In this document: one piece after another, positions 1-64,000 of the stretch | Position numbering within the stretch: the stretch's first letter is position 1 | Layout of the letters: each line of letters begins with the position of its first letter | Translations under genes and position numbers: made by a program | Notes under the pieces: generated by a model | The model's database searches: none | The model's input: the letters and a program-made list of their open reading frames with translations, nothing else | Told to the model about the DNA's origin: nothing | DNA from: Demequina sp. NBRC 110055 | GTDB lineage: Bacteria > Actinomycetota > Actinomycetes > Actinomycetales > Demequinaceae | Direction of reading: 5' to 3' | Length of the DNA: 64,000 nt | NCBI RefSeq assembly: GCF_002090135.1 | Contig: NZ_BBRL01000011.1 | Coordinates: forward strand, 1 to 64,000

Positions 1-92
1 CCCGACCAACCCACACGGTGTTGCACTAGCAAACTGAATCCGCCGGCGCGACGAGCCGCAGATGTGGCCATTTGCACCCGTGGTGGGCGGCC

Positions 93-98
93 TAGAGT
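93..98 (+). promoter_or_regulatory. -10 element of panB (leaderless)
   Basis: TAGAGT lies 7 nt before the ATG at 106. No Shine-Dalgarno sequence separates them, so transcription probably starts at the A of the start codon. The same arrangement recurs before many genes of this window, which supports the start chosen for panB. Confidence 0.6.
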
Positions 99-105
99 GG
101 AGACC

Positions 106-906
106 ATGAAGAAGGTCAGGATCCACCACTTCGCCGAGATGAAGGCGCGCGGCGAGAAAATCACCATGCTCACCGCCTACGACTACGCGACCGCGAAGGC
201 CTTCGACGCCGCGGGCGTGGACATGCTCCTGGTGGGCGACTCGATGGGCGACAACGTCCTCGGCATGGACTCCACCGTGCCGCTCGAGCTCGACGAGATG
301 ATTCCGTTCGCCCGTGCGGTCGCGCGCGGCGCCGACCGCGCCTTCGTGGTCGCCGACCTCCCGTTCGGCACCTACGAGGTCTCCGCCGAGCAGGCCGTCG
401 CGTCCTCGATTCGCATGATGAAACTCTCCGGCGCGCAGGCCATCAAATTCGAGGGCGGCCGGCGCATCGCCGCGCAGGTCAAGGCCGTGACCGATGCCGG
501 CATCCCCTTTTGCGGCCATCTGGGCTTCACGCCGCAGTCCGAGAATGCCCTCGGCGGCCACCGCGTCCAGGGCCGCGGCGAGCAGGGGCTGCAGGACCTC
601 ATCGCCGACGCCCTCGCCCTGCAGGAGGCCGGCGCGTTCGCCGTCGTCCTCGAGATGGTCGTCGACGGTGCCGCGCGCGCCGTCACCGAGGCACTCGACA
701 TCCCCACGATCGGCATCGGCGCCGGCTCCGGCACGGACGGCCAGGTGCTCGTGTGGCTCGACGCCCTCGGCGTGGGCGACTGGCATCCGAAGTTCTCGCG
801 CCAGTTCGCGGCGGTGGGCCAGGCCATGACCGACGGCGCCGCACGCTACGTCGCGGCCGTCAAGGGCGAGGAATTTCCCGCCGCCGAGCACACGTTCGAC
901 TCGTAG
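106..906 (+). CDS. panB: 3-methyl-2-oxobutanoate hydroxymethyltransferase
   Basis: Cytosolic enzyme that adds a hydroxymethyl group from 5,10-methylenetetrahydrofolate to 2-oxoisovalerate, giving ketopantoate, the first committed step to pantothenate and CoA. The 266-residue product has the PanB TIM-barrel signatures: LTAYD (22-26), VGDSMG (43-48), ADLPFG (83-88), KFEGG (114-118), GHLGFTPQ (137-144), catalytic Glu183 in VLEMV, and IGIGAG (202-207). Metal and catalytic residues Asp45, Asp84, Lys114 and Glu183 are intact. A GTG at 64 would add 14 residues of no PanB character; the ATG at 106 sits 7 nt after a TAGAGT box and gives the usual family length. Confidence 0.96.
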   Translation: MKKVRIHHFAEMKARGEKITMLTAYDYATAKAFDAAGVDMLLVGDSMGDNVLGMDSTVPLELDEMIPFARAVARGADRAFVVADLPFGTYEVSAEQAVASSIRMMKLSGAQAIKFEGGRRIAAQVKAVTDAGIPFCGHLGFTPQSENALGGHRVQGRGEQGLQDLIADALALQEAGAFAVVLEMVVDGAARAVTEALDIPTIGIGAGSGTDGQVLVWLDALGVGDWHPKFSRQFAAVGQAMTDGAARYVAAVKGEEFPAAEHTFDS

Positions 907-956
907 TCCCCGACCACGCTGATCGCGCACCGACGCGCGACCGACAAGGAGGAATC

Positions 957-1631
957 ATGCCCACTCTCGCCATCATCGGAGCCGGCCCCGGGCTCGGCGC
1001 CGCCGTCGCTCGCCGCTTTGGCCGCGAGGGCTTCTCCGTCGCCCTCATCGCCCGCGACGAGGCCAAGCTGGACGAGCTGGTCGCCGAGCTGGGCCGCGAC
1101 GGCGTCCAGGCCCGTCCGTATCTGGCCGATGTGCGTAATGGCCGTCAGCTCGAGGCCGCGTTGGCTGCGGCAGCGCAGGAGCTCGGCCCCATCACCGCGC
1201 TGCAATACAGCCCCCTGCCGTCGCGCGACTACCTCAAGCCGGTGCTCGACACGGATCCCGCACTTGCCCTTGAGGCGCTGCGGTTTTCCGCACTAGGCCT
1301 CATGCACGCCGCTCGTGCGGTGTTGCCGGCCATGCGCGAGGCCGGCGACGGCTCGATCATCCTGATCAACGGCGGCACCTCGGTGAAGTCGCGCGCGGGC
1401 TTCGCGGGCACGTCGATCGCGTTCCCCGCCGAGACCGCCTACGGCGAGATGCTGCACGAGGCGCTCACCGACGAGGGCATACGCGTGCGCCAGCTGGTCA
1501 TCCCCGGCGCGATCCCCAAGCTGCAGCTCGACAACGGTATCGACGACGTCGCGGAGCGCATCTGGCAGCTGCACGCCGTGCCCGGCGAGTTCCGCGACAT
1601 GCTCATCCCGCTCGAGGACGGGCGCGAGTAG
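957..1631 (+). CDS. Atypical short-chain dehydrogenase/reductase-like protein
   Basis: The 224-residue product begins with a Rossmann dinucleotide-binding loop GAGPGLG (8-14) and keeps the SDR plan with a central serine strand (SIILINGG). The start has a strong ribosome binding site, AAGGAGGAATC, directly upstream. The catalytic YxxxK motif of classical SDRs is not visible: the expected place reads TAYGEMLHEAL. It may be a degenerate or divergent SDR that binds a dinucleotide without standard reductase chemistry. It lies 50 nt behind panB on the same strand and could be co-transcribed. Substrate is unknown. Confidence 0.8.
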   Translation: MPTLAIIGAGPGLGAAVARRFGREGFSVALIARDEAKLDELVAELGRDGVQARPYLADVRNGRQLEAALAAAAQELGPITALQYSPLPSRDYLKPVLDTDPALALEALRFSALGLMHAARAVLPAMREAGDGSIILINGGTSVKSRAGFAGTSIAFPAETAYGEMLHEALTDEGIRVRQLVIPGAIPKLQLDNGIDDVAERIWQLHAVPGEFRDMLIPLEDGRE

Positions 1632-1673
1632 AGCGTTCAGGCGTCCAGGCGGCCTGGGCGTCCGCCGGGTGCT

Positions 1674-1733
1674 CCCTGCGAGCCACTCAATGCCCGCTTC
1701 TTCGCGAAACCGAGCACTCAATGCCTCGCAGGG
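1674..1733. repeat. Inverted repeat with internal 11-nt direct repeat
   Basis: CCCTGCGAG (1674-1682) is repeated inverted as CTCGCAGGG (1725-1733). Between them CACTCAATGCC occurs twice (1684-1694 and 1715-1725). It lies between two convergent genes and may act as a bidirectional terminator, though there is no T-run. Confidence 0.5.
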
Positions 1734-1748
1734 CGCTCGCCAGTCGCG

Positions 1749-1937
1749 CTACGACCCCTCGCGCCACTCTTTGTCGTCCTCGTCCCAATCCTTGGTGCGC
1801 TGCGCGGCCTTCTCGAGCGCCTGCTCGGCCTCCGCGCGGGTGGGATAGGGGCCCATCAGGTTCTCCCATGAGCTGCGCTTGCCCTCTTCGACCTCGCGCG
1901 TCTTCGTGTTGAACCAGAACTCGGTTTCGCTTGTCAT
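1749..1937 (-). CDS. Small SPOR-like domain protein
   Basis: A 62-residue acidic, tryptophan-rich protein beginning MTSETEFWFNTKT, of a type common in actinobacteria and annotated as SPOR domain-containing. The residues EFWFNTKTREVEEG and the phrase GPYPTRAEAEQAL resemble the core of a peptidoglycan-binding SPOR fold, but no signal peptide or membrane segment is present, so an envelope role is uncertain. The ATG at 1937 follows a clear GGAGGCAG ribosome site. Longer in-frame starts would overlap the divergent map gene. It stands head-to-head with map. Confidence 0.75.
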   Translation of the reverse strand: MTSETEFWFNTKTREVEEGKRSSWENLMGPYPTRAEAEQALEKAAQRTKDWDEDDKEWREGS

Positions 1938-1955
1938 GTCTGCTGCCTCCATGAA

Positions 1956-1961
1956 TAGACT
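1956..1961 (+). promoter_or_regulatory. -10 element of map (leaderless)
   Basis: TAGACT ends 7 nt before the ATG at 1969, with no ribosome binding site between. It supports 1969 rather than 1951 as the first codon. Confidence 0.55.
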
Positions 1962-1968
1962 GCCAGGC

Positions 1969-2850
1969 ATGAGCCCCGTGCGCGAGAACATCAGCAAGGG
2001 CGTCGTGTCGCCGTGGAGGGATGTCCCCAAGGACATTGCCCGCCCCGAGTACGTGGGCCGCAAGCGCGCCGCGTCATGGGACGGCGGCGACGTGCACTCC
2101 CCCGAGACCATCGAGAAGATCCGCATCTCCGCCAAGATCGCCGCGCAGGCGCTCGCGGAAGTTGGCCGCCACGTGCAGCCGGGCGTGACCACTGACGAGC
2201 TGGACCGCATCGGACACGAGTTTGTCCTCGACCACGGCGCCTACCCGTCGACCCTCGGATATCCGGGCGCCGCCGGGCGCCCTCCGTTCCCGAAGGCCCT
2301 CTGCACGTCCGTGAACGAGGTCATCTGTCACGGCATCCCCGACTCGACCGTCGTCCAGGAGGGCGACATCGTGAAGGTCGACATTACGGCCTTCAAGAAC
2401 GGTGTCCATGGCGACAACTGCGGATCGTTCATTGCCGGCGAGGGATCGTCGGAGGCGCACCAGCTCGTGGAGGTGACCCACGAGGCAATGATGCGCGGCA
2501 TCAAGGCTGCCCGCGTGGGCCGCGAGGTCAACGTCATCGGCCGGGTCATCGAGAAGTACGCGGCCCGGTTTGGTTACGAGTCCGTACGCAACTACACCGG
2601 TCACGGGGTGGGGCCCGCCTTCCACACGGGCCTCGTCATACCCCACTACGACGCCGCGCCCTACCACGACGACGTCATTGAGCCCGGCATGGTTTTTACC
2701 GTCGAGCCGATGCTGTGCATGGGGTCGGAGGAGTCCGACGAGTGGGACGACGGCTGGACTGTCGTCACCAACGACGGCTCGTGGGTGGCTCAGTTTGAAC
2801 ACACGATCGTCATCACCGAGGAAGGCCCGGAGGTCCTGACACTGCCATGA
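1969..2850 (+). CDS. map: Type I methionine aminopeptidase
   Basis: Removes the initiator methionine from new proteins in the cytosol and is normally essential. The 293-residue product carries the full dinuclear metal set: two Asp in [16 protein letters not shown], His in [13 protein letters not shown], Glu in FTVEPML and Glu in QFEHTIVI. The N-terminal extension before the catalytic core ([18 protein letters not shown]) is typical of actinobacterial MetAPs. The start at 1969 is preceded by TAGACT at leaderless spacing; ATG 1951 is the alternative. Its stop codon overlaps the start of ppgK (ATGA), so the two genes are probably translationally coupled. Confidence 0.95.
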
Positions 2851-3680
2851 GCAAGCACATCGCACTCGGCGTCGACATCGGCGGCACCGGCATCAAGGCC
2901 GCCCCCGTCAATCTCAAGACCGGGGAGTTCACCCAGGAGCGCTACCGCGTGCCGACCCCGGACCCTGCGACCCCAGAGGCCGTGGCAAAGACCGTCGCCA
3001 AGTGCATCGCGCGCTTCGAACCCGGGCGCAAGACCGCGGTGGGCGTGGCGTTCCCCGGTGTGGTGCAGGACGGCGTCGTCAAGACCGCCGCCAACGTCGA
3101 CGAATCGTGGATCGGCACCGATCTTCGCCAGATCATTCGTGACTACTCCGGTCACGATGTGTACGTGCTCAACGACGCGGACGCCGCGGGCTTCGGCGAG
3201 CACCACTTCGGCGCCGCGCACGGCCGCGACGGATCCGTGTTGATGACGACGCTCGGCACCGGCATCGGCACTGCGTTGATCGTGAACGGCACTCTCGTGC
3301 CCAATCTCGAGATGGGCCACATCCTGATCGACGGCGAGGATGCCGAGATCATGGCGGCAGAGTCCGCCCGTGATCGTTTTGGCCTGGACTGGGAGGGCTG
3401 GACCGCGAATCTCCAGAAGTACTACTCGGAGATGGAGCGGCTGCTGTGGCCCGACCTCATCATCGTCGGTGGCGGCGTATCAAAGTCGCACCACATGTTC
3501 CTGCCGCACCTCAAGCTACGCTCCCCCATCGTCCCCGCCGAGCTGCGCAACGGCGCCGGCATCGTGGGCGCTGCGGCGTTCGCCCATGAGGCGTTCCAGC
3601 GCGACCAGGAGAGGAAGAAGGCCGCCGACAAGGCGGAAAAGAAGGCGGAGCAGAAGAAGGCCGAGAAGGCCAACGACTAA
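2847..3680 (+). CDS. ppgK: Polyphosphate glucokinase (ROK family)
   Basis: Phosphorylates glucose with polyphosphate or ATP, feeding glycolysis. The 277-residue product has the ROK phosphate loop [12 protein letters not shown] (residues 8-19), a proline-glycine turn [10 protein letters not shown], the catalytic Asp in LNDADAAG, and the adenosine-site glycines TLGTGIGTA. It lacks the ROK zinc-cysteine cluster, as in actinobacterial PpgK. The C-terminus is an unusual Lys/Glu/Ala-rich tail of about 30 residues, probably helical. The start overlaps the map stop by 4 nt. Confidence 0.92.
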
Positions 3681-3695
3681 ACGCAGCGACGGGTC

Positions 3696-5138
3696 TTAGT
3701 CGACGCGCCCCTCGTCCGTACCGCCCTTGCGGGCGGCGCGCCACCTGCGGCCCTGGCCCGGCAGGGGTCGGACGGGACCCACGGTGCGCCGCGGCACGGG
3801 CTGACCCGCGCCAGTACGTGCGAGATGCGGAGCCCTCGGCGTGACGGCAACCATGCCGGGCACCATTGCGGTCAGCGCCACGAGCATGTACCACCCGCCC
3901 TCGACGAGGAGGCGCGACTCCGACAGGGCTTGCACCCCGAGCGCCGCGATCAGCAGCGCCCATGCGACCGGTATCCACGACGAGTGACGTTCGCCGCGCT
4001 GCACCACGCGCCATGACCGGAAGAACACCGATCCCACGAGCACCACAAGCAAGATCAGCCCGACGACGCCCAACTGCAGCCATGAGTCGAGGAACGCGTT
4101 GTGCGCGTGAGTCGCGCGTTCGGTGGTCTGGTCAACGATGCTGGCGTACGGGTCTGACCACACGGGCCAGTACCCCACGAATCCCCAGCCTTCGACCCGG
4201 TCACTCGCGACCGAGATCACGCGCTCCCAGATCTCGGTGCGGTTGGTGAGGTCGGAGTCGCGGTCGAGCATGGCGAGCACGGCGTCCTTGTACCGGTACG
4301 ACATCCATCCCACGACCGCGGCTGTACCCAGCAGGTACAGCGATACCGTGGTGCGGGCGTGGGTGTCGGCGTGGCGGACGACCACGGCGACGCCGAAGAG
4401 GACCGCGACCACCAGCGCCATCACGGCCACCGTCGCCGACTGGGTGAGGAGCAGCACGGCCGCCGAGACGGCGAGGGTAATGAAGGCGTTACGTCGGCTC
4501 ACCCGGCGCTCGAGGTACAGCATCAGCGCGAGGATGGCGGTGAGCAAGGCGATGGCGGCGAACGGGTTGCGATTGCCCACGAAGCCCTGGATGGGGCCGC
4601 CCTCAAGCAGGTGGTTCTCCGACCACATGAACGGTGAGGTCTTCTCGGTGAGCCCCGCCAGTCCCGTGAGATCGGACACCAGGGGCCGTACCTCGTCGCG
4701 GATGAAGGCCGCCACGATCAGTTCGAACGACACACCCAACAGCAGTGACCACTGCAGGCCGCGGTAGAGCAGTTCGAGGAAGCGCGAGGTACCGAAGTTT
4801 TGGACCGTCACGATCGCGACATAGGTCGTGGCGACCGTGACCAGTGCCGCGAGCGCCGTGACCGCGGGAGTGACCGACCAGATCACGCTCAGCCCGGTCA
4901 GCGCGACAAACGCGAGCACCACGACGGAGAGCTTGACGCGGGCGGCCGAGGTACGAAAAGCAATCGCGACGGCGGTGACGGTCACTACGGCAAGCACCGA
5001 GTACAGCGCCATGCCGAGGAGGTAGCGGAAGCCTTGACCGGACACGAGAAAGACCACGGACCACACGGCGACGGCCTCGCGACCGTGCGTGGACGCGAGC
5101 CAGCGCAGGGCTCTCTCGCGGGCCGTAGCCGTCTCCAT
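3696..5138 (-). CDS. O-antigen ligase / Wzy-like polytopic membrane protein
   Basis: A 480-residue membrane protein with about ten hydrophobic segments and one long external loop (around residues 285-345) containing an HAHNAFLDSWLQLGVVGL motif. The HxHN...L motif in the last large loop is the hallmark of O-antigen ligase/polymerase (Wzy_C) proteins, which join or polymerise lipid-linked sugars outside the membrane. In a Gram-positive cell it likely acts on a wall or capsular polysaccharide. The chosen ATG follows an AGAGGAGG ribosome site; an ATG 21 nt upstream is less well placed. No other glycan genes are near. It is convergent with ppgK. Confidence 0.82.
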   Translation of the reverse strand: METATARERALRWLASTHGREAVAVWSVVFLVSGQGFRYLLGMALYSVLAVVTVTAVAIAFRTSAARVKLSVVVLAFVALTGLSVIWSVTPAVTALAALVTVATTYVAIVTVQNFGTSRFLELLYRGLQWSLLLGVSFELIVAAFIRDEVRPLVSDLTGLAGLTEKTSPFMWSENHLLEGGPIQGFVGNRNPFAAIALLTAILALMLYLERRVSRRNAFITLAVSAAVLLLTQSATVAVMALVVAVLFGVAVVVRHADTHARTTVSLYLLGTAAVVGWMSYRYKDAVLAMLDRDSDLTNRTEIWERVISVASDRVEGWGFVGYWPVWSDPYASIVDQTTERATHAHNAFLDSWLQLGVVGLILLVVLVGSVFFRSWRVVQRGERHSSWIPVAWALLIAALGVQALSESRLLVEGGWYMLVALTAMVPGMVAVTPRAPHLARTGAGQPVPRRTVGPVRPLPGQGRRWRAARKGGTDEGRVD

Positions 5139-5399
5139 CTCGCGTCCTCCTCTAGGCATCTCACCACGGGTGTCTGGCGGTCAGCGCAGGCGACATTGGA
5201 CGCGCGATCACCAGGCGGCAGCACGGCCCGCCCTGGTGAGACCTTTCTCGCAGTGTAGCCGGGCGAGCCTGAGAGCGCGCGGGAGCACGCGGTAGACACC
5301 GTCACACCTGTCTCGTCAACGCACGGCAAGCGGCAGATGTTTCCCGGCGAGTCGTGCGCCGTCGCGTGACATTTGTGTCGTTTTCATGGCATCATGAAT

Positions 5400-5500
5400 C
5401 CGATGCGTGAATGGCGCGCCGCTTCCCCCCCGATGCGTGCAGCGCCTCGATGGCATCCGACCCCGGTGTCGCTAGCCCCCCTTGCGACGCCGGGGTCGTC
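5400..5500 (+). ncRNA. 6C RNA
   Basis: Two successive stem-loops each display a run of cytosines in the loop. The first pairs GGCGC (5413-5417) with GCGCC (5442-5446) around seven C (5425-5431). The second is a 14-bp stem (5459-5472 with 5484-5497) around six C (5476-5481). Two hairpins with C6 or longer loops define the actinobacterial 6C RNA (called B11 in mycobacteria), a small RNA thought to base-pair with G-rich mRNA sites such as ribosome binding sites. The 5' end is uncertain. The second stem would also terminate transcription. Confidence 0.75.
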
Positions 5501-5533
5501 TCATGTCTACGGCCGGTCAGGCGATCGCCCCTC

Positions 5534-5539
5534 TAGAGT
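5534..5539 (+). promoter_or_regulatory. -10 element of the GNAT gene (leaderless)
   Basis: TAGAGT ends 6 nt before the ATG at 5546, separate from the upstream 6C RNA. Confidence 0.5.
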
Positions 5540-5545
5540 GCCGCT

Positions 5546-6139
5546 ATGAGTTTCGCCGCCAGCCCCAGGTTGAGCCACGCCCTCGCACGACTCGAGCCGC
5601 TGTCTCCTGCCCACACCGAGGATTTAGCCGCTGCCGTGGCCGTCGAAGACCTGTGGCGCACCTGGGTGACGTCAGTGCCGTCTCCCGACGACATGCGTGA
5701 CGAGATCGACCGGCGCGTGGCGCTTCAGACGGCGGGCTCGATCGCCGCCTGGGCCATCATCGACCCCCGCCGCGACCGCGCCGTGGGGATGACCACCTAT
5801 CTCAACCTCGACGAGGACAACCGGCGGCTCGAGATTGGATCGACGTGGATCGGGCGGGAGGCACAAGGCACCGGGGTCAATCCCGCCGCGAAGGTGCTGC
5901 TCCTCACCCGCGCGTTCGAGGATCTGGGATGCCATGCCGTCGAGTTCCGCACTCATTGGCACAATCATCAGTCGCGCGCCGCCATCGCGCGGCTGGGAGC
6001 CAAGCAGGATGGCGTGCTGCGCGCCCACAAGGTGATGCCGGACGGCACGCTGCGTGACACCGTGGTGTTCTCGATCATCGCTCCCGAGTGGCCCGCCGCG
6101 CGCGCGGCCCTCAGCGCGCGACTCAGCCGCTACCTGTAG
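5546..6139 (+). CDS. GNAT family N-acetyltransferase (RimJ/RimL-like)
   Basis: The 197-residue product matches the RimL-type GNAT fold that moves an acetyl group from acetyl-CoA to an amine. Visible features are the substrate strand with LEIGSTWIG (about residues 93-101), an altered acetyl-CoA loop in REAQGTGVNPAAK, and the typical end motif NHQSRAAIARLGAKQDGVLRAH, where Asn and Ser precede the last helix. Substrate cannot be told from sequence: it could be a ribosomal protein N-terminus, an amino acid or an antibiotic. The start is leaderless. Confidence 0.88.
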   Translation: MSFAASPRLSHALARLEPLSPAHTEDLAAAVAVEDLWRTWVTSVPSPDDMRDEIDRRVALQTAGSIAAWAIIDPRRDRAVGMTTYLNLDEDNRRLEIGSTWIGREAQGTGVNPAAKVLLLTRAFEDLGCHAVEFRTHWHNHQSRAAIARLGAKQDGVLRAHKVMPDGTLRDTVVFSIIAPEWPAARAALSARLSRYL

Positions 6140-6148
6140 CGGACCCGG

Positions 6149-7396
6149 TCACTCGACCCCGCCGACCTCCTCGCCGGGTTCAAAGTTGCCCTCGGCGACG
6201 TCCTCCCAGAACTGCGGAAGCTCCTCCTCGGTCAGCAGCACGGTCGAGCCGACGCCGTCGACGCTGTAGCCCAGCGACGTGATGGGCGGCGTACCCGTCA
6301 CGGCCTCGCCGCCCAGCCCCGCGCGCAGGTCGAGGGCGATGGACGCGAGGCCGAGGAAGCTCGTGCCCTCATCCACACGGAAGGCGCCCAGCGTGGCGCT
6401 GGTCACCGGGAGGAGCTTCGTGGGGTTCAGGAGCGTGGCGGGGTTCAGGATCTCCTCCGCGACGGCAGCGACCACCTGGCGCTGGCGCTCGGCACGGCCG
6501 ATGTCGCCGAGCGGGTCCGAGTACCGCATGCGCGAGAAGGCCAGCGCCGTCTCGCCGTCGGCGACGTGGCAGCCGGCCTCCCACTCGAGCCCCGACTTCT
6601 CGTCGCTGACGTCCTCGTCGTAGCACAGCTCCACACCGCCGACCGCGTTCACCATGTCCTCGACACCGGTGAGCCCGATCTCCATGTAGTGGTCCATCGT
6701 GAGGCCCGTCAGGTCCTCGACGGTCTCGACGAGTAGTTGCGGGCCGCCAAAAGCGAACGCCGCGTTGATCTTGTTCGAGTTGTAGCCCGGGATCGCCACG
6801 TACGAGTCGCGCGGGATCGAGATCAGCGCGACCGGCCCCGACTCGGGCTTGTGCAGCACCATGATGGTGTCCGTGCGCGCGCCCTCCGTGCCGTCGTCGC
6901 CGTCCCACCCTTCGCGGGAGTCCGACCCCACGATCAGGGTGGTGGTCCCCGGCGTGTTCTGCGCACCCGAGAGCGCATCCACGTGGTTGATCTGTCCATT
7001 GACCCAGATCGCGAACACAAGCACGAGGCCCACCAGAATCGCGAGCAGGATCCACGCCCACCGGCAACACCGGTGCTTGCGTCGAGGCTTGGACGGCAGA
7101 CCGCCGGCGGCCGATGCCGTGGCCGGCTGGCCGTCGCCGCCGTACGCTCCGTAGGACTGACCGGAGTGAGGCTGCTGCGGGCGCTGTTGCGGGTACGGCG
7201 CGGGCTGCTGAGGTGAGGGCTGGTGCGCAGTCGCCATGGCACGCGTGGGATCCACGGGAGGCTCCACCGCGCTGCGGGAACGGCGATCCGGGGAGACGGG
7301 TATACGTGTCGACACGCGCTGGGGCCGCGGCGGCACCGAGGGTGGCATCGGACGGCTCGTGCTGCGCGGCGTCTCTCGCTCGTCGTCGTGGGTCAC
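6149..7396 (-). CDS. LytR-CpsA-Psr family phosphotransferase
   Basis: A 415-residue membrane-anchored enzyme that likely transfers teichoic-acid-like or other glycopolymers from lipid carriers to peptidoglycan. The N-terminal ~125 residues are a proline/glutamine-rich cytoplasmic tail (PQQPAPYPQQRPQQP), followed by one membrane segment (ILLAILVGLVLVFAIWV) and the LCP domain with the conserved Asp/Arg positions in VGSDSRE, GARTDTIMV, SIPRDSYV, KINAAFAFGG and LAFSRMRYSDPLGDIGRAERQ. Start is a GTG 7 nt after TACCCT (minus strand), giving a leaderless mRNA; upstream extension would run through the divergent gene. Confidence 0.92.
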   Translation of the reverse strand: MTHDDERETPRSTSRPMPPSVPPRPQRVSTRIPVSPDRRSRSAVEPPVDPTRAMATAHQPSPQQPAPYPQQRPQQPHSGQSYGAYGGDGQPATASAAGGLPSKPRRKHRCCRWAWILLAILVGLVLVFAIWVNGQINHVDALSGAQNTPGTTTLIVGSDSREGWDGDDGTEGARTDTIMVLHKPESGPVALISIPRDSYVAIPGYNSNKINAAFAFGGPQLLVETVEDLTGLTMDHYMEIGLTGVEDMVNAVGGVELCYDEDVSDEKSGLEWEAGCHVADGETALAFSRMRYSDPLGDIGRAERQRQVVAAVAEEILNPATLLNPTKLLPVTSATLGAFRVDEGTSFLGLASIALDLRAGLGGEAVTGTPPITSLGYSVDGVGSTVLLTEEELPQFWEDVAEGNFEPGEEVGGVE

Positions 7397-7516
7397 GTCC
7401 CTGAGGGTACCCGCCCCTCGCTCACAGGTCGGGGAGGCGGCGGCGACGACGTGACCACGTGTGCCTGGGACCGTCGACCCCTCGCCTCGGGTCACGGGGC
7501 GTGCCAGGGTAGTCCC

Positions 7517-8359
7517 ATGGCCGACTCGTCCAGCCTCTTTCCAGGCGCGCAGTTCATCTCGACCGTGCTCGAAACCCTGGAAAAGAAGACCACCATGAGC
7601 GGGAGTCTTGCCCGCGTGTACCTCATGCGTGCCGCCATGGCAGGAGCAATCATCGGCATCATGTACCTCACCGAGTTCGCGGTGTTTGCCGCCTTCGGCC
7701 ACGGAGAACTCGAGGGAATCGGGCACCTCGTCGGCGCCGCCACGTTCGGCTTCGCGCTTGTGTTCATCTACTTCAGCAAGTCCGAGCTGCTCACCTCGAA
7801 CATGATGATCGTGTCCATCGGGCGCTATTACAAGGCGGTCAGTTTCCTCCGGGGCCTGCGCCTGCTCGCCCTGTGCTACGCCGGCAACTTCCTGGGCGGC
7901 CTGGTGATCGCGCTGGCGGTCGCGGCGTCGACGCTGGGCGCGGGTGACGTCGGTGAGTCGATCTCCACCACGGTCGACACCAAGCTCGCGTATGTCGCCG
8001 ACGGCGCCGCGGGGTGGTCGGACCTGTTCGTGCGCGCGATCTTGTGCAACCTGATGATCAACCTCGGCATGCTGATGATCTACAACGGCATGATCAAGAA
8101 CGACCTGATGAAGGCCGTCGCGATGATCTCCACGGTGTTCGTGTTCGCCTTCGTCGGCTTCGAACACTCCGTTGCCAACACGGTGTTGTTCACCATCGCC
8201 GCGTTCCAGGGGGGCCTCGACTGGGGCCTCGCGCTGGGCAACCTCGCCATCGTGCTGGTCGGCAATCTGGTCGGCGGCGGCCTGCTCATCGGCTGGTATT
8301 ACGCCTACGCCAACGACGACCGTCGCCACCTCAGCCGTCGCGCACGCGGCTCGGCCTAG
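7517..8359 (+). CDS. Formate/nitrite transporter (FNT) family channel
   Basis: A 280-residue membrane protein with six hydrophobic helices in the aquaporin-like FNT arrangement. The family moves small monovalent anions such as formate, nitrite, lactate or hydrosulfide as a pentamer. Characteristic pieces include SKSELLTSNMM (about residues 93-103), the CYAGNFLGG helix break and the LCNLMINLGML segment corresponding to the second selectivity half-helix. No nitrite or formate enzyme lies nearby, so the substrate is open. The start is preceded by CAGGGT at leaderless distance and is divergent from the LCP gene. Confidence 0.9.
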   Translation: MADSSSLFPGAQFISTVLETLEKKTTMSGSLARVYLMRAAMAGAIIGIMYLTEFAVFAAFGHGELEGIGHLVGAATFGFALVFIYFSKSELLTSNMMIVSIGRYYKAVSFLRGLRLLALCYAGNFLGGLVIALAVAASTLGAGDVGESISTTVDTKLAYVADGAAGWSDLFVRAILCNLMINLGMLMIYNGMIKNDLMKAVAMISTVFVFAFVGFEHSVANTVLFTIAAFQGGLDWGLALGNLAIVLVGNLVGGGLLIGWYYAYANDDRRHLSRRARGSA

Positions 8360-8392
8360 GGCCGATACCCAGCCACGGCATCGGCCGCTCTG

Positions 8393-8737
8393 TTAGGCCC
8401 TCTTGATCTTCTCGATGGCCTTGCCCTTGGCGAGCTCGTCGACGATCTTGTCGAGGTAGCGCACCTTCTGGACGAGCTGGTCCTCGATGTCCTCGACCCG
8501 GTAGCCGCAGATCACCCCGGTGATGAGCCCGGCGTTCGGGTGGAGCGTGGCCGCGTCAAAGAACTCGGGAAACGTCGACTCGTCCGCCGCGTAGGCGTCG
8601 ATCTGCGCCTTGTCGAAGCCCGTCAGCCAGCTGATGACCTCGTCAAGCTCCGCCTGGGTGCGCCCCTTGCGCTCGACCTTCTGGATGTACATCGGATAGA
8701 TCGAGGAGAAGGTCATCGAGTACATGCGCTGGCTCAT
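8393..8737 (-). CDS. DUF2200 family protein
   Basis: A 114-residue soluble protein that matches the DUF2200 family along its whole length, with the family-typical phrases IYPMYIQKVERKGRT, LTGFD, FFDAATLHPNA and ICGYRVEDIEDQLVQKVRYLDKI. Function is unknown; members are widely spread small cytoplasmic proteins. It is convergent with the FNT gene and sits just downstream of nothing obvious in a shared operon. Confidence 0.88.
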   Translation of the reverse strand: MSQRMYSMTFSSIYPMYIQKVERKGRTQAELDEVISWLTGFDKAQIDAYAADESTFPEFFDAATLHPNAGLITGVICGYRVEDIEDQLVQKVRYLDKIVDELAKGKAIEKIKRA

Positions 8738-8761
8738 GGGATCAGCGTAACCGGGGACAAG

Positions 8762-10054
8762 TCAGGCGATCGGACCCTGGGTGAGGGTCGCCGTCGCGCT
8801 GTGCTGCTGGCCTGCCGCGTCCGTCCACGAGACATCGACGCTGTCCCCCGGCTCCCTGGTAGTGAGCGCCGCCGTCAGGTCGTCGGCACCGGTGATGTCC
8901 GCACCGTCGAGAGCGGTGATGGTGGCGCCGCGCTCCAGCCCGATGGCCGCAGCCGGCGTGTCCGCGTAGACGCCTAGCACCGTGGCGCCACCCGTCGCGG
9001 TCTGACCGTACTGCGCCGTAGCGCCGATGGCGACGCCCAGCATGGCGGGGTAGCCGATCGTGACGGTGCCGGACTCGTCCCCCGCCTGGATCTGAGCGGC
9101 GATGGCGAGGGCCTCGTCGATGGGTACCGCATAGGCGATGGTGGTCGCCAATCCGCTCGAGGCCGCGGTCGTCATCCCGACCACCTCGCCCTCGTCGTCG
9201 AGCAGGGCTCCGCCGGAGTCACCGCCGACGACATCGGCCTCGAACTCGATCATGGAGTCGAGGGTCTCCCCCGCCACCGCGTACTCGGACGAGGTGGTGA
9301 CGGACGCGTCGAGGTCGGTGATCGCGCCGTCGGCCGCCATCAGGACGCCGCCGCCCTCGGCGTTGCCGACCGCGGTGACCACCTCGCCCACGCTGGCGTC
9401 GTCGTCGTCGATCGTGACGGTGCTCAGCCCGCTCGCGTCATCGAGTTGCAGGAGCGCCACGTCCTCGGTCGCGTCGGTGCCGACCAGGTTCGCCGTGTAC
9501 GTCTCCCCGGTGGAGCCCACGGTGACGGTGATGTCGGTCGCGCCCTCGACGACGTGATTGTTGGTCAGGATCAGTCCGTCGCTGGTGAGGACCATGCCTG
9601 TGCCCGCCGCCTCGGCTGCTTCATAGCCCAGGACGGTGTCGATCATCACGAGCCCGGTGGCCTCGGCGTCGCTTGCGGCCGTCGCCTCGGCCTGCGTCGA
9701 CGCGACGCCCGTCCAGGTCTGCGCGTCGCCGGGCACGGCGGTGACGCCCTGCTGTCCTTGTGCCAGCCACGCCTGGTACCACTCCTGGTAGAGCTCCTCC
9801 CAGTCGGGGCTCGCCTGGTCGCGACCGGCGACCCGGGCCGCAGCCGAGGTGGATCCCTGCGCGGAAGCGACACCCGCAGCGTGAGCCGCCGCGGCATCGG
9901 CCGGCGTTTGTCTGGGCGCCCGCACGATCACGCCGGTGGCGACCGCGCCGACGGCCAAGGCCGCGACCGCCGATGCCGCGAGGGCCTTCCGGGCGCGCCC
10001 GCGACGCCGTGGTGCGGGTGAGGTGGTGGGTCGGTCGTCGACGTGGTCGTCCAT
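8762..10054 (-). CDS. HtrA-like membrane-anchored serine protease with PDZ domain
   Basis: An extracytoplasmic quality-control protease of the S1C (DegP/HtrA) type. Residues 1-23 are a charged cytoplasmic tail, 24-46 a membrane anchor, then a linker to about 125. The trypsin-like domain has the triad His167 (LTNNHVV), Asp198 (EDVALLQL) and Ser280 (GGDSGGAL). A PDZ domain covers roughly 330-420 (GVYADTPAAAIGLERGATI). The start has an AGGAGG ribosome site 5 nt before ATG, but that site is locked in a stem (10060-10108), suggesting translational control. It follows the SNF2 gene by 69 nt on the same strand. Confidence 0.93.
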   Translation of the reverse strand: MDDHVDDRPTTSPAPRRRGRARKALAASAVAALAVGAVATGVIVRAPRQTPADAAAAHAAGVASAQGSTSAAARVAGRDQASPDWEELYQEWYQAWLAQGQQGVTAVPGDAQTWTGVASTQAEATAASDAEATGLVMIDTVLGYEAAEAAGTGMVLTSDGLILTNNHVVEGATDITVTVGSTGETYTANLVGTDATEDVALLQLDDASGLSTVTIDDDDASVGEVVTAVGNAEGGGVLMAADGAITDLDASVTTSSEYAVAGETLDSMIEFEADVVGGDSGGALLDDEGEVVGMTTAASSGLATTIAYAVPIDEALAIAAQIQAGDESGTVTIGYPAMLGVAIGATAQYGQTATGGATVLGVYADTPAAAIGLERGATITALDGADITGADDLTAALTTREPGDSVDVSWTDAAGQQHSATATLTQGPIA

Positions 10055-10059
10055 GGCAT

Positions 10060-10108
10060 CCTCCTGGCTGGTGTCCTGGTCTCTAGTTCAGGACGCCCAG
10101 CCGGGAGG
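10060..10108 (-). promoter_or_regulatory. Hairpin sequestering the htrA ribosome binding site
   Basis: In the direction of the htrA transcript the first arm (10108-10089) pairs with the second (10078-10060), with one mismatch and one bulge over about 18 bp, around a loop of about ten nt. The second arm ends in AGGAGG, the only Shine-Dalgarno sequence of the protease gene, five nt before its ATG. It may act as a translational switch such as an RNA thermometer, or as a terminator for the upstream SNF2 gene, although no T-run follows. Confidence 0.6.
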
Positions 10109-10123
10109 CGGCAGGGAGAATGC

Positions 10124-12331
10124 TCAGAAGTGGCTCAGAGTGGTGGCCTCGTCCGCTTGGAGGGCGTCGACCAGCAGGCCGACAAGGGCCTCCATCTGGA
10201 CGTCGACCTGGCTGGTCACCTCGTCCTCCGCGGCGCCGTCCAGGGCTCGCGCGGCAAGTCCAGACTTGCTGTCGATGAGTTCGGCGATGCGCGAGTCGAT
10301 GGTCTGAGCGGCAAGAATGCGCCACGCCGTGACCGGCTCGGATTGGCCGATGCGGTGGATGCGGTCGATCGCCTGCGTCTGTTCCGCATCGGTCCAGGAC
10401 AGCTCCGCGAGGACCAGGTTGGAGGCGACCTGAAGGTTCACGCCCACGCCCGCCGACATCAGCGAGCAGACGATGACGGAGACCTCGGGGTCCTCGGTGA
10501 ACGCCTTGATGCTCGCCTCTCGCGCCTTGGCGCTCTGGTCGCCGCGCAGCGTCACGAACCGGATGCCACGCTCGGTGAAGACCTGCTGTGCCTCGTCCAT
10601 GACGTCGATGTGCTTGGCGAAGAACACCACCTTGCCCGCGTGGTGCACCAATTGGGCCGTGTAGTCCGCGGCGAGAGACGCCTTCGCCTGGCCAATGCGC
10701 CGCACCATCGAGAACACGTTCTCGCCGAGCTTCTTGTCGCTCGAGTCCTTGAGTTCCGCGGCCGCGATGCGCCGCGCGAGATCGAGGTCGATGCCGTCGG
10801 TGAGGTCTGTGTGAGTGCCGGTCGACTCGGGTCGGGCCGCGAGCGCGCGGCGGTATTGCTCGACCATACGCGCAGCGAGGGCGGTCTCGGCGGCGCGAAT
10901 GGAGCGCCCCTCCGGGCCGTCGAGTTCGACCGCGAGGTCGGCGACGCGGCGCGCAGGAATGTCCGCCGCCACGTCGACCTTTCGGCGGCGCACGATGCCC
11001 TGGGACACCACCGCGGCGCGGGCCGCCGCGTAGAAGCCGCGGTCCGTGGGGATCAGCCCCGTCTCTTCGAGCGCGTTGATAAGCGAGCCCAGCGGCTTGT
11101 CCGCGTCGATCCACCCGAGGAACTCCCAGATGGCACGGAAGTCGTCGACATCGTTGATGAGCGGTGTGCCGGTGAGGGCCATGAGGAGGGGGCGGGGGGT
11201 GCGCTTGCGGATGCGGTCGGCCAGGCCAAGGACGTGCTGGGAACGCTGCGAGGTCTTGTTCTTGATGAAGTGCGCCTCGTCGACCACCATGCCGCGGAAG
11301 CCGTGGTCGGCAAACCAGCCGACGTGACGGTCGAGCACCGCATAGTTGACGATGATGACGTCGGCGAAGGCGTCGACCTCGTCACCGTCGCCGTGGACGA
11401 CCGTGGCCGTGCGGTGCGGGGTCCACAGCGAGACCTCGCGCGCCCAGTTCATCTTGACGACGTTGGGGGCGACCACGAGCAGGGGGTACGCGTCGGCTGC
11501 CTCGGCCGCCATGAGCGCCTGCGCTGTCTTGCCCAGGCCGGGCTCGTCGGCCAACAGGAATGTGCGGTGACCGGCCGCGGCCGCGGCAACGAGCTGTTCC
11601 TGGTGCGGCATGAGGGCGCGGCCACCCGGTGCGCGCAGCGGCGCGGGCAGGGTGTCGCCGTCGGGAAGTTCCATACAGGCGCGCGCACCCGGTGCGTCGC
11701 GCTCGAATGCATGGAACAGGGGGTCGAGCAGTTCCCAGCCGGCGAGCCGGCGCGGACGTGCCTGGGCGCGTTCGCGCGCGGCGGTGAAATCGGGCGCGAG
11801 GAAGGGGTTGGCGAGCTGGCGTGACAGCGCCGACTGCGGCATGACCTGCTTCGACGTGTCGGCCTTGGGTGCGGACGCCTCCCGTGCCACGGGCTCGTCG
11901 GACGCCTCGCGGCCCGCCTTGGCGAGCAGGTTCTCCTTGTATTCGCGAGCCGTCGAGCTCACCCGGGTGTCCTCGGCCAACAAAATGAGCAGCGAGGTGT
12001 CGCGCACGGCGACCTTCGCGAGGATGGTCGCGAGGCCGTCCAAGCGCTTGATGGCCTGCTCCCGCTGTGCCGGCGTCAGGGTGGCGTCGGCGTTGACCGC
12101 GGCGCGCTCCTCACGGATCAGCAGCGCTGCCACCTGAAACTTGGTGCGCAGGGAGGCGCGGGTGGGCGGGCGCTGGACGGCGCGGTCGATCTCGCGCGCA
12201 ACGCTCGCGAGGACCTCGAGCAGATCCTTCGGTGTCGCGGGTCCGGTGGACCGGCCTCGCGTCGTTGTACGCCGACTGCCGGCGCCCCCGCGCGCTCGGC
12301 CGGACCGGCGCTGCTGCTCGGGTCGTGCCAT
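10124..12331 (-). CDS. SNF2-type DNA helicase/ATPase
   Basis: A 735-residue Swi2/Snf2 ATPase that likely remodels or translocates on duplex DNA. Helicase motifs are Walker A DEPGLGKT (262-269), DEAH (351-354), motif III LTGTPL (about 382-387), and the C-terminal lobe with VVFFAKHIDVMDEAQQVF and motif VI QAIDRIHRIGQ near residue 650. The first 200 residues are an Arg/Ala-rich, probably partly disordered and helical region of unknown role. The start follows GAGGAGG. It lies just downstream of rnpB and upstream of htrA. Confidence 0.9.
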   Translation of the reverse strand: MARPEQQRRSGRARGGAGSRRTTTRGRSTGPATPKDLLEVLASVAREIDRAVQRPPTRASLRTKFQVAALLIREERAAVNADATLTPAQREQAIKRLDGLATILAKVAVRDTSLLILLAEDTRVSSTAREYKENLLAKAGREASDEPVAREASAPKADTSKQVMPQSALSRQLANPFLAPDFTAARERAQARPRRLAGWELLDPLFHAFERDAPGARACMELPDGDTLPAPLRAPGGRALMPHQEQLVAAAAAGHRTFLLADEPGLGKTAQALMAAEAADAYPLLVVAPNVVKMNWAREVSLWTPHRTATVVHGDGDEVDAFADVIIVNYAVLDRHVGWFADHGFRGMVVDEAHFIKNKTSQRSQHVLGLADRIRKRTPRPLLMALTGTPLINDVDDFRAIWEFLGWIDADKPLGSLINALEETGLIPTDRGFYAAARAAVVSQGIVRRRKVDVAADIPARRVADLAVELDGPEGRSIRAAETALAARMVEQYRRALAARPESTGTHTDLTDGIDLDLARRIAAAELKDSSDKKLGENVFSMVRRIGQAKASLAADYTAQLVHHAGKVVFFAKHIDVMDEAQQVFTERGIRFVTLRGDQSAKAREASIKAFTEDPEVSVIVCSLMSAGVGVNLQVASNLVLAELSWTDAEQTQAIDRIHRIGQSEPVTAWRILAAQTIDSRIAELIDSKSGLAARALDGAAEDEVTSQVDVQMEALVGLLVDALQADEATTLSHF

Positions 12332-12359
12332 CTCGCCTCCTCGACGATGTCTTCACCTG

Positions 12360-12387
12360 TCCGGGCGTCCACCGTGGGTCCGCCCGG
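12360..12387 (-). terminator. Hairpin downstream of rnpB
   Basis: CCGGGCG pairs with CGCCCGG around a short loop immediately 3' of the RNase P RNA. No T-run follows, so termination is inferred from position only. Confidence 0.4.
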
Positions 12388-12390
12388 GGT

Positions 12391-12772
12391 GCGGATGAGT
12401 TGGCCGGTACGCCGGGTTCTGTCGGGTGCGCGCGTTACCGCCTCGCACCGGGCGACCATCCATCTAGGCCCTGGATTGCTCCAGGGCTCCAGCGACCTAC
12501 CCGAGAGCATCGGGCGGGCAGCCCTCAAGCGCTCTCTGTCTGGCCTTGCTCCGGGTGGGGTTTACCATGCCGCTTCCGTCGCCGGTCGCGCGGTGAGCTC
12601 TTACCTCACCCTTTCACCCTTACCTCCGGCCGAGGCCGAAGGCGGTCTACTCTCTGTGGCACTGTCCCGCGGGTCACCCCGGGTGGCCGTTAGCCATCAC
12701 CCTGCCCTGCGGAGCCCGGACGTTCCTCGGAACCCTGACGGGTCACGCGGCCGCCTGGCCAACTCATCCGCG
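12391..12772 (-). ncRNA. rnpB: RNase P RNA, type A
   Basis: Catalytic RNA that trims the 5' ends of tRNA precursors. The two ends form the P1 helix: GCGGATGAGTTGGCC at the 5' end (plus-strand 12757-12771) pairs with GGCCAACTCATCCGC at the 3' end (12391-12405). The universally conserved core is readable on the minus strand, including the GAGGAACGTCCGGGCTC stretch near 12705-12735 and the GAACCCGGCGTACCGGCC 3' segment near 12403-12420. The ACAGAGAGTAGACCGCC segment of actinobacterial rnpB is at about 12640-12660. Ends are placed by the P1 pairing and could shift by a few nt. Confidence 0.95.
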
Positions 12773-12867
12773 CACCCACCTTACCGCGACTGCCCTGCTG
12801 TGGGCAGCATTGACGTGCGCACCTGTGCGGCATGGGGCTCACCCACACAGCGCCTACCCTGGTGGAC

Positions 12868-13620
12868 GTGCTGATCCTGCTCCCTCCGTCCGAAGGCAAG
12901 ACCGCCCCCACCGACGGGTCTCCCGTCGACGTCGCCGCCCTGAGCCATCCCGCCCTGGCCCCCGCGCGTGAGCGGGTCGGCAACGCTTTGGCCAAGGTCA
13001 GCGGACAGCGCAACGCGTTCGACGTCCTCGACGTCGGCCCCAGTCTGGGCGCCGAGGTCGAGCGCAACCGCACTCTGTGGGACAACCCCGCCGACATCGC
13101 CGCACGGGTCTACACGGGGGTGCTGTACGAGGCCGCGGGTGCCTCGGCGTGGGGCGGCGCGGACCTTGCGCTGGCCGCCGAGCGGATCCGGATTGTGTCG
13201 GCGCTCTGGGGCGCCGTCTCCCCCGCCGACCGCATCCCCGCGTACCGGCTGTCGATGTCGACCAGCCTGGGCCGCATCGGCGCCCTCGCGTCGTTCTGGC
13301 GCCAGCACCTCGCGACCGAGTTGTCTCACCTCGCCGGCGAGGGACTCATCGTCGACTGCCGCTCGTCGTCCTATGTGGCCGCGTGGCGGCCGACCGGCCA
13401 TGCGTCCGTCATGGTTCGCGTCGAGCGAGAGATGCATGGGAAGCGGACGGTCGTGAGCCACATGGCGAAGCACACGCGCGGCCTGCTCGCCGGAGTGCTC
13501 GCCACGACGGACGAGGCTCCCGAGTCCGGCGCCGACCTCGCCGACGTGGCTCGCGCCCTGCCCGGCTGCATCGACATCGCGCTGACCGATGCCGAGCTCA
13601 CCATCGTGATCGCGAGCTGA
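12868..13620 (+). CDS. yaaA: Peroxide stress protein YaaA (DUF328)
   Basis: A 250-residue protein of the YaaA/UPF0246 family, which lowers free iron and limits DNA damage during hydrogen peroxide stress. Family landmarks include LPPSEGKT at the N-terminus, YTGVLYEAAG, IVSALWGAVSPADRIPAYRLSM, DCRSSSYVAAW and MAKHTRGLLAG. The GTG start lies 7 nt after TACCCT, a leaderless arrangement; the 12-residue upstream extension is not family-like. It is divergent from rnpB with a short shared promoter region. Confidence 0.92.
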   Translation: MLILLPPSEGKTAPTDGSPVDVAALSHPALAPARERVGNALAKVSGQRNAFDVLDVGPSLGAEVERNRTLWDNPADIAARVYTGVLYEAAGASAWGGADLALAAERIRIVSALWGAVSPADRIPAYRLSMSTSLGRIGALASFWRQHLATELSHLAGEGLIVDCRSSSYVAAWRPTGHASVMVRVEREMHGKRTVVSHMAKHTRGLLAGVLATTDEAPESGADLADVARALPGCIDIALTDAELTIVIAS

Positions 13621-13627
13621 GACGCCG

Positions 13628-14413
13628 CTAGTGCGTCGGCACCCCGAAGGCCAGCAGGTGACGCTCGGCGATCGTGCCGTCCTCGCGTACCCGCAGCTGG
13701 AGCAGCGTCAGTGACGCCGGCTGGGGCCACATGCGCGCCCAGCCATGCACGGGCATGCCCAGTGAGATCGCCACGGCCGTCTTGATCGCGACCGCATGCG
13801 AGGCCACGGCCCACGCGCGGGCGTCGTCGCTCCCCTCGGCGCACAGGGACGCGTGCTGACGCGCGGCGTCCTCGATGAAGGCATTCATTCTCAGGCCCAC
13901 GTCATGCAGCGACTCGCCTCCGGGGGCGCGGTGGTCGCCCAGTCCCCACAGGCGCATGTTCTCGGGCTCTCGTCGCGTGATCTCCGCGCCCGTGAGTCCC
14001 TCCCAGTCGCCGAAGTGCACCTCGCGCACGCGCTCCTCGGTCTCGACGTGCGCGCCCACGCGCCGGCCGATCGCGCCACCGGTCTCCTGGGTACGCGTCA
14101 TCGGCGAGGCGAACACGCGGCTGACGTGCGGCACGCGGTCCCAGTCCTTGCGGCCGATGCGGTAGACGGCATCGGCCGCCTTCGCCGCCTGGACACGGCC
14201 GGCGGAGTTAAGCGACGGCCCGACCTCGCCCGAGCCGGACAGCGCGTGAGTGACGGTCATGTCGGTGACGCCGTGGCGCACGAGCACCAAGGTCAGCGGG
14301 CTGACGAAGCCCTCCTGACCGAGGTCGTACAGCGAGGCGCCGCGAGCGGGCTCGGGCGCGACGTCTGAACCCGTCTCGTGGGTGTCTCCCGATGCGGCGG
14401 ACGGAGAGGTCAT
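13628..14413 (-). CDS. Histidine phosphatase (phosphoglycerate mutase-like)
   Basis: A 261-residue enzyme of the histidine phosphatase clan. The phospho-accepting His is in LVLVRHGVTDMT (about residues 41-52), the second catalytic set in FASPMTRTQETG and VHFGDWEGLTG, and the distal His in VASHAVAIKTA. These are the features of the broad-specificity phosphatase/phosphoglycerate mutase-like group, and the MSMEG_4193-type proteins found beside the zinc-ribbon protein in actinobacteria. The start codon is 2 nt after the stop of the zinc-ribbon gene, so the two form an operon. Confidence 0.88.
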   Translation of the reverse strand: MTSPSAASGDTHETGSDVAPEPARGASLYDLGQEGFVSPLTLVLVRHGVTDMTVTHALSGSGEVGPSLNSAGRVQAAKAADAVYRIGRKDWDRVPHVSRVFASPMTRTQETGGAIGRRVGAHVETEERVREVHFGDWEGLTGAEITRREPENMRLWGLGDHRAPGGESLHDVGLRMNAFIEDAARQHASLCAEGSDDARAWAVASHAVAIKTAVAISLGMPVHGWARMWPQPASLTLLQLRVREDGTIAERHLLAFGVPTH

Positions 14414-14415
14414 GC

Positions 14416-15153
14416 CTAGGCGTCCGCCTTCCGCACCAGGATCCTTCCGCATTCCTCGCAACGCACGATGGCGTCGGGGGCGGCCGACTCGATGGCACGC
14501 AGATCCGCGGGGTTGAGCGTCATATGGCAGCCCAGGCATGTCGAGCCGCGCAGCCCCGCCGCGCCCACGCCGCCGTGGTGCGCGCGGAGCTTCTCGTACA
14601 GCGCCATCAGCGTCTCGTCGAGTCCCTCGGCTGCGAGCGCGCGCTCGGCCTCGATATCGCCGATCTCGGCGTCGATCGCCGCGATCTGCTCGTCGCGCTC
14701 GGCGCTCAGGCGCGTGATGTCCGCGGCAATGGCGTCGCGCTGGGCACGCGCCTCGTCGTGCAGCTTCTCGGCTGCCTCGAGCCGCTCCATGGCCTCAATT
14801 TCCACGTCCTCGAGGGCACTTTGGCGGCGCGCCAGCACCTCGAGCTCGCTTTGCAGTGCCTGGAGGTCCTTCGCGGAGCCTTGGCCGGACTCGAGGCGGC
14901 CGCGGTCGCGGTCGGCCCTGAGGCGCACCGCCTGCACGTCGTCCTCCGCCTTCGTCACCTCGCGGCGCAGGTCCGAGACTTCGGTGCCGCGCGCGACGGC
15001 GTCCTCCTCGAGGTCGGCGGCGCGGCCCGAGAGCTCGCGAATCTGTTCGGTGACGGGCAGGGTGTCGCGACGGTGGCGAGCCTGCTGCAGGCGCAGGTCC
15101 GCGTCCTGGACGTCAAGCAGTCGCAGCTGGTCGGCGGCGGGTGCGGTAGGCAC
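14416..15153 (-). CDS. Coiled-coil protein with C4-type zinc ribbon
   Basis: A 245-residue protein with a long Glu/Arg/Ala-rich coiled coil (about residues 12-190) and a C-terminal C4 zinc ribbon, CLGC at about 205 and CEEC at about 235. The family is conserved in actinobacteria and Bdellovibrio and thought to bind nucleic acid or tRNA, but its role is not settled. The GTG start has an AAGGAG ribosome site. It lies between the Nif3-like and phosphatase genes with gaps of 15 and 2 nt, a conserved three-gene cluster. Confidence 0.9.
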   Translation of the reverse strand: MPTAPAADQLRLLDVQDADLRLQQARHRRDTLPVTEQIRELSGRAADLEEDAVARGTEVSDLRREVTKAEDDVQAVRLRADRDRGRLESGQGSAKDLQALQSELEVLARRQSALEDVEIEAMERLEAAEKLHDEARAQRDAIAADITRLSAERDEQIAAIDAEIGDIEAERALAAEGLDETLMALYEKLRAHHGGVGAAGLRGSTCLGCHMTLNPADLRAIESAAPDAIVRCEECGRILVRKADA

Positions 15154-15168
15154 GGGTGAGGCTCCTTG

Positions 15169-16008
15169 TCACGCGGACGCGTCACTCGCCGGTGAGGCGA
15201 AGTGCGCGGTCCAGGGGTCGGTGTTGAGGGTGGACACGATCGTGTCGACGCCCGCGGCGTCGGCGACGTGCTCGGCGGCGGCGGTCAGCCACGCCCACTC
15301 TGAGGCGTAGTGTGCCACGTCCACGAGGAACGGCCGGCCGTCGCCTAGGTCGGCGAGCTCGCGCGCGTCCGACGCGGGGTGGTGGCGCAGGTCAGCCGTG
15401 ACGTAGACGTCTGCCCTGGCGGCCTTGGCATCGGCCAGGAATGCGTCGCCCGATCCTCCGCAGACGGCCACCGACGTGACGAGCGCATCGAGGTCGCCGG
15501 CCACGCGCACGCCGTGCGCCGTGGCGGGCAGCTTCTTCGCGACGATCTGTGCGAACTCCCCCAAGGTGAGCGGCCCGCCCAGGATGCCGATGCGTCCGGT
15601 GCCCTGGGTGGCATCGGCCGACGACGGGATGAGGGGCACAGTCGAGCGCACCCCAAGCGCCTCCGCGAGCGCCTCGGCGACCCCGCCCGAGGCGTGGTCG
15701 GCGTTGGTGTGCGCATTGAACAGGCCGATGCCGTGGGCGATGAGTTGGTGCACCACCGCCCCCTTCGAGGTCGTCACCGGCAACTGCTTCGCGCCGCGCA
15801 GCAAGAGCGGGTGGTGCGTCACGATCAGGTCCGCATCGACGTCGATCGCCTCCTGCACCACGGCGAGCGTGGGATCGACAGCGAAGAGGATGCGTCGCAC
15901 GCGCGCCGTCGGGTCGCCGACCGTGAGGCCGTTGACGTCCCATTCCTCGGCGAGCGACGGGGGAAACCTGGCGTCGAGGATCTCGACGATATCTGCGACG
16001 GTGGGCAT
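15169..16008 (-). CDS. Nif3-like dinuclear metal-centre protein (GTP cyclohydrolase 1 type 2 family)
   Basis: A 279-residue member of the NIF3/YbgI family, which form toroid hexamers with two metal ions. Metal ligands are visible as His-His in VTHHPLLLRG, His in NAHTNADHASGG, and His/Glu in VDVAHYASEW. Biochemical role is unsettled; some members act in GTP or NAD metabolism or metal handling. The ATG at 16008 follows TAGCGT by 7 nt (minus strand). The promoter overlaps the end of the upstream K+ channel gene 10 nt away. Confidence 0.9.
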   Translation of the reverse strand: MPTVADIVEILDARFPPSLAEEWDVNGLTVGDPTARVRRILFAVDPTLAVVQEAIDVDADLIVTHHPLLLRGAKQLPVTTSKGAVVHQLIAHGIGLFNAHTNADHASGGVAEALAEALGVRSTVPLIPSSADATQGTGRIGILGGPLTLGEFAQIVAKKLPATAHGVRVAGDLDALVTSVAVCGGSGDAFLADAKAARADVYVTADLRHHPASDARELADLGDGRPFLVDVAHYASEWAWLTAAAEHVADAAGVDTIVSTLNTDPWTAHFASPASDASA

Positions 16009-16018
16009 GGCCCTCACG

Positions 16019-16789
16019 CTACTGGGGTTTGACGCCAGGTGAATGCTCAGACTTCTCGAGCGCGGCCGTGAGTCGGTCGATCTTGCCTTCGAGTTCGGAG
16101 ATCCGAGCCTGGACCTCCTCGTGCCGCGTGACCTCGCGAGCCTCGTCCTCCCGCTCGTCGGCGCCGCTCGTCAGGGCCACGAACCACGCCGCCACCGAGG
16201 CCGTCACGACACCGATGAGGGCGATGCCGACGAGCATCATCATGACGGCGATCACGCGGCCCTCGACGGACACGGGCGAGTAGTCGCCGTAGCCCACGGT
16301 CGTGACCGTGACGAAGGCCCACCACAGGGCGTCGCCAAACGTATTGATCGCGGAGTCGGTCACCTCGCGCTCCGCCGCGAGCACGGCGACCGAGCCGATC
16401 CACAGCAGGAGCACCACCGACAGCACGACGGCCTGCATGGTCTTCATGCGGCCTCGTGCCGTCGCGAACGCCGTGGCCTGCGTGAAGGCGGTGAGCACCT
16501 TCAGGGGGCGTGCCGCGGGAACGAGGACGGCGATGACGTCGATGGGGTGGGTCCACAGGAACCGCCACGACTTCTTCGAGATGATGGTGCGGATGATGAG
16601 GTCGGCCAGGAAAATGGCCCAGATGACGCCCTGGACCGTCAGCATCGTGGCGCGCACGGCGCCGGGCAGCGAGTGGAAGAAGATGATGCGACCGGACCAC
16701 ACGCACAGGAAGATCAGGGCGAGGGCCGCCATGGGGGCATCGGTCTTCTGGGCGTAGGCGTCGTACTTGTCGCCCATCGGCTCGGCCAT
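16019..16789 (-). CDS. Voltage-gated-like potassium channel
   Basis: A 256-residue ion channel subunit. Four hydrophobic segments come before residue 135, then the pore loop with the K+ selectivity filter TVGYGD (164-169), a final pore helix, and a C-terminal coiled coil (about 215-250, EEVQARISELEGKIDRL) that probably drives tetramerisation. The S4-like segment (LKVLTAFTQATAFATARGRMK) has few regular arginines, so voltage sensing is doubtful. No RCK domain is present. Located downstream of tRNA-Val on the same strand. Confidence 0.9.
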   Translation of the reverse strand: MAEPMGDKYDAYAQKTDAPMAALALIFLCVWSGRIIFFHSLPGAVRATMLTVQGVIWAIFLADLIIRTIISKKSWRFLWTHPIDVIAVLVPAARPLKVLTAFTQATAFATARGRMKTMQAVVLSVVLLLWIGSVAVLAAEREVTDSAINTFGDALWWAFVTVTTVGYGDYSPVSVEGRVIAVMMMLVGIALIGVVTASVAAWFVALTSGADEREDEAREVTRHEEVQARISELEGKIDRLTAALEKSEHSPGVKPQ

Positions 16790-16902
16790 CGCGGCGTTTC
16801 CCTTCGGTCGCGGACAGGTGCCTCACGCCATCGTACTGACGGCCGATGCTGTGACTGGGGAGCGCTCGCCGCTCGCTTGGGAGCGGGGCGGGGTGACGGG
16901 AG

Positions 16903-16976
16903 TGGGCCCTGCCGGACTCGAACCGACGACACCTGCGGTGTAAACGCAGTGCTCTAACCAACTGAGCTAAGGGCCC
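16903..16976 (-). tRNA. tRNA-Val (anticodon UAC)
   Basis: Minus-strand cloverleaf of 74 nt. The acceptor stem GGGCCCT pairs with AGGGCCC, followed by discriminator A. The D arm is TAGCTCAGTTGGTTAGAGCA. The anticodon stem CTGCG/CGCAG encloses TTTACAC with anticodon TAC, and the T arm contains GGTTCGAGTCC. CCA is not encoded. Confidence 0.97.
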
Positions 16977-17057
16977 TGGAGTGACCATTGTGGCGCATCA
17001 CGGCGCGGACGATGTCACACCCCAGTGCGACAGTGCTGTCAGATGAAAGGAGCCGTG

Positions 17058-17330
17058 ATGACAGCCACCGCGACGACACCGACTACCGCGATACGCCCGC
17101 GCTGGAGCACCCCAGGTGACGCGCCGCACCCCGTCGCTACCGAGCAGGACATGGCCATGCGCGTCGCACGGCTCGCCATGCCCGGCAGTGGGGCGACCGT
17201 CACCCGCCCGGGCGGCGCCTATGAGGTGCGCCGCGTGCCGGGCGGGTGGGTCGTCGAACGCGAGGGCGCATCGCAGCGTTTCCGCCGTGGGGCGGAGGCC
17301 GCCCGCGCCCTGTGGGAGTGGCGCGTGTGA
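17058..17330 (+). CDS. Small hypothetical protein
   Basis: A 90-residue protein with a low-complexity Thr/Ala N-terminus and a compact C-terminal part (GATVTRPGGAYEVRRVPGGWVVEREG) that looks like two short beta strands, perhaps a small DNA- or ligand-binding fold. The ATG at 17058 follows an AAAGGAG ribosome site at 5 nt. Not recognised as any named family. It is convergent with the peroxiredoxin gene. Confidence 0.6.
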   Translation: MTATATTPTTAIRPRWSTPGDAPHPVATEQDMAMRVARLAMPGSGATVTRPGGAYEVRRVPGGWVVEREGASQRFRRGAEAARALWEWRV

Positions 17331-17340
17331 CCGTGACGCG

Positions 17341-17802
17341 TCAGTCGAGCGCCGCGATGGCCTCGCGGTAGTCGTCGATGCTGCGCGCCTCACCGGTGGG
17401 GTTGCGCACCAACCATCGGACAATGCCCTCGGCGTCGATAAGGAACGTGCCACGCGTGGCTAGGCCCTTATCGTCCGAGAACACGTCATAGGCACGCGCC
17501 GCCTCGCCGTGCGGCCAGAAGTCGCTGAGCAGCGACTCGTTAAAGGCGTGCACATCTCCCCACGCCTTCATCGTGTATAGCGAGTCGCACGACACGACCG
17601 CAACGGCCACGTCCTTGTCCTCGGACAGGACACCCGCGTCGCGCAGGTCGATGAGCTCGTTCGTGCAGGTGTCGGAAAAGGCGAACGGCACGAATACCAG
17701 CAGCAGCGGCTTGCCGCGGAAGTCGGTGAGTGACACGTGGCGACCGTGCTGGTCGATGAGCGAGAATCCCGGCGCGGCGTCTCCCACCGCGGGGTGCGTC
17801 AC
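17341..17802 (-). CDS. ahpE: One-cysteine peroxiredoxin, AhpE type
   Basis: A 153-residue thiol peroxidase of the AhpE class that reduces hydrogen peroxide and organic or peroxynitrite peroxides. The peroxidatic Cys46 lies in VPFAFSDTCTNEL, matching the PxxF(S/T)xxC AhpE motif, and the conserved Arg is in YDVFSDDKGLATRGTFLID. No clear resolving cysteine is seen. The GTG start overlaps the stop of the DUF3052 gene by 4 nt (GTGA), so the pair is translationally coupled; the same pairing is seen in other actinobacteria. Confidence 0.9.
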   Translation of the reverse strand: MTHPAVGDAAPGFSLIDQHGRHVSLTDFRGKPLLLVFVPFAFSDTCTNELIDLRDAGVLSEDKDVAVAVVSCDSLYTMKAWGDVHAFNESLLSDFWPHGEAARAYDVFSDDKGLATRGTFLIDAEGIVRWLVRNPTGEARSIDDYREAIAALD

Positions 17803-18221
17803 TTCTGCCAACCCTTGTCCACCAGGCGGGTGCAGGACCAGCCGTCTCCGACGACGAAGGTCGAGGTGCCGTGGAGGCCCGCGAGCGACGACGCCTCCTG
17901 GACATCGCCGGGAAGCACGTGGCCCTTGGTGCCGGCCTTGGGTGTGAGCAGCCACACCTTGCCACCGTCATCGAGGAGCGATTGGACGTCCATCAGCAGG
18001 TCCGCGAGGTCGTCATCGCCGTCGCGGAACCACACGACGACACCATCGGTGACGTCTCCGTAGTCCTCGTCGACGAGTTCTTCGCCCGTGGCATCCGCGA
18101 GAGCGGCGCGTAGGGGCTCGTCCACGTCGTTGTCGTAGCCGAACTCCTGCAGGACCATTCCCTTGGTCAGGTCAAACCGGGCGATGACGCTGGTCGCGTC
18201 CGTGCCCTCCTGTGTCGCCAC
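17799..18221 (-). CDS. DUF3052 family protein
   Basis: A 140-residue acidic cytoplasmic protein of the actinobacterial DUF3052 family. Landmarks are LTKGMVLQEFGYDNDVD, VVWFRDGDDDLADLLMD and KVWLLTPKAG...HVLPGDVQEA. Function is unknown. The GTG at 18221 has a GAGAGGAG ribosome site 10 nt upstream; longer in-frame starts extend into unlike sequence. Coupled to the downstream ahpE gene and divergent from aceE, which fits a link to central carbon metabolism or redox stress. Confidence 0.87.
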   Translation of the reverse strand: MATQEGTDATSVIARFDLTKGMVLQEFGYDNDVDEPLRAALADATGEELVDEDYGDVTDGVVVWFRDGDDDLADLLMDVQSLLDDGGKVWLLTPKAGTKGHVLPGDVQEASSLAGLHGTSTFVVGDGWSCTRLVDKGWQK

Positions 18222-18347
18222 AGCGGCGCCGCTCCTCTCGTTGACGATCACACGCGGGTTCGCGCGTTGGAGTCCACAGTAGAGCCCCGCGCGTGACGGT
18301 GGCAACGGCGCCACACCGGGCGCGTCAGCGCGGACCCCAGCGTGACA

Positions 18348-18361
18348 ATAGACTGGTCTAT
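18348..18361. promoter_or_regulatory. Inverted repeat in the aceE promoter region
   Basis: ATAGAC and GTCTAT face each other across 2 nt, about 95 nt before the aceE start. It contains TAGACT, a plausible -10 box, so a regulator bound here would block transcription. The regulator is unknown. Confidence 0.4.
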
Positions 18362-18454
18362 CGACAGAATGAGGCGGACGAGGCGGTCACGGCCGCTCCC
18401 CCACCCTCCAACTGATAGGGCGCTGCACCCCTGCGCCTGAGAGGAAGTTCACTG

Positions 18455-21166
18455 GTGGCTTCACACGGCGACATCGACAAGGACCCGAGCGAGACCAACG
18501 AATGGCTCGAATCGCTCGATGGGCTGATCGAGGAAGGGGGCGAATCCCGCGCCGAGTATGTGCTCGACCGCATGGTGGAGCACGCCGCCTCGAAGCAGCT
18601 CTCGGTCCCGCTGAGCCTCAACACCCCGTACGTCAACACCATCCACGCTGACGACGAGCCCGAGTTCCCCGGCGACGAGGAAATGGAGCGCCGCTACCGC
18701 GGCTGGATCCGCTGGAACGCGGCCGTCATGGTCACGCGCGCGCAGGCGGCCGGCAAGGGCGTGGGCGGCCACATCTCCTCCTACGCGTCCGTCGCGACGC
18801 TGTACGAGGTGGGCCTCAACCACTTCTTCCGCGGCAAGGACCACCCCGGCGGCGGCGACCAGGTGTACTTCCAGGGCCACGCCGCCCCCGGCGTCTACGC
18901 CCGCGGCTACGTCGAGGGCCGCTTCAGCGAGGACGACCTCGACTCGTTCCGTCAGGAGAAGTCCGGCCCCGGTCGCGGCATGTCCTCCTACCCCCACCCG
19001 CGCCTCATGCCCGACGTGTGGGAGTTCCCCACCGTGTCGATGGGCCTGGGCCCCGCCTCGGCCATCTACCAGGCGTGGACCAACCGCTACATGCACCTGC
19101 GCGGCATCAAGGACACGTCGCAGCAGCACGTGTGGGCGTTCCTCGGCGACGGCGAGATGGACGAGCCCGAGAGCCGCGGCATGCTGCAGCTCGCAGCCCA
19201 CCAGGGCCTCGACAACCTCACGTTCGTCGTCAACTGCAACCTGCAGCGCCTCGACGGCCCCGTGCGCGGTAACGGCAAGATCATCCAGGAGCTCGAGGCA
19301 TTCTTCCGCGGTGCCGGCTGGAACGTCATCAAGGTCGTGTGGGGCCGCAACTGGGACCCGCTGCTCAAGCGCGACGAGGATGGCGCGCTCGTCAACCTCA
19401 TGAACACCGTCCCCGACGGCGACTTCCAGACCTACCGCGCCGAGTCCGGCGCCTTCATCCGTGACCAGTTTTTCGGCGGCGACCCGCGCGCCAAGGAACT
19501 CGTCAAGGACATGACGGACGACGAGATCTGGGCCCTCAAGCGAGGCGGCCACGACTACCGCAAGCTGTATGCGGCGTACGCGAAGGCCACCACGGAGGCC
19601 AACGGCAAGCCCACCGTCATTCTGGCGAAGACCATTAAGGGCTACGGCCTGGGTTCGAACTTCGCGGCGCGCAACTCGACGCACCAGATGAAGAAGCTCG
19701 CGGCGGCGGACCTCAAGGTCCTGCGCGACACCTTCGACATCCCGTTCACGGACGAGCAGCTCGAGGCCGACCCGTACAACCCGCCGTACTACCACCCCGG
19801 GTTCGAGGACCCCTCGGTCAAGTACATGCTGGAGCGCCGCCAGGCCCTCGGCGGCTTCGTGCCCGAGCGCCGCGACTCCCGCAAGGACATTGCGCTGCCG
19901 GGCGACAAGGCCTACGAGCTCCTGGCCAAGGGATCGGGCAAGCAGGAGGTCGCCACCACGATGGCGTTCGTCCGCCTGTTCAAGGACCTGGTGCGCGACA
20001 AGGAGTTCGGCCACCGCGTGGTGCCAATCATCCCCGACGAGGCCCGCACGTTCGGTCTCGACGCGATCTTCCCCTCGGCGAAGATCTTCAACACCAACGG
20101 CCAGAACTACCTCCCCGTGGACCGCGAACTCATGCTGTCCTACAAGGAGTCCGAGGCCGGCCAGATCATGCACACCGGCATCAACGAGGCCGGATCCGCG
20201 GCCGCGTTCCAGGCCGTTGGCACCGCGTACGCGACGCACGACGAGCCCCTGGTGCCGTTCTACATCTTCTACTCGATGTTCGGCTTCCAACGCACCGGCG
20301 ACCAGTTCTGGGCCGCCGGTGACCAGATGACGCGTGGCTTCATCATCGGCGCCACCGCGGGCCGCACCACCCTCACGGGTGAGGGCCTCCAGCACGCCGA
20401 TGGCCACTCGCCGCTCATCGCCGGCACGAACACGTCTGTGGTGCAGTACGACCCGGCGTTCGGTTACGAGATCCGCCACATCGTGCGGGACGGCCTGCAG
20501 CGCATGTACGGCAACGACGGTCGCGACCCGAACGTCATGTACTACCTCACGGTGTACAACGAGCCCATCCAGCAGCCCGCCGAGCCCGAGAACGTGGACG
20601 TCGAGGGCATCCTCAAGGGCATTTACAAGTACGCCGACGCTCCGGACGGTGACGGGCCCGAGGCCCAGATCCTCGCGTCGGGTGTGGCGGTGCCGTGGGC
20701 CCTCGAGGCTCAGGAGTTGCTGCAGCGTGACTACGGCGTGCGCGCCGCGGTCTGGTCCGTCACCAGCTGGAACGAGCTGCGTCGCGAGGCCCTTGAGGCG
20801 GAGGAGCACAACTTCCTCCACCCCGGCGAGGAGCCCCGCACCGCGTACCTCACCACCAAGTTGCAGGGTGCGGCCGGCCCGTTCGTCGCGACCAGCGACT
20901 ACGACCACCTCGTCGCCGACCAGATCCGCGCCTGGGTGCCCGGCGACTACGCGACGCTCGGCGCCGACGGCTTCGGCTTCTCGGACACCCGAGCAGCGGC
21001 TCGTCGCTACTTCAAGATCGACGGCCCCTCGACGGCGGTCAAGGTGCTCCAGCGTCTCGCCGCAGCGGGCCAGGTGGAACGCCACCTCGTCCAGGACGCG
21101 ATCAACCGCTACGAACTGCACGACGTCCGCAAGGGCACGTCCGGTAACGCCGGCGGCGACGCCTAA
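18455..21166 (+). CDS. aceE: Pyruvate dehydrogenase E1 component, homodimeric
   Basis: Thiamine diphosphate-dependent decarboxylase that feeds pyruvate into the pyruvate dehydrogenase complex. At 903 residues it has the usual homodimeric AceE length. The ThDP-binding motif starts with [12 protein letters not shown] and ends with [14 protein letters not shown]; other landmarks are [36 protein letters not shown] and [15 protein letters not shown]. The GTG start follows GAGAGGAAG. E2 and E3 genes are not in this window. A strong hairpin terminator follows. Confidence 0.97.
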
Positions 21167-21180
21167 GCGTCACCTGCCTC

Positions 21181-21224
21181 ACGACGAAGCCCGCTCTCGC
21201 CTCGGCGAGGGCGGGCTTCGTCGT
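21181..21224 (+). terminator. aceE transcription terminator
   Basis: ACGACGAAGCCCGC is repeated inverted as GCGGGCTTCGTCGT, a 14-bp stem extended inward by CTCGCC/GGCGAG pairing, starting 15 nt after the aceE stop. It probably also serves the convergent membrane protein gene. Confidence 0.85.
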
Positions 21225-21251
21225 GGGGGCGGCCGATGCCGTGGCTGGCTC

Positions 21252-22655
21252 TCAGCCCCGGCGCGGCTCCCCCGAGTCGTCGCCTGCATCGGTGTCGGGC
21301 TCGCTCGTGCCGTTGGCGTCGTCGTCGATGTCGCCGTCCGACGCGTCGCCGTCACCAGCGTCGAGCGCATCGGCGTCTTCGGGCGTACCACGATCGTCAG
21401 CCGGCTCGGCGACGGGGAAAGCCTCCTCCCCTGCGGCCATCACCTCGGGGTCAGCTTCGGACTCGCCCGCGAGCTCGGCGTGCGTGGCGTCGGGTGCGGA
21501 GTCCGGCGCGCCCGTCGACGGAGCGCTCGTGCCGGTATCGCGCGTGCTCGTGTCCCGTGAGCTCGTGTCGCCCGAGCCCGAGCTTCGTGAACCAGCGGTG
21601 CTCGAACCGGAGGAACTGGACGAGCGCCCCGAGCCCTCCCGCGTGCTCCCGTCCGGCTCGGTGCCCGTGCGCCCCTCTTTACGCTCGTCCCGCTCACGCG
21701 GCGAGGCGGCCGCCGTGGCGGCAGCGGCATCGGCCGTGGTGCGCGGGTCGCGACGTGCGGCCTCGGGGTCCCCCGTGACCTGCTCGGGCTGCTCCGCCAT
21801 CGAACCCGAGCGGAACGTCGCCCGCGAGGTGCCGCCCGTCGTGGTGAGGCGATCGGTGGTGGGGTTCGACGCGTGCCGGCGCGAGACGACGAGCGAGCGC
21901 GCGGTGTGCACCATCGCCCACGCGATGAGCACCACGGTGAGACCCAGCAGAGCCCACAGCGTGATCGCGAGCGTGCCTACGAAGGCTCCCGCGTGCGCGA
22001 CACGCACGTAGGCATCGGCCTCGCACCCTCCCGTCGAGCCCTCGAGGTCACCCGCAAAGTGATACGGACCCGTCAGCGGGAAACCCACCGCGTCCCGCAC
22101 CACCTGCTCGCGCGCGGCCACCGAGTCCTCGCCGGTGAGGTCGAGCTGCCCCGAGTATGGGTCCTGGCCGTTCCACAGTGGGATGGCGAAACCACCGAGC
22201 ATCAGCGCCGCAGAGGGGCGCGCATCGGTCAGCTCCGCATCGGTGCTCGCGCTCCAGGCCACGGTGTCGTCCTGGGTGACGTCAAAGGGGTCGGTCGCCG
22301 AGGTCTGCCCGGGGCCGCGCGGGTCGGGCTCGAGCGACGAGGTCGCCTGGGCGTAGCAGCCGGAACTGAGCGATCCCGTCCCCGTGTACTCCGGGATACC
22401 CGTGAGCGCCACGCCTGCACACAAGGCGGCGATCACCATGGCCGTGGCGAAGCGCCCGGTGGCGTGACGCGGCGCGAGGGTCGTCAGCCACGAGGTGAGC
22501 GCTATCGACACGGCAACGATGCCGAACAGAGGGAGCCGGTCTGGCGGCGTCACGCCCAAAATCCACAGCAGGGCGGACACCACCACCCCGAGGAGCAGGC
22601 CCAACAGGACACCGAGCAGAGGCTTAGGTCGTGGCGTCGTCACCGTCGTCGTCAT
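21252..22655 (-). CDS. Membrane protein with long disordered acidic C-terminus
   Basis: A 467-residue protein. Residues 1-105 hold about three to four membrane helices, then an extracytoplasmic domain with a cysteine pair (SSGCYAQ and GGCEADAY), a further membrane helix near 232-255, and a C-terminal cytoplasmic tail of about 210 residues that is almost wholly Ser/Thr/Asp/Glu/Gly with SSSSSGSS and DTSTRDTG runs, so disordered and possibly phosphorylated. No family recognised. The ATG is 5 nt after TAGCGT, close to leaderless spacing. Divergent from fasR. Confidence 0.75.
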   Translation of the reverse strand: MTTTVTTPRPKPLLGVLLGLLLGVVVSALLWILGVTPPDRLPLFGIVAVSIALTSWLTTLAPRHATGRFATAMVIAALCAGVALTGIPEYTGTGSLSSGCYAQATSSLEPDPRGPGQTSATDPFDVTQDDTVAWSASTDAELTDARPSAALMLGGFAIPLWNGQDPYSGQLDLTGEDSVAAREQVVRDAVGFPLTGPYHFAGDLEGSTGGCEADAYVRVAHAGAFVGTLAITLWALLGLTVVLIAWAMVHTARSLVVSRRHASNPTTDRLTTTGGTSRATFRSGSMAEQPEQVTGDPEAARRDPRTTADAAAATAAASPRERDERKEGRTGTEPDGSTREGSGRSSSSSGSSTAGSRSSGSGDTSSRDTSTRDTGTSAPSTGAPDSAPDATHAELAGESEADPEVMAAGEEAFPVAEPADDRGTPEDADALDAGDGDASDGDIDDDANGTSEPDTDAGDDSGEPRRG

Positions 22656-22729
22656 GCCTCACGCTAACCCGAACGCGAACGAAACGCCTGGAAGAAGGCG
22701 ACCACGGCATCGGCCTACCGCAGCGCACG

Positions 22730-22746
22730 TTGTAGGGAACCGACAA
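22730..22746. promoter_or_regulatory. Candidate FasR operator upstream of fasR
   Basis: TTGTAGG-GAA-CCGACAA is a near-palindrome matching the perfect copy at 23931-23947. It lies about 20-37 nt before the predicted fasR transcription start, over the -35 region, which fits autoregulation. Confidence 0.6.
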
Positions 22747-22754
22747 ATGAACCG

Positions 22755-22760
22755 TATGAT
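22755..22760 (+). promoter_or_regulatory. -10 element of fasR (leaderless)
   Basis: TATGAT ends 6 nt before the ATG at 22767, with no ribosome site. Confidence 0.6.
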
Positions 22761-22766
22761 CTCCAC

Positions 22767-23936
22767 ATGTCCCAGACACCGGCCCGCGTCGAGACGCTGC
22801 GGCGACTGAGGGCCGCGACGGGGCGGCTCGCGACTGCCGCGCTGCGCCGCCTGGACGCCGAGTACCCGTGGTTTAGGGCATTGCCGGCTCAGGAGCGTTC
22901 GTGGGTGGGCACGGTGGCGCAGGCCGGTATCTCATCCTTCGTCGCCTGGTATGCCGACCCGCAACACAGCCACCGCAGCGCCACCGAGGTGTTCGCCGCC
23001 GCGCCGCCCGAGCTGACGCGATCGGTCTCTCTTCAGCACACCCTGTCGATTGTGCGCACGGTGGTCGAGGTCGTCGAGAGCCACTCAGACGAGTTCGCCT
23101 CGCCCGGCAACGAGGTCGAGGTGCGCCAGGCGATCCTGCTGTACTCGCGAGAGATCGCGTTCTCCGCTGCCGAGGTCTACGCGCGCGCCGCGGAATCGCG
23201 TGGTGCGTGGGATGCGCGGCTCGAGGCCCTCGTGGTCGACGCGCTGGTACGCGGCGAGGTGGACGATGACGTGCCGTCGCGCGCCGCGGCGCTCGGCTGG
23301 AACCCGGGGCCCACCCTCGTGATGGTGGGCACCACTGACGGGGCGCTCGGCGAGGTGCAGTCCGCGGAGCTGCGGCGCACCCTGCGCCGCATCGCTCCTG
23401 GTGCGCTGGTCGGCATCCACGGAGAGGACCTCATCGTGATCGCGCGCTCCGACGACGATCACGGCGCACTCACGCGCCAATTACTGACGAGCTTTGGGCC
23501 CGGCCCCGTCGTGCTGGGCTCACCTGCCATCACCCTGGTGGAGGTGGCACGAGCCACCCGCGCCGCCGTCGCGGGCGTCGCGGCCGCTCCCGCCTGGTCG
23601 CTCGCCCCGCGCCCGGTGGGTGCCGATGAACTCCTTCCCGAACGCGTGCTGGTGGGAGACGCGGCCGCTCGAGAGCGCCTCATCGCGATTGCGTACGACC
23701 CGATTCAGCGTGCCGGCGGCTCATTGCAGGAGACCGTGGCGACCTATCTCGACTGCGGGCGCTCCCTCGAGGTGGCGGCTCGGAGCATGTTCGTGCACGC
23801 CAACACCGTCCGCTACCGGCTCCGCAAGGTCGCCGAGATGACCGGGTGGGACGTGCTCGCCCACCGCGACGCGCACGTGCTCGAAACGGCGTTCAAACTG
23901 GGCAGGCTGCGGGACGCCCGACGCCCGTCGTTGTAG
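22767..23936 (+). CDS. fasR: PucR-family transcriptional regulator of fatty acid synthesis (FasR-like)
   Basis: A 389-residue regulator directly upstream of fabD, the place held by FasR in streptomycetes and relatives, where it activates the fab operon. The C-terminus has the PucR-type helix-turn-helix: a helical lead (LQETVATYLDCGRSLEVAARSMF) then HANTVRYRLRKVAEMTGWD. A central GGDEF-like/CdaR region spans about 165-290. Near-identical 17-nt palindromes lie upstream of fasR and upstream of fabD, one overlapping the fasR stop codon. The start is leaderless. Confidence 0.88.
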   Translation: MSQTPARVETLRRLRAATGRLATAALRRLDAEYPWFRALPAQERSWVGTVAQAGISSFVAWYADPQHSHRSATEVFAAAPPELTRSVSLQHTLSIVRTVVEVVESHSDEFASPGNEVEVRQAILLYSREIAFSAAEVYARAAESRGAWDARLEALVVDALVRGEVDDDVPSRAAALGWNPGPTLVMVGTTDGALGEVQSAELRRTLRRIAPGALVGIHGEDLIVIARSDDDHGALTRQLLTSFGPGPVVLGSPAITLVEVARATRAAVAGVAAAPAWSLAPRPVGADELLPERVLVGDAAARERLIAIAYDPIQRAGGSLQETVATYLDCGRSLEVAARSMFVHANTVRYRLRKVAEMTGWDVLAHRDAHVLETAFKLGRLRDARRPSL

Positions 23937-23947
23937 GACACCTACAA
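23931..23947. promoter_or_regulatory. Candidate FasR operator upstream of fabD
   Basis: TTGTAGG-ACA-CCTACAA is a perfect 7-3-7 palindrome that overlaps the fasR stop codon. It lies 68-84 nt before fabD, a position that suits an activator. Confidence 0.65.
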
Positions 23948-24014
23948 ATCTGGCCAGGCGAATCCGTGGCGCGGCGGGCGCACGTGGGCGTCCGCGTGGG
24001 GGATGCTAGGGAGC

Positions 24015-24929
24015 ATGATTGCCGTTCTTTGTCCCGGTCAGGGTGCGCAAACCCCCGGAATGCTCACCCCCTGGCTCGAGATCGATGCGGTCGCCGAGTC
24101 CCTCGCCGCGTTGTCGGAAGCCACAGCCGTCGACCTCATCGCCCACGGCACCACCTCTGACGCCGACACCATCCGTGACACCGCGATCGCACAGCCGCTG
24201 CTGGTCGCGACGGCTCTCGCCACCGGCCGCGCGGTGCTCGGCGACGTCACCCCCGGGTTGGTCGCGGGCCACTCGGTGGGCGAACTTGGAGCGGCGGCGC
24301 TCGCCGGTGTCATGACGGACGCCGAGGCGGTGCGCCTCGTCACCGTACGCGGCAACGCGATGGCCGAGGCCGCCGCCAGCGCCGAGCCCACCTCGATGGC
24401 TGCCGTGCTCGGCGGCGTCGAGGAGGACGTTCTCGCGCGCCTGACGGACCTGGGCCTCACCCCCGCGAACATGAACGGCGGCGGCCAAATCGTCGCCGCG
24501 GGCGCCAAGGCGGGTATCGATGCCCTGCTTGCCGACGCCCCCGCCCGCACGCGAGTGATCGAACTGCAGGTCGCCGGCGCGTTCCACACCTCGTATATGG
24601 AGCCCGCCGTCGCGGCGCTCGAGGCGGCGGCAACTGCCATCACTCCCGCGACGCCCACGGCCACGTTGCTGTCCAACGCGGACGGCGAGGCTGTCGCCGA
24701 CGGCACCGACGCGCTCACGCGGATCGTCCGTCAGGTCGCCAACCCCGTCCGGTGGGACCTGTGCCAGGCCCGTATGCTCGAGGCGGGCGTGACCGGCATC
24801 ATCGAGGTTGCCCCCGGCGGCGTGCTGACCGGATTGGCCAAGCGCTCACTTAAGGGCATCCCCGCCGTCGCCCTCAAGTCCCCCGACGACCTCGACGCCG
24901 CCCGTGAACTGCTGAAGGAGCACGCGTGA
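24015..24929 (+). CDS. fabD: Malonyl-CoA:ACP transacylase
   Basis: Moves malonyl groups from CoA to acyl carrier protein to start type II fatty acid elongation. The 304-residue product has LCPGQGAQ at residues 5-12, nucleophile Ser87 in GHSVGELGA, the conserved Arg in VTVRGNAM, and the catalytic His in GAFHTSYM. The ATG is preceded by GATGCT at leaderless distance. First gene of fabD-fabH-acpP-fabF; its stop overlaps the fabH GTG. Confidence 0.96.
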   Translation: MIAVLCPGQGAQTPGMLTPWLEIDAVAESLAALSEATAVDLIAHGTTSDADTIRDTAIAQPLLVATALATGRAVLGDVTPGLVAGHSVGELGAAALAGVMTDAEAVRLVTVRGNAMAEAAASAEPTSMAAVLGGVEEDVLARLTDLGLTPANMNGGGQIVAAGAKAGIDALLADAPARTRVIELQVAGAFHTSYMEPAVAALEAAATAITPATPTATLLSNADGEAVADGTDALTRIVRQVANPVRWDLCQARMLEAGVTGIIEVAPGGVLTGLAKRSLKGIPAVALKSPDDLDAARELLKEHA

Positions 24930-25924
24930 CCTCCCTGAACATCAAGCGCGGAGCAGAGTTCACGCGCATCCTCGGCCTGGGCGTGGCCCGCGGCGAGAAC
25001 GCCGTGCCCAACGAGGACCTCATCGAGCCCATCAACTCGTCCGACGAGTGGATCCGCAAGATGACCGGGATCGCGACGCGCGTGCGCGCCGACAAGGACA
25101 CGTCCGTGCTGGACCTGTCCGAGAAGGCCGCCCGCGACGCCATCGCCCACGCGGGCATCAGCGCCGACGAGATCGACACGGTCATCCTGTCGACGATCAC
25201 GTATCCGCATATGACCCCTGGTGGCGCGCCCATCGTCGCCGACCGCTTGGGGCTTACCGCCGCCGCGTATGACATCTCGGCCGCGTGCGCGGGGTACTGC
25301 TACGGCATCGCGCAGGCGGACGCCTTTGTGCGCGCGGGCACCGCCCGCAATGTGCTGGTCATCGGCGCGGAGAAGATGAGCGACTTCGTCGACCCCGCCG
25401 ACCGCTCGATTTCCTACCTGCTCGGCGACGCCGCCGGCGCGGTCGTCATCGGCGCCTCAGACACGCCGGGCATCGGCCCTACCGTGTGGGGTTCGGACGG
25501 CTCGGGCGCCCAGCTGATCCGTCAGACCTCGTCGTGGCTCGACGTGCGCGACAACCCCGAGACCGCGTTCCCGACCCTGTTCCAGGAGGGCCCGAGCGTC
25601 TTCAAGTGGGCGTCGTTCAAGATGGCACCGGTCGCGCTCGAGGCGATCGAGGCCGCGGGCGTCACCCCGGGCGACATCAAGGCGTTCATCCCCCACCAGG
25701 CCAACGTGCGCATCATCGACCAGATGGTGAAGCAGATCGGGCTGCCCGACACGGTCGTGGTCGGCAAGGACATCGTGGACTCTGGCAACACGTCCGCCGC
25801 CTCCATCCCGCTGGCCACCGAGCGCCTCAAGCGCGACGGCCTGGTCCAGTCGGGCGACCTCGCCCTGCAGATTGGCTTCGGCGCCGGCCTGGTCTACGCC
25901 GCGCAGGTGGTGGTCCTGCCGTAA
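24926..25924 (+). CDS. fabH: Beta-ketoacyl-ACP synthase III
   Basis: Condenses an acyl-CoA primer with malonyl-ACP, the first condensation of fatty acid synthesis; in actinobacteria branched primers are usual. The 332-residue product carries the Cys-His-Asn triad: Cys121 (ISAACAGYCYG), His in IPHQANVRII and Asn in DSGNTSAASIP. GTG start overlapping the fabD stop (GTGA) implies translational coupling. Confidence 0.96.
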   Translation: MTSLNIKRGAEFTRILGLGVARGENAVPNEDLIEPINSSDEWIRKMTGIATRVRADKDTSVLDLSEKAARDAIAHAGISADEIDTVILSTITYPHMTPGGAPIVADRLGLTAAAYDISAACAGYCYGIAQADAFVRAGTARNVLVIGAEKMSDFVDPADRSISYLLGDAAGAVVIGASDTPGIGPTVWGSDGSGAQLIRQTSSWLDVRDNPETAFPTLFQEGPSVFKWASFKMAPVALEAIEAAGVTPGDIKAFIPHQANVRIIDQMVKQIGLPDTVVVGKDIVDSGNTSAASIPLATERLKRDGLVQSGDLALQIGFGAGLVYAAQVVVLP

Positions 25925-25995
25925 GCGGGCGGGCCGTCATAGAGTCACAGTCGTTCCAAACGAACTACCCATCCCCCAACACAAGGAGAACCAGC

Positions 25996-26241
25996 ATGGC
26001 TGACACCAACGAGATCCTCGCCGGCCTCGCCGAGATCGTCGCCGAGGAGACCGGCCTCGACGCCGCCGAGGTGACCGCGGAGAAGTCCTTCACCGACGAC
26101 CTCGACATCGACTCGCTGTCGATGATGACCATCGTCACCCTCGCCGAGGAGAAGTTCGACGTGCGTATCCCCGACGAGGAGGTCAAGAACCTGACCACCG
26201 TCGGCGACGCCGTCACCTTCATCGAGGGCGCGCAGAAGTAA
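25996..26241 (+). CDS. acpP: Acyl carrier protein
   Basis: An 81-residue acidic carrier of growing fatty acyl chains. The phosphopantetheine is attached at Ser40 in DLDIDSLSMMT. Helix II (LSMMTIVTLAEEKFDV) and helix III (VKNLTTVGDAVTFIE) match the ACP fold. A good ribosome site, AAGGAGAACCAGC, precedes the ATG; the 71-nt gap behind fabH contains nothing else evident. Confidence 0.97.
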   Translation: MADTNEILAGLAEIVAEETGLDAAEVTAEKSFTDDLDIDSLSMMTIVTLAEEKFDVRIPDEEVKNLTTVGDAVTFIEGAQK

Positions 26242-26280
26242 CCCCCTCTTTTCCCTGATCGACCATCACTGGAGCTGCAC

Positions 26281-27519
26281 ATGACTGAAGTCGTCGTCAC
26301 CGGACTCGGGACGACCTCGCCGCTGGGCGGGGACGTCGCCACGACCTGGGAGGGCGCGCTGGCCGGACGGTCGGGCGTGTCGACCCTCGACAACGACTGG
26401 GCCGAGACCTACGGCATGGCCGTGAACTTCGCCGGCCAGCTCGCTGTGCAGCCCAGTGAGGTCCTCAGCCGGCCCGAGACCAAGCGCATGGACCCGTCCG
26501 CCCAGATGGCGATCGTGGCGACGCGTGAGGCGTGGGCCGACGCCGGTTCGCCCGAGGTCGACCCCGAGCGCCTGGGCGCCGTGGTCTCCTCGGGCATCGG
26601 CGGCGTGTGGACGCTGCTGAGCGCGTGGGACACCATGAAGGAGAAGGGCGCCTCGCGCGTGCTTCCCATGACGGTGCCGATGCTCATGCCCAACTCCCCC
26701 GCCGCGTACGTCTCGCTCGAGCTCACCGCTCGGGCCGGCGCTCACGCCCCCGTCTCGGCCTGCGCCTCCGGCGCAGAGGCCATCGCGATGGGCTACGAGA
26801 TGATCCAGCAGGGCCGCGCCGACGTCGTGGTGTGTGGAGGAACCGAGGCGGCGATTCACCCGCTGCCCATCTCCTCCTTCGCCGCGATGGCAGCGCTGTC
26901 CAAGCGCAACGACGACCCCCAGGGCGCCTCGCGCCCGTACGACACCGAGCGCGATGGCTTTGTGCTGGGTGAGGGCTCCGGCATCGTGGTGCTCGAGTCC
27001 GCCGAGCACGCCGCCGCCCGCGGCGCCCGGGTCTACGCCAAGCTCCTCGGTTTGGGCCGCACCGCTGACGGGCACCACATCGCCGCCCCCGAGCCCGAGG
27101 GCAAGGGGCAGACCCGCGCGATGCAGCAGGCGCTGGAGATGGCGGGCCTCGCCGTCACCGACATCGCGCACGTCAACGCGCACGCGACCTCCACCCCGGT
27201 GGGCGACATGATCGAGGCGCGCGCCATCCGCGGCCTGCTGGGCTCGCACTCGGACCAGGTGCTGCTGAGCGCCACCAAGTCCATGACCGGCCACCTCCTC
27301 GGCGGCGCGGGCGCGCTCGAATCGGTCTTCACGATCAAGGCCCTCCAGGAGCGCGTCGCTCCCCCGACCATCAACGTCACCTCGCCCGACCCCGAACTCG
27401 AGGTCGACCTGGTGCGCGACACCCCGCGCGCGCTGCCCGCCGAGGGTCAGCTCGCCGCGATCAACAACTCGTTCGGCTTCGGCGGCCACAACGTCGCCCT
27501 AGTGTTCGGCACCGCCTGA
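26281..27519 (+). CDS. fabF: Beta-ketoacyl-ACP synthase II
   Basis: Elongating condensing enzyme of type II fatty acid synthesis. The 412-residue protein has Cys161 in PVSACASGAEAI, the two catalytic His in VNAHATSTPVGD and NNSFGFGGHN, and the Lys in LLSATKSMTGHLLGGAGALE. Start has a weak GGAG 8-12 nt upstream. Last gene of the fab cluster, followed by a terminator hairpin. Confidence 0.96.
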   Translation: MTEVVVTGLGTTSPLGGDVATTWEGALAGRSGVSTLDNDWAETYGMAVNFAGQLAVQPSEVLSRPETKRMDPSAQMAIVATREAWADAGSPEVDPERLGAVVSSGIGGVWTLLSAWDTMKEKGASRVLPMTVPMLMPNSPAAYVSLELTARAGAHAPVSACASGAEAIAMGYEMIQQGRADVVVCGGTEAAIHPLPISSFAAMAALSKRNDDPQGASRPYDTERDGFVLGEGSGIVVLESAEHAAARGARVYAKLLGLGRTADGHHIAAPEPEGKGQTRAMQQALEMAGLAVTDIAHVNAHATSTPVGDMIEARAIRGLLGSHSDQVLLSATKSMTGHLLGGAGALESVFTIKALQERVAPPTINVTSPDPELEVDLVRDTPRALPAEGQLAAINNSFGFGGHNVALVFGTA

Positions 27520-27541
27520 CACCCGGCACAGCCGCAGCACG

Positions 27542-27578
27542 AGGCCCGGCCGTCCCGTTCAGGGGCCGCCGGGCCTTC
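27542..27578 (+). terminator. fab operon terminator
   Basis: AGGCCCGGC pairs with GCCGGGCCT around a loop, followed by TCTGCTCT, shortly after the fabF stop. Confidence 0.7.
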
Positions 27579-27592
27579 TGCTCTCCAGGCCG

Positions 27593-27700
27593 CCATCGGT
27601 TTGGCCCACACGTGGGACACAGGTGGCCCCATGTGACTCAGAAGCTGTGCACAGGGCGCACATGCGTCACGTGCGTCCCAACTGTGGGCCAAACCGATGG
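27593..27700. repeat. Long 108-nt imperfect palindrome
   Basis: The outer 18 nt CCATCGGTTTGGCCCACA (27593-27610) recur exactly inverted at 27683-27700. Inside, after a 2-nt mismatch, TGGGACACAGGTG pairs with an inverted TGGGACGCACGTG (11 of 13), and CATGTG matches further in. It lies between convergent genes, after the fab terminator. It is too long and too even for a normal terminator and could be a mobile palindromic repeat or a protein-binding cruciform. Confidence 0.75.
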
Positions 27701-27708
27701 GGGGCGGG

Positions 27709-28074
27709 TCAGACCTCCGCGGGCGTGGCCTGGTGGAAGCGCAGCTTCCAGCGCCCGTCGTTCGTCCACACGGAGGTGCGGTGGGCGGCGCCGCGGGGGG
27801 CGCGCTCCGGCACCGAGGTGTACGTCACGAGGGCCACGTCCTCACAGATCGCCACGGCGGAGAATCCGCGCAGCGGGAACTGGATGTCGATCTCGATGGG
27901 GCGCAGGTCGAGCGTGTCCTCACGCGTGTACGTGCGGCCGGACTGGCCCACCTCGTGGAAGTTCTCGGCGAGGATGGCCTCCATGTAGCGGCGGTCGAAC
28001 CGAGTTTCGGGTCGCCACATCGCCTCCTCCATGGCTTGGAGGGTGAGGGCTTCGTCGTGCGCAAGTTCCATCAT
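27709..28074 (-). CDS. NTF2/SnoaL-like small protein (DUF4440-like)
   Basis: A 121-residue protein with the order of an NTF2-like fold: an N-terminal helix (ALTLQAMEEAMW), a helix with RYMEAILAENFHEVGQSGRTYTRED, then strands SAVAICEDVALVTYTS and TSVWTNDGRWKLRFHQATP. The ...W.I.FHQ.T ending is typical of DUF4440 proteins, which are small catalytic or ligand-binding domains. No substrate can be inferred. The start is not well supported: two adjacent ATGs at 28074 and 28071 lack a ribosome site. Confidence 0.75.
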   Translation of the reverse strand: MMELAHDEALTLQAMEEAMWRPETRFDRRYMEAILAENFHEVGQSGRTYTREDTLDLRPIEIDIQFPLRGFSAVAICEDVALVTYTSVPERAPRGAAHRTSVWTNDGRWKLRFHQATPAEV

Positions 28075-28114
28075 GCGAGTCGCGCGGTCGTGCGGAAGGT
28101 CATGCGGCGGGACT

Positions 28115-28612
28115 TTACCCCACGCGGTGTAGCCATCGCACGGGGGCGCCGGCACCCGCGTAGCGGAACGGCTCCAGCTCCTCGTCCCAGGCGGTGCCGA
28201 GCGCAAGGTCCATGGCGCGACGGAACTCGGTGACCGTGCCGGCGTTGTCGAGCGCGGCGCGAATACGGTCCTCGGGCACCACGACGTTGCCGTGGACGTC
28301 GGTGACGGCGTGGAAGATTCCCAGCGAGGGGGTGTGCGACCACCGTGCACCATCGGCGCCGAAGGACGGGTCCTCCGTGACCTCGTAGCGCACGTGCTCC
28401 CAACCGCGCAGGGCCGAGGCGAGGCGCGCACCGGTGCCGGGCTGGCCCTGCCACGCGACCTCGGCGCGGAAGAGCGACGTGCCGGCGGGCTGGTCGGTCC
28501 ATTCAAAGGAGGCGCGCGAACCCAGCACGGACTGGGCGGCCCACTCGATGTGAGGGCACATCGCACGGGTCGCCGAATGCACGAAAAGCACACCGCGGGT
28601 GATGGTAGCCAT
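28115..28612 (-). CDS. DUF3145 family protein
   Basis: A 165-residue protein of the actinobacterial DUF3145 family, conserved over the full length (MATITRGVLFVHSAT...CPHIEWAAQSVLG...GTAWDEELEPFRYAG). Function is unknown; it is a frequent neighbour of lipid genes. The ATG at 28612 follows AAGGAAGGGTC. It is upstream of, and on the same strand as, the NTF2-like gene. Confidence 0.9.
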   Translation of the reverse strand: MATITRGVLFVHSATRAMCPHIEWAAQSVLGSRASFEWTDQPAGTSLFRAEVAWQGQPGTGARLASALRGWEHVRYEVTEDPSFGADGARWSHTPSLGIFHAVTDVHGNVVVPEDRIRAALDNAGTVTEFRRAMDLALGTAWDEELEPFRYAGAGAPVRWLHRVG

Positions 28613-28767
28613 GACCCTTCCTTCCTCTTGAGGTGCGTCTTCCCCTACGACCTCATCCGAAGAAACAGTCAGCGTCAGCCCCGGTGTGCTCCTATCGTGC
28701 CTGACGGGGAACCAAATTGCCAGTCCCGCCACGCCCCCAGCGCACATCCATGTGCGACGCTGGTGAC

Positions 28768-29412
28768 ATGTCCGCGCATGTCATGACCGTCGCACAGATC
28801 CGCGAGGCGGAAGGGGTCGCGATGGCGTCCGTGAGCGAAGACACCTTGATGGCCAGGGCGGCCGATGCCGTGGCTGCCGAAGCCGAGATGATGCTCGCCG
28901 ATGCACGGGGTCGCCTGGCAGGCGCCAGGGTCGCCGTGATGGTGGGGGCGGGCAACAACGGTGGTGATGCGTTGCTCGCGGCCGCCCGTCTGCAGCATCG
29001 TGGTTGCCGGGTGACCGCCGTCATGGTCGCGGACCGCTCGCATGAGCGTTCCCGGCTTGAGGCGCTCGACGCCGGGGTAACGACCGTCGACGCGACCGAC
29101 TATCCCCACATCGCGCAGATGGCCGTGGAGCGAGCGGACCTCGTCATCGATGGGATCGTGGGGATCGGTTCGTCGCCCGGCCTACGCTCCCCCGCCGACG
29201 CGCTCGTGGCGAGCGTCGGAGCGGACACCCCTGTGCTTGCGGTCGACATTCCGAGCGGCCTCGATGCCGACTCGGGCGCGGCGGACGCCACCCATGTGCG
29301 GGCGGACGCGACCGTGACCTTCACGGCGCTCAAGGCTTGCCTAGTCGAAGAGCCCGCGCGGGCATCGACCGGACGAGTCATCGTGGCCGACGTGGGAGTG
29401 CCGAGGCGTTAG
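28768..29412 (+). CDS. nnrE: NAD(P)HX epimerase
   Basis: Epimerises the R form of damaged hydrated NAD(P)H so that the dehydratase can repair it. The 214-residue YjeF N-terminal-type protein has VMVGAGNNGGDALLAAARL (about 53-71), DGIVGIGSSPGLR and VDIPSGLDADSG. Unusually it is a separate gene from the dehydratase nnrD, which lies about 600 nt away beyond the oppositely oriented def. In many bacteria the two are fused. The ATG is 6 nt after GACGCT, a possible leaderless start. Confidence 0.88.
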   Translation: MSAHVMTVAQIREAEGVAMASVSEDTLMARAADAVAAEAEMMLADARGRLAGARVAVMVGAGNNGGDALLAAARLQHRGCRVTAVMVADRSHERSRLEALDAGVTTVDATDYPHIAQMAVERADLVIDGIVGIGSSPGLRSPADALVASVGADTPVLAVDIPSGLDADSGAADATHVRADATVTFTALKACLVEEPARASTGRVIVADVGVPRR

Positions 29413-29418
29413 GCCCGA

Positions 29419-29916
29419 TCAGTCCTGCTCGAGCGACTCGCGCAGTTCGCGCATCGCACGCTTGCGCACGTCCTTCGCGAGGCGGTCCAGGTACAGGTGG
29501 CCGTCGAGGTGGTCGACCTCGTGGTTGATGAGGCGCGCCCAGATCTCCTCGCCCTCGACCACAACCTCGTTGCCCTCGAGATCGGTGCCGACGGCCTTCG
29601 AGTAGGAAGGCCGCTCGCACGGGTACCACAGGCCCGGCACGGAGAGGCAGCCTTCCTCACCCAGTTCCTGGTACTCGGTGGACTTCTCCACGATCTCGGG
29701 GTTCAGGATGTAGCCGATGTCCCCGTCGATGTTCCACGAGAATGCGCGCAGCGAAACACCGATCTGGTTGGCGGCGAGGCCCGCGCGGCCCTCGTAGTCG
29801 ACGGTCTCGAGAAGGTCGTCGACGAGGGTGCGAACCCGGTCGTCGATGGTGGTGATGGGGTCGCACACCGTGCGCAGCACGGGGTCGCCGGTCACTCGAA
29901 TGTCACGCATGGCCAT
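29419..29916 (-). CDS. def: Peptide deformylase
   Basis: Removes the formyl group from initiator methionine of new proteins. The 165-residue enzyme has all three PDF motifs: AGLAANQIG (46-53), EGCLSVPG with metal ligand Cys90, and HEVDH (132-136) with two His ligands and catalytic Glu. The start at 29916 gives [15 protein letters not shown], the standard N-terminus; ATG 29910 is the alternative. It lies convergent to nnrE and divergent from nnrD. Confidence 0.95.
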
Positions 29917-30005
29917 GGTATGGGATTGTCTCACGGCCGATGGGCTGGCGAGCATTCGTGCTGGTGTCGCCTTGATTCCCGCGCACGCTGTGCCACGCTG
30001 GGAGC

Positions 30006-30863
30006 ATGAGCGACACGCGCGGCTGGGGCGCGGACCAGGTCCGCGAGCGCTGGGCTGTGCCCGGCACAGACGACGATAAATACTCTCGGGGTGTGGTGGG
30101 CGTCATCGCGGGGTCGGAGGCCTATCCGGGAGCCGCGGCTCTCGTCGTCTCCGGCGCGGCCCGGGCCGGTGCCGGCATGGTGCGCTACGTAGGACCGATG
30201 CGCGCCCAGAACCTCGTTCTCACCCACCGGCCGGAAACCGTCGTCCATGATCCGGGGGATGCCGCCGAGCGGCTCCCGCGCGCCCAGGCGTGGGTCGTGG
30301 GACCTGGGGTTGCCGACTACCCGGAGCAGGACGCCGCGATCGGTGCCGCGATGGCGGCGGGCGTCCCCCTCGTGGTCGATGCGGGCGCGCTCGAGGCCGT
30401 GGCCAAGGCCCGCGCCGCCGGCTCGCGCGAGGCGGCCGCGGACCGGGTCCTCCTCACCCCGCACGCCGAGGAACTCATGCGCACCCTCAACGCCCTGCGT
30501 CACGACGTCTCGATCGGCGACGTGCGTGCCGACCGCGAGGGCCATGCACGGCTGCTCGCCGAGACGGCCCGCGCCACCGTACTGCTCAAGGGTTCGCGCA
30601 CCGTCGTCGCCTCCCCCGGCGGCACCGTGACCGTACTGCCCGAGGCGCCCGCGTGGCTCGCCACCGCGGGATCGGGTGACGTGCTGGCCGGTATCGCCGG
30701 CACGGCGTTGGCGAGCGGGATGACGGCGGCCGATGCCGGGGCATGCGCCGCGTGGCTCCACGGCCGAGCAGCGCACCTCGTGGGCGACGGCGGGCCACTC
30801 GTGGCGCTCGATATCGCCCTCGCGGTGCCGCGGGCGATCGCTGCGCTGTGGTCAGAATCCTGA
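30006..30863 (+). CDS. nnrD: ADP-dependent NAD(P)HX dehydratase
   Basis: Repairs hydrated NAD(P)H using ADP (or ATP). The 285-residue protein has [19 protein letters not shown] (nucleotide-binding start), the GPGVADY turn, [17 protein letters not shown] and the [14 protein letters not shown] catalytic loop of the YjeF C-terminal/ribokinase-like fold. Start codon leaderless-like, 6 nt after CACGCT. It works with nnrE encoded just upstream. Confidence 0.92.
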
Positions 30864-30890
30864 GGAATACCTGTCCGGCTTGGTGGCGTT
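30864..30890 (+). promoter_or_regulatory. Possible ECF-type (SigR/SigE-like) promoter of csbD
   Basis: GGAAT at 30864-30868 and GTT at 30888-30890 are spaced 19 nt, near the GGAAT-N18-GTT pattern of actinobacterial redox/envelope sigma factors. Chance occurrence is possible. Confidence 0.3.
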
Positions 30891-30930
30891 CTCCTTCGCG
30901 TCCGCAAGTCCGATCACGAAGGAGAACATC

Positions 30931-31143
30931 ATGAGTGGAACTGACCGTCTGAGCAACGCCGCCGAGGACGCCAAGGGCAAGCTCAAGGAGGGCTTCGGTA
31001 AGGCCACCGACAACGAGCAGATGGAGGCCGAGGGCAAGGCAGACCAGGCCAAGGCCGACCTCAAGGACAAGGTCGAGGACGGCAAGGACGCGGTCGCCGA
31101 GAAGTACAACGACCTCACCGACAGGAACGAAAACGACGCCTAA
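30931..31143 (+). CDS. CsbD family stress protein
   Basis: A 70-residue, highly charged, helical protein of the CsbD family, which is strongly induced under general stress. It has the typical DAKGKLKEGFGKATDNEQMEAEGKADQAKADL repeated-charge pattern (residues 13-44). No enzyme function is known. A good ribosome site GAAGGAGAACATC precedes the ATG, and a perfect 20-bp terminator follows, so it is its own small transcription unit. Confidence 0.9.
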   Translation: MSGTDRLSNAAEDAKGKLKEGFGKATDNEQMEAEGKADQAKADLKDKVEDGKDAVAEKYNDLTDRNENDA

Positions 31144-31154
31144 CGCGTCGCCTC

Positions 31155-31204
31155 ACGACAGGAGGGGCGCGAGATCCACAGTGGTCTCGCGCCCCTCCTG
31201 TCGT
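31155..31204. terminator. Bidirectional terminator after csbD
   Basis: A perfect 20-bp stem (31155-31174 with 31185-31204) around a 10-nt loop, between the csbD stop and the end of the convergent DUF1905 gene. Confidence 0.85.
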
Positions 31205-31209
31205 CTGGG

Positions 31210-31512
31210 CTACGGATCGATCAGGGTGATCGCGAAGCGCGCGGACCGCGAGAAGGTGAGGCCCTCGGCCTTTCGCACCGCGGCCTTGACGGGGAGGATG
31301 TACGAGCCCTGGTCCTGCGAGGGAAACATCGACGTGTCCCACGTGGTCGAGCCCACAGTGACCCTCACCTTCACGGCACCGAAACCACGCCTGAGGCCGC
31401 TTTGGCGTTCCTCGACCTCGTCCGCGATGTCCTCGGGAAGCGTCACGAACGCCCAGGTCTGCGCGCGGGCCTTCCACGCCCACAGCTCGCCGGCGAACTC
31501 GTAGTCGCTCAC
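31210..31512 (-). CDS. DUF1905 domain protein
   Basis: A 100-residue protein matching the DUF1905 beta-barrel-like domain, with FAGELWAWKARAQTWAFVTLP at the N-terminus, GFGAVKVRVTVGSTTWDTSMFP and ILPVKAAVRKAEGL. Members are small stand-alone proteins of unknown function, sometimes fused to YdeI-like domains. Its ATG overlaps the stop of the upstream NTF2-like gene by 4 nt, so the two are coupled. Confidence 0.87.
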   Translation of the reverse strand: MSDYEFAGELWAWKARAQTWAFVTLPEDIADEVEERQSGLRRGFGAVKVRVTVGSTTWDTSMFPSQDQGSYILPVKAAVRKAEGLTFSRSARFAITLIDP

Positions 31513-31883
31513 GGCGCGCCGAACATCGTGATGGAGGCGACGCGTGCAGTCTTGCCATGGCCGCCATAGGTGACGAGGTGACAGAACTCCTCGGCCTTGT
31601 CTCCGCGGATCAGCACCCCCGTGGCAGCGACGAACGTGCCGTGGCTGAACACCAGGTCGAGGCGCAGCCCCGTCAGTCCGTCCGGCCCCAGCATCCCGAT
31701 CACGCTGTCGACAGCTTTCGCTCCCTCGACGCTCGTTCCGCCGGCGTGCCGGGCGACGAAACCCGGCTCTACCGCCGCCTCGAAGGCGTCGCGCTGGCCC
31801 GTTGCTGCCGCCACGATGAGATCCCTCACCTGCGCCTGCTTGGGCGCGTTGCCGCAGTCGGGCGTGATCTCGATGTCCACCAT
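31509..31883 (-). CDS. SnoaL/NTF2-like small protein
   Basis: A 124-residue protein. A helix VRDLIVAAATGQRDAFEAAVEPGFVARHAGG is followed by strands LRLDLVFSHGTFVAATGVLIRG and EFCHLVTYGG...VASITMFGAP, the plan of NTF2-like proteins. Ligand is unknown. The ATG lies 7 nt after TAGCGT, a leaderless start, and its stop overlaps the DUF1905 start. Confidence 0.72.
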   Translation of the reverse strand: MVDIEITPDCGNAPKQAQVRDLIVAAATGQRDAFEAAVEPGFVARHAGGTSVEGAKAVDSVIGMLGPDGLTGLRLDLVFSHGTFVAATGVLIRGDKAEEFCHLVTYGGHGKTARVASITMFGAP

Positions 31884-31893
31884 GAGCCCCACG

Positions 31894-32676
31894 CTACGAC
31901 GGGGTACCGACAGCGGTCGAGGCGAGCCCGTAGCGGGCAAGCATGTCACGCATGTACGGCGACGGCTCTCCCTCGATGCGAAGCATGCCGGGTCTGACTT
32001 CCATCGTGCCGACGTCGGAGAGGATGCCGATCTCCCACCGACGCGCATCGTCGTAGCCGGGTGTCACCATCACGACGGCCTCAAGCCGCGCGACGGGCCC
32101 GCTATACCAATCCGCTCGCTCGGTATAGACGCACACCGTGCCTGCGTCGCCCGCCACGACCCATGACTCGGTCCACGTGAACGGGTTGATCGTGTCCGGC
32201 GATCCAGCCATCGGGTAGTACGTCTCCTGGGCGCCGTCGTCGCGTTCAAGGTCAAGATTTCCCAGTTCGATCGCGAGGTCGACCATGGCGCGGCGTAGCA
32301 GCCGCCCCCACTGATCGACGCGGACGGCCGCAGGAAGACGTCCGGTCACGTCCACGCCCTGGTCCGCGAGCGCGACGAAGTGCAGTCCCTCGTCGATGTC
32401 GAAGCGCGTGGCCGCTACACGGCCAGCGGCGACGTGTCTCGCGCACAGCCATGCGACGTCGGGCGCATCGCCAGCGCCTGCGGCGTCGACGGCGGTCCGC
32501 AGGCGGTCCATGTCGTCGTCGTCGCTATGCGGGATGCCTGCCGTGACGTCATGCCACTCGAGGTCTACCGCACGCGGCACGAACTCGATGGCGTCGCCAC
32601 ACTCCCCCACCGGCGTGCGGCACAACGCGCAACGATGTGGGGGGCCGGCCTGATCCGTGCGCCGCTGCTCGCTCAT
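31894..32676 (-). CDS. Hypothetical protein with N-terminal Cys-rich motif
   Basis: A 260-residue soluble protein. A CALC pair at about residues 16-19 plus CGD and WLCARH further on could bind a metal. The rest is mixed alpha/beta with many Trp and Tyr (FTWTESWVVAGDAGTVCVYTERADWYSG) and a C-terminal strand-helix ending in YMRDMLARYGLAS. No family recognised. The ATG is 7 nt after TAGCGT (leaderless). It stands just upstream of the two small genes on the same strand. Confidence 0.75.
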   Translation of the reverse strand: MSEQRRTDQAGPPHRCALCRTPVGECGDAIEFVPRAVDLEWHDVTAGIPHSDDDDMDRLRTAVDAAGAGDAPDVAWLCARHVAAGRVAATRFDIDEGLHFVALADQGVDVTGRLPAAVRVDQWGRLLRRAMVDLAIELGNLDLERDDGAQETYYPMAGSPDTINPFTWTESWVVAGDAGTVCVYTERADWYSGPVARLEAVVMVTPGYDDARRWEIGILSDVGTMEVRPGMLRIEGEPSPYMRDMLARYGLASTAVGTPS

Positions 32677-32746
32677 GTGTCTCACGCTAGGACTCGCGGG
32701 CCGCATACGCCCGGCGACGCCTCCGCCCCCGGGATAACCTGTCCGC

Positions 32747-33022
32747 GTGGAGTGGCTGAGGACGATACGGCGTGTGCGGTGGTCATGGGCGCTCGCTGCA
32801 GTGATCTGCCTGGTGATCGGCTTTGTCACCTTCACCAACGCCTCGCAGCTCAGTTGCACTTCCGGCGAGGAGTGCTGGTTCACCATCCAAGACCGGATCG
32901 GTCAAGGACTTATCGCCACGGCGACCATCGTCGCGGTGGGCTGGTGCGCGTGGCACGCGCTTCGTCACGACCCTGGAATCGAAAGCGACGACACCGACCC
33001 CAAGGGCGAGACTACGGAGTAG
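32747..33022 (+). CDS. Small two-helix membrane protein
   Basis: A 91-residue protein with membrane segments at about 14-32 (ALAAVICLVIGFVTFTNAS) and 53-69 (GLIATATIVAVGWCAWHAL), and an external loop with two cysteines (SCTSGEECWF). The C-terminal tail is acidic. GTG start 6 nt after TAACCT. The 3' end overlaps the convergent ABC gene by 11 nt. Function unknown. Confidence 0.7.
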   Translation: MEWLRTIRRVRWSWALAAVICLVIGFVTFTNASQLSCTSGEECWFTIQDRIGQGLIATATIVAVGWCAWHALRHDPGIESDDTDPKGETTE

Positions 33023-33848
33023 GGCGCGTCCCGGCCTGCTTGTGCTGCCCTCGTCGCGTGCGCGCCGCCCAGCGTCCACCCCGATGCTCGACCTCGATGG
33101 GATAGTCAAAGCATGTCGTCACCAGCTCGGTCGTCAGCACCGTGTCAACCGGGCCGGCGCTCACGACTGCGCCATCGCGCAGGAGTAATGCATGGCTCGT
33201 GGTGGACGGCAGTTCCTCAAGGTGATGGGTGACGAGCACGCTCGCGAGGTCCGGATGAGTCGTCGACAACAGGTCGACCGTGTCCAGAAGTTGCTCACGT
33301 GCGGCGACATCGAGGCCCGTCGTGGGTTCGTCGAGCAGCAAGAGCTCGGGTTCTGCGATGAGCGCGCGGGCGATCAGTGTGCGGCCGCGCTCTCCTTGCG
33401 ACAGCGTCGGCCACCGGCCCTCCGCGTGCCGCTCCAGGCCCAGCAGGGCGATCAGGTCTCGCGTCCGGTCGAGGTCGGCCGCGGACGGCGACCACCGCAT
33501 CGGCCGCTCGATGGTTCCCGTGATGCCGGTCAGCACGACATCGGTCACAGTGAGCGCCGAGGCCAGGCGATGGCGCGGGTCCACGTGGCCGATGCGCCGG
33601 CGCAGCTTCTGGAGTTCGACGCGCCCCAGCCTTCCTCCGAGCACCTCGACGATGCCCGAGGTTGGGTGCATCTCGGCGCCGCAAAATCCCAGGATGGTCG
33701 ACTTACCAGCCCCGTTGGGGCCGAGCATCGCCCAGTGTTCGCCGCGCCTGACCTGGAGACTCACGCCGTGGAGGATCTCGGTCGTGCCGCGTCGGTAGGT
33801 CACGTCTGTCAGGGCGAGGACCACCTCGCCACCGTCGGCAATGCTCAT
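33012..33848 (-). CDS. ABC transporter ATP-binding protein
   Basis: A 278-residue ATPase with Walker A GPNGAGKST (43-51), a Q-loop region, a variant signature LSQGERGR, Walker B LLLLDEPTTGLD and switch His in VLVTHHLEEL. The LSQGE signature and the PMRWSPSAADL insert resemble the ModF/YlmA group of ABC ATPases that stand without a permease. No transmembrane partner is nearby, so it may act with a distant permease or have a non-transport role. ATG is 6 nt after TAGGTT (minus strand). Confidence 0.88.
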   Translation of the reverse strand: MSIADGGEVVLALTDVTYRRGTTEILHGVSLQVRRGEHWAMLGPNGAGKSTILGFCGAEMHPTSGIVEVLGGRLGRVELQKLRRRIGHVDPRHRLASALTVTDVVLTGITGTIERPMRWSPSAADLDRTRDLIALLGLERHAEGRWPTLSQGERGRTLIARALIAEPELLLLDEPTTGLDVAAREQLLDTVDLLSTTHPDLASVLVTHHLEELPSTTSHALLLRDGAVVSAGPVDTVLTTELVTTCFDYPIEVEHRGGRWAARTRRGQHKQAGTRPTP

Positions 33849-33868
33849 CGAGCCAACCTATACGCGAA

Positions 33869-33899
33869 GCGCCGGTCGCCCACGAGGGGCGACCGGCGC
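33869..33899 (-). terminator. Terminator of the glp operon
   Basis: GCGCCGGTCGCCC and GGGCGACCGGCGC form a perfect 13-bp stem with loop of 5 nt, 19 nt downstream of the glpK stop on the minus strand. Confidence 0.8.
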
Positions 33900-33918
33900 A
33901 TCGGCCGTATGTCGGTTG

Positions 33919-35433
33919 TTATTCGACGTCGTCGTCGACCCAGTCGAGGGTCTTGGTGACGGCCTTCTTCCAGTTGCGCATCAGGCGGCCGCGCTCGTCG
34001 GCGTCCATCTGCGACTCCCAACGCTTGTCCTCGGCCCAGTTGTCGATGACGTCCTGTTCGCCGGACCAGTAGCCCACGGCGATGCCGGCCGCATACGCCG
34101 CGCCGAGCGCGGTGGTCTCCGCGACCTGCGGCCGGACCACGTCGACGTCGAGGATGTCGGCCTGGAACTGCATGAGCACCTCGTTCGCGACCATACCGCC
34201 GTCCACCTTGAGCTCCGAGAGCTCGACACCGGAATCGGCACGCATGGCCTCGAGCACCTCGGCGGTCTGGAACGCGGTTGCCTCGAGCACGGCGCGCGCG
34301 ATGTGGCCCGCCTTGACGTAGCGGGTAAGACCCACGAGGGCGCCGCGGGCATCGGCCCGCCAGTGCGGCGCGAACAGGCCCGAGAACGCGGGCACAAAGT
34401 ACGCGCCGCCGTTGTCGTCCACGGTTGCGGCGAGCTTCTCAATCTCAGGCGCGTCCTTAATCAGGCCCAGGTTGTCGCGCAGCCACTGCACGAGCGACCC
34501 GGTGACGGCGATCGAGCCCTCGAGCGCGTACACCGTGGGCTGGTCACCGATCTTGTACGCGACGGTGGTGAGCAGCCCGTTCTTCGAGGGCACGGCCTCG
34601 GTGCCCGTGTTCATGAGCATGAAGTTGCCCGTGCCGTACGTGTTCTTGGCCATACCGACCTCGAAGCACGCCTGGCCGAACGTCGCGGCCTGCTGGTCAC
34701 CCAGGATGCCCGCGATCGGCACCTCGGGCAGCATGCCGCCCTTACGACCCTTGCCGTAGACCTCGGCCGACGAACGGATCTCGGGAAGCATCGACATCGG
34801 AATGCCCATGTCGGACGCGATGGACTCATCCCATGACAGGGTCTTGAGGTCCATCAAGAGGGTGCGAGAGGCGTTGGTGACGTCAGTGACGTGCACGCCA
34901 CCGTTCTTGCCTCCGGTCATGTTCCACAGCACCCACGTGTCGATAGTGCCCATGAGGAGGTCGCCCGCCTCCGCCTTCTCGCGTGCACCCTCGACATTCT
35001 CGAGGATCCACATCACCTTGGGGCCGGCAAAGTAGGTCGCGAGCGGCAGGCCCACGGTGTCCTTGTACTTGTCCATGCCGTCGTCGCCCGCGAGCTTCTC
35101 GATGATCTTCTGCGTGCGGGTGTCCTGCCAGACGATCGCGTTGTAGACGGCCTCGCCGGTGTTCTTGTCCCACACCACGGCGGTCTCGCGCTGGTTGGTG
35201 ATGCCCACCGCCGCGATGTTCTCGTGCGTCAGGTCGGCCTTGGTGAGGGCCTGGCCCACGACCTCGCGGACGTTGGTCCAGATCTCGTGCGGGTCGTGCT
35301 CGACCCAGCCGGCCTTGGGGAAGATCTGCTCGTGTTCCTTCTGGCCGGTGGACACGATGGTGCCCTTGGAGTCGAACACGATGGCACGCGAGCTGGTGGT
35401 GCCCTGATCGATGGAGAGAACGTAGTCAGTCAT
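33919..35433 (-). CDS. glpK: Glycerol kinase
   Basis: Phosphorylates glycerol to glycerol 3-phosphate in the cytosol, trapping it after entry through GlpF. The 504-residue FGGY kinase begins [19 protein letters not shown] (phosphate loop), followed by [18 protein letters not shown], and the C-terminal FGGY signature region [18 protein letters not shown]. Catalytic Asp lies in [17 protein letters not shown]. Start has AAAGGGAAACCCTC upstream. Last gene of glpD-glpF-glpK. Confidence 0.97.
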
Positions 35434-35501
35434 GAGGGTTTCCCTTTCACTTCATTGTGTGTCGGGACGGGGACGTCCCTAGCGTGTCAGATGAACGGCG
35501 G

Positions 35502-36221
35502 TCAGACGACGGTCGACAGCAGGCCGGCGGCCACGCCGCCGACGATGGGGCCCACGATCGGCACCCAGGCGTACGACCAGTCGGAGGAGCCCTTGCCCTT
35601 GATGGGCAGCAAGGCGTGGGCGATGCGGGGGCCGAGGTCACGCGCAGGGTTGATCGCGTAGCCGGTGGGGCCACCGAGGCTCGCACCGATACCGACAACG
35701 AGGAGCGCGACGGCGAGCGGACCGAGGTCAACCGGCGAGTTGCCGAAGCTGAGGACCACGAAGACGAGGACGAAGGTCGCGATGATCTCGGTCACCAGGT
35801 TCCACCCATACGAACGGATCTCCGGGCCCGTCGAAAACACGCCAAGCTTGAGACCCGCGTCCTCCGTCTCGTCGAAGTGCTTCTTGTAGACGAGGTAGAC
35901 GAGGACCGCACCGATGAAGGCTCCGATGAGTTGAGCGACCAAATAGATGGCGAAGTTGGCTGCGTTCACGGCAATTCCGGGCGCGAACTCCGTTGCGCCA
36001 GAGGCCCAGATGCCGAAGGTGACGGCGGGGTTCAGGTGCGCGCCGGTGGAGAAGGCGACATACACACCGGAGAAGACACCGAGGCCCCATCCGAAGTTAA
36101 TCAGCAGCCATCCGCCGTTCAAGCCCTTCGACTTGGCAAGGAGCACGTTGGCGACCACACCGCCACCGAGCAGCAGCAGCATGGCCGTGCCCAGGAGTTC
36201 GGGGACGAAGATGTCGGACAT
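35502..36221 (-). CDS. glpF: Glycerol facilitator (MIP family)
   Basis: Aquaglyceroporin for passive glycerol entry. The 239-residue protein has six membrane helices and both half-helix NPA motifs, [11 protein letters not shown] and [11 protein letters not shown]; the Asp after the second NPAR is typical of glycerol-conducting members. The ATG at 36221 follows GAAAGGAAAG. It lies between glpD and glpK with short gaps. Confidence 0.95.
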
Positions 36222-36349
36222 GGGGACTTTCCTTTCGTACACGTCGTTGTGACGGGGTGCGACGGGGACGTCGCGGCATGCCGAGGCCGGGGTCGGAGGG
36301 CATGCGGGGGGCGCGCGGCCCTCGTCGGGCTACGCGTTGAGTGATGGCG

Positions 36350-38098
36350 CTACGGCGCCGGGTCGGCTCCGGTCAGCGGCACCATGGGTGCGATGTCCTT
36401 TGCGGCCGCGCGGGCCTCGATGGCGGCCGGCTCGGACTGGGCGGCCGCGGCGGCGGCATCGGCCTCCACCCTGGCCCGGTAGGACGCGATCTCCTCAGCC
36501 GTACGCTCGTCGCTCCATCCCAGGACGTCGCCCACGATCTGGGCGATCTCGTCCGCCGCGGCGACGCCGGCATCGGACACCTCGTAGACCAGGCGCGTGC
36601 GATGCAGCATCACGTCCTCGAGGTGTATCACCTGCTCGTGGGTGGCGGCGAAATGGATCTCGGCCCTGAGGTAGGCCGATGCGTGCTCGAGCGGTCGCGC
36701 GAGGTCCGGTTGCGCTTCAATCGCCTCGAGCAGCTCCGTGATGCCGGAGCCGTAGCGGTGGATGAGGTGATCAAACATGGCCCGCGTCCACCCGTACTTC
36801 TCGCTGAGGGCGCGCCCGCGGCGCTTGACCGCGCGCAGTCCCTCGGCGCCCCACAGCGGGATGCGGTCGGTGATGGACGGGAGCGCCGTGGCGCGGGGGC
36901 CGAGCGCGAAGTCCACGGCATCCTTGGCCATCACGCGGTACGTGGTGAGCTTGCCGCCGGCGACCACGGTGAGGCCCGGTGCGGGCGAGGCGACCGTGTG
37001 CTCACGCGAGACCTTGGCGGACGACGTGCCCTCCTTGGTGCCCGGCTGAAGCAGAGGGCGAAGGCCCGCGTACGTGCCGATGATGTCGTCATGCGTGAGC
37101 GGTTCGGCGAGCACGGCGTTGGCGTGCTCGAGGATGTAGTCGATGTCCTGAGCGGTCGCGACGGGGTGCGTGGGGTCGTGCTCGAACGGGGTGTCCGTGG
37201 TGCCGATGATCCAATAGCGCGACCACGGGATGACGAACAGCACGGACTTCTCCGTCTGGAGGATCAGGCCCACGTCGCCGCGGATGGCCTCGCGCGGCAC
37301 CACCAGGTGGACGCCCTTCGAGGCGAGGACCCTGAGGCCACCCTCACCTTCGGCGAGCGCCTCGGTCTGCTCGGTCCACACTCCAGTCGCGTTGATGACG
37401 CGCTTGGCCTTGATGGAGTGGCGCTCACCCGTCTCGAGGTCCTCGACCACGGCTCCCGTGACGGTGCCGGCCGGCGAGTGAGTGAGTTCGACCACCTGGG
37501 TGCGGTTCGCGGCCATGGCTCCGTACTGGGCGGCCGTGCGCACCAGGGTGAGGACCAGGCGCGCGTCGTCCACCGCGGCGTCCCAGTAGCGGATGGCCCC
37601 GATGGCGGCGTCGTGGCGTAGGTCGGGGAATTTCTTCTCCATGCCGGCACGGGTCAGGTGGCGGTGGATGGGCATCGCGCGGCGACGTCGCCCATTGACG
37701 GATGCGAGCGTGTCGTACAGCGCCACGCCGGCGCCCACGTAGGCGCGCTCCCACACGCGGTTCTCAAGCGGGTACAGGAACGACACCGGCTCGACGAGGT
37801 GCGGGGCGAGCTCAGTGACGAGCAGATCGCGTTCCGTGAGGGCCTCGTGGACCAGGCGGAAGTCGAGCATCTGCAGGTAGCGCAGGCCGCCGTGGACCAG
37901 CTTGGAGGAGCGCGAGGAGGTGCCAGAGGCCCAGTCTTGCGCCTCGACGATGCCCGTGCGCAGTCCGCGTGTCGCGGCGTCGAGGGCGACGCCGGCGCCG
38001 GTCACACCGCCGCCAATGACCAGGACATCGAGTCCTTGGTCGTCACTCATCGCGGCAAGGTCCGCGGTCCTACTGTCCGGGGTCAGGGTGCTTCGCAT
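36350..38098 (-). CDS. glpD: Glycerol-3-phosphate dehydrogenase, aerobic
   Basis: FAD-linked membrane-peripheral enzyme that oxidises glycerol 3-phosphate to dihydroxyacetone phosphate and passes electrons to quinones. The 582-residue protein has the FAD-binding GGGVTGAGVALDAATRG (about 28-44), DWASGTSSRSSKLVHGGLRYL (57-77) and a C-terminal DAO_C domain. First gene of the glp operon, divergent from the SorC-type regulator with two putative operators between them. Confidence 0.96.
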   Translation of the reverse strand: MRSTLTPDSRTADLAAMSDDQGLDVLVIGGGVTGAGVALDAATRGLRTGIVEAQDWASGTSSRSSKLVHGGLRYLQMLDFRLVHEALTERDLLVTELAPHLVEPVSFLYPLENRVWERAYVGAGVALYDTLASVNGRRRRAMPIHRHLTRAGMEKKFPDLRHDAAIGAIRYWDAAVDDARLVLTLVRTAAQYGAMAANRTQVVELTHSPAGTVTGAVVEDLETGERHSIKAKRVINATGVWTEQTEALAEGEGGLRVLASKGVHLVVPREAIRGDVGLILQTEKSVLFVIPWSRYWIIGTTDTPFEHDPTHPVATAQDIDYILEHANAVLAEPLTHDDIIGTYAGLRPLLQPGTKEGTSSAKVSREHTVASPAPGLTVVAGGKLTTYRVMAKDAVDFALGPRATALPSITDRIPLWGAEGLRAVKRRGRALSEKYGWTRAMFDHLIHRYGSGITELLEAIEAQPDLARPLEHASAYLRAEIHFAATHEQVIHLEDVMLHRTRLVYEVSDAGVAAADEIAQIVGDVLGWSDERTAEEIASYRARVEADAAAAAAQSEPAAIEARAAAKDIAPMVPLTGADPAP

Positions 38099-38141
38099 GG
38101 CTGGGGACGCCTCCTTACGTTGCCGCCATCCAAACCCACGG

Positions 38142-38155
38142 TGAACGGATGATCA
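38142..38155. promoter_or_regulatory. Second, weaker regulator site in the glpD/regulator intergenic region
   Basis: TGAACGGATGATCA resembles the perfect site at 38163 (9 of 14 positions) and starts exactly 21 bp from it, two helical turns. Confidence 0.45.
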
Positions 38156-38162
38156 ACTAAGG

Positions 38163-38176
38163 TGCACATATGTGCA
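38163..38176. promoter_or_regulatory. Palindromic operator between glpD and the SorC-type regulator
   Basis: TGCACATATGTGCA is a perfect 14-bp palindrome, 65 nt from glpD and 17 nt from the regulator start. Its TGNACATATGTNCA form is like operators of SorC-family regulators. Confidence 0.65.
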
Positions 38177-38192
38177 GCGACAGGGGCCGGCA

Positions 38193-39224
38193 GTGAGAAC
38201 CCGTGACGAAACACGCGGCCTGGGAATACCCGGGCGCGAGGCGCTCATGCGTGAGGCGGCCGCGCTGTACTACCTGGACGATCTCACGATGGAGGCGGTG
38301 GCGCGGCGCCTGGGGCAGTCGCGCTCCGGCGTCTCCCGGCTCCTCAAGGCGGCACGCGAGGCGGGGATCGTGCGCATCGAGGTGCGCGACCTGTCCACCG
38401 TCGCGACCCTCGAGTCGCAGGTCGAGGAAGCCTTCGACGTCAAGGCGCGCGTGGTGCACGTGCGCGAACCCCTCACGGATGCGGAGCGCCTCGATGCCGT
38501 GGCACGCTTCGCCGCGCGCGCCCTGGCCGACTGGTTCGGCGACGGCATGACGCTGGGCGTGGCGTGGGGCACCACCGTCTCCGCGATCATCACTCACCTG
38601 GGCGATCACCCGCTGACCGATGCGACGGTAGTCCAGCTGAACGGGTCCGTCACCCCCACCATGTCGGGACGCGCGCTGGGCGCCGAGCAGATCGGCGCCA
38701 TCGCCGAGGCGTTCAACGCGACGATGATCCCCTTCCCCGTGCCCGCCTTCTTCGACTTTCCACGCACCCGGCAGATGATGTGGCAGGAACGCTCCGTCCA
38801 GCAGGTGTTGGAACGCCAGGGTGACGCCGACCTCGCGGTCTTTGGGGTAGGCGCCATCCACTCCCCCGTGCCGTCGCACGTCTATGCGTCCGGCTACCTC
38901 GACGAGCCCGATCGCCGCACCCTAGCGGCGCAGGATGTGGTCGGCGACGTCTGCACCGTGTTCTTGCGTGCCGACGGCTCGTGGCGCGACATCGCCATCA
39001 ACACCCGCGCGAGCGGACCCACGCCACTGGAGTTGCGGCGGATTCCGCGTCGCGTGGCGGTGGTGGCGGCTCCGGCAAAATCTGTGGCGCTACTGGCGGC
39101 GCTGAGGGCCGGGACCATCACCGAACTGGTCATGGACGCGGGGACGGCGCGGGCCTTGTTGTTGGAGGCCCGGCGGACGGTGCCGCGCGCGAGCGTAAGG
39201 GCACCCGGAGTAACGCTGCGGTGA
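38193..39224 (+). CDS. SorC/DeoR-type sugar-binding transcriptional regulator of glycerol use
   Basis: A 343-residue regulator. The N-terminal helix-turn-helix (MEAVARRLGQSRSGVSRLLKAAREAG, about 28-53) is followed by a sugar-phosphate isomerase-like effector domain (GMTLGVAWGTTVSAII; LNGSVTPTM; DLAVFGVGAI). By position, divergent from glpD-glpF-glpK, it likely controls that operon in response to glycerol 3-phosphate or dihydroxyacetone phosphate. The start may be GTG 38193 or in-frame GTG 38172, the latter inside the palindrome. Confidence 0.9.
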   Translation: MRTRDETRGLGIPGREALMREAAALYYLDDLTMEAVARRLGQSRSGVSRLLKAAREAGIVRIEVRDLSTVATLESQVEEAFDVKARVVHVREPLTDAERLDAVARFAARALADWFGDGMTLGVAWGTTVSAIITHLGDHPLTDATVVQLNGSVTPTMSGRALGAEQIGAIAEAFNATMIPFPVPAFFDFPRTRQMMWQERSVQQVLERQGDADLAVFGVGAIHSPVPSHVYASGYLDEPDRRTLAAQDVVGDVCTVFLRADGSWRDIAINTRASGPTPLELRRIPRRVAVVAAPAKSVALLAALRAGTITELVMDAGTARALLLEARRTVPRASVRAPGVTLR

Positions 39225-39237
39225 ATCCGCGGTTGCG

Positions 39238-39489
39238 CTAGTCGCGCTCAGCGTCGATAGAGCCCTGTTCGCCCGCGTGTTGCGCGACAGCATCACTCCT
39301 GTGCGGGTGGCGGGAACGGACAGCCGCGTGCACCGCTGCACCGCCCCAGACGACCACGATGAGTACGTACAAGAGCGGCCAACCGGTAGCGCGGGAGACG
39401 ATGTTCGCGAGGACGGCGAGCACCACGACGACCAGGAAGCGCTCCGCCCACACGGCCCACCGGGTCCGAAACATGAAGTCTTCCCCCAT
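39238..39489 (-). CDS. Small two-helix membrane protein
   Basis: Product of about 83 residues with two membrane segments (FLVVVVLAVLANIVS and LLYVLIVVVWGGAAVHAAV), basic N-terminus and charged tail. Function unknown. Start is uncertain: TTG 39510, ATG 39489 or ATG 39474; the last has GGGGGAAG upstream. It is convergent with the regulator gene. Confidence 0.6.
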   Translation of the reverse strand: MGEDFMFRTRWAVWAERFLVVVVLAVLANIVSRATGWPLLYVLIVVVWGGAAVHAAVRSRHPHRSDAVAQHAGEQGSIDAERD

Positions 39490-39590
39490 ATCTGCGTGCT
39501 GCTTGGCCAACCATGATCACCCTACCCAGCCCCCACGTGACGCTCGCGATCCGATCTAGGAAGTGCGGGGGTCGTGGGCCCTACTCGCAT

Positions 39591-40787
39591 TTACTCGTGT
39601 TCAGGGAGCCGCGGCGCCGACACACCAGGGTCGCGACCGATGAGCGCGGCCCGCGTCACAGCCGCGGATCCGAACCGATCGCGGACCGCATCGAGGGCGG
39701 TGTCGATGCGCGCCCCGTCCTTCCCATCGATCGGAAGCTCAAGCTGCACCATGCCGGCGCTGGTGAGTTTCGCGAGCGACACTCCGATGAGGGTGACGCC
39801 CCGACGGGAGATCTCGGAACTCACCGCAGCGAGCAAGCGCTGGGCGACCCCGAGCACCACCTCGGTGCGATCGGTCGGCGCAGCGAGAGTGTGCGATCGG
39901 GTCGCCTTCGTGAAGTCCCCGTAGCGAAGCCTCAGGGTCACGGTTGCACACGTTGATCCGCGGTCGCGCAGGCGCTTGGCGAGACCGTCCACAATCTGGG
40001 TGAGGATTCGCCCGAGCTCATCGCCGGTGTACGGCCGGTCGCCGAGCGCGCGCTGCGATCCAATGGAGCCGTGGCGCTTAGTCGTCTCCACCGGCCGTGG
40101 GTCCTGGAGGCGTGCCAGCGCGTGAAGGCGCGCCCCGGCCGCCTTCCCGAGCCAGCGTTCGGCGGTCGCCGCTTCGAGCTCGGCCAACTGCCCCACCGTG
40201 TAGACGCCGTTGCTGTGCAGCTTCTTCGCGGTCACCGCGCCCACCCCCCAGAGCCGCTCGACGGGGAGTGGATGCAGGAACTCCTCCTCGCGGTCCGGCT
40301 CCACCACGAGGAGCCCATCGGGTTTGCTGGCCGCGCTCGCCACCTTGGCAAGGAACTTGGTCCTCGCGACACCCACGGAGATCGGTAGCCCTACTTCGGC
40401 GCGAACGCGCTCCCGCAGGCGCACCGCGATCTCCTCGGGTGTCCCCGCAAGGCGGCGAAGTCCCCCGACCTCGAGGAAGGCCTCGTCGATCGAGAGCCCC
40501 TCCACGTACGGCGTGGTGTCGTGGAAGATCGCGAAGACTGCGCGGCTCGCTGCCGAGTAGGCCTCCATCCGAGGAGGGACGACGATGGCCTCGGGACACA
40601 GCGCCCGCGCCCGCTGCACCGCCATGGCCGTGCGCACGCCCCGCGCCTTCGCTTCATAGCTCGCGGCGGCCACCACTCCGCCACCCACGATGACGGGCCG
40701 CCCGCGCAGTGCGGGATCGTCCCGCTGCTCGACCGAGGCGTAGAACGCGTCCAGGTCGGCGTGGAGCACCGTCGCTTCGCCGCGCAT
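39591..40787 (-). CDS. dinB: DNA polymerase IV (Y family)
   Basis: Low-fidelity translesion polymerase. The 398-residue protein has the palm carboxylates in VLHADLDAFYASVEQ (Asp at about 11) and LSIDEAFLEV (Asp-Glu near 104-106), the thumb helix-hairpin-helix (LHSNGVYTVGQLAEL), and a little-finger domain. The C-terminus ends without a classical beta-clamp motif of QLxLF type, though VQLELPI near residue 350 could serve. Start follows GGGAGGTGTGAG. No SOS box recognised upstream. Confidence 0.94.
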   Translation of the reverse strand: MRGEATVLHADLDAFYASVEQRDDPALRGRPVIVGGGVVAAASYEAKARGVRTAMAVQRARALCPEAIVVPPRMEAYSAASRAVFAIFHDTTPYVEGLSIDEAFLEVGGLRRLAGTPEEIAVRLRERVRAEVGLPISVGVARTKFLAKVASAASKPDGLLVVEPDREEEFLHPLPVERLWGVGAVTAKKLHSNGVYTVGQLAELEAATAERWLGKAAGARLHALARLQDPRPVETTKRHGSIGSQRALGDRPYTGDELGRILTQIVDGLAKRLRDRGSTCATVTLRLRYGDFTKATRSHTLAAPTDRTEVVLGVAQRLLAAVSSEISRRGVTLIGVSLAKLTSAGMVQLELPIDGKDGARIDTALDAVRDRFGSAAVTRAALIGRDPGVSAPRLPEHE

Positions 40788-40814
40788 CTCACACCTCCCT
40801 TCACCACACGCTCG

Positions 40815-41036
40815 TCAAGGAATGGTCTCACTGGGGCCCGACACCGTGAGCAGCGAAAGCCCGCGCGGGATGGCCTGCGGAACGGTAGCGATCGTGACGC
40901 GGTGCGCCCCGGTCTTGGGCGACGGCAACCGTCGCAGCGGCGTCTCAAAAGGTGGGCAACACTCGGAATTAACTGACCAGGGGGTACGCCATGTGGCGCA
41001 CTCCCCCAGTCCATGGCCGTTCCGCGTACAGTCCAT
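40815..41036 (-). CDS. Possible small protein upstream of dinB
   Basis: A 73-codon frame ends 27 nt before dinB. Its second half (RRLPSPKTGAHRVTIATVPQAIPRGLSLLTV) has GC-rich third positions like real genes here; the first half is cysteine-rich and less convincing. A TAGGAT -10-like box overlaps the ATG, so the true start may be further in. No homology recognised. Confidence 0.3.
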   Translation of the reverse strand: MDCTRNGHGLGECATWRTPWSVNSECCPPFETPLRRLPSPKTGAHRVTIATVPQAIPRGLSLLTVSGPSETIP

Positions 41037-41296
41037 CCTAGCCAGGGAGCACCCAACGAGTGGCATATCTACCAGCGGCGATGCACCCGCCCAACGAGAC
41101 GCGCTACGCACGCCTCGTGAGCCGCCACCGGCGACCGCGACACAGCCCATCGGTCTCGTCGAGCGCCTACCAGCACCTTCGACCTGGAACGCCCCGGAGT
41201 CGCATTGCCCGCGCGCGCCACGAAGGCGCCCCTCGCGGCCAGTGTTCGCGGTGCACGCACGCTTCGTGCGTCCCCCTCGGGTCGGTCAGGCTCCGA
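41037..41296. other. Non-coding stretch at the island edge
   Basis: About 260 nt between dinB and the first island gene. I see no gene, RNA or repeat in it. It marks the change from core to accessory content. Confidence 0.4.
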
Positions 41297-42040
41297 TCAC
41301 AGGTCCACGTCAGCGCTTTCCTGCGCGCGGCCGCTCCCGACCTCCTCGCTGCGCCAAAGCACCGCGTCGACGACCCTCAGCGGCGTCGCCAACGGCGACA
41401 GGTCGAGCAGCCGATGCGTCGTGACCGCCAACGTGTACGTCGACGGCTTCCCGGAGACGACCATCTCCCGGTACTGCCTCCACCAGTCCCGCGCCGACGA
41501 CGCGTGGAACGCGGACTCATCATTGCGGTCTCTAATGGGGACCAGCCCGGGACCCTTCCGCGCGAGGAGCTTGGACGTCCGCGTTGGCCCCATCCCGGAC
41601 ACAGCCCTGATCAGACGGTAGAGTTCTCCGGCTGTTACGTCGTCATGAAGGTGCACCGCGCCATCGGCGCGGATGTCGGCGTCCGGCGGGATGGCACTGA
41701 GTAGACGGGTCGCTCGGGCCTGGAAGCGCTCGTCGAGCAGGTGCTCCGACGCGCATTTCGCGAGTGGCGTCGAAAAAGTCCCGCGAGCCAATAGGACGCT
41801 AGGCCTGATCGTGTTGATCCACCGGTCGTCGCACCACGAGTGGCCGAGTGTCTCGAACGCCGCGCCAGCGTAGCGGCGAGCCGATTCGGAGCCGACAAAG
41901 TACGCCCGCAGGTGCTCGACGAACTCACTGGCCACGAAGGCCGTCTCGTCGCCATACCTGTTGGCAGAGTCGATCATGACCCGTGGCGTCCCGAACGACT
42001 TCGGCGCCAGGAGTGGCGTGGGGTCCTCATCCGGCGGCAT
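41297..42040 (-). CDS. DUF6308 family protein
   Basis: A 247-residue protein of the type named DUF6308, with FGTPRVMIDSANRYG near the N-terminus and the C-terminal segment GMGPTRTSKLLARKGPGLVPIRD, which resembles a helix-hairpin-helix DNA-binding turn, followed by WWRQYREMV. Function unknown. The family is found scattered in actinobacteria, often in variable regions. The start at 42040 is chosen because the upstream reading frame has no protein-like features; TACTGC lies 7 nt before it. Confidence 0.75.
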   Translation of the reverse strand: MPPDEDPTPLLAPKSFGTPRVMIDSANRYGDETAFVASEFVEHLRAYFVGSESARRYAGAAFETLGHSWCDDRWINTIRPSVLLARGTFSTPLAKCASEHLLDERFQARATRLLSAIPPDADIRADGAVHLHDDVTAGELYRLIRAVSGMGPTRTSKLLARKGPGLVPIRDRNDESAFHASSARDWWRQYREMVVSGKPSTYTLAVTTHRLLDLSPLATPLRVVDAVLWRSEEVGSGRAQESADVDL

Positions 42041-42331
42041 GGTCGCCGCAGTACAGACGAGCGCGCACCGTGCCTCGCAGTTGAGAATGTGTCTCCAGCG
42101 TTCGCCCGACGGTGAGGGCCGACACTCGTCGCCGCGCCCGCCCGTACCGGGTCTGCCCCGCAGTTGGTTGACGTCAATCAACGCTGGGGCGGACCCGCCG
42201 TCGCCACGGATTGAATCGCAACGGAAAGATCCACCCGAAGTTCTTTCTGGGAAGCACCCCAACCGGAACAACCTCAGGCCGATTCACAGTAGGCCCGCCG
42301 ACGGCGAATGTTCCGCTGCTACTTTGGCGAC

Positions 42332-42904
42332 ATGTCACCTACCCCGAGCCCCACGCCGACGTTAGTTCAGTTGGTGGGGACCGGAGACGCCGCGCCGTGG
42401 TGGGGCGTCCCGGTCATAGCGGGAGGCTTCCTCGTCCTGGGCGCTGCACTCGGCTACTGGTTCAACCGGCTCCAGGACTCGCGCCGAGCTGAGCGTGAAG
42501 ATGTGCAGAGGTGGGACCACCGGATCCTCGAACTCACTACGGGAGTTATTGCCAAGGTGCATGCCTTCAACTTGGTCGCGCTTCATGAAGGCAGCGCAGC
42601 CGACGGATGCCGGGTCCTCCAGAAGGACGGGCTGATCGCTGAAGATGACGCAACGGCTCCATTCCGAGAGATGTACTCGTTTGCGCAAGTGGGTCAGGCT
42701 TTCGTGGAGGTAGCAGAGGCCTGCGCGAGCCTCGAATTGATCGCTCCAACGACGGTGCGTAAGGCAGCAGCAAACGTCAGAAGCGTCCAACTGTCGGCAC
42801 ATCCAGCGTCAGGGCAGAACGCAATGGCGCCCATAGTCAACGAGCTAGACGACAAGCGACGTGAGTTGGAACGGACGGTCCGCGAACACTTTGGCATCAA
42901 GTAG
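42332..42904 (+). CDS. Membrane-anchored hypothetical protein
   Basis: A 190-residue protein with one membrane helix (WGVPVIAGGFLVLGAALGYWF, about 24-44) after a Pro/Thr-rich N-terminus, then a charged cytoplasmic helical domain (LQDSRRAEREDVQRWDHRILEL...; NELDDKRRELERTVREHF). The plan is common in island-borne actinobacterial proteins of unknown role. It stands just before the Hachiman genes on the same strand, 222 nt away. ATG 6 nt after TACTTT. Confidence 0.75.
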   Translation: MSPTPSPTPTLVQLVGTGDAAPWWGVPVIAGGFLVLGAALGYWFNRLQDSRRAEREDVQRWDHRILELTTGVIAKVHAFNLVALHEGSAADGCRVLQKDGLIAEDDATAPFREMYSFAQVGQAFVEVAEACASLELIAPTTVRKAAANVRSVQLSAHPASGQNAMAPIVNELDDKRRELERTVREHFGIK

Positions 42905-43114
42905 TCAATCAGCCTTCTGCGGTCATCCACACTCGGGACGACCCGGTAGTAGCCGGCTCACTCGATGCGGCACGTCGATCGACCCCTCGCACACGCAATG
43001 TTTGTAAATATTTGCCCACGCGCAAGGGTCGACTCGCCGCTCCAAACCCTGCGAGTTTTCACGCCATATCGCCAACGCCCCTCGTAAATAGTCGGCAGCA
43101 CCCCACGTCGGCAC

Positions 43115-43120
43115 TACCGT
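43115..43120 (+). promoter_or_regulatory. -10 element of hamA (leaderless)
   Basis: TACCGT ends 6 nt before the GTG at 43127, so the defence operon is probably transcribed as a leaderless mRNA. Confidence 0.5.
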
Positions 43121-43126
43121 GGCAGG

Positions 43127-43918
43127 GTGGATGGCGTAGAGATAGTGGCGGTCAGCGGCGCACGCCTCGTCATACTGGGCGAAATATCGGCCGAGTTCTG
43201 CGCGCATATTCGGGCGCGGCTCGCTGAGTTCTGCTACGGCGCAACGACGGTGAGCGAAGATTCCAGCTTCTACTCGTTCGAGAAGACCGTTGCAGAGTTC
43301 CTCCGGCGCTATGACCTCAAGCCACGGAAGACGCGGCTGGGCATGGCCGGCGAGTTGGTCGTGCACGTCCTGATGCCGCTCCTGCAGAGTGACCTCACTT
43401 CAGCCGCGGTCTACTTCAACAAGGAGGAACGGAGCATCAAGAAGGGCTTCGATCTAACCTTCGTCAACTCAACAGATCTCGCGATTTGGTACGGAGAAGT
43501 CAAGACAGGAGAAGTGGCAGAGCCCGATAGTGCTGACAAGAAGGCAGCAGCGCTTGTGAACACTGCGGCGACCTCGGTCGACACGATGTTGGCGGACCGG
43601 GACCAGTTGTCACGGTGGGACGCCGCACTTGTCGATACCCGCCTCACTCTTGAAGCGGGTATGGCCGATACTGCGCGGGTTCTGTTGCGGAGCGACAGTG
43701 AAGCGGTGCGGCAAGGCGGGACCCTCCAGAAACGGGTCGTCCTCGCCGGCACGGTCGTTCACGAACTTGGCCATTGCGTCGTGACGAGTGTCGGAGTCGA
43801 GGCAATCGTCGCCGCGATCGCTTCCAGCGACCGGTTCACAGAAGCGAAGATCCTGGTCATCCAGCAGGACTCCCTGGAGGCGGTCATCGCGTACTTGCGG
43901 GAGGTGGCGGATGCCTAG
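43127..43918 (+). CDS. hamA: Hachiman anti-phage system protein HamA (DUF1837)
   Basis: A 263-residue protein with the DUF1837 plan: a helical GELVVHVLMPLL segment (75-86), then the nuclease-like core with GFDLTF (Asp109) and WYGEVKTGE (Glu124, Lys126), a D...ExK arrangement as in PD-(D/E)xK nucleases. In known Hachiman systems HamA is the DNA-degrading effector held by the HamB helicase. The gene overlaps hamB by 8 nt, the fixed order of the system. The GTG start is 6 nt after TACCGT. Confidence 0.85.
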   Translation: MDGVEIVAVSGARLVILGEISAEFCAHIRARLAEFCYGATTVSEDSSFYSFEKTVAEFLRRYDLKPRKTRLGMAGELVVHVLMPLLQSDLTSAAVYFNKEERSIKKGFDLTFVNSTDLAIWYGEVKTGEVAEPDSADKKAAALVNTAATSVDTMLADRDQLSRWDAALVDTRLTLEAGMADTARVLLRSDSEAVRQGGTLQKRVVLAGTVVHELGHCVVTSVGVEAIVAAIASSDRFTEAKILVIQQDSLEAVIAYLREVADA

Positions 43919-46400
43919 CGAAGTCGAGCTCACAATCGGCCGTGTCCGCAACGCGCGCAACCTCGACGGGTCGACCTTCGCTGACCTCTACGCGAAGCTC
44001 ATGACCGGCGCAAGAATGGCTGACGCCGAGTACATCGACATTCTTCGGTTCGGCATCTTCATGTCACGCGCGCAGGACCCCCATGTTCAGCGCCTGGGGT
44101 ATCGAATCTTCCTCCAATACGCCGAACTGACCGGCGACTACGAACCCCTGCGAGAGATTGCCCAGTCGCGCGACCTCATACCCCTCGTCGTCGCAATCGA
44201 ACGTTTGCACCCAAGCCTCGCCGACGAGTCCTCACTTTCGGAGACGTTGTTCGCCGCGCACGCTACAAACTTCGAGGAGCAGGCAGGCGCCCAGCCGATT
44301 CACCGCACGAGGGGCCAAATGGAGCTCCGCGAGTTCAACGCGCGCGAGTCGGCGGCCATCGTGGTCGCGCCGACGTCCTACGGAAAATCCGAAATGCTGA
44401 TAGACAAGGTCGCTGCGGACCTTCGCCGACGCACGTGCGTCCTGGTACCGTCGCGAGCGCTCATTGCCCAGACTCGGGCGAGCATCGTCGCAGACTATCG
44501 CGTGCGCGCCTCACGCGTTCGGGTGATCACGCATCCCGACGCATTCAACAATGACGAGCGATTCATCGCCATCCTGACTCAGGAGCGCCTGCAGCGGCTC
44601 CTCATCGAGAACCCAGCGCTCTCGATTGACCAACTGCTAGTCGACGAAGCGCACAACCTCCTCGCAGGCGACACTCGGGGAGTCGATCTCTCCCAGGCGA
44701 TCCTTATCGCGAGGTCTCGAAGCGCACGCATGGCGATCACCTACTACACGCCCTTCATCGGCGCCCCCGGAAATCTGCACCACATTGGTGGAGCGGATCA
44801 GGCGACTCACGCCAAGACCGTCAATGAACACGTCAAGGTCGAACACTACGTCATCGCACCGCCCGGCGAACGGCATCGGTTGTACGACCAGTTCCTGAAC
44901 GAGACGTTCGAGTTGGAGAACGAGACGCCCAAGGACGAGATAGACGCCGTCCTCGAGGCGGCTGGCCACCGCACTCTCGTCTACGTGAACCGGCCGCGCG
45001 ACGCGCAGGAGCTTGCCGCACAGCTTGCAACAAGACGCCCGACAGACTCCCTCTCACCCCGTGCGGCTCGAGCGATCGCCGCGATCGGTGACCTGATTGA
45101 TCCGCGCTACGCCCTAATAGACGCCATCAAACACGGCGTCATGTTTCACCACGGCCAGGTGCCCGATTCGCTGCGTCTGTACATCGAAGAGTTGTTCCGA
45201 GAAGATGACTCTGCCGACGCACGCTTCCTGGTGACAACGTCCACGCTCCTCGAGGGCGTGAACACGCCCGCAGACTGTCTCGTCATGATGACGGCAGCGA
45301 AGGGGCGGGCGAACCTGTCACGCTCCGCGTTCAGGAATCTAGTCGGGCGAGTCGGACGGTTCCGTGAGTTGTTCTCGCCGAAGCGGCACGACCTCGCGCT
45401 ACTCCAGCCTCGCATCTACCTCATTCCCAGTAGTTACTCACGCAAGAATTGGAACGTGGACTCCTTCCTGCAGAAGTCTGCGAACATCAGCGCTCCAATA
45501 GACGACGTAGTCAACAACCCTCTACTCGAGCACGCCGAAGACGTGTCCGATCGCCACACCGCGCTTGAGTACCTTGAGAACATTGAGCCTGGCGTAACCA
45601 CTGTGGTGGGCGCAAGGATCGCTACGACGGAAGTCGGACGCCTGTGCTTCCGCCATGGCGTACATGACTTCGACATCTTCGGGGCGGAGTCGCTACTCCA
45701 AGAGCGCCTGGACGCGCGCGCGACGGACGCTCCGATCGACGACGTCGCTTCACTTCTCGATGCGATCGTCGATGTGTTCCTCGACGGCGTGGAGCTCAAC
45801 GACGCCGGTGAGCTCGAACGCATCCGCGACACCGCTGGAGCGCGGAACTTCTACGCAATGTTCCTCGATTGGCGCAGCAGGAACGAGCCTTTCAAACGAA
45901 TGATCGCCCACTTCGTCCGCTACTGGGCAAACCTTACCGACGAGTATGTGTACGTCGGCCAGCGATGGGGTGAAGTTCAGTACGGCGAAGGGTTCAGAAA
46001 ACTATTCGTGCAGATGAAGTCCAAGACGCGCGCCGAACTTGTGAATCTCGCCGTCGTCAAGATCAAGGAGGAACAGGACTTCGTCGACTTTCGACTCCTC
46101 AAATACGTAGAAGTCCTGTTCAGTCTCGGCCGCGTGTCGGAGAGCATGTACTTCAGAATCAAGTACGGCACGAGCGACTCATATCTGATCTGTCTCCTGC
46201 GCAACGGGTTCTCACCCGAGCTCGCGCGACTCACTCAAGGTGAGTACGAAGACCTCGTCATAGTCGACGTCGCGGAGAACCGGGTCACCGTCCTTCCCGA
46301 ACTCCCCGAAGCCATGACTCGAGACAATCGCAACGACATCCTGAGTTACGAGGCGAAGACACTTGTGAACACAGGACCCGATCTCGATTCCTACCTGTAG
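43911..46400 (+). CDS. hamB: Hachiman anti-phage system helicase HamB
   Basis: An 829-residue superfamily 2 helicase. Motif I is VVAPTSYGKSEM (GKS 158-160), motif Ia LVPSRALIAQ, motif II VDEAHNL (DEAH 245-248), then YVNRPRDAQELA, the Ski2-like HHGQVP, motif V TSTLLEGVNTPAD and motif VI RNLVGRVGRF (GRVGR 479-483). The C-terminal 330 residues are helical with no named domain. HamB is the DNA sensor that releases HamA on phage infection. The ATG at 43911 lies inside the end of hamA; translation is coupled. Confidence 0.88.
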   Translation: MPSEVELTIGRVRNARNLDGSTFADLYAKLMTGARMADAEYIDILRFGIFMSRAQDPHVQRLGYRIFLQYAELTGDYEPLREIAQSRDLIPLVVAIERLHPSLADESSLSETLFAAHATNFEEQAGAQPIHRTRGQMELREFNARESAAIVVAPTSYGKSEMLIDKVAADLRRRTCVLVPSRALIAQTRASIVADYRVRASRVRVITHPDAFNNDERFIAILTQERLQRLLIENPALSIDQLLVDEAHNLLAGDTRGVDLSQAILIARSRSARMAITYYTPFIGAPGNLHHIGGADQATHAKTVNEHVKVEHYVIAPPGERHRLYDQFLNETFELENETPKDEIDAVLEAAGHRTLVYVNRPRDAQELAAQLATRRPTDSLSPRAARAIAAIGDLIDPRYALIDAIKHGVMFHHGQVPDSLRLYIEELFREDDSADARFLVTTSTLLEGVNTPADCLVMMTAAKGRANLSRSAFRNLVGRVGRFRELFSPKRHDLALLQPRIYLIPSSYSRKNWNVDSFLQKSANISAPIDDVVNNPLLEHAEDVSDRHTALEYLENIEPGVTTVVGARIATTEVGRLCFRHGVHDFDIFGAESLLQERLDARATDAPIDDVASLLDAIVDVFLDGVELNDAGELERIRDTAGARNFYAMFLDWRSRNEPFKRMIAHFVRYWANLTDEYVYVGQRWGEVQYGEGFRKLFVQMKSKTRAELVNLAVVKIKEEQDFVDFRLLKYVEVLFSLGRVSESMYFRIKYGTSDSYLICLLRNGFSPELARLTQGEYEDLVIVDVAENRVTVLPELPEAMTRDNRNDILSYEAKTLVNTGPDLDSYL

Positions 46401-46401
46401 T

Positions 46402-46480
46402 GCCCAGGGAGGCTGCTCAACGTCGTGGTGGGTGGGACCTTGCCGATGGCGGAGTGTTGCCGGTCGTGGTTGTAGAGGGG
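46402..46480 (-). pseudogene. Transposase C-terminal remnant
   Basis: The minus strand reads LYNHDRQHSAIGKVPPTTT, the usual end of IS481/IS3-type DDE transposases (YN..R.H.alg..pP). No start or catalytic part remains. It abuts the hamB stop codon. Confidence 0.65.
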
Positions 46481-46620
46481 AGCGTGACCCGCGCTCATGG
46501 ACACGCGTGGCGCCCCGATCGCGCCGTCGTCGGCCCCATTGAGCTACGTAGCTCCCGACGAGACGGAGTGAATCGGCCTGAGTTTCGTTCCGCTCAGTTT
46601 CTGGGTCTGACAGACACCGT

Positions 46621-46800
46621 TTAGGCGGCTGCGACGTCAGCGTAGTACGCGTCTTCAACCTCTTCAGGGGTGGACATAGCGAGTTCGGCGTGGAGGCGAA
46701 GGTGGTTCCACCGCCACTCGAATTCGAGGGTGGCGACCTCGACCTGCTCGACGGTGCGCCACAGGCCTTTCTGGCGGATTAGTGAAGCGCCCTGGTTTTT
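46621..46800 (-). pseudogene. IS3-family OrfB C-terminal remnant
   Basis: Minus-strand frame with GLWRTVEQVEVATLEFEWRWNHLRLH and TPEEVEDAYYAD, the C-terminal end of IS3-family transposases after the last catalytic Glu. The upstream part is lost. The stretch 46584-46620 just beyond it (CTGAG...CTCAG, GGTCTGACAGACACCG) may be the element's terminal sequence. Confidence 0.75.
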
Positions 46801-46883
46801 TTGGAGGCTCCGGCGTGTCCCGGGTTCCGCGTAGTCGGGCTGGCTGGAGTTCTTATTCACCGGGGATGGCGCGCCAATCCAGG

Positions 46884-47744
46884 TTATGCGTCCTCAAGAC
46901 GCCGAAGCATGTTTGCGATCAAGATCACCGCATCGGCTGCGATGCCTGCGGAAGTGCGGTCTGCCGTAGGGGAATGCTTAACCTTGTGCGATAGCGCGGA
47001 GGCCTTCTTCGCTAAACCACGTAGTTCCTCGTTTGACCGGCCGGGCAAACGAGAGTCGATGTACGCACCAATCCGCACGTCGGTCTTGTCGACTGGAGGC
47101 ACGGGCATTCCTTCCGGACAGTGCTTCTCAGCGTCGTAGACCACCGAGCTCAACGACTCAAGGACTCCGACGCAGCGATTACCAACGTCCTTGTAGTCGA
47201 TCGTCGTTGCTGCAGACCGGAATCGTTGTCGCAGTTGCTCGATGTGACTATCAACGTCGGGCCATCCAAGCGAGTCCAGCGGCGTGACTCCTTGCGCCAG
47301 GCCAGCAAGGAACCCGCGTTCTTCAGCAGCTTCAAGCGCACCCATAAGGGGACCAAAGACGTCCTGGACCATCTCCCGGCGGGCTTGCCAACTGCCGTGC
47401 CCGTGGTTCCGGTTCCAGTAGACCCGGAATGACGGGAAGTCGTGCCAGTTCGGGTCGAACTCGAATCCTTGGCGACGGACAACGATGCCTAGTGTTCGGA
47501 GCGCGGTACGAGAGTCGCGATCGGAGAGCGTGTGACTGCCATCGGTACCGTACTGCTCAAACTCATCACGTAGGACCCGAGTGAGGGCGAGAGCCGTTTG
47601 GAGTGCGTCGTCGCCGGGAATTGGTCCAGCGCAAAACCGCTCGAGAAGTTCGAGATCGAGTACAACTTTGCGGGTGGGTTCCTGCGTCCAGGGATCCAGT
47701 GCCCCTCCCGTGTCCCGAAAGAGTTCGTCGTCACGCATGACCAT
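46884..47744 (-). CDS. Hypothetical protein with Abi-C/HEPN-like C-terminus
   Basis: A 286-residue soluble protein. The N-terminal part is alpha/beta with WHDFPSFRVYWNRNHGHGSWQARREMVQDVFGPL. The C-terminal third (DYKDVGNRCVGVLESLSSVVYD, then KKASALSHKVKHSPTADR, then AADAVILIANMLRRL) has the helical layout and Ser-His/Lys-His spacing of abortive-infection C-terminal or HEPN-like domains, many of which are RNases. Family assignment is tentative. It sits between IS remnants and the metallophosphoesterase operon. Start may be 47744 or 47738. Confidence 0.65.
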   Translation of the reverse strand: MVMRDDELFRDTGGALDPWTQEPTRKVVLDLELLERFCAGPIPGDDALQTALALTRVLRDEFEQYGTDGSHTLSDRDSRTALRTLGIVVRRQGFEFDPNWHDFPSFRVYWNRNHGHGSWQARREMVQDVFGPLMGALEAAEERGFLAGLAQGVTPLDSLGWPDVDSHIEQLRQRFRSAATTIDYKDVGNRCVGVLESLSSVVYDAEKHCPEGMPVPPVDKTDVRIGAYIDSRLPGRSNEELRGLAKKASALSHKVKHSPTADRTSAGIAADAVILIANMLRRLEDA

Positions 47745-47921
47745 ATTCTGACGAGGACCCTGACCGCGCACGGTCCAACCACGCCCATAATTCGGCTACC
47801 GCACGAGGGGTATACCCGGCCCAGCCTCGCAACGACGACCCACACGGACCCCAGCGCCGAAGTCGCCGCGCAGGAGGACTCGACTACCGCGACGAGGCGC
47901 CGGTCGACGAGTCAACCGGGC

Positions 47922-48395
47922 TCATTGGTCTCGCCAAAGACCGCGGTTCTCATGGCCAGGGTCGCGCCGGAAGTCATACGGCTCACCCTCGAGTCGCTCA
48001 CTCTCCTCGATGGTGCGCTCGCCCTCGGGCGGCATCTCGTCGAGTTCCACGATGCGGGTCACCTCGCGGCCAATCATCCAGTAGCCAGACCCGCCGACGC
48101 GATAGTCCATGTCGTGACGATGCCCCACAGCAATTACCCACGGGGCAAGACGCTGCACGGCGAAGTTCTCCTCGGCGCGGTCGGCTCCTGGTTCCGGCGG
48201 CGCGAATGCCGTCAGGAGACGCAGTTCGACCCACGTGTCGTCGAACGGGCCCACACCCGTGGCGCCTGTCCCACGTGCGCGCATGACCCTGGGGTGGGTG
48301 CGGGTGTCGATGTAGTAGACGGAAGAGCTCGAAGATTCGAGCCGGTACAGCGCCGGGTTGTCGATGACGTGGATGCGGTCGTGCGTCCGTTCCAT
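47922..48395 (-). CDS. Unknown protein of the 'SSxxYYIDxR' family (member A)
   Basis: A 157-residue protein whose N-terminal half (YRLESSSSSVYYIDTR, then PRVMRARGTG and DDTWVELRLL) is clearly shared with members B (49211-49657) and C (62613-63083). The C-terminal half has YWMIGREVTRIVELDEM and an acidic/Arg tail. It looks like a small beta-rich domain. No known family. It is the last gene of a three-gene operon: member B, metallophosphoesterase, member A. GGAGAGG precedes the ATG closely. Confidence 0.75.
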   Translation of the reverse strand: MERTHDRIHVIDNPALYRLESSSSSVYYIDTRTHPRVMRARGTGATGVGPFDDTWVELRLLTAFAPPEPGADRAEENFAVQRLAPWVIAVGHRHDMDYRVGGSGYWMIGREVTRIVELDEMPPEGERTIEESERLEGEPYDFRRDPGHENRGLWRDQ

Positions 48396-48428
48396 GAGCC
48401 TCTCCGATGGCGGTCTGGTGTGCGTGGA

Positions 48429-49214
48429 TCAGATGGTGAGGGTGAGGTACTCGACGTTGAGAGTGTCGGTGTCGAGCGTGGCTGCAGCGCCGAGGATGTC
48501 CATGTCCATCCCGAGGCCGGCAATGTTGACGGTGTGACCCGTGTGGGGGTCTTCCCACACGTCGGTGACGACGTGGTGGTAGTGGCCATGGATCAACAGT
48601 GACGGCTTCACCGCGGCCACCGCACGCGTGAAGCGCTCCCGCACCTCCCTCGCGTATGCCTCGTCCAGCGCGGGGAAGACGCCGGGTGAGAGTCGGCGCT
48701 CGATCGACTCGACGGGGTACGGGGCTTCGTGGGAGATCATGACGTCCGCGCGGCCGCCTGCGATGGTGGTGTCAACGTCGGGGTCAGTGATCGCTTCGCC
48801 CGGCCACCAGGACATTGGTGCGCCCCATTCGCGGTGGTGTTTGGTGCGCCACAGGCGGTCGATGCTGGCGGCTCCGCCAAGCCATACGAATGATCGTCCA
48901 TCGTGCTCGGTGCGGTGTCCGCGCGGCGCCAGCAGGATCGAATCACGGAACGGCAGCCAACCGTCCGCGCGCGGTTTGAGGCTGGCGATCAGGTCGTAGT
49001 TCTCATGATTGCCGGGCGCGACCAGCATCTGCATCCCGTTGTCGGACATGAACTGGCCGATGTAGTCCCAGTCTGTGCTGACGCGCGGGTTCATACCCAC
49101 ACCGAGGTCACCCACCTGCACGATGGTGGCGATCCCGCGGTCCTGGAAATGTCCGATCGCGTGGCGCAGCCACGGAAGGTTGCCGTGGACGTCTCCGAGC
49201 AGGCCGAGAATCAC
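48429..49214 (-). CDS. Calcineurin-like metallophosphoesterase
   Basis: A 261-residue phosphoesterase with the five metal motifs: LLGDVHGN (6-13), VQVGDLGVG (33-41), APGNHENYDL (66-75), SHEAPY and IHGHYHHV. It probably cleaves phosphodiester or phosphomonoester bonds of nucleotides, nucleic acids or proteins. Its ATG overlaps the stop of the upstream family member B by 4 nt and member A follows within 33 nt, so the phosphoesterase is tied in one operon to two proteins of the same unknown family. Confidence 0.9.
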   Translation of the reverse strand: MILGLLGDVHGNLPWLRHAIGHFQDRGIATIVQVGDLGVGMNPRVSTDWDYIGQFMSDNGMQMLVAPGNHENYDLIASLKPRADGWLPFRDSILLAPRGHRTEHDGRSFVWLGGAASIDRLWRTKHHREWGAPMSWWPGEAITDPDVDTTIAGGRADVMISHEAPYPVESIERRLSPGVFPALDEAYAREVRERFTRAVAAVKPSLLIHGHYHHVVTDVWEDPHTGHTVNIAGLGMDMDILGAAATLDTDTLNVEYLTLTI

Positions 49215-49657
49215 GGGGCGCTTGCCTGCTCGAGGAGCACATCGTCCAGGGGAATCTCAGCAAGGAAATCCGGCATGGTGTCGTGACGGATGAGCCGCCT
49301 GCAGGCACTGGACTGAACCCAGTAGACCGGTCCCCGACCCGGGGTGCGATCTGGCGTGAGGTAGGTGTGAGAACTGCCAAGCCGCAGCGTCCAGGCTTTC
49401 GTGGCTGCCGCGTCTCGCATCGATCGCGGGAGCATCTCACCTTCGGCCCACTCCACCGGGTGCGAGATCAGTGCGATGAGTGCATGCCAGGCGGTGTCGA
49501 GCCGGAGCGAGCGTGAATCGTCACCCGCGAGGCGTACATACCGCGGCGACTCACCCAAGGTGGTCGACACGAAATAGCGGCTGCTGGATTGCACGGACTG
49601 CAGCTCGTAGATGCCCGGGTCAACCAGAATGCTGGCCACTTCGATGTCCTCAGTCAT
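49211..49657 (-). CDS. Unknown protein of the 'SSxxYYIDxR' family (member B)
   Basis: A 148-residue protein. YELQSVQSSSRYFVSTT, SPRYVRLAG and DTAWHALIALIS align with members A and C, and the later GRGPVYWVQSSACRRLI matches the YW...R segment of A. It has no membrane segment. CATGAT lies 7 nt before the ATG at 49657, a plausible leaderless start; a GTG at 49681 is an alternative. Its stop overlaps the metallophosphoesterase start. Confidence 0.72.
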   Translation of the reverse strand: MTEDIEVASILVDPGIYELQSVQSSSRYFVSTTLGESPRYVRLAGDDSRSLRLDTAWHALIALISHPVEWAEGEMLPRSMRDAAATKAWTLRLGSSHTYLTPDRTPGRGPVYWVQSSACRRLIRHDTMPDFLAEIPLDDVLLEQASAP

Positions 49658-50191
49658 AGGGCCCATCATGCACACCAGCACCGCGTTAGGGAAGGTCTAG
49701 AACTCGGCTTTTACCAGGAACTATGCGCTCACATGTGGTAGGCCATTAGCCCCTCCCCCACCCGCCAAAGCGGCCCGGAAACGAGCGCTTGAGTTCAGCT
49801 CTGCGACGCGAATCCGAGTTTGGGGTGCGGTAGTCGATCACGGGCCCCGAAGGCGCCATTGTCTTAGGAATCACCCGTACGGGGCGGCGCACACCCTTGC
49901 GCGTCGGCCGATACCGTTGGCGCACCCCAAGAGAGGGGCCCGTGGATAGTCCGACCTGCGACCGCAGACGCTCTCCGGGACGTTTTCCCGATCGCCCACC
50001 GGAGCTTCACGGCGAGAGGCAACACCGATCGCCGACGGCGCACCCACACGCACCGCAGCAGTACGTCGATGCGCCTCCCGCCCACGGCACTATGCCGCGC
50101 CACACAAGCACTCGAACGCACCCAGGGATTCATTCAACTGCGCGTGATGGTCGACGCGGCCACTCACGACCGCTGACGTACGCTCGCAAGC
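49658..50191. other. Stretch without a recognised gene
   Basis: About 530 nt. Several short frames exist on both strands but none has protein-like composition, and no HigB-type toxin is seen beside the HigA gene that follows. No repeat or RNA is recognised. Confidence 0.5.
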
Positions 50192-50503
50192 ATGGGCAAG
50201 GGCGACGACCCCGCAGAACGCACGGGCGATCGAGAGATCGACACAGGTGTCCCGTCGTGGCTCGAGCGCGTCCATCCAGGGCAGATCCTCGCCAGCGAAT
50301 TCCTTGAGCCCTCGCACACATCCGCGACTGAACTGGCCAACGCCACCGGCATGGCGCCAGAGCAACTCACGCGCATCCTCCATGGCACCCAGGGCATCTC
50401 AGTCGACGATGCTGACCGGCTCGCTGACGCACTGGGAACGACTGCGCAGTTCTGGACGAACCTCCAGGCTCAATACGAGGAAGGGCTGCGACAGCACCCT
50501 TAG
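50192..50503 (+). CDS. HigA-family antitoxin-like XRE regulator
   Basis: A 103-residue protein with the HigA addiction-module pattern: HPGQILASEFLEPSHTSATELANATGMAPEQLTRILHG, where the helix-turn-helix recognises an operator, and ISVDDADRLADALGTTAQFWTNLQAQYEEGLR, the typical HigA dimerisation end. The expected HigB RNase toxin is not found within 500 nt on either side, so this is an orphan antitoxin or a transcription factor. ATG 7 nt after TACGCT, leaderless. Confidence 0.87.
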   Translation: MGKGDDPAERTGDREIDTGVPSWLERVHPGQILASEFLEPSHTSATELANATGMAPEQLTRILHGTQGISVDDADRLADALGTTAQFWTNLQAQYEEGLRQHP

Positions 50504-50665
50504 CCATGCCGCTGTGCCCGGCTGTCGCCGGATGCCGGACGCGCGCTCGCACACAACGCAAAGTTGGCCGACTCCGAGTTGAGGCACGGCCCACGCCACA
50601 GTGCCCGCATCCCCACGCGCGAACACCCCAGTTAACCCACCTCGTCGGAACCGGGAAACGTTGCC

Positions 50666-50679
50666 GGGCAATATTACCC
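50666..50679. promoter_or_regulatory. Palindrome in the kfrA-like promoter
   Basis: GGGCAATATTACCC is a near-perfect palindrome, centred about 18 nt before the TATGGT -10 box, so it covers the -35 region. It is a likely autoregulatory operator, as KfrA proteins repress their own genes. Confidence 0.5.
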
Positions 50680-50703
50680 ACTTCCTCGCGGTATGGTCGG
50701 GCT

Positions 50704-51411
50704 ATGGGTAGCGAAGAGCGCACACGTTCGAAGATCACCGACGCCCGCGCGTGGGCCGCCGTTCAGGCGCGCTCGCGAGGCAAGGTGCCCACGGTGCGTG
50801 AGATCAGCAGCCAGTGGGCGCTGCGTACCGCGACCGCGGCTGCGATTCGCCAGGAGGTGCAGGCCGATGTCGACGCCCGGCTCCTGCAGGAGTCCACCGA
50901 CCCCGCGTTCGTTGCGAGCATCGATGCGCTCGTCACAGCACTCACGCCCGACAGGAACGCGATTGCCGCGCGGGCCCTCGAGATCCGCACAGCCGCGATG
51001 GATGTTGCCGACGCAGGCATGCGCGCACGGGTGGACTCCGCTGAGGCGATGCGCGATGCTGCCCTCGAAGAGTCGGCACAGGCGGAGCGCGATCTCAAGG
51101 CAGTTCGGACGCAGCTCGAGGGTCAGACGCTGCGCACGCAGGATGCTCTCGTCGAAGCCGCACGACTGCGTGAGCGTCTCGAGGCCGCGCTGGCCGCCCG
51201 CGAGGAGGACAAGGCTCGCCTGACCGCCGCCGAGTCGGAGATGCGCGCCGCCCAGGAAGTTGCCGCCAACCTCAAGTGGGAGCTCGACAGCGTGCGCGAG
51301 GAGATGGCGACCGTGCAGGACGACGCAGACGCGCAGCGAAAGCGCGCCGACACGGCGGAATTGCAGATAGCTCGACTCGAGGGCGAGGCTCAGGCACTGC
51401 GCTCGAAGTAA
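50704..51411 (+). CDS. KfrA-like DNA-binding coiled-coil protein
   Basis: A 235-residue protein. The N-terminal 60 residues (ITDARAWAAVQARSRGKVPTVREISSQW) match the KfrA N-terminal DNA-binding domain of plasmid-borne regulators, and about residues 115-235 form a long alanine-rich coiled coil. KfrA proteins help plasmid maintenance and self-repress, so this gene suggests a plasmid or integrative element origin. The ATG follows TATGGT by 6 nt, leaderless. Confidence 0.82.
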   Translation: MGSEERTRSKITDARAWAAVQARSRGKVPTVREISSQWALRTATAAAIRQEVQADVDARLLQESTDPAFVASIDALVTALTPDRNAIAARALEIRTAAMDVADAGMRARVDSAEAMRDAALEESAQAERDLKAVRTQLEGQTLRTQDALVEAARLRERLEAALAAREEDKARLTAAESEMRAAQEVAANLKWELDSVREEMATVQDDADAQRKRADTAELQIARLEGEAQALRSK

Positions 51412-51456
51412 ACCGCCATAGCGCCGCCAGGCTCCACTCCTACGTCGACCTGCCGA

Positions 51457-51690
51457 TCAGAGCTGCCCTTTGAAGTATGCGAGAGTGGCCGCACTCGGCT
51501 CCTGCATGGGCCCATCGATCAGCACGACCATCAACGCAATCGCGTCCAAGTCCTGCTCGGTCAGAGGCATTGAACCCCGGGCGCCGCCTGTCGCGCCCTC
51601 GCGCGCATCACCGACTCCATCGTTCTCCATGTTCGGAGGGTAAACCTCGACACCCACATCGACCACAGGAGCGAGCCCCTCGTTCGTCAT
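51457..51690 (-). CDS. Small hypothetical protein
   Basis: A 77-residue acidic protein (TNEGLAPVVDVGVEVYPP at the start, MPLTEQDLDAIALMVVLIDGP later). The second half could be one helix. No family recognised; start at 51690 is chosen because of protein-like content from there. It lies convergent with the KfrA-like gene. Confidence 0.5.
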   Translation of the reverse strand: MTNEGLAPVVDVGVEVYPPNMENDGVGDAREGATGGARGSMPLTEQDLDAIALMVVLIDGPMQEPSAATLAYFKGQL

Positions 51691-52496
51691 ATCTACTGAT
51701 CGGTAAACGCGACGCGCCGGCCACCGCACGACGTGGTCCAAGCCTGTGCGCGAAGCAGACGAGCCCCACCGGCCCACATGTGGTCTCGGCATCCCGCGCC
51801 CACTCCCCCAGGTGTCACCAGCCGCCGTGAGGTTACCTGGGCAGCTACTTCGCATCTCACCGTGACACGAATTGGCGCGCATGGGGCGACGTAGCCAGAC
51901 CGCGCGCCCGTAGACCGGTTCCGCACTGCGCGCCATTACTGCGTGTCGTGCCATCAAGATTTCTTCCGCGACGCTCGTCGCGTCGGATCGACCCAACCTA
52001 CCTCACCACAGGCATCCGCTGGAACCAGGCCATCACGCTCGCTAGGACACGACGGGTGCGGCGTCGGGCACGAGGCCGCGCGCATCGACTACCACATAAA
52101 ACGCCTGCTAATCGGGTTCTAGCGAGAGTTCTAGAGGCTGGTCTAGAAGGACCACATGGGTGCACACTGCCGATGAGGTTCGTTTGCTCGCGCCGCGCCG
52201 ACGGTGTGGGCTCGTCGAGATTGAGGGTGGTGGGCAATGGCTGGCGGCGAGGTTTGTCACAGCGACCTGCGCGGCGCGCAGACCGCTCAGACGACGAGGG
52301 TCGGAGGATTCGCTTCAGCGGCCCGTCGCATCGACTTGTCCCCGGAGTTTTCCTTGAGCGCGGCGAGGCGCGTTCCATCCAAGGGTGGCGGCGTCCGACG
52401 CGGCGTCATCGTGAGTCGCCAGCGGGACTGCGCACCGCAGGTCCGAGACCTGTCAATTGCACCGGCTACCGCGTGGATTCGAAAGAGAGACGAGTG
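51691..52496. other. Stretch without a recognised gene
   Basis: About 800 nt with only short frames that lack normal codon usage. It holds the three CTAG repeats at 52116-52146; otherwise nothing is recognised. It may be decayed island DNA. Confidence 0.45.
52116..52146. repeat. Three TCTAG repeats spaced 12 nt
   Basis: GTTCTAG at 52116, GTTCTAG at 52128 and GGTCTAG at 52140 are placed exactly 12 nt apart. CTAG is rare in GC-rich actinobacterial DNA, so a regular triple is notable; it could be a binding array. Confidence 0.5.
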
Positions 52497-52973
52497 ATGA
52501 GTCAGTACGTCGTGTCGAGCGTGCAGGTGCTTTCGGCGCACGGGAGTTTCACGATGGAGTGCGACGGCGGGCAGCGAGTGGAGTTCGAACTGTCATCAAT
52601 AGGCCGCGACCACGTCAACGTGGTCTCACCCGACGACGCGGCCCGCGGACTCGAGGGGGTACGGGCACGGCTGCTGTGGGTGATGTCGGGGCCCGATGAT
52701 GACGCCCAGGAGGCGCCCGCGGTCCTGCGAGCGGGCATGGCACACACGCTCTTCGTTGCCGGCGACCCAGAGGTACGCACTATCGAGCTGCCGGTCGCAA
52801 CGCGTCTGTACGCGACAGACTTGACCTTCAACTCCGAAGTCCCAGCCGAGAGATCTCCGACGGAGAGTAACCTGCACGGACCTGGGGCCGAGCCTGTACG
52901 CCGCCTTGAGCCACCTCGCGAAATCCGACGCCACACGGTGACGGACGGCAATGCAGGTCGCGACGACGACTGA
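52497..52973 (+). CDS. Hypothetical protein
   Basis: A 158-residue protein with a probably beta-rich first half (YVVSSVQVLSAHGSFTMECDGG; VEFELSSIGRDHVNVVSPDD) and a charged, disordered tail from about 120. No membrane segment or known domain. It lies just upstream of an inserted IS3-family element in the opposite orientation. A weak GAGAG precedes the ATG. Confidence 0.6.
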   Translation: MSQYVVSSVQVLSAHGSFTMECDGGQRVEFELSSIGRDHVNVVSPDDAARGLEGVRARLLWVMSGPDDDAQEAPAVLRAGMAHTLFVAGDPEVRTIELPVATRLYATDLTFNSEVPAERSPTESNLHGPGAEPVRRLEPPREIRRHTVTDGNAGRDDD

Positions 52974-53115
52974 AGTCCGCGTCTTGGACGACCCGGGATA
53001 CATCCCGTGCTGAGGCGCTCGGAGGCCCGCGCTTCCTCGATACTCGCTTACCGCGACCACACATACGGCGCATCACCCGGATGGGCGTGGTGAACGAGAA
53101 CGTGACAAGCGTGGC

Positions 53116-53909
53116 TTAAGCCGCGAGTTTTGCGACGGGTCTCATGACAGCCGCGAACTCGACGGGGGGGGTCAAACCTCCGAGACAGTCTTGCGGTCGG
53201 CAGTGGTGGTACGTCCGCTCGATCCAGGTCACGATCGCCGGGCGTAGTTCCCGGCGAGTGTGCCAGCGTCGCTGGTTGAATACGTTGGTCTCCAGCAGCG
53301 ACCAGAACGACTCCATCGCGGCGTTATCCCCTGCAGCGCCGACGGGTCCCATCGAGCCGACCATTCCGTGACGGTACAGTGCTCGCGCCATCTTGCGAGA
53401 ACGGAACTGGCTACCCTGATCGCATGCAGGATGCAGCCAGCGACATCACCGCGGCGGGCGACGGCGAATTTGAGGCCGTCGACGGCATGCCCGGCAGGCA
53501 TCCGATCGACGATTGAGTAGCCCACGATGCGGCCCGAGTAGACGTCCTTGATCGCGCAGCAGCACAGTTTGCCTTCGTCCGTCCGACGCTCCGTGATGTC
53601 AGTCAGCCACACCCCGTCGAGAGCGTCTGCGGTGAAGACTCGCTCGACGAAATCCTCGAACACCGGCGGGTCGGAGCGCTTGCCCTCGAGGAACCGGTAG
53701 CCGAACGTCGGGTCGTCCGTATGGGCGTCCCACAGGACGTTGACACGGTGCGCCTGCACCCACTCGGTAACGGTCACGGGATCGGCCCGCCACCGACAGT
53801 ACGTCTGACGCGAGAGCTTGAGGACCCGGCACCGCACCGCGACGGGGATACCGTCACCAGCGAGTTCACTTACGAGCGGGCACAACCTTTTCCCGGTAAC
53901 TGCGCCTGG
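53116..53909 (-). pseudogene. IS3-family orfB (transposase), disrupted
   Basis: The DDE integrase core is readable in pieces: GIPVAVRCRVLKLSRQTYCRW, DGVWLTDITE (first Asp), CAIKDVYSGRIVGYSI, and in a second frame GSMGPVGAAGDNAAMESFWSLL (catalytic Glu) and RPAIVTWIERTYHHCRPQ. At least one frameshift near 53380 separates them, and after FGYRF about 45 residues of the HTH/linker region are missing compared with the copy at 61.6 kb. It cannot encode a whole transposase. Confidence 0.82.
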
Positions 53910-54179
53910 GACAAGTAGGCGGCCGCATGACCTAAGACCTCGTTCTCCTGCTTGCGCAAACGGATGCGCCACTTCAGCTCACTCGTCTCGGCAGCATCGG
54001 CCGCGGTAACGCCGACCAGTCCGGCCGGACTCGACGTCATCGGCACGCAGCCACTTCTGCAAGCAGGCCTCACAGATCCCGAAGTCCCGTGCAATCTGCT
54101 TGGTCCTCACGCCGTCCTCACGGCAACGAGCGACCGCGATCACGTCGTCTCGGAAATCTTCCCGATAGGGCGCGGGCAT
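53870..54179 (-). pseudogene. IS3-family orfA, frameshifted
   Basis: Begins PAPYREDFRDDVIAVARCREDG with the helix-turn-helix TKQIARDFGICEACLQKWLRADD, then shifts frame; the leucine-zipper part continues as ELKWRIRLRKQENEVLGHAAAYL. The intact equivalent is at 61350-61639. Confidence 0.8.
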
Positions 54180-54260
54180 GGGTACACACTGCCAACAGCG
54201 CCACACGGCACTACAGATCAGATGTCGCCAATCCGTTCACCACGCCCGTTCTCGCCCGGG

Positions 54261-55385
54261 CTAGCGATCCTTCAGTGCGCTCAATAGGGTTCCTGTAGGA
54301 CGTGCGCCCAGCACGATTACCGCGATGGTAGCGCCTATGAGCGTGAGTGCGGTGTGCACAGAGACGAGCGCCAATGCTTGGCTCGGTGCCGCACCAAATG
54401 CGAGACTTCCCACGAGGCCGATCGACCAACCAAAGGACGCTCCCACGCACGCGAGCGTTGCCCATTCGGCCACGGTCATGACGAGTCGAGATGACGCCCT
54501 CATCCCGAAGGTTGCGTAGATAGCGATATGCGCCCGCCGGAACCATTGCAGCAGCGCCCACAGTAAGCCGAGTAGCGCAGCCGCAGGCAGCCACAACCAC
54601 CGCAATGGTCGATCCTCGTAGGCAGTCGTGTAGTCAATTGTGAACTCCGACTCGAAGAGTCTGGGGCTGACTACTGCGGGCGTGCCGTCATACGACAGCT
54701 GTGCGGGGAGAGCAGACTCTACTGCGCTGTGGTGGGCTGCATCGGTTCGGACAAAACAAGTGTCGGCCTCGTCCACAAGGTGGGCAGGCATCAGCAACGA
54801 TCCGTCAAATTCGTCGCCTATCGAGGCGCTTTCTGCGACTCTTACCTCAAGCGGAACGGAGCTATCAAGTGCGCTGGTTTCGCCTGAACGGACTATGACG
54901 GTAGCGACTTCGCCATCGCTGACCCCTGTGCGTTCGGCGAAGGCGGCAGTAGCTATGACCACGCCGTGGCTACTCGGCTCGACGTCGAGAAACTCCATAG
55001 CTCCGGGCGAGACACTGTAGACAGACGCACGGCCTCCGGGAATCTGGATAACCGAACCGTCGGCGTTGGTGCGCTTGAGGGCAAACGAAGCCTCAATCCC
55101 GTCGATCTGCGACAATCGTTCGCATTTTACCGCGGGGATCGGGAGCGCCGAGTTGGAATCCTGTTGCATGCCAGCAACTACGAATACGTGACCTCCCGCG
55201 TCGATCCATGAGCGTTCGGCTTCGATCAGGCGCGTTACTCCGACAGCATCAGCGACCCCAGGCGCTGCGATCGCCCAGGCGACCGCTACAACGATCAGTA
55301 CGGATGTCCACCGCCCGGAGCGCGCAGTCGCGACACCTTCGCTTGCCGAGAGCCTCCATGGCCACGCGCGCCGCCCCGGCCTCAA
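54261..55385 (-). CDS. ABC transporter permease, MacB/FtsX type
   Basis: A 374-residue permease with the MacB layout: one N-terminal membrane helix (SVLIVVAVAWAIAAPGVAD, about 29-47), a large external domain of about 210 residues, then three C-terminal helices (LWLPAAALLGLLWALLQWF, LACVGASFGWSIGLVGSLAF, ALTLIGATIAVIVLGA). Such permeases move lipids, peptides or drive enzymes through mechanical motion instead of classical transport. The ATG overlaps the ATPase stop by 4 nt. The stop lies 13 nt from the IS end, so a slight C-terminal truncation cannot be ruled out. Confidence 0.82.
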   Translation of the reverse strand: MRPGRRAWPWRLSASEGVATARSGRWTSVLIVVAVAWAIAAPGVADAVGVTRLIEAERSWIDAGGHVFVVAGMQQDSNSALPIPAVKCERLSQIDGIEASFALKRTNADGSVIQIPGGRASVYSVSPGAMEFLDVEPSSHGVVIATAAFAERTGVSDGEVATVIVRSGETSALDSSVPLEVRVAESASIGDEFDGSLLMPAHLVDEADTCFVRTDAAHHSAVESALPAQLSYDGTPAVVSPRLFESEFTIDYTTAYEDRPLRWLWLPAAALLGLLWALLQWFRRAHIAIYATFGMRASSRLVMTVAEWATLACVGASFGWSIGLVGSLAFGAAPSQALALVSVHTALTLIGATIAVIVLGARPTGTLLSALKDR

Positions 55386-56035
55386 GCGCGGCCACCAAGG
55401 TGTTCGAAGATCTCACCGTCGCGGAGTTCAAGTACGGTGTCGCACCGCGCAGCCACTTCCGGATCATGCGTCACGATCACGACCGTTCGCTCGCCGTGCG
55501 CCCCTATTAGCGCATCGAGAACCTTCCTGGAGGTTTGCGCATCGAGCTGGCCGGTCGGTTCGTCGGCAAGAATAATCGGCGTGTCCGATGCCAATGCGCG
55601 AGCAATCGCGACCCGCTGCGCCTCACCGCCAGACAGTATCCGAGCTGGGTCGTTCTCACGGCCGAAAAGCCCGACAGCCGAGAGGCACTCTATCGAGCGC
55701 GTCCGAGCTTCCGAACGGGAAGCGCCCGCTGAGTATGCGCCTAGCGCAATGTTGTCGAGGACCGTGCGGTCGGGAAGCAGAGAAACCGTCTGCAATACCC
55801 ACGATGCCGTCTCTGAAAGCGAACGACGGCGACCCGTGCTGTCAAGAGCATGGATCGCTCCGTGCTGCATTGGCAACAGCCTGCCCATCAGCGACAAGAG
55901 CGTAGTTTTCCCCGAGCCGGACGGCCCCACGATCGCGGCTGCTGCTCCGGAAGCCACAGTAAAGTCGACCCCTGTCAGGACTTCATGATCGCCATGCGGG
56001 TACCTGTAGGTAACTTGGCTGGCAACTAGTCGCAC
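55382..56035 (-). CDS. ABC transporter ATP-binding protein, MacB/LolD type
   Basis: A 217-residue ATPase with Walker A GPSGSGKTT (37-45), LLPDRTVLDNIALG after the Q-loop, signature LSGGEAQRVAIARAL, Walker B IILADEPTGQLD and switch His in VIVTHDPE. These are the features of LolD/MacB/FtsE ATPases that work with FtsX-like permeases. GTG start overlaps the adaptor gene stop by 10 nt; it is the third gene of the overlapping operon. Confidence 0.93.
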   Translation of the reverse strand: MRLVASQVTYRYPHGDHEVLTGVDFTVASGAAAAIVGPSGSGKTTLLSLMGRLLPMQHGAIHALDSTGRRRSLSETASWVLQTVSLLPDRTVLDNIALGAYSAGASRSEARTRSIECLSAVGLFGRENDPARILSGGEAQRVAIARALASDTPIILADEPTGQLDAQTSRKVLDALIGAHGERTVVIVTHDPEVAARCDTVLELRDGEIFEHLGGRA

Positions 56036-57105
56036 GACAAATCACTTCGAACCTCGCGCGGATTGAGTAACACCGTCTGACCCAGCAGCGACGGCTCGAG
56101 TTCGACGGTGCCGAGGGATCCACCTGCGGGCTCCACGACGATCGCCGCTTCTTGCACGCCGGGAAAGAAGCATGTGCGACCGGCGCCGTCGGCTACCAAT
56201 GCTGAGGCAGGAACCGTCGCTACCGTTCGCGGTGTCGCCAGTCGAATAGTCCCCACGCTCTCCTCAAGAGTGCCCATCGCTTCCGCGATGGCAGAGACCG
56301 ATTCGGGCTCTGTCACCGCTCCGGTGCCGACCTGGTAGGGAGTAGTCACGCCCAAGACTTCCAACTCGACGGCACCGTCTCGTGGGAGCGCTCCTGTCTC
56401 GGTGACTCCGATAGCCGCTAGCGAGGCAGTCGTTGTGAAAACCTCGCTGCCAGGTACAACCGCGTCACCAAGCGCCACCACCATGTCACTAACCGTTGCA
56501 GGCTCAGGACCGACCCAGACCAACGCCCCACGTGACAGCGTCGTGTTGTTCTTGCCGTAGCCGGAATCCTCATTGAAAGCCATAATTGCGCGCGCTGTGG
56601 AGACTCCGGCTTCGCCGTCAGCTTGGCTTTCAAGGTAACCCAAGTCCTTCAGGAGCTGCTGGGCCGTACGGACGTCATCACCCTCATCGCCGCGAGATAT
56701 GTCTCGGTACAGCGGCGCCTGCGCAACGTACGCGACCACGCTTCTGGCGTCAATCTCGATGAGTTGCATCCCTTGCGCAACCTCATCGCCGACCTTGGCG
56801 TTGAGGGCCGTGATCGTGCCGCTGGCGTGAGCGGTGGGTACGATTGCGTTGGCGTACTCAATAGTGACTGCGACATTCGTGTCGCCGCTTCGGTTTGCGG
56901 CTTCAACGGCGCCGATCAGGGGCTCGGCCCGCGCCGACGACTCCAGCGGCGACTGGCTTGCTACTACAACGACCCACGTTCCTAGCGCCATAAGCGGCGC
57001 AACCAAAACCGTGACAAGAACGACAGTCGCACTCGCGCTCAGATACGACCGCTTCGTAACATTCATCGAACGGTCGGAGACTGCGTCGTCAATCTCAGTA
57101 GGCAT
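56026..57105 (-). CDS. Membrane-anchored adaptor with peptidoglycan-binding domain
   Basis: A 359-residue single-pass protein. Membrane segment at about 24-49 (ATVVLVTVLVAPLMALGTWVVVVA), lipoyl/HlyD-like strands (ASGTITALNAKVGDEVAQGMQLIEID), then a peptidoglycan-binding_1 insert (RGDEGDDVRTAQQLLKDLGYL...VSTARAIMAFNEDSGY) and a second barrel-like part. In Gram-positives such HlyD/PG-binding fusions take the adaptor place in MacAB-type systems. Overlaps the lipoprotein stop by 11 nt. Confidence 0.85.
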   Translation of the reverse strand: MPTEIDDAVSDRSMNVTKRSYLSASATVVLVTVLVAPLMALGTWVVVVASQSPLESSARAEPLIGAVEAANRSGDTNVAVTIEYANAIVPTAHASGTITALNAKVGDEVAQGMQLIEIDARSVVAYVAQAPLYRDISRGDEGDDVRTAQQLLKDLGYLESQADGEAGVSTARAIMAFNEDSGYGKNNTTLSRGALVWVGPEPATVSDMVVALGDAVVPGSEVFTTTASLAAIGVTETGALPRDGAVELEVLGVTTPYQVGTGAVTEPESVSAIAEAMGTLEESVGTIRLATPRTVATVPASALVADGAGRTCFFPGVQEAAIVVEPAGGSLGTVELEPSLLGQTVLLNPREVRSDLSCD

Positions 57106-57706
57106 CGATATCTACTTCTAGCAAGCAGTCGTCTCCCTGATAGGACGTCGAATTCATTAATTCAACCGCGCGTTCAGCGAGCTCGAGACCATCGGCATCG
57201 ACGTCTGGCGAAATATCTTCGTTCTCGAGGCATGTGCACAAAGCACGCTGCTCGGATTGCACGCACGCATCGCGCTGCGCCTCCCAACTTGGCTGCACCG
57301 CGTATCGCCACTGGACTGCCTGGAGGTTCTGGCGATCACGTTCGTCGACGATAGGCATCTGGCCGTCAGACGCATCCACCGTTTCTGCCGCAACGGCGTA
57401 TCTCGGGAATGCCATGCCCCCGTCGTATGAATCCACTTCGTACTGAGCGTCAAGCCCTGCGTCGATTAGACATTGAACAGGCAGCCTGGCCGCTTCCCGT
57501 GCGGCGTCGAGTGTCAGTTCTCCCCGTTCGCGCGCGTCTTCAAGGACCTGTAGCTGAGCGTCACTGGCCCCAATGCCTCTTGCGAGTTGTAATGCGTCGT
57601 TGACCTGCGATTTGAAGGCGACGCCATCTGCGCTGTTCTCTGCCACAGCGCAAGACGACGCCAAGACGGCGGACGCGACACCCACACTCATCCACACCGC
57701 ACGCAT
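57095..57706 (-). CDS. Lipoprotein of a cysteine-patterned family (member 1)
   Basis: A 203-residue lipoprotein: signal peptide with VLASSC lipobox (Cys about 19). The mature part has GASDAQLQVLEDARERGELTL, QCLIDAGLDA, DACVQS, LCTCLENE, a DVDADGLELAERAVEL segment and DDCLLEVDID. The four conserved Cys positions (QC, AC, CL, DC) and the surrounding words match the lipoproteins at 58305 and 60602. First gene of the adaptor-ATPase-permease operon; probably an extracellular partner or sensor. The function is unknown. Confidence 0.8.
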   Translation of the reverse strand: MRAVWMSVGVASAVLASSCAVAENSADGVAFKSQVNDALQLARGIGASDAQLQVLEDARERGELTLDAAREAARLPVQCLIDAGLDAQYEVDSYDGGMAFPRYAVAAETVDASDGQMPIVDERDRQNLQAVQWRYAVQPSWEAQRDACVQSEQRALCTCLENEDISPDVDADGLELAERAVELMNSTSYQGDDCLLEVDIDAY

Positions 57707-58259
57707 CAGGCGACCGCGACGTCGTTGGCGAGCCCATCTACGCAGTAGTCGCCGCGTAGAGCGAACGGCGTACACGCGTATCCGTCTCCAACGCGCGAGT
57801 CTCCGCACCGAGAGCAAACTCCGGAATGTTGCAGAAGACCAACATCATTCAGATGTGCCGCCAGCAAGTTCTGAGGCCCCTCGAAAAAGCCATTACTCTC
57901 AGCAAACAACTCGGCGATCCCCCAACTACCCGTCGACTCATCACCACTTCCAGGCGTCAAGGATCGACACGAAATATCCCACACAAGCCTGTGAGATTCA
58001 GAATATTGAGTGCGGAATTCTTCCGTCGACGCTAGCGCATGTCCGAGGGCCTCGCAAGGCTCGGCGACCGTCACGCCCCCGGGAGCGGGCGAGTGATCAG
58101 ACGCAGCAAGATGTCACGTGTCAGGAGACACACCATTCCCATAACTCTAGGAACTGGAAGCCTGCGCCAACGCGCTTCAGCGTCACATCGCGCTTCGCAA
58201 CTGAACTCCCACGGAGAGACAAGGGCGGCGGCACGACTCCTGGCAAACATGTCCGAAAA
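57707..58259. other. Divergent intergenic stretch without a recognised gene
   Basis: About 550 nt between two lipoprotein genes of the same family facing away from each other. Short frames are present but none is protein-like. The 17-nt palindrome at its right end is the only clear element. Confidence 0.45.
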
Positions 58260-58276
58260 CGTCTAGCATATAGACG
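58260..58276. promoter_or_regulatory. 17-nt palindrome upstream of lipoprotein 2
   Basis: CGTCTA-GCATA-TAGACG is a perfect 6-5-6 inverted repeat 29 nt before the GTG of the lipoprotein gene, overlapping TAGCAT/TATAGA, a likely -10. It is a candidate operator. Confidence 0.55.
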
Positions 58277-58304
58277 CCATCTTCGATTGTCCCGGGGGGC
58301 GACA

Positions 58305-59045
58305 GTGACACGAAACAAGCCGCTAACTCAACTGGTTTTCGCCTTCGTAGCATTGGTCGCGTTGAGCGGCTGCGTTCCAGGCCCTGATCCCAGCTATACC
58401 GTTGTGGCGGCGTCGCCGAGTGACCAGCAGCCGGCTGGTTCGACGGCAGACCCGACCTCTTCCTCGGAAACCGAGGTACCGCAGCCTGCACCTAGTCAAT
58501 CCTCCGCCTCACAGATGCCTGTCGGTGAAATCCCACCCGAGGGCACTATCGACTACTTCGAGTACTTGGCCAAGAACGATCCCTCAGTTAGCGACGCTCA
58601 GCGCGACCGCCTCTCGCGCGCTGCCAGCACCGGGAATCTCTCATTCGAGGAGTACTCACAAGCGATTGACGCGGCGTTGGGGTGCATCACGGATGCCGGC
58701 GTCGCAATATACGGCCCAAAGCGCAAAGACAATTCCGGATATCCACGGCTCAGTTACGGATTCGCGGCAGGGACCGGCGAAGACGGCAGTGCCAGTACCC
58801 CGGTTCCCGATGCATGCATACGGCAACACAGCTGGTACGTCGAGATGGCGTATTCGGATCAGCCTAGAGTGCAGCAACTACTTTCCGACTCACTGGAATC
58901 CAAGCGAGAGTCCGTGCGAATATGCGCCGAAGGCGCCGGGATCACTGCGGACAATCAGTTGCCTGTGCGCGCGTGGCTGCTCGAGTTGGTTCACACCTCG
59001 GCCGGACGTGACTGCGTCGCTGCAGCGGACATCACAGAGTTCTAG
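58305..59045 (+). CDS. Lipoprotein of the cysteine-patterned family (member 2)
   Basis: A 246-residue lipoprotein: signal peptide with a VALSGC lipobox (Cys about 24), a Ser/Pro/Gln-rich linker to about 80, then DPSVSDAQRDRLSRAASTGNLSFEEYSQAIDAALGCITDAG, PDACIRQHSWYVEMAYSDQP, RICAEGAGIT and GRDCVAAADI. The four cysteine sites align with those of members 1 and 3. GTG start follows GGGGGGCGACA. A terminator hairpin comes after the gene. Confidence 0.82.
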   Translation: MTRNKPLTQLVFAFVALVALSGCVPGPDPSYTVVAASPSDQQPAGSTADPTSSSETEVPQPAPSQSSASQMPVGEIPPEGTIDYFEYLAKNDPSVSDAQRDRLSRAASTGNLSFEEYSQAIDAALGCITDAGVAIYGPKRKDNSGYPRLSYGFAAGTGEDGSASTPVPDACIRQHSWYVEMAYSDQPRVQQLLSDSLESKRESVRICAEGAGITADNQLPVRAWLLELVHTSAGRDCVAAADITEF

Positions 59046-59087
59046 TGACCCGCGCGTGTGACGCGATGGCGCCGCCTCATTGAGATG

Positions 59088-59120
59088 GGCGGTGAAGACT
59101 TCTAGGTAAGTCTTCCCGCC
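59088..59120 (+). terminator. Terminator hairpin after lipoprotein 2
   Basis: GGCGG-GAAGACTT and AAGTCTTC-CCGCC form a 13-bp stem with a single bulged T and a six-nt loop. Confidence 0.65.
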
Positions 59121-59188
59121 TCCGCCCACGCTGCAATCACCGCTCCGAGTGTCCTAAGTCGAAGCTGTCTGTCGAGGGGAAGAGGAAG

Positions 59189-59692
59189 ATGCCCACGAGA
59201 ACCAAGGAACACGTAGGAGCCATTAAGACGCCACGGAAGAAGCGATACGTATCGTCCACCTTCCGCGTCGCCGCGGGCATTACGTTGGCATGTTGCGTTT
59301 CCGGATGCACATCCAATATCGCCGACGAGTACCCAACAGAAGTTCAGGTCGTCGCCTTAATTGACTCTGCATACCATGGCAGGCTCGATCAAGACGCACT
59401 GTGCAGCGTCGCCACTTCTCGTAGTACATGTATCGCCACGCTCCAGGGCGCAGGCACTCCGCCTCCAGCGGTTCCAAACGTTACCTGTACAGCGAAATAT
59501 GCCGGTGAAGGTGCGATGACACGCGGCCGACTCGTCCGTGTCTCAACACAAAGCGACGCAGGCGGAGTTGTTTTCGAGACGATCGCGATTAGCACGCAAG
59601 AAGGCGCGCGCCTCGTGAACCCGGTCTACTGGGTAGCGGCTACTGTCTCGTCAGGCAACACCTCAGACGACAGTATTGACTTCAACTGCTGA
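59189..59692 (+). CDS. Putative lipoprotein, unrelated to its neighbours
   Basis: A 167-residue protein with a long basic N-terminus, a signal segment (FRVAAGITLACCVSGC) and lipobox VSGC. The mature part has DALCSVATSRSTCIATLQ and a strand-rich TCTAKYAGEGAMTRGRLVRVSTQS region ending in Cys, reminiscent of small secreted beta domains. No family recognised. Ribosome site GAGGGGAAGAGG precedes the ATG. Confidence 0.72.
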   Translation: MPTRTKEHVGAIKTPRKKRYVSSTFRVAAGITLACCVSGCTSNIADEYPTEVQVVALIDSAYHGRLDQDALCSVATSRSTCIATLQGAGTPPPAVPNVTCTAKYAGEGAMTRGRLVRVSTQSDAGGVVFETIAISTQEGARLVNPVYWVAATVSSGNTSDDSIDFNC

Positions 59693-60576
59693 GACGTAGC
59701 AGTGCAAGCGTCCAGGTTCGAGCATTTGGCCGCATTGAACGCCGCGATCGATCAACCGAATTGCGTGTGGACACGAACACGGGCGAAAATCGCCGTCGCG
59801 GCCCATCAACCCCCTTGTCGCCGGAGGACACGGGCGTCGAAGACACGTGGGATCAGGCGAGCCCGCCAGCCGGACCAAGCGTCGTCTGGCAATGCGGCTC
59901 AGACTCGACCGTGGCCAGACGAACCTCGCTCAGATAATGGACGGGCCCGCTGGATTTGAAGCTCGGGGACTCCAACAACGTGGAGTTCTTTCAAGCGCGC
60001 CGATGCATCACGTATCCCGCGGCCCGCTTTAGCGCACGTCACTTAACCAGTCCCAAAAGCCTGCGTGCCCATTGCGCTGATGCAAACTTGAGAATCCTGG
60101 GCGCCGACCATCCGCCACGATCCCGCGCATGCAACTGCGATACACACGCGGATCGAAAAGGTCTCATACCAATAGGCACACGCCCGGCAATCATCGACGC
60201 GAGCGACTCTTGACGAGAGCCAACCCAAGCGATAAATTCGATAAACAGGCCTGGGGGACGATCGCTTGGGCCCATGGAGGCGTTATTTGCAAGTCTATAG
60301 CGAATCGTCGCGACGTCGCACATGCGCTTCAATGCATTTATAGCTTATCTTGTTACACAAAATGTTTCAGCGTGGGAGTAGGGTGCACTACATCTCTTGG
60401 TACGTCGCTCGCCATATTTCGCTTCGACACGACCACACAAGCTGGCGTTAGCGCGATGTTTAAAATTTTCCGCACCCAAGGTACTCATCACTGGACGCGA
60501 GACTTCCGCATTGATAATTGGAGGCTGCAGACTAAGGATGGAATCTCGAGGATCTCAGTTACCTGTGCGACCCGTC
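59693..60576. other. Long stretch without a recognised gene
   Basis: About 880 nt that is visibly poorer in GC in its right half, with scattered short frames of no clear homology. It may be decayed or recently acquired DNA. Confidence 0.45.
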
Positions 60577-60600
60577 ATCACGTGGATCGAGAGGAACAAC
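60577..60600 (+). pseudogene. Tiny IS3 transposase remnant
   Basis: The frame reads VITWIERNN, and ATCACGTGGATCGAGA is identical in sequence to the IS3 orfB at 62409-62424. It also carries GAGAGGAA, which serves as the ribosome site of the lipoprotein gene that begins at 60602. Confidence 0.4.
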
Positions 60601-60601
60601 G

Positions 60602-61243
60602 GTGAGTAATTCAATTCGTCGCCTCTTGACTCCGGCACTGGCAGCAATGTGCGTACTACCAACTATCGCCGGGTGCTCAGCGGAGAACACGAGCGAGGAT
60701 TCGGCGTCGAGCGAACAGAAGCCATACTCAGAGCGGGTGCAGTCGTATCTTGAGGAAGCGACCTCCGAGGGAGCGAGCGAGACACAGATCGACGAGCTTC
60801 GCGAGGCTCTAGCTACAGGAGAGGTCCCCTACGAGACAATGCGCGGGGCAACCCAACGGGCCGTCGACTGCATGAGCAATGCGGGACTAGACGCGTCAAT
60901 CGCGGACGTGACGCAAGCTTCCGGACTCGAGGTGCCGATGTACCGAGCTTCACACGGCGAGGAGATCGACCCAGACACAGGATGGGAGATGATCCGTGCG
61001 TGCGAGACAAGCGAAACTTACTGGCTGAGCGCTGCCTATCAGCAGCAGCCAAGCGCTCGCGAACAGCTATCCCAGTACGTGCGATCCAAAGAGACTGAAC
61101 TGCGCGAATGCTTGCAGGACAACGGCGTCGAAGCCGACGACGACGCAGACGGATGGGAACTGGCGGAACTCGCCCTGGAGTTCTCAAGCGCACCGGAGGG
61201 CGGCTTTGATTGCCTGAGTACTGTCGGCATAGACGGCTTGTAG
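60602..61243 (+). CDS. Lipoprotein of the cysteine-patterned family (member 3)
   Basis: A 213-residue lipoprotein: lipobox TIAGC (Cys about 25), then GASETQIDELREALATGEVPYETMRGA, VDCMSNAGLDA, MIRACETS, RECLQDNG, DDADGWELAELALEF and FDCLSTVGIDG. These words align closely with member 1 (57095-57706), more closely than with member 2. GTG start follows GAGAGGAACAAC. It stands just left of an IS3 element, so the cluster may have been split by insertions. Confidence 0.82.
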   Translation: MSNSIRRLLTPALAAMCVLPTIAGCSAENTSEDSASSEQKPYSERVQSYLEEATSEGASETQIDELREALATGEVPYETMRGATQRAVDCMSNAGLDASIADVTQASGLEVPMYRASHGEEIDPDTGWEMIRACETSETYWLSAAYQQQPSAREQLSQYVRSKETELRECLQDNGVEADDDADGWELAELALEFSSAPEGGFDCLSTVGIDGL

Positions 61244-61349
61244 GCGCCCACTGAGGATTCAACGGCACTGGAGCGCGACTGTCGCGCAAGGGTCTGGCCC
61301 AAGATCGATTGACTCTGACCGCCACGGATCTCGGTCCGTGCTGGAAGGA

Positions 61350-61639
61350 TGTTTCCCGTGCCCAAGCCCTATCCCACCGAGTTCCGTCGAGATGTCGTCG
61401 CGGTCGCCCGTCAGGGCGGCTCGATCGCGCAGATCGCGAAGGACTTCGGCATCACTGAGTCGTGCCTGCGCAACTGGTTGAAGAAGGCCGACGTCGAGGA
61501 CGGTGTCCGTCCCGGCGTCGCTGCTGAGGGATCGGCCCAGATGCGTGAGTTGAAGACGCGCAATCTTCAGCTCGAGGAAGAGGACGAGATCCTCGGGAGG
61601 GCTGCGGCGTACTTCGCCAAGTCGATCTCCCCAAAATGA
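61350..61639 (+). CDS. IS3-family transposase OrfA
   Basis: About 96 residues: KPYPTEFRRDVVAVARQGGSIAQIAKDFGITESCLRNWLKKADV (residues 6-49) is the helix-turn-helix that binds the element ends; ELKTRNLQLEEEDEILGRAAAYF is the leucine zipper. Complete, though the partner OrfB is not. Confidence 0.88.
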
Positions 61640-62525
61640 CGTACCCGCGGGTCCTTGATCTTGCCGCCGACGGCATCCCCGTCGCGGTGACCTGCCGAGG
61701 GACACGGCTCTTCCAAGCAGGCGATTTACAAGTGGGAGGCCAACCCCATCACGGACGCCGACCATGATCGTGCCTACCTGATCAACGCCGCGCTCGACGT
61801 CCACTCCGACGATCCCGAGTTCGGCTACCGGTTCATTTCCGACGAACTCCAGGCACTCGGCCTCGAGGTGTCGCGCAACAAGGTCCACTCGCTGTGCAAG
61901 GAAGCAGGCATTATCGCCGCCGTGCACAAGCGCACAGGCTCGGGCAAGAAAGCCGGTCCGCCTGTCCTCGACGACCACGTCGAGCGCGCGTTCACCGCCG
62001 ACGCCCCCCACCGGGTGTGGCTGACCGACATCACCGTGTCTCTGGACCGGCGACGGCAAGCTCTACCTGTGTGCCATCAAGGACGTGTTCTCGAACCGCA
62101 TCGTGGGCTACGCGATCGACAGCCGGATGAAGTCCTCGCTGGCGGCCGCCGCCCTTGAGCAAGCCGTTGCCCGACGGACACTCGTGGGTGCTGATCTGAG
62201 CGATCTGACGTGCCATTCGGACAGAGGAAGCCAGTTCCGCTCCAGGCGCTTCGTCGGGGCCCTGAACGCCCATGGCATCCGCGGCTCGATGGGCCGCGTC
62301 GGTGCTGCTGGCGACAATGCCGCGATGGAGTCGTTCTTCTCGCTGCTGCAAAAGAACATTCTCAACCGCAAGCGGTGGGAGTCCCGCGAGGAGCCCCGTC
62401 TGGCGATCATCACGTGGATCGAGAAGACTTACGATCGACGCCGCCGGCAAGCACGCCTGGGCCGGATGACGCCCATAGAGTTTGAGACCGTTTACGCTAC
62501 CCAACAGGTCGCTCTCGTGGCCTGA
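61636..62525 (+). pseudogene. IS3-family orfB with two frameshifts
   Basis: The integrase parts are DLAADGIPVAVTCR, then (other frame) AYLINAALDVHSDDPEFGYRFISDELQ, APHRVWLTDIT with the first Asp, a shift near 62040, then YAIDSRMKSSL, LTCHSDRGSQF (second Asp), GDNAAMESFFSLLQ (Glu) and AIITWIEKTYDRRRRQ. Shifts at about 61705 and 62040 break the reading frame. Programmed -1 shift does not explain them. Confidence 0.85.
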
Positions 62526-62612
62526 CCACCCCGGTCAACCGATCTTGGGGCAGACCCGGCCGCTACGCAACGCACCCGCGAATCGTCCCGAGAAGCCATA
62601 CCTCTAAACAAA

Positions 62613-63083
62613 CTACAGAGCATCGAGCACGTAGATGTCGCTGGCCGTGCGCTGGAGAAACCACTCGTGGTCTGACATGCGCGGCCGAAAGCTGCTGAGC
62701 GGCTGGGAGGGGTCGGCGGTTGTCGCGCTCCAGTAGTACTGGTGTCGCGAGCCGCGGCGGATGAGGGTGTGGGAGTAGTCACCGTCGCGGCCTTGCCCTA
62801 AGCCGTCGACGTCCGTCTCCGGCGGGTATGAGATGACACCCCGAAGAGGGAGCCACTGGTTGTCGTAGGGCGAGTGATGGGTGGGGCCAACGCCGCGTGC
62901 GCGCATCATGCGTGGGCCTTCTCCGCGTGAGTCGATGTAGTACTTCGTGCTGGATTCGGTGACGACGACGATGAGAAGTTTGTCGACACTGAGGTCGACC
63001 GAGGGGACGGACTCACCCAGGAGCGGGTGGTCATCACCGATGCCGCTGGTTGCGCCAGGGTTTGACTCACGGGGTGCGCTCAC
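62613..63083 (-). CDS. Unknown protein of the 'SSxxYYIDxR' family (member C)
   Basis: A 156-residue protein. TESSTKYYIDSRGEGPRMMRARGVG and DNQWLPLRGVISYP align with members A (47922) and B (49211), member A being closest. The C-terminal half includes HQYYWSATTADPS and ends in FLQRTASDIYVLDAL. No known family or membrane segment. GTG start without a clear ribosome site. It lies between the IS and a HAD phosphatase gene on the same strand. Confidence 0.72.
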   Translation of the reverse strand: MSAPRESNPGATSGIGDDHPLLGESVPSVDLSVDKLLIVVVTESSTKYYIDSRGEGPRMMRARGVGPTHHSPYDNQWLPLRGVISYPPETDVDGLGQGRDGDYSHTLIRRGSRHQYYWSATTADPSQPLSSFRPRMSDHEWFLQRTASDIYVLDAL

Positions 63084-63288
63084 GACAGTGCGCTCTTCGA
63101 TGGGTTACCAAGGTCGGCGATGCCGTAGCGGAGGCGCCCTCGGATCGCAGACTTCGGCCCGGGCACGGCGCCAGCCGGCGCGAGTTGGCCGCGGACCGCG
63201 TATGCATCAGTCCGTTCGTTGGCGAGGACACTCGGCGGTCGCCGATTCTCGATCCACGACCCGGGACGGGGGGCGGCGCATCTCATCA

Positions 63289-63846
63289 TCACGCGCCCTC
63301 CAAGAACTGCTCGATGTGTTGAATGTGGTCGCTCGTGATGCCACGGCGACGATCGGGGCACACTGCGAGTACAGATTCGTGCAGCCACCCCAGTTCGTGG
63401 TCGCGCTGCTGCAAAGCAACTTCGCGCCGCCATGTGTCGATGTCGTCGTCGATCCACACCGCACGCACGCCACGAGCCGCGACGGCGCGGTTGACGTTCT
63501 GGGCTTTCCACCAGGAAAAGCTGGTCGGGGTGTTCTTCACCACCCATGGAGCGACCGGCCAGTCGTGCCCGAGACCGACAATGGGAGCCAGGAGGTCGAC
63601 CGCATGGTCGCCCCACGTCGTGCACCAGCGCATCTGCACGCCGGGCATGGCCCCCATGACACGCAGAGCGTCGACGGCGGCGAGATTCCAGGTGAGAGTC
63701 CCTGCGCCCATCGGCGCTCCGAAGTCCACGTAGCGGCTTCGCCACGTGTCGGCGGGCCAGTGCTCCAGGTCGTCAGGCCCGTCGGGCTGCGCGTTGATCA
63801 CGCCGTCGATATCGACGAACACCTCTGCGCCGGCGCTACGCGTCAT
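63289..63846 (-). CDS. HAD-like phosphatase, SAK/RNA-repair-type domain
   Basis: A 185-residue HAD-fold protein. The nucleophile motif is EVFVDIDGVINAQP (about residues 7-20), the second motif is in MRWCTTWGDHAVDL, and the Asp motif is RAVWIDDDIDTW. The W.T.W and WIDDD patterns match the HAD domain of Swiss-Army-Knife RNA-repair proteins and related stand-alone actinobacterial HADs, so a 3'-phosphatase-like activity on nucleic acids is possible. The gene lies 205 nt from family member C. Confidence 0.8.
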   Translation of the reverse strand: MTRSAGAEVFVDIDGVINAQPDGPDDLEHWPADTWRSRYVDFGAPMGAGTLTWNLAAVDALRVMGAMPGVQMRWCTTWGDHAVDLLAPIVGLGHDWPVAPWVVKNTPTSFSWWKAQNVNRAVAARGVRAVWIDDDIDTWRREVALQQRDHELGWLHESVLAVCPDRRRGITSDHIQHIEQFLEGA

Positions 63847-63988
63847 CGTGATTGCCGAAAACGTCGAGGCGTAGCAAGCATTCGAGCTGGGGTTCCGCGC
63901 GACGCGCACGCCAGGGCCGCAGCCAGCTTCCGCGTAGCACCGCATCTTGCGCCGTCGCGACTGCGACAGGAATCACATCAAGAATCAC
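63836..63988 (-). CDS. Possible small protein overlapping the HAD gene start
   Basis: A 50-codon frame from a GTG at 63988 with GGGGTG upstream, ending in a TAG that overlaps the HAD start by 11 nt. VILDVIPVAVATAQDAVLRGSW is protein-like but no family is known; it may extend beyond the window edge. Overlap with the HAD start suggests coupling. Confidence 0.35.
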   Translation of the reverse strand: MILDVIPVAVATAQDAVLRGSWLRPWRARRAEPQLECLLRLDVFGNHDDA

Positions 63989-64000
63989 AATTCACCCCAT

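Follow-up and report, generated by a model that had tools for sequence, protein, structure and literature searches.

A predicted response-regulator promoter within the DNA of a ribosome-site hairpin upstream of an htrA-like gene in Demequina

The htrA Locus and Its Hairpin

The locus lies in a 64,000-nucleotide stretch (the window) of a 2.8 Mb Demequina genome assembled in 14 contigs. An htrA-like gene occupies positions 8762-10054 of the minus strand, and its annotation as an HtrA-type protease was borne out by the domains found in its product, a trypsin-like protease domain and a PDZ domain (Pfam Trypsin_2, 9.5e-27; PDZ_2, 2.8e-06). A gene for an SNF2-type helicase (10124-12331, Pfam SNF2-rel_dom and Helicase_C) is located upstream on the same strand, and the two genes are separated by a gap of 69 nt. 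The Shine-Dalgarno sequence of htrA, AGGAGG, was placed at 10065-10060 of the minus strand, 5 nt before the ATG, exactly where the initial annotation had put it.

Minus-strand RNA from 10108 to 10060 was predicted to fold as a single hairpin of 17 bp, with a free energy of -32.1 kcal/mol. Its elements are, in order, CCUCC/GGAGG, a 1x1 C-A mismatch, GGCUGG/CCAGCC, a 2x1 internal loop, GUCCUG/CAGGAC, and a loop of 10 nt; the stem had earlier been described as about 18 bp with one mismatch and one bulge, and folding replaces the bulge with a small internal loop. Folding assigns the first arm to 10089-10108, the loop (AACTAGAGAC) to 10079-10088, and the second arm, which holds the ribosome site, to 10060-10078, all on the minus strand. 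The GGAGG of the ribosome site pairs with CCTCC, and five of the six AGGAGG bases are paired in the predicted fold, in agreement with the proposal that the site is locked in RNA reading through from SNF2.

Hairpin strength alone means little here, because this GC-rich window has many hairpins of the same strength: segments of 57 nt with energies of -32 kcal/mol or below form 52 clusters on the minus strand, including the htrA hairpin, and 49 on the plus strand. Shuffled controls were also folded. None of 200 shuffled versions of a 101-nt segment was as stable as the native sequence (z = -3.6), and the same was true of 300 shuffles of the leader that kept the half-site, the -10 element, and the ribosome site (z = -4.5; these elements are described below). 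At the level of predicted folding, the hairpin before htrA is confirmed. The plus-strand RNA of the same DNA folds better still (-38.5 kcal/mol).

A GC-rich hairpin soon after the SNF2 stop codon might serve as a transcription terminator for SNF2, and by eye, some of the genomes that lack htrA also have hairpins behind SNF2. A terminator is nevertheless unlikely: the U-tract that accompanies the GC hairpin of an intrinsic terminator was not found behind the hairpin on either strand (0 terminator-like sites), the second arm is itself the htrA ribosome site, and no single conserved stem could be recognized by eye after SNF2 in the genomes without htrA.

A Conserved Promoter Block Upstream of htrA

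An htrA homologue (E <= 1e-50) was found in 21 of the 44 Demequina genomes searched, and the upstream DNA of all 21 was aligned, with start codons picked by their Shine-Dalgarno match, and by hand where several were suitable. The alignment revealed a conserved block, free of gaps, ahead of htrA in every genome that has the gene. T is present in 21/21 sequences at each of columns 32, 43, 54, and 65; C is present at columns 33 and 44 in 21/21, at column 55 in 20/21, and at column 66 in 19/21; and G is present at columns 37, 48, and 59 in 21/21, and at column 70 in 19/21. In the block, four TC-N3-G half-sites with a period of exactly 11 bp are followed by 10 bp, a -10-like hexamer (TGRRNT), and the ribosome site, of which GGAG is found in 21/21. 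Within the hexamer, T81 and T86 are invariant (21/21), and the second base is G in 19 of the 21 sequences, not the usual A.

On the minus strand of the window, putative operator half-site 1 (TCTGAGC, 10133-10139) lies within the coding end of SNF2, its T, C, and G columns being conserved in 21/21. Half-site 2 (TCTGAGC, 10122-10128), identified 11 bp further on by alignment and pattern, contains the SNF2 stop codon (10126-10124), and half-site 3 (TCCCTGC, 10111-10117) follows after another 11 bp, on the same evidence. Half-site 4 (TCCCGGC, 10100-10106) is at the -35 position, where it shares bases with the anti-ribosome-site CCTCC of the hairpin, and the -10-like hexamer TGAACT (10085-10090), with both of its T residues found in 21/21, begins 10 bp after it.

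A composite pattern, fixed after the alignment was seen, gave 24 matches in 20 of the 44 genomes, and its reversed control gave none. Nineteen of the 24 matches are htrA promoters, so that 19 of the 21 genomes with htrA are covered, the deviating exceptions being G012 and G037. The match in the window spans 10085-10139, and this htrA box is the sole full composite site in the window genome; an earlier, more literal pattern likewise had its only match in that genome here. With a matrix from which the window and its sister species had been left out, the window site scored 25.6, compared with 2.8 for its own 11-bp-shifted register and -7.8 for the next place in the 64 kb. The gene upstream of htrA is variable: it is SNF2 in four genomes (G000, G026, G031, and G011), other genes are found elsewhere, or there is none nearby. 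Because the upstream gene differs while the block stays, the conserved block belongs to htrA and not to SNF2. The sequence comparison, thus, points to the first arm of the hairpin being part of a conserved htrA promoter, one with direct half-sites at a fixed 11-bp period and at the -35 position, as expected of promoters controlled by regulators of the OmpR/PhoB class.

The inverted repeat could also be thought of as the DNA operator of a second, dimeric repressor acting over the -10 element and the start. The window and the sister species share an identical inner palindrome, GTCCTG-N10-CAGGAC, which overlaps both the -10 element and the predicted start. Such an operator appears quite improbable, as the palindrome is absent from the block of the other genomes and there is no candidate protein. 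Separately, the CutR motif of Streptomyces htrA3, TAWATAAA (PMC12802291), was tried and had no match at the htrA promoter.

Candidate Regulator

Ten Trans_reg_C matches were found in the window genome, and only one of these loci, a PhoP-like response-regulator gene at G000:C4:342030-342710, has boxes near its own start. Its best full score is 1.8, on the divergent strand, compared with -12.5 or lower for the other nine, and its half-operator score is 11.9, compared with 6.0 or lower. A regulator match was present in 38 genomes, and promoters were compared over 200 bp upstream at 30 orthologous loci. Strict half-site pairs, at any position, were found on the plus strand at 14 of the 30 loci and on the minus strand at 28, where 0.07-0.10 would be expected per 200 bp and strand. 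The PhoP-like regulator is present in all 21 genomes with htrA, and in 17 of the 23 others.

The best solved relative of the candidate is Mycobacterium tuberculosis PhoP (235 bits). Six base-facing residues of PhoP are named in PMC4832192; with positions matched from the alignment, four of these are kept in the candidate and two show conservative changes (N to S and S to T). A second response regulator of the window genome (L139), which has no boxes, is equally PhoP-like (235 bits), so that the identity of the regulator is not fixed by this resemblance. With the boxes in its own promoter, the PhoP-like protein encoded at G000:C4:342030-342710 is most likely the regulator of the htrA promoter. 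In Demequina, htrA, the regulator's own operon, and a divergent DUF4956-VTC operon may be viewed as one probable regulon.

Predicted Transcription Start and Leader

In G021, G027, and G029, this operator is also found ahead of a small lipoprotein-like open reading frame, and in all three matches the distance from the end of the hexamer to the ATG is exactly 6 nt. This spacing fits a leaderless start, and supports the assignment of the hexamer as a -10 element. A similar 6-nt spacing was observed by eye in most of the regulator gene promoters examined. Leaderless genes are common in Actinobacteria, and combined with the 6-nt spacing, this suggests -7 as the probable position of the hexamer's last T. 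From the position of the -10 element, transcription of htrA is predicted to start at 10077-10078 on the minus strand, where the second arm begins, which would give a leader of about 24 nt and a promoter-made mRNA without the hairpin. The initial annotation had cautioned that TAGAGA in the loop might be a promoter producing mRNA that lacks the first arm. A promoter with this effect fits the comparative evidence, and its proposed place was close to that of the -10-like hexamer, TGAACT (10090-10085), which overlaps TAGAGA by its last T.

The cost of opening the ribosome site at 30 C was calculated as 18.6 kcal/mol in the read-through RNA, compared with 6.4 kcal/mol in the transcript from htrA's own promoter. 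The latter was predicted to be partly open, with the Shine-Dalgarno bases 36-40% paired for leaders of 22-31 nt, or with GGAG 78% paired; the estimate varies (from about 40% to 78%) because the length of coding sequence included in the fold differs.

Taken together, the comparative and folding data indicate that the hairpin DNA is probably the htrA promoter, controlled by a response regulator of the OmpR/PhoB class, with a start at about 10077-10078, and that the hairpin would form only in read-through mRNA. Bound to the tandem array of four 11-bp half-sites, which extends into the end of SNF2 and would take the place of a -35 box, the regulator would recruit RNA polymerase to the weak -10 element TGAACT. 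Initiation at about 10077-10078 would produce the normal htrA mRNA, its leader about 24 nt long and without the first arm, and its ribosome site much cheaper to open. In messages that continue from SNF2 into htrA, the ribosome site would instead be folded away, and the extra inner stem would make this lock very strong in the window species. The function of the lock, in this mechanism, would be to keep htrA off the SNF2 read-through mRNA instead of sensing heat.

Thermal Stability of the Hairpin

The hairpin had initially been proposed to act as an RNA thermometer, locking the ribosome site when cool and melting at heat-shock temperature, so that HtrA is made. Pairing of the ribosome site in a hairpin ahead of a stress-protease gene would suit such a role, and intercistronic thermometers exist (PMC4166951), but the proposal has very little chance of being correct. 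For five of the six Shine-Dalgarno bases in the read-through RNA, the predicted pairing stayed at 99% or more up to 55 C and was still 81% or more at 85 C, and the model energy required to open the region from the Shine-Dalgarno sequence to the ATG is still 15.6 kcal/mol at 42 C (18.6 kcal/mol at 30 C). No melting was, thus, found in silico in the physiological temperature range. Both arms would be carried by read-through mRNA, whereas the predicted start at 10077-10078 leaves the first arm out of the promoter-made mRNA. The strong hairpin is restricted to the window genome and, less so, the sister genome, and is not retained in the others; conservation of the promoter block, by contrast, extends to 21/21. 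An Rfam scan of the window at the gathering threshold returned RNase P and one tRNA only, and no thermometer family was matched. By these models, a temperature-sensing role of the htrA hairpin is very unlikely, and the guess of heat sensing gives way to a concrete predicted promoter, for which a regulator can be proposed and a start site predicted.

Locking of the Ribosome Site in Read-Through RNA

The half-sites are CTCC-rich, and are therefore complementary to GGAGG, which explains the pairing of operator RNA with the ribosome site. In operator-containing RNA folded at 30 C, the pairing of the Shine-Dalgarno sequence was at least 0.76 in 20 of the 21 genomes, and own-promoter RNA gave lower values, except for one tie. 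As modelled, the lock is a physical consequence of the CTCC-rich operator. Its strength differs among genomes, being strong in the window, less so in the sister species, and weak in the others. By eye, a link between the lock and a close co-directional upstream gene looked suggestive, and it is given no weight here.

In addition to the promoter reading, selection might have favoured the embedded lock as a means of shielding htrA from read-through out of SNF2, similar to the arrangement in T4 gene e. Selection of this kind is conceivable but doubtful, and the evidence is divided. The window's difference in opening cost between the read-through and own transcripts (12.2 kcal/mol) ranks first among the 21 genomes, and the motif-preserving shuffles gave z values of -4.5 in the window and -2.9 in the sister species. 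With 10 changes over 55 nt, the sister hairpin still has an energy of -27.0 kcal/mol, a degree of retention that is rarer than simulated drift (0.048 in one direction and 0.001 in the other). Pairing of the Shine-Dalgarno sequence was 0.87, compared with 0.68 for shuffled upstream sequences (21 genomes, Wilcoxon p = 3.5e-4), although such p values are too good because the genomes are related. On the other hand, the outer stem pairs are re-registered in the sister species and not conserved, and the difference there is just 2.1 kcal/mol. The hairpin is not kept in the second SNF2-htrA pair, G031/G011 (0.93 one way and 0.014 the other), the difference is negative in three of the 21 genomes with a median of 2.4 kcal/mol, and read-through itself is only presumed.

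If the lock was selected, one stretch of DNA would serve as both operator and translational insulator. The hairpin is best viewed as a by-product or an insulator, and not as a thermometer. The locus also carries a warning, since CTCC-rich operators by themselves resemble ribosome-site hairpins.

Comparison with Known Systems

Although its details are new, the predicted htrA promoter belongs to a known kind. PhoP of M. tuberculosis binds to TCACAGC repeats with a strict 4-bp spacer, corresponding to an 11-bp period, and tetra-repeats are bound more tightly (PMC4832192); a PhoP dimer near -35 was proposed for lipF and pks2 (PMC3413638). The Demequina block resembles the PhoP operator (TCACAGC-N4-TCACAGC) and promoters of the PhoB/OmpR class in its tandem direct TC..AGC half-sites, exact 11-bp period, and -35 position. 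It differs in that the third base of the half-site is mostly T or C, not A, and in that the target is htrA; the binding is predicted.

Control of an HtrA-like gene by a response regulator is also known from MprA, which acts on htrA/pepD in Corynebacterium and Mycobacterium. In C. glutamicum, MprA controls htrA through the site TTTTCAGCAA, and the reported consensus is TKTTAAGAAM (PMC12113857). This site resembles half-site 1 of some Demequina relatives, TTCTCAGCAA. However, among the solved matches listed for the candidate regulator, PhoP ranks best and MprA does not appear.

RNA thermometers share with the htrA hairpin a paired ribosome site, but the htrA hairpin is far too stable, and its first arm is absent from the predicted mRNA. 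A closer parallel is provided by gene e and I-TevI of phage T4, in which longer transcripts lock the ribosome site, and promoter-made transcripts lack the first arm (PMC3014915). At htrA, a predicted promoter likewise lies within the first-arm DNA, with the Shine-Dalgarno sequence in the second arm, and long transcripts would be locked; the htrA case is a prediction. Among the titles and opening lines of abstracts listed for the same lock logic in bacteria, and for Demequina, there was nothing on htrA regulation of this kind. We tentatively raise the prospect, itself rather unlikely, of a cellular device like that of T4 gene e, in which a response-regulator operator doubles as an anti-ribosome-site and silences the translation of htrA from read-through mRNA. 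If so, CTCC-rich operators near GGAGG could provide insulation free across Demequina, and perhaps in wider Actinobacteria. The lock would then serve a bacterial stress gene in Demequina, whereas in T4 it serves the timing of a phage.

The operator predicted to drive htrA, four TC-N3-G half-sites with an 11-bp period followed by a -10-like TGRRNT, was also found at other Demequina genes. In three genomes (loci L155, L159, and L165), it precedes a small lipoprotein-like gene, which looks leaderless and is adjoined by an alpha/beta-hydrolase-like ORF. Two further composite matches of similar kind, combining the half-sites with the -10 pattern, were observed (L160 in G029 and L166 in G021), neither of which has a clear gene downstream. 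At L191:705-3848 and 3910-3966 (G000:C4) in the window's own genome, a DUF4956-VTC-carbohydrate-binding (Cthe_2159) gene cluster is divergent from the gene of the PhoP-like regulator, and a four-half-site box with a putative TGAGAT -10 element is oriented toward this cluster.

Class A RNase P RNA is encoded on the minus strand just upstream of SNF2 (window 12392-12766). Two very strong hairpins, at window 21175-21232 (-52.5 kcal/mol) and 31150-31207 (about -48 kcal/mol), are possibly terminators. In G011, a 50%-complete genome, htrA and SNF2 are apparently split over several frames (L022), perhaps through sequencing error.

Beyond Demequina, CCCAG and CTCAG repeats, 11 bp apart, were recognized by eye upstream of htrA relatives in Nocardia (L027, L028, L030, and L035) and Nocardioides (L081), suggesting a possibly ancient origin of this operator within Actinobacteria.

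Follow-up and report, generated by a model that had tools for sequence, protein, structure and literature searches.

What kind of machine is encoded where a family of cysteine-patterned lipoproteins meets a MacAB-like ABC system, and has it been described before? In the window, the whole 64,000-nucleotide stretch of Demequina sp. NBRC 110055 DNA analysed here, four overlapping genes on the reverse strand (57808-54261) encode lipoprotein 1, an adaptor, an ABC ATPase and a permease. Their overlaps are 11 nt (lipoprotein 1/adaptor), 10 nt (adaptor/ATPase) and 4 nt (ATPase/permease), and these overlaps agree with the original prediction. Lipoprotein 1 (P0001, 57098-57706, stop codon 57095-57097) is the first gene of the array; the Met start at 57706 leads to a lipobox, ASSC, which places the lipid-bearing Cys at 57652. 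Two further lipoproteins had been proposed to face away from the array, and both do lie on the forward strand: lipoprotein 2 (P0002, 58305-59045), divergent from the array, and lipoprotein 3 (P0003, 60602-61243), each with four mature Cys.

The three lipoproteins are homologous (single BLASTP comparisons, 2e-18 and 1e-11) and each carries a lipobox, which bears out their assignment to one family. The four Cys positions they were thought to share are found in lipoproteins 2 and 3, but lipoprotein 1 lacks the second Cys and has two extra Cys close to the third. Conservation of the Cys columns across 134 family members is 99-100% throughout, complete at the first and third and 99% at the second; lipoprotein 1 is the sole exception at the second, among the 131 members in which that column is filled. 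Similarly, the GAS(D/E)xQ and DxDG words ascribed to all three are present in P0001 and P0003, whereas P0002 has SVSDAQ instead and lacks DxDG. A profile search could have placed these proteins in a known family, and none claims them: neither Pfam nor NCBIfam gave a credible family for the window lipoproteins, and NCBIfam matched none of 30 relatives. Among proteins of known structure we found no credible sequence relative. Phage and plasmid origins of the lipoprotein were considered and rejected, as tblastn gave no match in phages or in plasmids; searches of viral contigs returned no useful match, and a scan of genome contigs with one protein as query gave five distant loci.

How is the lipoprotein built? 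We looked for internal repeats in 121 lipoproteins whose mature form contains exactly four Cys. A Gly stands at +5 after Cys1 in 98% of them and after Cys3 in 78%. The HMM of the Cys1-Cys2 half matched the Cys3-Cys4 half (best E 1.7e-13, with 41 of the 121 below 0.01), and the reverse search also succeeded; Cys-preserving shuffled controls gave no matches between halves. These half-against-half matches show the lipoprotein, at the level of sequence, to be made of two homologous C-x4-G...C units, that is, of a two-Cys unit duplicated in tandem. The family can thus be recognised by a lipobox followed by two such units, encoded upstream of a PG-binding adaptor, with P0001 deviating at the second Cys. 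Disulfides are predicted between C1 and C2 and between C3 and C4. An AlphaFold2 model of the lipoprotein (pLDDT 85.8, pTM 0.76) is mixed helical with one beta-hairpin, and the four Cys sit in helices 53-69, 100-114, 126-149 and 177-188 (mature-protein numbering). Compared with the PDB and with viral structures, the model found no match (best E 0.69 and 0.06, respectively; TM ≤ 0.31).

The adaptor (P0006, 56026-57105, reverse strand) appears from its sequence to comprise an N-terminal TM, a weakly HlyD-like first lipoyl half, a peptidoglycan-binding domain and a second lipoyl half. The predicted peptidoglycan-binding domain was recovered by Pfam (PG_binding_1, residues 142-180, E 1.3e-7). HlyD_D23 matches the window adaptor weakly (E 1.7e-3) over model positions of about 15-94 and ends at the PG-binding domain; in relatives, the match resumes past this domain at model positions of about 98-185, and HlyD_3 reaches E 2.6e-8 in a Streptomyces homologue. 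In MacA-type adaptors, a helical hairpin between the lipoyl halves reaches the outer-membrane channel. Because HlyD_D23 matches both before and after the PG-binding domain, we infer that this domain sits between the lipoyl halves, in place of the MacA-type hairpin; a TolC-docking hairpin is replaced there, as far as sequence tells, by PG_binding_1. Structure prediction of the adaptor was of low confidence (pLDDT 33, four sequences), so the hairpin replacement is read from sequence only.

The ATPase (P0005, 55382-56035, reverse strand) is intact, with Walker A (GPSGSGKTT), LSGGE and DEPT, so that Walker A, Walker B and signature motifs are all present, and its identification as an ABC ATPase was confirmed by Pfam (ABC_tran, E 2e-27). 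Its nearest NCBIfam families are of the MacB/LolD/FtsE type, all far below their cut-offs, the best model being the lactococcin 972-type exporter TIGR03608 (155 bits, cut-off 254.85). A role in defence was rejected, as the PADLOC matches of the ATPase were generic ABC/AAA matches, and the JetC match of P0003 in PADLOC was a coiled-coil-like chance match.

The permease (P0004, 54261-55385, reverse strand, 374 aa) shows by inspection one N-terminal TM, an outer domain of about 200 residues with two invariant Cys, and three C-terminal TMs. Its assignment to the FtsX type is not obtained for the window protein by Pfam alone (no match at E ≤ 1) but is recovered through its relatives. FtsX was detected in two of seven close homologues (best E 9e-4), and three distant ones carried both FtsX and MacB_PCD, each with E no higher than 1e-19. 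The Streptomyces homologues reach 3e-25 (FtsX) and 4e-20 (MacB_PCD), and our permease HMM matches them at 7e-12 to 3e-8. Homology through relatives thus supports a divergent FtsX/MacB-type permease.

Do these genes belong together beyond this locus? With a 30-sequence profile, the lipoprotein family was found in 12 of the 47 genomes of the host's taxonomic family and, across its order, in no fewer than 63 of 396 genomes and 27 of 109 genera; the order-wide search scored no more than 8 candidates per genome, so its counts are lower bounds. Within the genus, lipoprotein-bearing genomes were those with a close adaptor homologue. In the taxonomic family, where the counts were assembled by hand, the module was present in 11 of the 12 lipoprotein-bearing genomes versus none of the 35 others (p 7e-10, which overstates independence because the genomes are related). 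Across the order, the adaptor occurred in 54 of the 63 lipoprotein-bearing genomes versus 79 of the 333 others (p 9e-21, overstated for the same reason), and the remaining nine lipoprotein-bearing genomes had no adaptor match.

For the reverse test we took 60 adaptor loci, 55 of which were not at contig ends. Directly upstream, 34 of these 55 adaptors had a lipobox protein with 4-6 mature Cys, compared with 0 of 141 control genes picked from the same loci away from module genes. Lipoprotein-HMM matches lay near a further 10, which brings to 44 of 55 the adaptor loci with a lipoprotein upstream or adjacent; two of the 11 loci without one also lacked the ABC genes. The lipoproteins therefore co-occur with the adaptor and ABC genes elsewhere, by genome and by adaptor locus, which favours the original prediction. 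The order lipoprotein-adaptor-ATPase-permease is kept in most loci of the other taxonomic families of the host's order. Of 296 genomes sampled across the phylum, 31 had an adaptor, and a four-Cys lipoprotein, often with FARCMREHGVDMPDP...C twice, lay directly upstream in 14 of 29 adaptor loci. Two Streptomyces plasmids carry the genes in this order, with the annotation 'hypothetical protein, peptidoglycan-binding protein, ABC ATPase, permease'. The gene set recurs in this way across Actinobacteria-type genomes and so resembles a machine in wide use, not a peculiarity of this locus. We conclude that the module is one branch of an arrangement that is widespread in the order and detectable phylum-wide.

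Typically a single lipoprotein gene lies immediately upstream in the module, often with others around it, and for lipoprotein 3 the closest homologues adjoin the module in two related genomes, at 63% and 58% identity. On the lipoprotein tree, copies that are upstream, nearby or solitary intermingle, although they cluster more than chance would give (14 changes; mean of shuffles 20.2), so copies move between roles. Genomes rich in solitary lipoproteins also occur, and a single pump does not readily explain them.

The GC content of the module (0.59-0.62, versus 0.677 in window bases 1-52000) is compatible with a foreign origin. Mobility had also been suggested from an IS at each side, which the flanks do not support. 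The flanking IS are two IS3-like remnants, mutually inverted and each broken over several frames; the two copies differ (64-68% identical) and are decayed, with no matched pair, so an IS-bounded mobile element was rejected as a demonstrated feature of the module.

What could such a set of proteins do? The reading we favour, tentatively and at somewhat less than an even chance, is that of a MacB-type ABC machine (type VII, mechanotransmission) of single-membrane bacteria. It would have four components and dock on peptidoglycan, and its lipoprotein would recognise substrates or act as a gate on the membrane side. This reading is favoured by the conserved gene order, the co-occurrence, the conservation of the Cys, the internal duplication, the position of the PG-binding domain, the MacB_PCD and FtsX matches in relatives and a two-component pair near some loci. 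MacB-type machines work at the membrane's outer face (PMC5985334), and Gram-positive MacB-like systems with adaptors act on extracytoplasmic peptides (PMC5985334, PMC4887032), which we counted in favour of a pump. Cytoplasmic ATP hydrolysis would drive the permease and, through it, the permease outer domain and an adaptor held against peptidoglycan. Anchored in the outer leaflet and presumably stiffened by its two predicted disulfides, the lipoprotein may act in substrate recognition or gating; it would gather membrane-active molecules, for example peptides or lipophilic antibiotics, at the surface of the membrane, from where the machine would expel them across the wall. Lipoprotein paralogues encoded elsewhere in the genome might then serve as alternative receptors for the same machine. 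Weighing against this reading are the nine lipoprotein-bearing genomes of the order in which no adaptor matched, the presence of a two-component pair at no more than about 10% of loci, and the genomes with numerous solitary lipoproteins.

The lipoproteins could instead be cargo, extracted by a LolCDE-like module and passed along the PG-bound adaptor to the wall or surface. LolCDE, a MacB-fold relative, does extract lipoproteins (PMC5985334), and one genome combines a single adaptor locus with about ten scattered lipoprotein copies, as cargo would show. Yet the place directly upstream of the adaptor is almost always taken by one lipoprotein, the ATPase falls far under the LolD cut-off (144 versus 308 bits) and no LolA/LolB-like partner was noticed on reading of the loci. 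We consider this role unlikely.

Immunity against an antimicrobial peptide, with a LanI-like lipoprotein and a YknXYZ-like ABC part, draws on two observations: the MacB-type systems YknWXYZ and AS-48 guard against self-made peptides (PMC5985334, PMC4887032), and the nearest NCBIfam model of the ATPase is the lactococcin-972-type exporter, albeit below cut-off (155 versus 255 bits). It is quite unlikely. Beside the window module neither a toxin precursor nor a modification gene was identified, no lantibiotic biosynthesis genes were recognised on reading of the loci, and very different genomes carry the module without a recognised shared extra gene.

Of 115 module loci, 11 have an OmpR-type two-component pair no more than 6 kb away, versus 0 of 32 solitary lipoprotein loci; the 11 include the two Streptomyces plasmids, where a response regulator and kinase adjoin the module. 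This would suit an envelope-stress sensor in which the ABC unit detects a ligand or wall damage via the lipoprotein and relays the signal to a two-component system in the manner of BceAB. Such a sensor is nonetheless improbable: about 90% of the loci have no such pair nearby, none lies beside the window module, and the 374-aa permease has a MacB-like topology, not that of the ten-TM Bce type. Least probable, and by our estimate very much so, is FtsEX-like control of a peptidoglycan hydrolase brought to its site by the PG-binding adaptor and the lipoprotein, for although the adaptor has the PG-binding domain and the ATPase scores 143 bits against FtsE (cut-off 265), no hydrolase was recognised in the examined loci and FtsEX has no HlyD-like adaptor.

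If a wall-docked pump with a recognition lipoprotein is the right reading for this module, the Actinobacteria may possess a phylum-wide and so far undescribed class of MacB-type machines in which peptidoglycan docking replaces the outer-membrane channel and specificity comes from interchangeable two-unit, two-disulfide lipoproteins, some of them encoded far away. We regard this generalisation as a speculative one that is rather less likely to be right than wrong. Were it true, one machine would serve several substrates via different lipoproteins. If the favoured reading is right, a protein family annotated merely as 'hypothetical' in many Actinobacteria would supply the fourth component that a common envelope machine has so far lacked, and MacA-like adaptors in cells without an outer membrane would dock on the wall. 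It would also bear on the handling of peptides and drugs at the envelope in Streptomyces, Micrococcales-like and other Actinobacteria.

How does the module compare with known systems? It shares with MacAB-TolC (type VII ABC) a separate or fused ATPase and, probably, a MacB/FtsX permease with an outer core domain and an HlyD-like adaptor anchored by one TM; it differs in having no outer membrane partner, in the PG-binding domain at the site of the channel-docking hairpin and in its extra four-Cys lipoprotein. YknWXYZ of Bacillus likewise has four components, namely an adaptor, an ATPase, a MacB-type permease and an accessory membrane-associated protein. YknW, however, is a Yip1-family integral membrane protein (PMC4887032), and the fourth part of the module is a secreted lipoprotein that resembles no known family, so it recalls YknW in position only. 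The lactococcin 972-type exporter provides the best ATPase model, yet far below cut-off, and no lactococcin-like gene was recognised near the module. LolCDE is also a MacB-fold ABC that involves lipoproteins, but it has no PG-binding adaptor, and the module, with an ATPase below the LolD cut-off, encodes its own lipoprotein. Bce-type systems have a ten-TM permease and an adjacent BceRS, which the window module lacks. Streptomyces operons (e.g. PV796_RS41305-41320) share the gene order, the lipoprotein with two C-x4-G units and the homologous adaptor, ATPase and permease; their lipoprotein is shorter, a response regulator and kinase are adjacent, and they are annotated without function. The original prediction knew of no named system with this set, and our full-text literature search found no description of it, which is weak evidence since open-licence papers only were covered. 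The claim stands for the complete set but not for its chassis, which appears to be the known one of a MacB-type ABC with an HlyD-like adaptor; what looks new is the undescribed lipoprotein that this chassis carries.

An OmpR-type response regulator and a kinase adjoin the module, an array of lipoprotein, adaptor, ABC ATPase and permease genes, at 11 of its 115 loci, often in divergent orientation. Loci carrying this regulator/kinase pair include L181, L182, L148, L159, L215, L225, L234, L236 and L085.

About ten solitary four-Cys lipoprotein genes, lying away from the module, are dispersed in the 2.5 Mb genome G009 (loci L037 and L045–L051), and several of them have a third-position GC lower than that of their neighbours. 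An intact module in this genome adjoins an apparent second-module remnant (G009:C1:1791877-1792606), in which part of an adaptor gene, interrupted by a stop codon, accompanies split lipoprotein pieces. Three to four lipoprotein paralogues stand in tandem at L157 (4322-7634) and L176 (4021-6485), both in small genomes from another family of the same order; one of these two arrays has no nearby ABC genes.

The module region of Demequina sp. NBRC 110055 is flanked by two decayed IS3-like elements in inverted orientation (left, 53116-54190, minus strand; right, 61349-62525, plus strand), sharing 64–68% identity. A search for further copies of the right-hand element in the same genome found none. 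Between lipoproteins 2 and 3, paralogues of the module lipoprotein, lies a small plus-strand ORF (59189-59692; 167 aa, lipobox VSGC), secreted or lipoprotein-like, which has no family matches and falls outside the four-Cys family. Near the window end, the minus strand at 63289-63945 gave a sub-threshold match (E = 1.3e-4) to HAD_SAK_2, a domain whose name derives from RNA repair proteins.
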